From positions 1-6,511 of the forward strand of contig JACPQZ010000060.1 in the NCBI GenBank assembly GCA_016190205.1: DNA of 6,511 nucleotides, in the 5' to 3' direction. Position numbers and translations under genes: made by a program. Every line of letters starts with the position of its first letter. Positions within the stretch are counted from its first letter, which is position 1. This document shows, one piece after another, positions 1-6,511 of the stretch. Under the pieces are notes generated by a model, which made no database searches, was not told the DNA's origin, and saw nothing but the letters and a program-made list of their open reading frames with translations. Source of the DNA: Candidatus Omnitrophota bacterium (GTDB lineage Bacteria > Omnitrophota > JACPQZ01).

Positions 1-25
1 AACTAGTTGTGACTAAAATTTTTAG

Positions 26-33
26 TAGGAGGT
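26..33 (+). promoter_or_regulatory. Strong Shine-Dalgarno for the first gene, with a long spacer
   Basis: TAGGAGGT at 26-33 is a near-perfect Shine-Dalgarno sequence. The nearest in-frame ATG is at 47, leaving a spacer of about 14 nt, longer than the usual 5-10. No usable ATG, GTG or TTG lies closer in that frame. The motif is flanked by two copies of TTTAGT (21-26 and 33-38). Both are complementary to ACTAAA at 12-17, so two alternative weak AT-only hairpins are possible. No convincing promoter can be assigned in the 46 bases available. Confidence 0.6.
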
Positions 34-46
34 TTAGTTTTCTGTT

Positions 47-727
47 ATGAAAGCTACTCTTGCATTAATGTCCTTAGCTGTCGTAGCAGGGCTTACGCTT
101 GGTGCTATTCTCTTGTTTTTGATATGGGCTCGGGATACAAAGCACTTTATAAGCCCCGAGCTATGTCGCTCGATAACTTCTCAGGTTGTCGGTGGCGCCA
201 TAGTAGCTTTTGTCGCTTTTAGTTTTTCTTGCTGGTTGTATATGCGTCAAGAAGATAACAGGTTGAGAGATGAAAGGTTAGAAGCCTTTGTGAGGATCCA
301 GAATGAAGTATCAGAAAATCGAATGCATCTCGATCATACTATAAAGCAAGGTAGGACTTTGATTAGAAAGCGTCTTTACACTTCCGCCTGGGAGGCGGGA
401 AAATACTATGCCGCTTTCAAAACACCCCACCTGTTGGACGGCTTGGCAATTTTATATGGGTATATTGAAAGATATAACTGGAATGTTGATTTCGTACGGT
501 TCCACGTTATGGAAAAAGGTCTTGTCAAGGAGCAGTTGAGCGAGGAATTTTGGAAGGGCTCTGAAAAATTGATGAGCGAGTTAGTTGTTTATCTAAAGGA
601 CTTTGAAAGTCTCACTCACCAGGAGGCTATTCGTTTGGGTGTTATGAGGCGAGAAAAGTACGATGAGAAGCGATTTGGGGAGTTTCAAGATAGGCCACAC
701 ATCCCGTTTATTGCAGACACCATATAA
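47..727 (+). CDS. Hypothetical protein with two N-terminal membrane helices and a cytoplasmic helical domain
   Basis: Function is not recognised. The 226-residue product starts with a hydrophobic segment (about residues 4-27) and has a second one at about 46-66, ending in CWLYMRQ. A charged, helix-forming cytoplasmic part follows (RQEDNRLRDERLEAF, about 67-81). The soluble domain has the order EVSEN (87-91), a TSAWEA block (112-117), then a Y-x-x-I-E-R-Y-N stretch (about 137-144). From memory, that order recurs in small uncharacterised bacterial membrane proteins; this was not checked by search. There is no catalytic motif or signal-peptidase site. The ATG at 47 follows a good Shine-Dalgarno. 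GC is near 40%, with frequent AGA, TTA and ATA codons, unlike the roughly 60% GC genes that follow, which suggests horizontal acquisition. It ends 17 nt before cysS in the same direction but has no evident functional link to it. Confidence 0.75.
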   Translation: MKATLALMSLAVVAGLTLGAILLFLIWARDTKHFISPELCRSITSQVVGGAIVAFVAFSFSCWLYMRQEDNRLRDERLEAFVRIQNEVSENRMHLDHTIKQGRTLIRKRLYTSAWEAGKYYAAFKTPHLLDGLAILYGYIERYNWNVDFVRFHVMEKGLVKEQLSEEFWKGSEKLMSELVVYLKDFESLTHQEAIRLGVMRREKYDEKRFGEFQDRPHIPFIADTI

Positions 728-744
728 GAACAGACCGTTTTCAA

Positions 745-2145
<1,401 letters not shown>

Positions 2146-2157
<12 letters not shown>

Positions 2158-2175
2158 AGCGTGAAGCGTGAAGCG
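2146..2175 (+). repeat. Tandem heptamer array, unit GTGAAGC (rotation AAGCGTG), 4.3 copies
   Basis: The sequence is exactly periodic at 7 bases from 2146 to 2175. Full GTGAAGC copies start at 2147, 2154, 2161 and 2168. The array covers the last three sense codons and TGA stop of cysS, the 10-nt gap, and the GTG start of tmk. Because 7 is not a multiple of 3, three copies read through every codon phase, and the unit yields TGA. Any + strand frame entering the array therefore terminates within 21 nt. The complementary strand (unit GCTTCAC) has no stop in any phase. No Shine-Dalgarno is visible in the array. Confidence 0.95.
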
Positions 2176-2800
2176 CAAAGGTAAATTCATCACTTTCGAG
2201 GGGCCGGAAGGGAGCGGGAAGAGCACCCAAATCCGCGCGCTCTCCCGGTTTCTAAAGGAGCAGGGCATCCGCTGTGTTGTGACGCGGGAGCCCGGCGGGA
2301 CGGAGATAGGCGAGGCCGTTCGCAGCGTTCTTCTCAAGGAGCGGCGCGCTCGCGTTCATCCCCATACAGAACTTTTCCTATATATGGCGGCCAGGGCGCA
2401 GCTCGTGCGGGAAGTTATTAGGCCGGAGCTTCTAAAGGGCCGATGGGTGCTATCGGACCGTTTTCTGGACGCATCGATTGCATACCAGGGTTACGGTCAT
2501 GGCCTCGCAGCGGGCTGGATTCGCAGCCTCGGCCGCGCGGCGACGGGCGGGTTGGTACCTGATATCACCTTTCTCTTGGATGTCGAAGCCGGCAGGGGGC
2601 TCAAGAGGGCGCGCCGCCTCAAGGGCCGCACGGACCGTATTGAGGCCAAACCCCTGGCCTTTCATAGGCGTGTACGGCGCGGATATCTTTCGCTGGCACG
2701 CCGGGAGCCCCGGCGCATCCGGGTGATACCGGCCGGTGATTCCAAAGCGCACGTTCAGAAAAGAATTCGCGACGAACTCCGCAGGTGGATGAGATGCTAG
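2168..2800 (+). CDS. tmk: Thymidylate kinase (dTMP kinase)
   Basis: Phosphorylates dTMP to dTDP with ATP in the cytoplasm, an essential step towards dTTP. The 210-residue length is standard. The P-loop GPEGSGKST is at 12-20, the substrate-binding TREPGGT at 39-45, and the DRF/SxAYQG block at 97-108. PDITFLLDV (131-139) is the usual core strand. The LID/base region contains GRTDRIE (153-159) followed by FHRRVRRGYL. The usual YQGxGRG reads YQGYGHG, with His111 in place of the common Arg. This is the only departure noted, and its effect is unknown. The start is GTG at 2168 in the last full heptamer of the array. An in-frame TGA at 2162-2164 excludes earlier starts, and KGKFITFEG is the usual family N-terminus. 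With no Shine-Dalgarno and a 10-nt gap from the cysS stop, coupled translation is likely. The stop TAG (2798-2800) touches the second heptamer array. Confidence 0.97.
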   Translation: MKRKGKFITFEGPEGSGKSTQIRALSRFLKEQGIRCVVTREPGGTEIGEAVRSVLLKERRARVHPHTELFLYMAARAQLVREVIRPELLKGRWVLSDRFLDASIAYQGYGHGLAAGWIRSLGRAATGGLVPDITFLLDVEAGRGLKRARRLKGRTDRIEAKPLAFHRRVRRGYLSLARREPRRIRVIPAGDSKAHVQKRIRDELRRWMRC

Positions 2801-2823
2801 CGACAAGCGACAAGCGACAAGCG
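2799..2823 (+). repeat. Tandem heptamer array, unit GCGACAA (rotation AAGCGAC), 3.6 copies
   Basis: Exact 7-base periodicity runs from 2799 to 2823, with full GCGACAA copies at 2800, 2807 and 2814. The first two bases of the array are the last two of the tmk TAG stop. The array fills most of the 32 nt between tmk and the likely holB start at 2833. Neither strand has a stop in any phase. If holB starts upstream (GTG 2785 or ATG 2794), the array is translated as ATSDKRQ. In the AAGCGNN rotation the unit shares five bases with the array at 2146-2175. Confidence 0.95.
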
Positions 2824-2832
2824 GCTGACGAA

Positions 2833-3849
2833 ATGGCTATCTCACTCAAGGATATTTACGGTCAATCAGAGATAATTGCGCAGTTGGAATCCGCCAGCCG
2901 GGCGGGGAGGCTCGCCCATGCCTATCTTTTTTGGGGCCCGGAGGGAGTGGGCAAGAGTACCCTGGCGCGGGCCGTCATCAAGGGGCTATTGTGCGATGAG
3001 GCAGGCGGGCTCGCGTCCTGCGGCTGTTGCCCATCCTGCCGCCAAGCTGAAGCAGGCTCCCATCCGGACGTCATGATTATAGAGCCGGAGAGCCCGGCAG
3101 GAGCGATCGGCATCGAGGCAGTCCGCGCTGTCCAGGCGCGCGCGTCGCTCAAGCCTTTCAGAGGAACCAAAAAGGTCGTCTTGGTGCGACGGGCGGATCT
3201 CATGACTCCAGAGGCGTCTCACGCGTTGCTCAAGTCTCTCGAGGAGCCGGACCCTGGCATGTACTGGATCCTCACGGCACGGCATCTTAGAGCGCTCCCG
3301 GCCACAGTCAGGAGCCGCACCCAACCCATAAGTGTGAGACCTCTTCCGGAGGAAGAGCTCGCGGCCATCCTGGGAGGGCGGGGCATGGGGGCCGGCGAGG
3401 CCCAGACATGTGCGCGGCTTGCGGAGGGCAGCGTGGGAAAGGCCCTGCGTCTGTGTGAAGCAGGCGAGGTCAAGTGGAAAAACCGCTGGATCGATTCGTT
3501 CCTCGTGGATAGGGAGCTTTTGGCCGGATCCTCCCGCCGGGCGCCGTGGCGAGAGCTCGAGAAGCTCGAGCGCGCGGAACTAGAGAAGTTTCTCGATCTT
3601 TTTGCGCAGTGGTTCCGGGACCTGTTGGTGTGTTCAGAGTCTGTAAAGGGGGTCTTTCCCCTCAACGGCGATCGTGAAGACGCGCTTCGATCTGAAAAGG
3701 CCCGGTACACGCACGAGGAGCTTATTCAGCTCATAGAGGTGGTGGCCGAAGGCAGAAATCTTCTGGATCGAAACGTAAATACGAAAGTCCTCATCGGGTG
3801 GCTCGAGCAGACGATTTCGGAGATCCTGTGCCCAAAAAGTTCTACCTAA
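2833..3849 (+). CDS. holB: DNA polymerase III delta prime subunit (clamp loader)
   Basis: AAA+ clamp-loader subunit that helps load the sliding clamp on primed DNA at the fork. Numbered from ATG 2833 it has 338 residues. The start MAISLKDIYGQ is a typical family start, followed by the HAYLFWGPEG block. Walker A GPEGVGKST (35-43) is intact, unlike the altered P-loop of E. coli delta prime. A four-Cys zinc site (C54, C63, C66, C69) has the C-x8-C-x2-C-x2-C spacing of E. coli HolB. ALLKSLEEP (131-139) is a hallmark, with His130 where Asn is usual. The SRC motif reads SRT (161-163), keeping the arginine finger but losing the Cys. The start is uncertain. In-frame GTG 2785 and ATG 2794 also exist, the latter preceded by AGGTGG (2783-2788), whereas 2833 lacks a Shine-Dalgarno. 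I prefer 2833 for homology and because upstream starts would translate the repeat array. A gamma/tau (DnaX) identity is less likely: those proteins are usually longer and have no such context with tmk. Confidence 0.93.
   Translation: MAISLKDIYGQSEIIAQLESASRAGRLAHAYLFWGPEGVGKSTLARAVIKGLLCDEAGGLASCGCCPSCRQAEAGSHPDVMIIEPESPAGAIGIEAVRAVQARASLKPFRGTKKVVLVRRADLMTPEASHALLKSLEEPDPGMYWILTARHLRALPATVRSRTQPISVRPLPEEELAAILGGRGMGAGEAQTCARLAEGSVGKALRLCEAGEVKWKNRWIDSFLVDRELLAGSSRRAPWRELEKLERAELEKFLDLFAQWFRDLLVCSESVKGVFPLNGDREDALRSEKARYTHEELIQLIEVVAEGRNLLDRNVNTKVLIGWLEQTISEILCPKSST
3819..3822 (+). promoter_or_regulatory. Shine-Dalgarno deciding the metG start
   Basis: GGAG at 3819-3822, inside the end of holB, lies 5 nt before GTG 3828. 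It favours this start over the in-frame GTG at 3798, which would add ten residues (ARADDFGDPV-like) not found at MetRS N-termini. Confidence 0.6.
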
Positions 3850-5384
3850 CTACGCCGCTTTATTACGTCAACGATGTCCCCCACATCGGCCACAGCTATA
3901 CGAATATCCTGGCTGACTGCGTGGCGCGTTTCAAGCGCCTGGAGGGCCGCGACGTTTTCTTTCTGACGGGGACGGATGAGCACGGGGAAAAGATAGCCCG
4001 GGCGGCGGAGGCGGCCGGCGAGACCCCCCAGGCCTTCGTGGACCGCATCTCTCCCCGGTTTCGGGAGCTCTGGGCCGCCTTGGGGGTGAGCCACGACGAT
4101 TTTATCCGCACGACTGAAGACCGGCATGTCCGTACCGTGGCGTGGGTGCTGGGGCGGCTTAAAGAGAGTGGAGACATCTATGCCGGCGAGTACGGGGGGT
4201 TTTACTGCACGCCGTGCGAGACCTTTTGGACCGAGGCGGAGCTTAAGGCCCAGCCGGGCGCCGGCTCCCGGCTTCTTTGTCCCTCTTGCGCGAGGCCCGT
4301 CGAACCCTTACGCGAAAAAAATTATTTCTTCCGCATGTCCAGATACCAGGCCGAGCTCGTGCGGCATATCGAGATGAATCCCGGATTCATCCGGCCCGAG
4401 GCGAGGCGGAACGAAATATTAAGTTTCCTGAAAGGGCCCCTGAATGACCTCTGCGTCGCGCGTCCCAAGAGCCGCTTGTCGTGGGGAATTCCCATTCCCT
4501 TTGATCCGTCCTATGTGACGTACGTGTGGGTGGATGCCCTCATTAATTACGTGAGCGCCTGCGGCCTTGGGTTGGACGAGGGGCGTTTTGGCAAGTGGTG
4601 GCCGGCCGATGTGCACCTGATCGGCAAGGATATCCTTCGGCATCATACCGTCATCTGGATTTCTCTCTTGATGGCGCTTAAGCTCCCGCTTCCTGCCACC
4701 GTCTTGGCCCATGGCTGGTGGACGGTGCGCGGTGAAAAGATGAGCAAGTCGAAAGGGAATGTCGTGGATCCGCATCGGGCAATAGAGGCGTGGGGCCGGG
4801 ATGCTTACCGCTATTTTCTCTTGCGCGAGGTCCCCCTCGGCCAGGACGGGGACTATTCGGAGACCGCCCTTTCGCAACGCTACCGGAATGACCTGGCGAA
4901 TGACTTCGGCAATCTCGTCAACCGGACGCTCTCCATGGTCCATCGCTATTTTGGGGGGCACATCCCGGACCCCAATCGAGCGGGGGGAGAAAGCCCGCTT
5001 AAAGGGCAGGCCCTTGAGCTGGGTCCCAGGGTCAGGGAGTGCATGGATCAATATCTGTTTAAAGAATCCCTCGAAGAGATCTGGAAGGTCGTGGAACGGG
5101 CCAACCGTTATGTGGAGGAAACCCGGCCCTGGGACCTGGCCAGGGAAAAACGCGAGGCGGAGCTGGGCCTTGTGCTTTACGGTTTGTGTGAGGTCGTGCG
5201 CATCTTGGGGGTTTTGACGGAACCCTTTCTCCCTGACACTGCGCGGGCTATCGACGTGATGCTGGGGGCTGACCTTAAAGTAGGGGGACGATGGGAGTCG
5301 GCGTGCCGGTGGGGAAGTGGCCGCCCAGGGCAGCGGCTTGGATCGCTTGCGATCCTGTTTCCACGTCGGGAAACGGACGGTTGA
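3828..5384 (+). CDS. metG: Methionyl-tRNA synthetase (MetRS), form without C-terminal tRNA-binding domain
   Basis: Cytoplasmic class I enzyme that charges initiator and elongator tRNA-Met. From GTG 3828 it has 518 residues, and PKKFYLTTPLYYVND is the expected start. HIGH (19-22) is intact, followed by LTGTDEHGEKI. The connective-peptide zinc knuckle has four cysteines in one knuckle (C127-x2-C130 and C151-x2-C154). WGIPIP (219-224) and YVWVDAL (232-238) line the active site, and KMSKS is at 304-308. The anticodon-binding helices carry N426 and the ETRPW block ending at W435. The protein stops soon after LFPRRE, the normal end of the short form, so the C-terminal dimerisation/tRNA-binding domain of E. 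coli MetRS is absent. The start overlaps holB by 22 nt, which suggests translational coupling. The last 110 nt overlap the convergent HD-GYP gene. A start at GTG 3798 is possible but less likely. Confidence 0.97.
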   Translation: MPKKFYLTTPLYYVNDVPHIGHSYTNILADCVARFKRLEGRDVFFLTGTDEHGEKIARAAEAAGETPQAFVDRISPRFRELWAALGVSHDDFIRTTEDRHVRTVAWVLGRLKESGDIYAGEYGGFYCTPCETFWTEAELKAQPGAGSRLLCPSCARPVEPLREKNYFFRMSRYQAELVRHIEMNPGFIRPEARRNEILSFLKGPLNDLCVARPKSRLSWGIPIPFDPSYVTYVWVDALINYVSACGLGLDEGRFGKWWPADVHLIGKDILRHHTVIWISLLMALKLPLPATVLAHGWWTVRGEKMSKSKGNVVDPHRAIEAWGRDAYRYFLLREVPLGQDGDYSETALSQRYRNDLANDFGNLVNRTLSMVHRYFGGHIPDPNRAGGESPLKGQALELGPRVRECMDQYLFKESLEEIWKVVERANRYVEETRPWDLAREKREAELGLVLYGLCEVVRILGVLTEPFLPDTARAIDVMLGADLKVGGRWESACRWGSGRPGQRLGSLAILFPRRETDG

Positions 5385-6492
5385 CGCCGGGAACACCCTT
5401 CTCCAGGGCTTGATTGAAGGCCTGGATCGCCTTAGGGTCAAACTGGGTGCCGCTGCAGCGGTTGAGCTCGCTAACGGCCCACTCGTGCTCCTGGGCCTTG
5501 TGGTAGGGCCGGTCCGTCGTGATGGCATCATAGGCGTCGGCGATCGACACGACGCGGGCCCCGACGTGTATCTGCTCCCCTTTAAGTCCGAAGGGGTAGC
5601 CGTGTCCGTCCCAGCGCTCGTGCTCCTGCTCAACGATGTCGGCCACCTCGCTTAAGAAGGAGAGCGGGCGGATGATCTTCGCCCCGATCAGGGGGTGGAG
5701 TTTCATTTCCTTCCATTCGTCTGCCGTGAGCTTCGCGGGCTTGTTGAGAACGGCATCGCGGATGCCGATCTTACCGATGTCGTGCAGGTGGCAGGCCTGG
5801 CGGATGATTTCGAGCTGCGGCTCCCAGAGTCCCATCTCGCGGGCGATGCAGGTGGAGATGTGCGAAACGCGCTCGGAGTGCTCTTTCGTATAAGGGTCCT
5901 TTGCCCACAGGGCCGAGGTGAAGGCGTTCATGACCTCCAGGTACACCTTCTGCAGGTCTTCATGCAGTTTCGCGTTGTGGAGGGCAATGGCCGCGAGCGA
6001 GGCGATGCCGTTTAAGACGTCCAGGTCCCCCTCGGTGAACGGCTTGCGGGAGCGTTTATTGTTGACATTGATGACGCCGAGGAGGGTATCTTTACAAATG
6101 AGGGGCGAAGAAAGAAGGGAATGCGTATAATATTTCTCCCGGTTGCGCCGCTCAAAGCGGGGATCGCGCTCGACGTCTGTGACGAGCAAGGGCTGGCGGT
6201 GCTTCGCCACCCAGCCGGAGATGTCCCGGCCGACGGGTATTTCGGTGTGCGCGACGATCGACGCCTCGAGTCCCTGCGCCATCATAATTCTTAGCGCGCT
6301 TTTTGCGTGATCCAGCATGAGGATCGAACAGATCTCGGCATTTAAGATGAGCAGGGTCTCGTCGCAGATGCGCTTTAGTACGACGTTGAGGTCCAGGGTT
6401 CCGGTGATCTCATGGCTCATTTTGAGGAGGGCCTTGAGATGACCGAGTTGATTCGGCAGTGGGACAGAGGTGCTCTGTTTTTTATGGGCCAT
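5275..6492 (-). CDS. GAF domain plus HD-GYP domain protein, probable cyclic-di-GMP phosphodiesterase
   Basis: Predicted cytoplasmic signalling enzyme. HD-GYP domains hydrolyse cyclic-di-GMP (some act on 3'3'-cGAMP), and the GAF domain probably senses a small ligand or redox state. There is no membrane segment. The 405-residue product has a helix (about 13-30), a GAF domain (about 31-172, with the core SSPLICKDTLLGVINVNNK at 128-146), a linker helix, then HD-GYP (about 178-366). Metal-site residues are present: His205, His237-Asp238 in HLHDIGKIGI, His266 (MKLHPLIGA), His291 and Asp319 (SIADAYDA). The GYP signature is RWDGHGYPFGLKG (293-305), followed by DRPYHKA. The usual HHE before it reads EHE (290-292), a substitution I recall in other GAF-HD-GYP proteins. 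Residues 370-405 are a Gly/Pro/Ala/Thr-rich tail beyond the fold, encoded opposite the end of metG. The ATG at 6492 is preceded by AGGGG. No diguanylate cyclase lies in the window, so the partner is unknown. Confidence 0.93.
   Translation of the reverse strand: MAHKKQSTSVPLPNQLGHLKALLKMSHEITGTLDLNVVLKRICDETLLILNAEICSILMLDHAKSALRIMMAQGLEASIVAHTEIPVGRDISGWVAKHRQPLLVTDVERDPRFERRNREKYYTHSLLSSPLICKDTLLGVINVNNKRSRKPFTEGDLDVLNGIASLAAIALHNAKLHEDLQKVYLEVMNAFTSALWAKDPYTKEHSERVSHISTCIAREMGLWEPQLEIIRQACHLHDIGKIGIRDAVLNKPAKLTADEWKEMKLHPLIGAKIIRPLSFLSEVADIVEQEHERWDGHGYPFGLKGEQIHVGARVVSIADAYDAITTDRPYHKAQEHEWAVSELNRCSGTQFDPKAIQAFNQALEKGVPGVNRPFPDVETGSQAIQAAALGGHFPTGTPTPIVPLL
5340..5355 (+). repeat. Perfect inverted repeat in the metG / HD-GYP overlap, possible weak terminator
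   Basis: GGATCGCTTGCGATCC is a perfect palindrome around TT. As RNA from the + strand it can form a six-pair stem closing a CUUG tetraloop, in the G(CUUG)C form known to be stable in rRNA. It is followed by TGTTTCC, a poor U-tract, so it would be only a weak intrinsic terminator for the metG transcript. It is coding on both strands: SLAI in metG and GSQAI (380-384) in the convergent gene. No other terminator is seen between these genes. Confidence 0.35.
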
Positions 6493-6494
6493 GT

Positions 6495-6507
6495 GGGGCT
6501 TACCCCT
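6495..6507 (-). promoter_or_regulatory. Shine-Dalgarno for the HD-GYP gene within a small GC hairpin
   Basis: On the minus strand AGGGG (6507-6503) lies 10 nt before the ATG. The same G4 run can pair with CCCC (6498-6495) across a four-base loop, TAAG. If formed, the hairpin would hide the ribosome site. A four-pair stem is short and may be chance. The window ends 19 nt upstream of the start, so no promoter can be judged. Confidence 0.4.
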
Positions 6508-6511
6508 GACG

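Follow-up and report, generated by a model that had tools for sequence, protein, structure and literature searches.

The stretch of DNA analysed here, which we will call the window, is the whole of contig C50 (6511 bp) in the genome of a small, deep-branching Candidatus Omnitrophota bacterium (1.65 Mb in 76 contigs). According to Pfam, it carries the operon cysS-tmk-holB-metG, and two short heptamer arrays sit at gene boundaries of this operon. The features concerned are the following:

745..2157, + strand: cysS, cysteinyl-tRNA synthetase, the upstream gene (Pfam PF01406, 9.2e-108)
2146..2175, + strand: five-CG heptamer module 1, CG-TGAAG-CG-TGAAG-CG-TGAAG-CG-TGAAG-CG (Tandem Repeats Finder; 30-nt five-CG frame)
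2155..2157, + strand: cysS stop codon TGA, within module 1 (from the sequence)
2168..2170, + strand: tmk start codon GTG, in the final repeat of module 1 (from the sequence)
2168..2800, + strand: tmk, thymidylate kinase, between both modules (Pfam PF02223, 1.1e-48)
2801..2830, - strand: five-CG heptamer module 2, CG-ACAAG-CG-ACAAG-CG-ACAAG-CG-GCTGA-CG (five-CG module listing)
2833..3849, + strand: holB-like gene, DNA polymerase III delta' subunit, the downstream gene, with a probable start at ATG 2833 (Pfam PF13177, 1.9e-44)

Tandem Repeats Finder places the first array at 2146-2175 (period 7, 4.3 copies, 100% match) and the second at 2799-2823 (period 7, 3.6 copies, 100% match); in a common rotation, their units read AAGCGTG and AAGCGAC, respectively. 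An earlier note on this DNA had described both arrays as beginning at the stop codon of the upstream gene, and this is indeed the case: the first one starts 9 nt 5' of the cysS stop TGA, and the second one inside the tmk stop TAG (2798-2800). Together with one further in-phase CG, the second array makes up exactly 30 bp (2801-2830) in the same five-CG frame as the first. Module 1 includes the codons at which cysS stops and tmk starts; downstream of the last in-frame stop and ahead of the conserved N-terminus of tmk, the GTG at 2168 is the sole in-frame start. The flanks of module 1 (TT on the left, CAA on the right) agree with the genome-wide consensus, in which GTT precedes the module and YAA follows it. 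Module 2, of which the array is the perfect part, takes up the gap between tmk and holB, reaching from the stop TAG up to 2 nt short of the ATG at 2833, and its minus strand is an orientation given by the family consensus. Both are single arms with no inverted partner within their own gap, so the hairpin role that we assign to them below is inferred from their family.

A search of the window and of a 20-kb contig piece bearing a 190-nt hairpin against Rfam 15 gave nothing above the gathering threshold. Two other features of the window can be mentioned. Positions 47-727 hold an ORF encoding 226 aa, hydrophobic at its N-terminus and unmatched in Pfam; it lies in a region of 42% GC, against 57-63% in the remaining window, and was possibly acquired. 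At 5275-5384, the convergent genes metG (+) and a GAF-HD-GYP gene (-) have 110 nt in common.

The genome sample used for the counts comprises 1.645 Mb rebuilt from separate stretches, with gene calls from a simple ORF caller, whose stops are reliable and whose starts are approximate. The collection of period-7 tracts of at least 3 copies, which had been put forward as a check on the family, gave 105 perfect tracts, against 0 in three third-order Markov genomes, whereas the other periods from 4 to 15 gave 0-32 each, at or near their small expectation. The window arrays are therefore not a product of chance. If mismatches are allowed, the number rises to 463 period-7 arrays, against 0-28 at other periods (the double period 14 aside), and these degenerate arrays have a modal length of 31 nt and a second mode at 55 nt. 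In intergenic DNA, the only peaks of base identity are those at lags 7, 14, 21 and 28 (0.32, 0.30, 0.29 and 0.27, against about 0.255), and the signal is gone by about 35, which again points to an array length of about 30 bp. Arrays make up 17.6 of the 137.9 kb of intergenic DNA; 317 of 481 are wholly intergenic, and 72 straddle gene ends. Assembly collapse was considered and rejected, since arrays with different words cannot be collapsed repeats, yet they share the 31-nt mode, as do arrays of another genome. The ends of contigs C1, C11, C12 and C54 of G000 fall in or next to heptamer arrays; these are thus probable break points of the assembly, and the true load is probably higher.

The units themselves are diverse. 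The earlier note had taken AAGCG as the core of one family, but the perfect tracts fall into 34 unit classes, most of them without AAGCG; AAGCGGG is merely the commonest (16), followed by ACGCAGT, ACCAGCG, ACAGCGT and others. The most widespread constant is instead the period of 7 with a CG every 7 nt. Exactly five in-phase CGs are found in 97 of the 152 CG-type arrays of the 27-36 nt size class, with the first and the last CG mostly forming the array ends, and five-CG chains occur genome-wide 184 times at period 7 against 3-14 times at other periods. About 44 arrays of the same size class have no CG column, and the non-CG families ACCAGNN/CTGGTNN follow the period and the pairing described below yet break the CG rule, so that CG, though the main anchor, is not the sole one. 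Around the 30 bp spanned by the five CGs, the flanks are conserved, with GTT before and YAA after. The modules had first been oriented by 15-nt flanks, which possibly carry stop or ribosome-binding signals; when the strand was set from the internal words only, the outcome was the same and the GTT and YAA flanks reappeared, so this consensus is not circular.

This grammar bears directly on two possible explanations. G-quadruplex modules, as proposed for GGGAATC repeats, could account for the GGG tracts of AAGCGGG and for a preference for four units that is also found in Xanthomonas, but four GGG tracts are not what these arrays offer, since most units, including both window units, have no GGG at all. 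The length of 30-31 nt is equally found in units with no G tract, such as ACGCAGT, AAGCACG and the two window units, and for the many units of this kind the quadruplex explanation fails; we consider it extremely improbable. The arrays could also be a binding platform, contacted every 7 nt at five points, on DNA or RNA, by a protein or a small RNA, with their placement serving regulation. The conservation of anchor spacing and number while the words vary would fit such a platform, as would the positions at gene boundaries on defined strands, and regulation has been suggested for the TAACTGA repeats of Beggiatoaceae (PMC4679880). A single specificity is however hard to reconcile with dozens of unrelated cores in one genome, the binder is a putative one, and the arrays adjoin ordinary housekeeping genes, the window being an example, so that this explanation seems to us quite unlikely.

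The placement of arrays follows the gene ends. Of 301 array starts, 100 lie between -10 and +15 nt from the upstream stop, where 38 are expected and the maximum in 1000 placements is 57, which bears out the idea of a heptamer family at gene 3' ends. The strand matters as well. Within 20 nt of the upstream stop are found 38 of 66 same-strand modules and only 8 of 76 opposite-strand ones (p=2.5e-9); just before the next start, the opposite holds (33/76 opposite-strand against 10/66 same-strand modules, p=2.5e-4). The coding orientation proposed for all copies is thus correct for those that follow stop codons, but the complemented copies before start codons, as well as the inverted pairs that the two kinds form, contradict a uniform orientation. 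It follows from this strand-position rule that intergenic regions are bounded by inverted arms. Indeed, among the 107 regions with arrays at both ends, 62 carry them as inverted repeats, against 12.4 with shuffled partners, and only 3 as direct repeats. The two arms of a pair match each other better than family controls do (19.4 against 17.1 of 24), a moderate advantage, and many arrays have no inverted partner in their own gap.

The RNA of two-array regions is predicted to fold far better than dinucleotide shuffles; the median z is -4.5 there and -0.3 in array-free regions. The strongest whole intergenic region, of several hundred nt with nested arms, reaches a predicted -171 kcal/mol. Mismatches in these stems are mostly between identical bases (A-A, T-T, G-G) and most often 7 nt apart, which is the pattern expected of a periodic stem whose positions are conserved by class (weak or strong) and is compatible with inversion by hairpin template switching. 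Nested quasi-palindromes of several hundred nt, in which one palindrome family lies within the loop of another, can be seen in G000 at C54:9023-9430, C34:27721-28060 and C70:103657-103930 (predicted at -140 to -171 kcal/mol).

Strong predicted stems after stop codons are what transcription terminators or attenuators would look like, and arrays are also scarcer between divergent genes (6/48 against 178/502, p=0.001). A T-tract follows the distal arm in 5 of 59 paired regions, however, against 41 of 712 random positions, and the arrays lie inside operons, even overlapping a start codon in the window; such a function is hardly to be expected.

How the arrays arose can be approached through the similarity between their units. 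The earlier note had favoured the copying of one local unit over the spread of a fixed sequence. Neutral slippage would be such a process: the polymerase slips, preferentially by 7 nt, locally in non-coding DNA, the loops escape mismatch repair, and the units converge. There is some ground for this, since 105 perfect arrays do exist, heptamers are given as the most abundant tandem period of prokaryotic intergenic regions in a passage of the SPADE survey (PMC6344855), and a polymerase-footprint idea was proposed earlier, as a passage of PMC4692102 recounts. The units of our arrays, though, do not resemble their neighbours more than distant ones: identity is flat with distance (0.83, 0.80, 0.83 and 0.80 at lags 7-28), the pair of words that coincides most frequently is the outer one (1 and 4) and the pair that does so least is the adjacent inner one (2 and 3), and the commonest pattern with a repeated word is A-A-B-A or its reverse. 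Nor would slippage set a length of five anchors, conserve flanks or produce inverted pairs.

Moreover, identical mosaic modules are found at unrelated loci. The module AGATA-CTTCA-AGATA-AGATA was seen at nine analysed loci, and a direct search for its 30-mer found ten places in the window's genome, one identical copy in G264, which belongs to another family, and, in G035, two copies of a variant with one base changed. G035 (GC 39%, against 57% in the window's genome) was sampled over 252 kb, and 22 of the 33 arrays there share a 14-mer with arrays of the window's genome, whereas the control, random windows at loci from other relatives, gave 62 of 5000. From this mosaic recurrence, the word pattern, the flat identity and the 14-mers shared across genomes, whole modules appear to have been copied, and their insertion is suggested by the recurrence. 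Slippage may add and remove units as well, but dispersed copies of hairpin elements fit these sequence data better than local slippage, which we regard as unlikely on its own. The array found inside the cysS gene of locus L171 was tried as an empty/filled comparison and set aside, as the protein alignment shows no extra length.

The enzymes that could copy such modules were looked for in the genomes of the phylum. An ACG-heptamer pattern is positive in 112 of 285 of them, very unevenly, and the window's genome ranks highest in this survey with 196 matches. A reverse transcriptase or telomerase-like enzyme adding repeats from a template, which had been the first idea, would suit arrays that are perfect and uniform. 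No RVT_1 match, nor any candidate at first look, was found in the window's genome (92.8% complete), the most array-rich of the phylum survey, and this speaks against the co-occurrence of a reverse transcriptase with the arrays; among the 62 of 285 genomes that have RVT_1, it is only slightly commoner with arrays (31/112 array-positive against 31/173 array-negative genomes). Templated addition is thus highly improbable in our judgement.

REP/BIME and MITE-type repeats are dispersed, intergenic and palindromic, and they lie near gene 3' ends inside operons; RAYT genes are normally flanked by their own REPs. The arrays could then be REP-like elements mobilised by resident RAYT (Y1) transposases. 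The window's genome does contain four Y1_Tnp genes, and across the 285 genomes Y1_Tnp copy number correlates weakly with array count (rho 0.28, uncorrected for kinship). Only one of the four is flanked by arrays, though; two have none within 2.5 kb and one has an array about 1.2 kb off, and in the array-rich G046 no Y1_Tnp was found. We hold mobilisation by these transposases to be very unlikely, and their small number and lack of systematic flanking also count against them as the mobiliser in the explanation that we prefer below.

A different kind of host factor is the hairpin nuclease SbcCD. Two of the phylum's 285 genomes have an SbcD score above the cut-off, with 13 of 14 control genomes responding, and SbcD gave no match in the window's genome. 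The same two genomes, G259 and G073, have a long, full-length SbcC match, while the others mostly show short SMC-like matches. A recognisable SbcCD is kept only at G259:C23 and G073:C2 of the 285 genomes, and the remainder of the phylum seems, from its sequences, to have lost it. A perfect palindrome of 460 bp kills Escherichia coli cells that have SbcCD, whereas cells lacking the nuclease tolerate it (PMC4245961), which makes the loss plausible as a permissive factor for long palindromes. It would be at most permissive: arrays are scarce or lacking in many relatives that have no SbcCD, whose loss is therefore not sufficient.

The explanation that we prefer, and to which we give, as a whole, slightly better than an even chance, is that the arrays are arms of a large dispersed family of intergenic hairpins that is copied as DNA. 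Each arm is a module of about 30 bp, built of five anchors, mostly CG, at a spacing of 7 nt, which enclose four 5-nt words, with GTT and YAA as flanks. Arms lie just past the upstream stop, and complemented arms shortly ahead of the following start; a region between genes that has both is a quasi-palindrome able to fold into a long stem, as the sequence and the folding computation show. Whole modules would be copied from place to place as DNA, in the manner of REP/MITE-type palindromic repeats, after which 7-bp slippage and hairpin template switching would have altered words and copy number. The gene ends of operons would tolerate the stem in the mRNA, or be served by it if it affects expression, and the loss of SbcCD would let long palindromes persist.

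Seven-base intergenic repeats are already known in bacteria, and what is new here is a richer variant with a defined frame and strict rules. A literature search by repeat sequence gave nothing relevant. Among the closest known repeats are the GGGAATC and GGGGA(C/T)T heptamers of Xanthomonas and Nostoc (Rehm et al. 2015, PMC4692102). They share with ours the period of 7, the preference for four units, the partly variable unit positions and the location, mostly between aligned genes, near the upstream gene end and rarely between divergent genes; Xanthomonas genomes even contain some 70 convergent inverted pairs each. The differences are that one small genome here has dozens of units, most of them without G tracts, in place of one dominant heptamer, as well as a five-CG frame, GTT/YAA flanks, a strict strand-position rule, nested palindromes of more than 100 nt, and whole modules shared across families of one phylum.

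The TAACTGA direct repeats of Beggiatoaceae, Cyanobacteria and Bacteroidetes (MacGregor 2015, PMC4679880) are likewise short runs of a heptamer at the borders of genes; their distribution over phyla is patchy, some genomes combine them with other heptamers, and horizontal spread is suspected. They consist, however, of one fixed heptamer, mostly right before start codons and in a single orientation, whereas many heptamers, inverted pairs and hairpins are found here. The SPADE survey (PMC6344855) reports an excess of tandem heptamers in prokaryotic intergenic DNA, with period and location as here; its heptamer passages state no clue to function and describe no module frame, flanks or inverted pairing, all of which are present here. 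The REP/BIME and MITE-type repeats are similar in being dispersed, palindromic and close to gene 3' ends, and the 62 inverted regions correspond to the terminal inverted repeats of MITEs, but our stems are on a 7-nt grid and no RAYT-flanking arrangement was found.

A bolder reading can be offered tentatively, as a possibility that we would not bet on: the arrays would represent a distinct class of self-spreading hairpins with a heptad grammar, copied by an enzyme across loci and distant lineages and allowed to grow by the loss of SbcCD, and the heptamer excess of bacterial intergenic DNA would be their trace. If true, such a class would account for this widespread excess. The fixed anchor number, the flanks, the strand placement, the inverted pairing and the sharing of modules are rules that simple slippage does not predict, and with them a vague heptamer excess becomes a defined element, open to searches, deletion and assays. 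The near-complete loss of SbcCD in the phylum would similarly be a testable reason for the survival of long palindromes.

The phenomenon extends further. Of 149 genomes in the phylum to which a Planctomycetota locus belongs, 41 are positive, some of them strongly; with uneven positives in two phyla, heptamer arrays are patchy over bacteria and not private to one lineage. Very high heptamer counts, up to 259 matches, are found in G429, G434, G401 and G300, which are in another phylum, that of G040, and some members of that phylum have arrays much longer than 30 bp. A perfect AGGGACA array lies inside the cysS coding sequence of G024, in a variable linker (L171:1178-1210), and the cysS-tmk gap of the same locus carries a perfect inverted repeat whose arms are each about 36 bp long. 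Three contigs of the viral collection IMG/VR (L236-L238) contain ACGCTTC arrays, some of them mixed with other heptamers.
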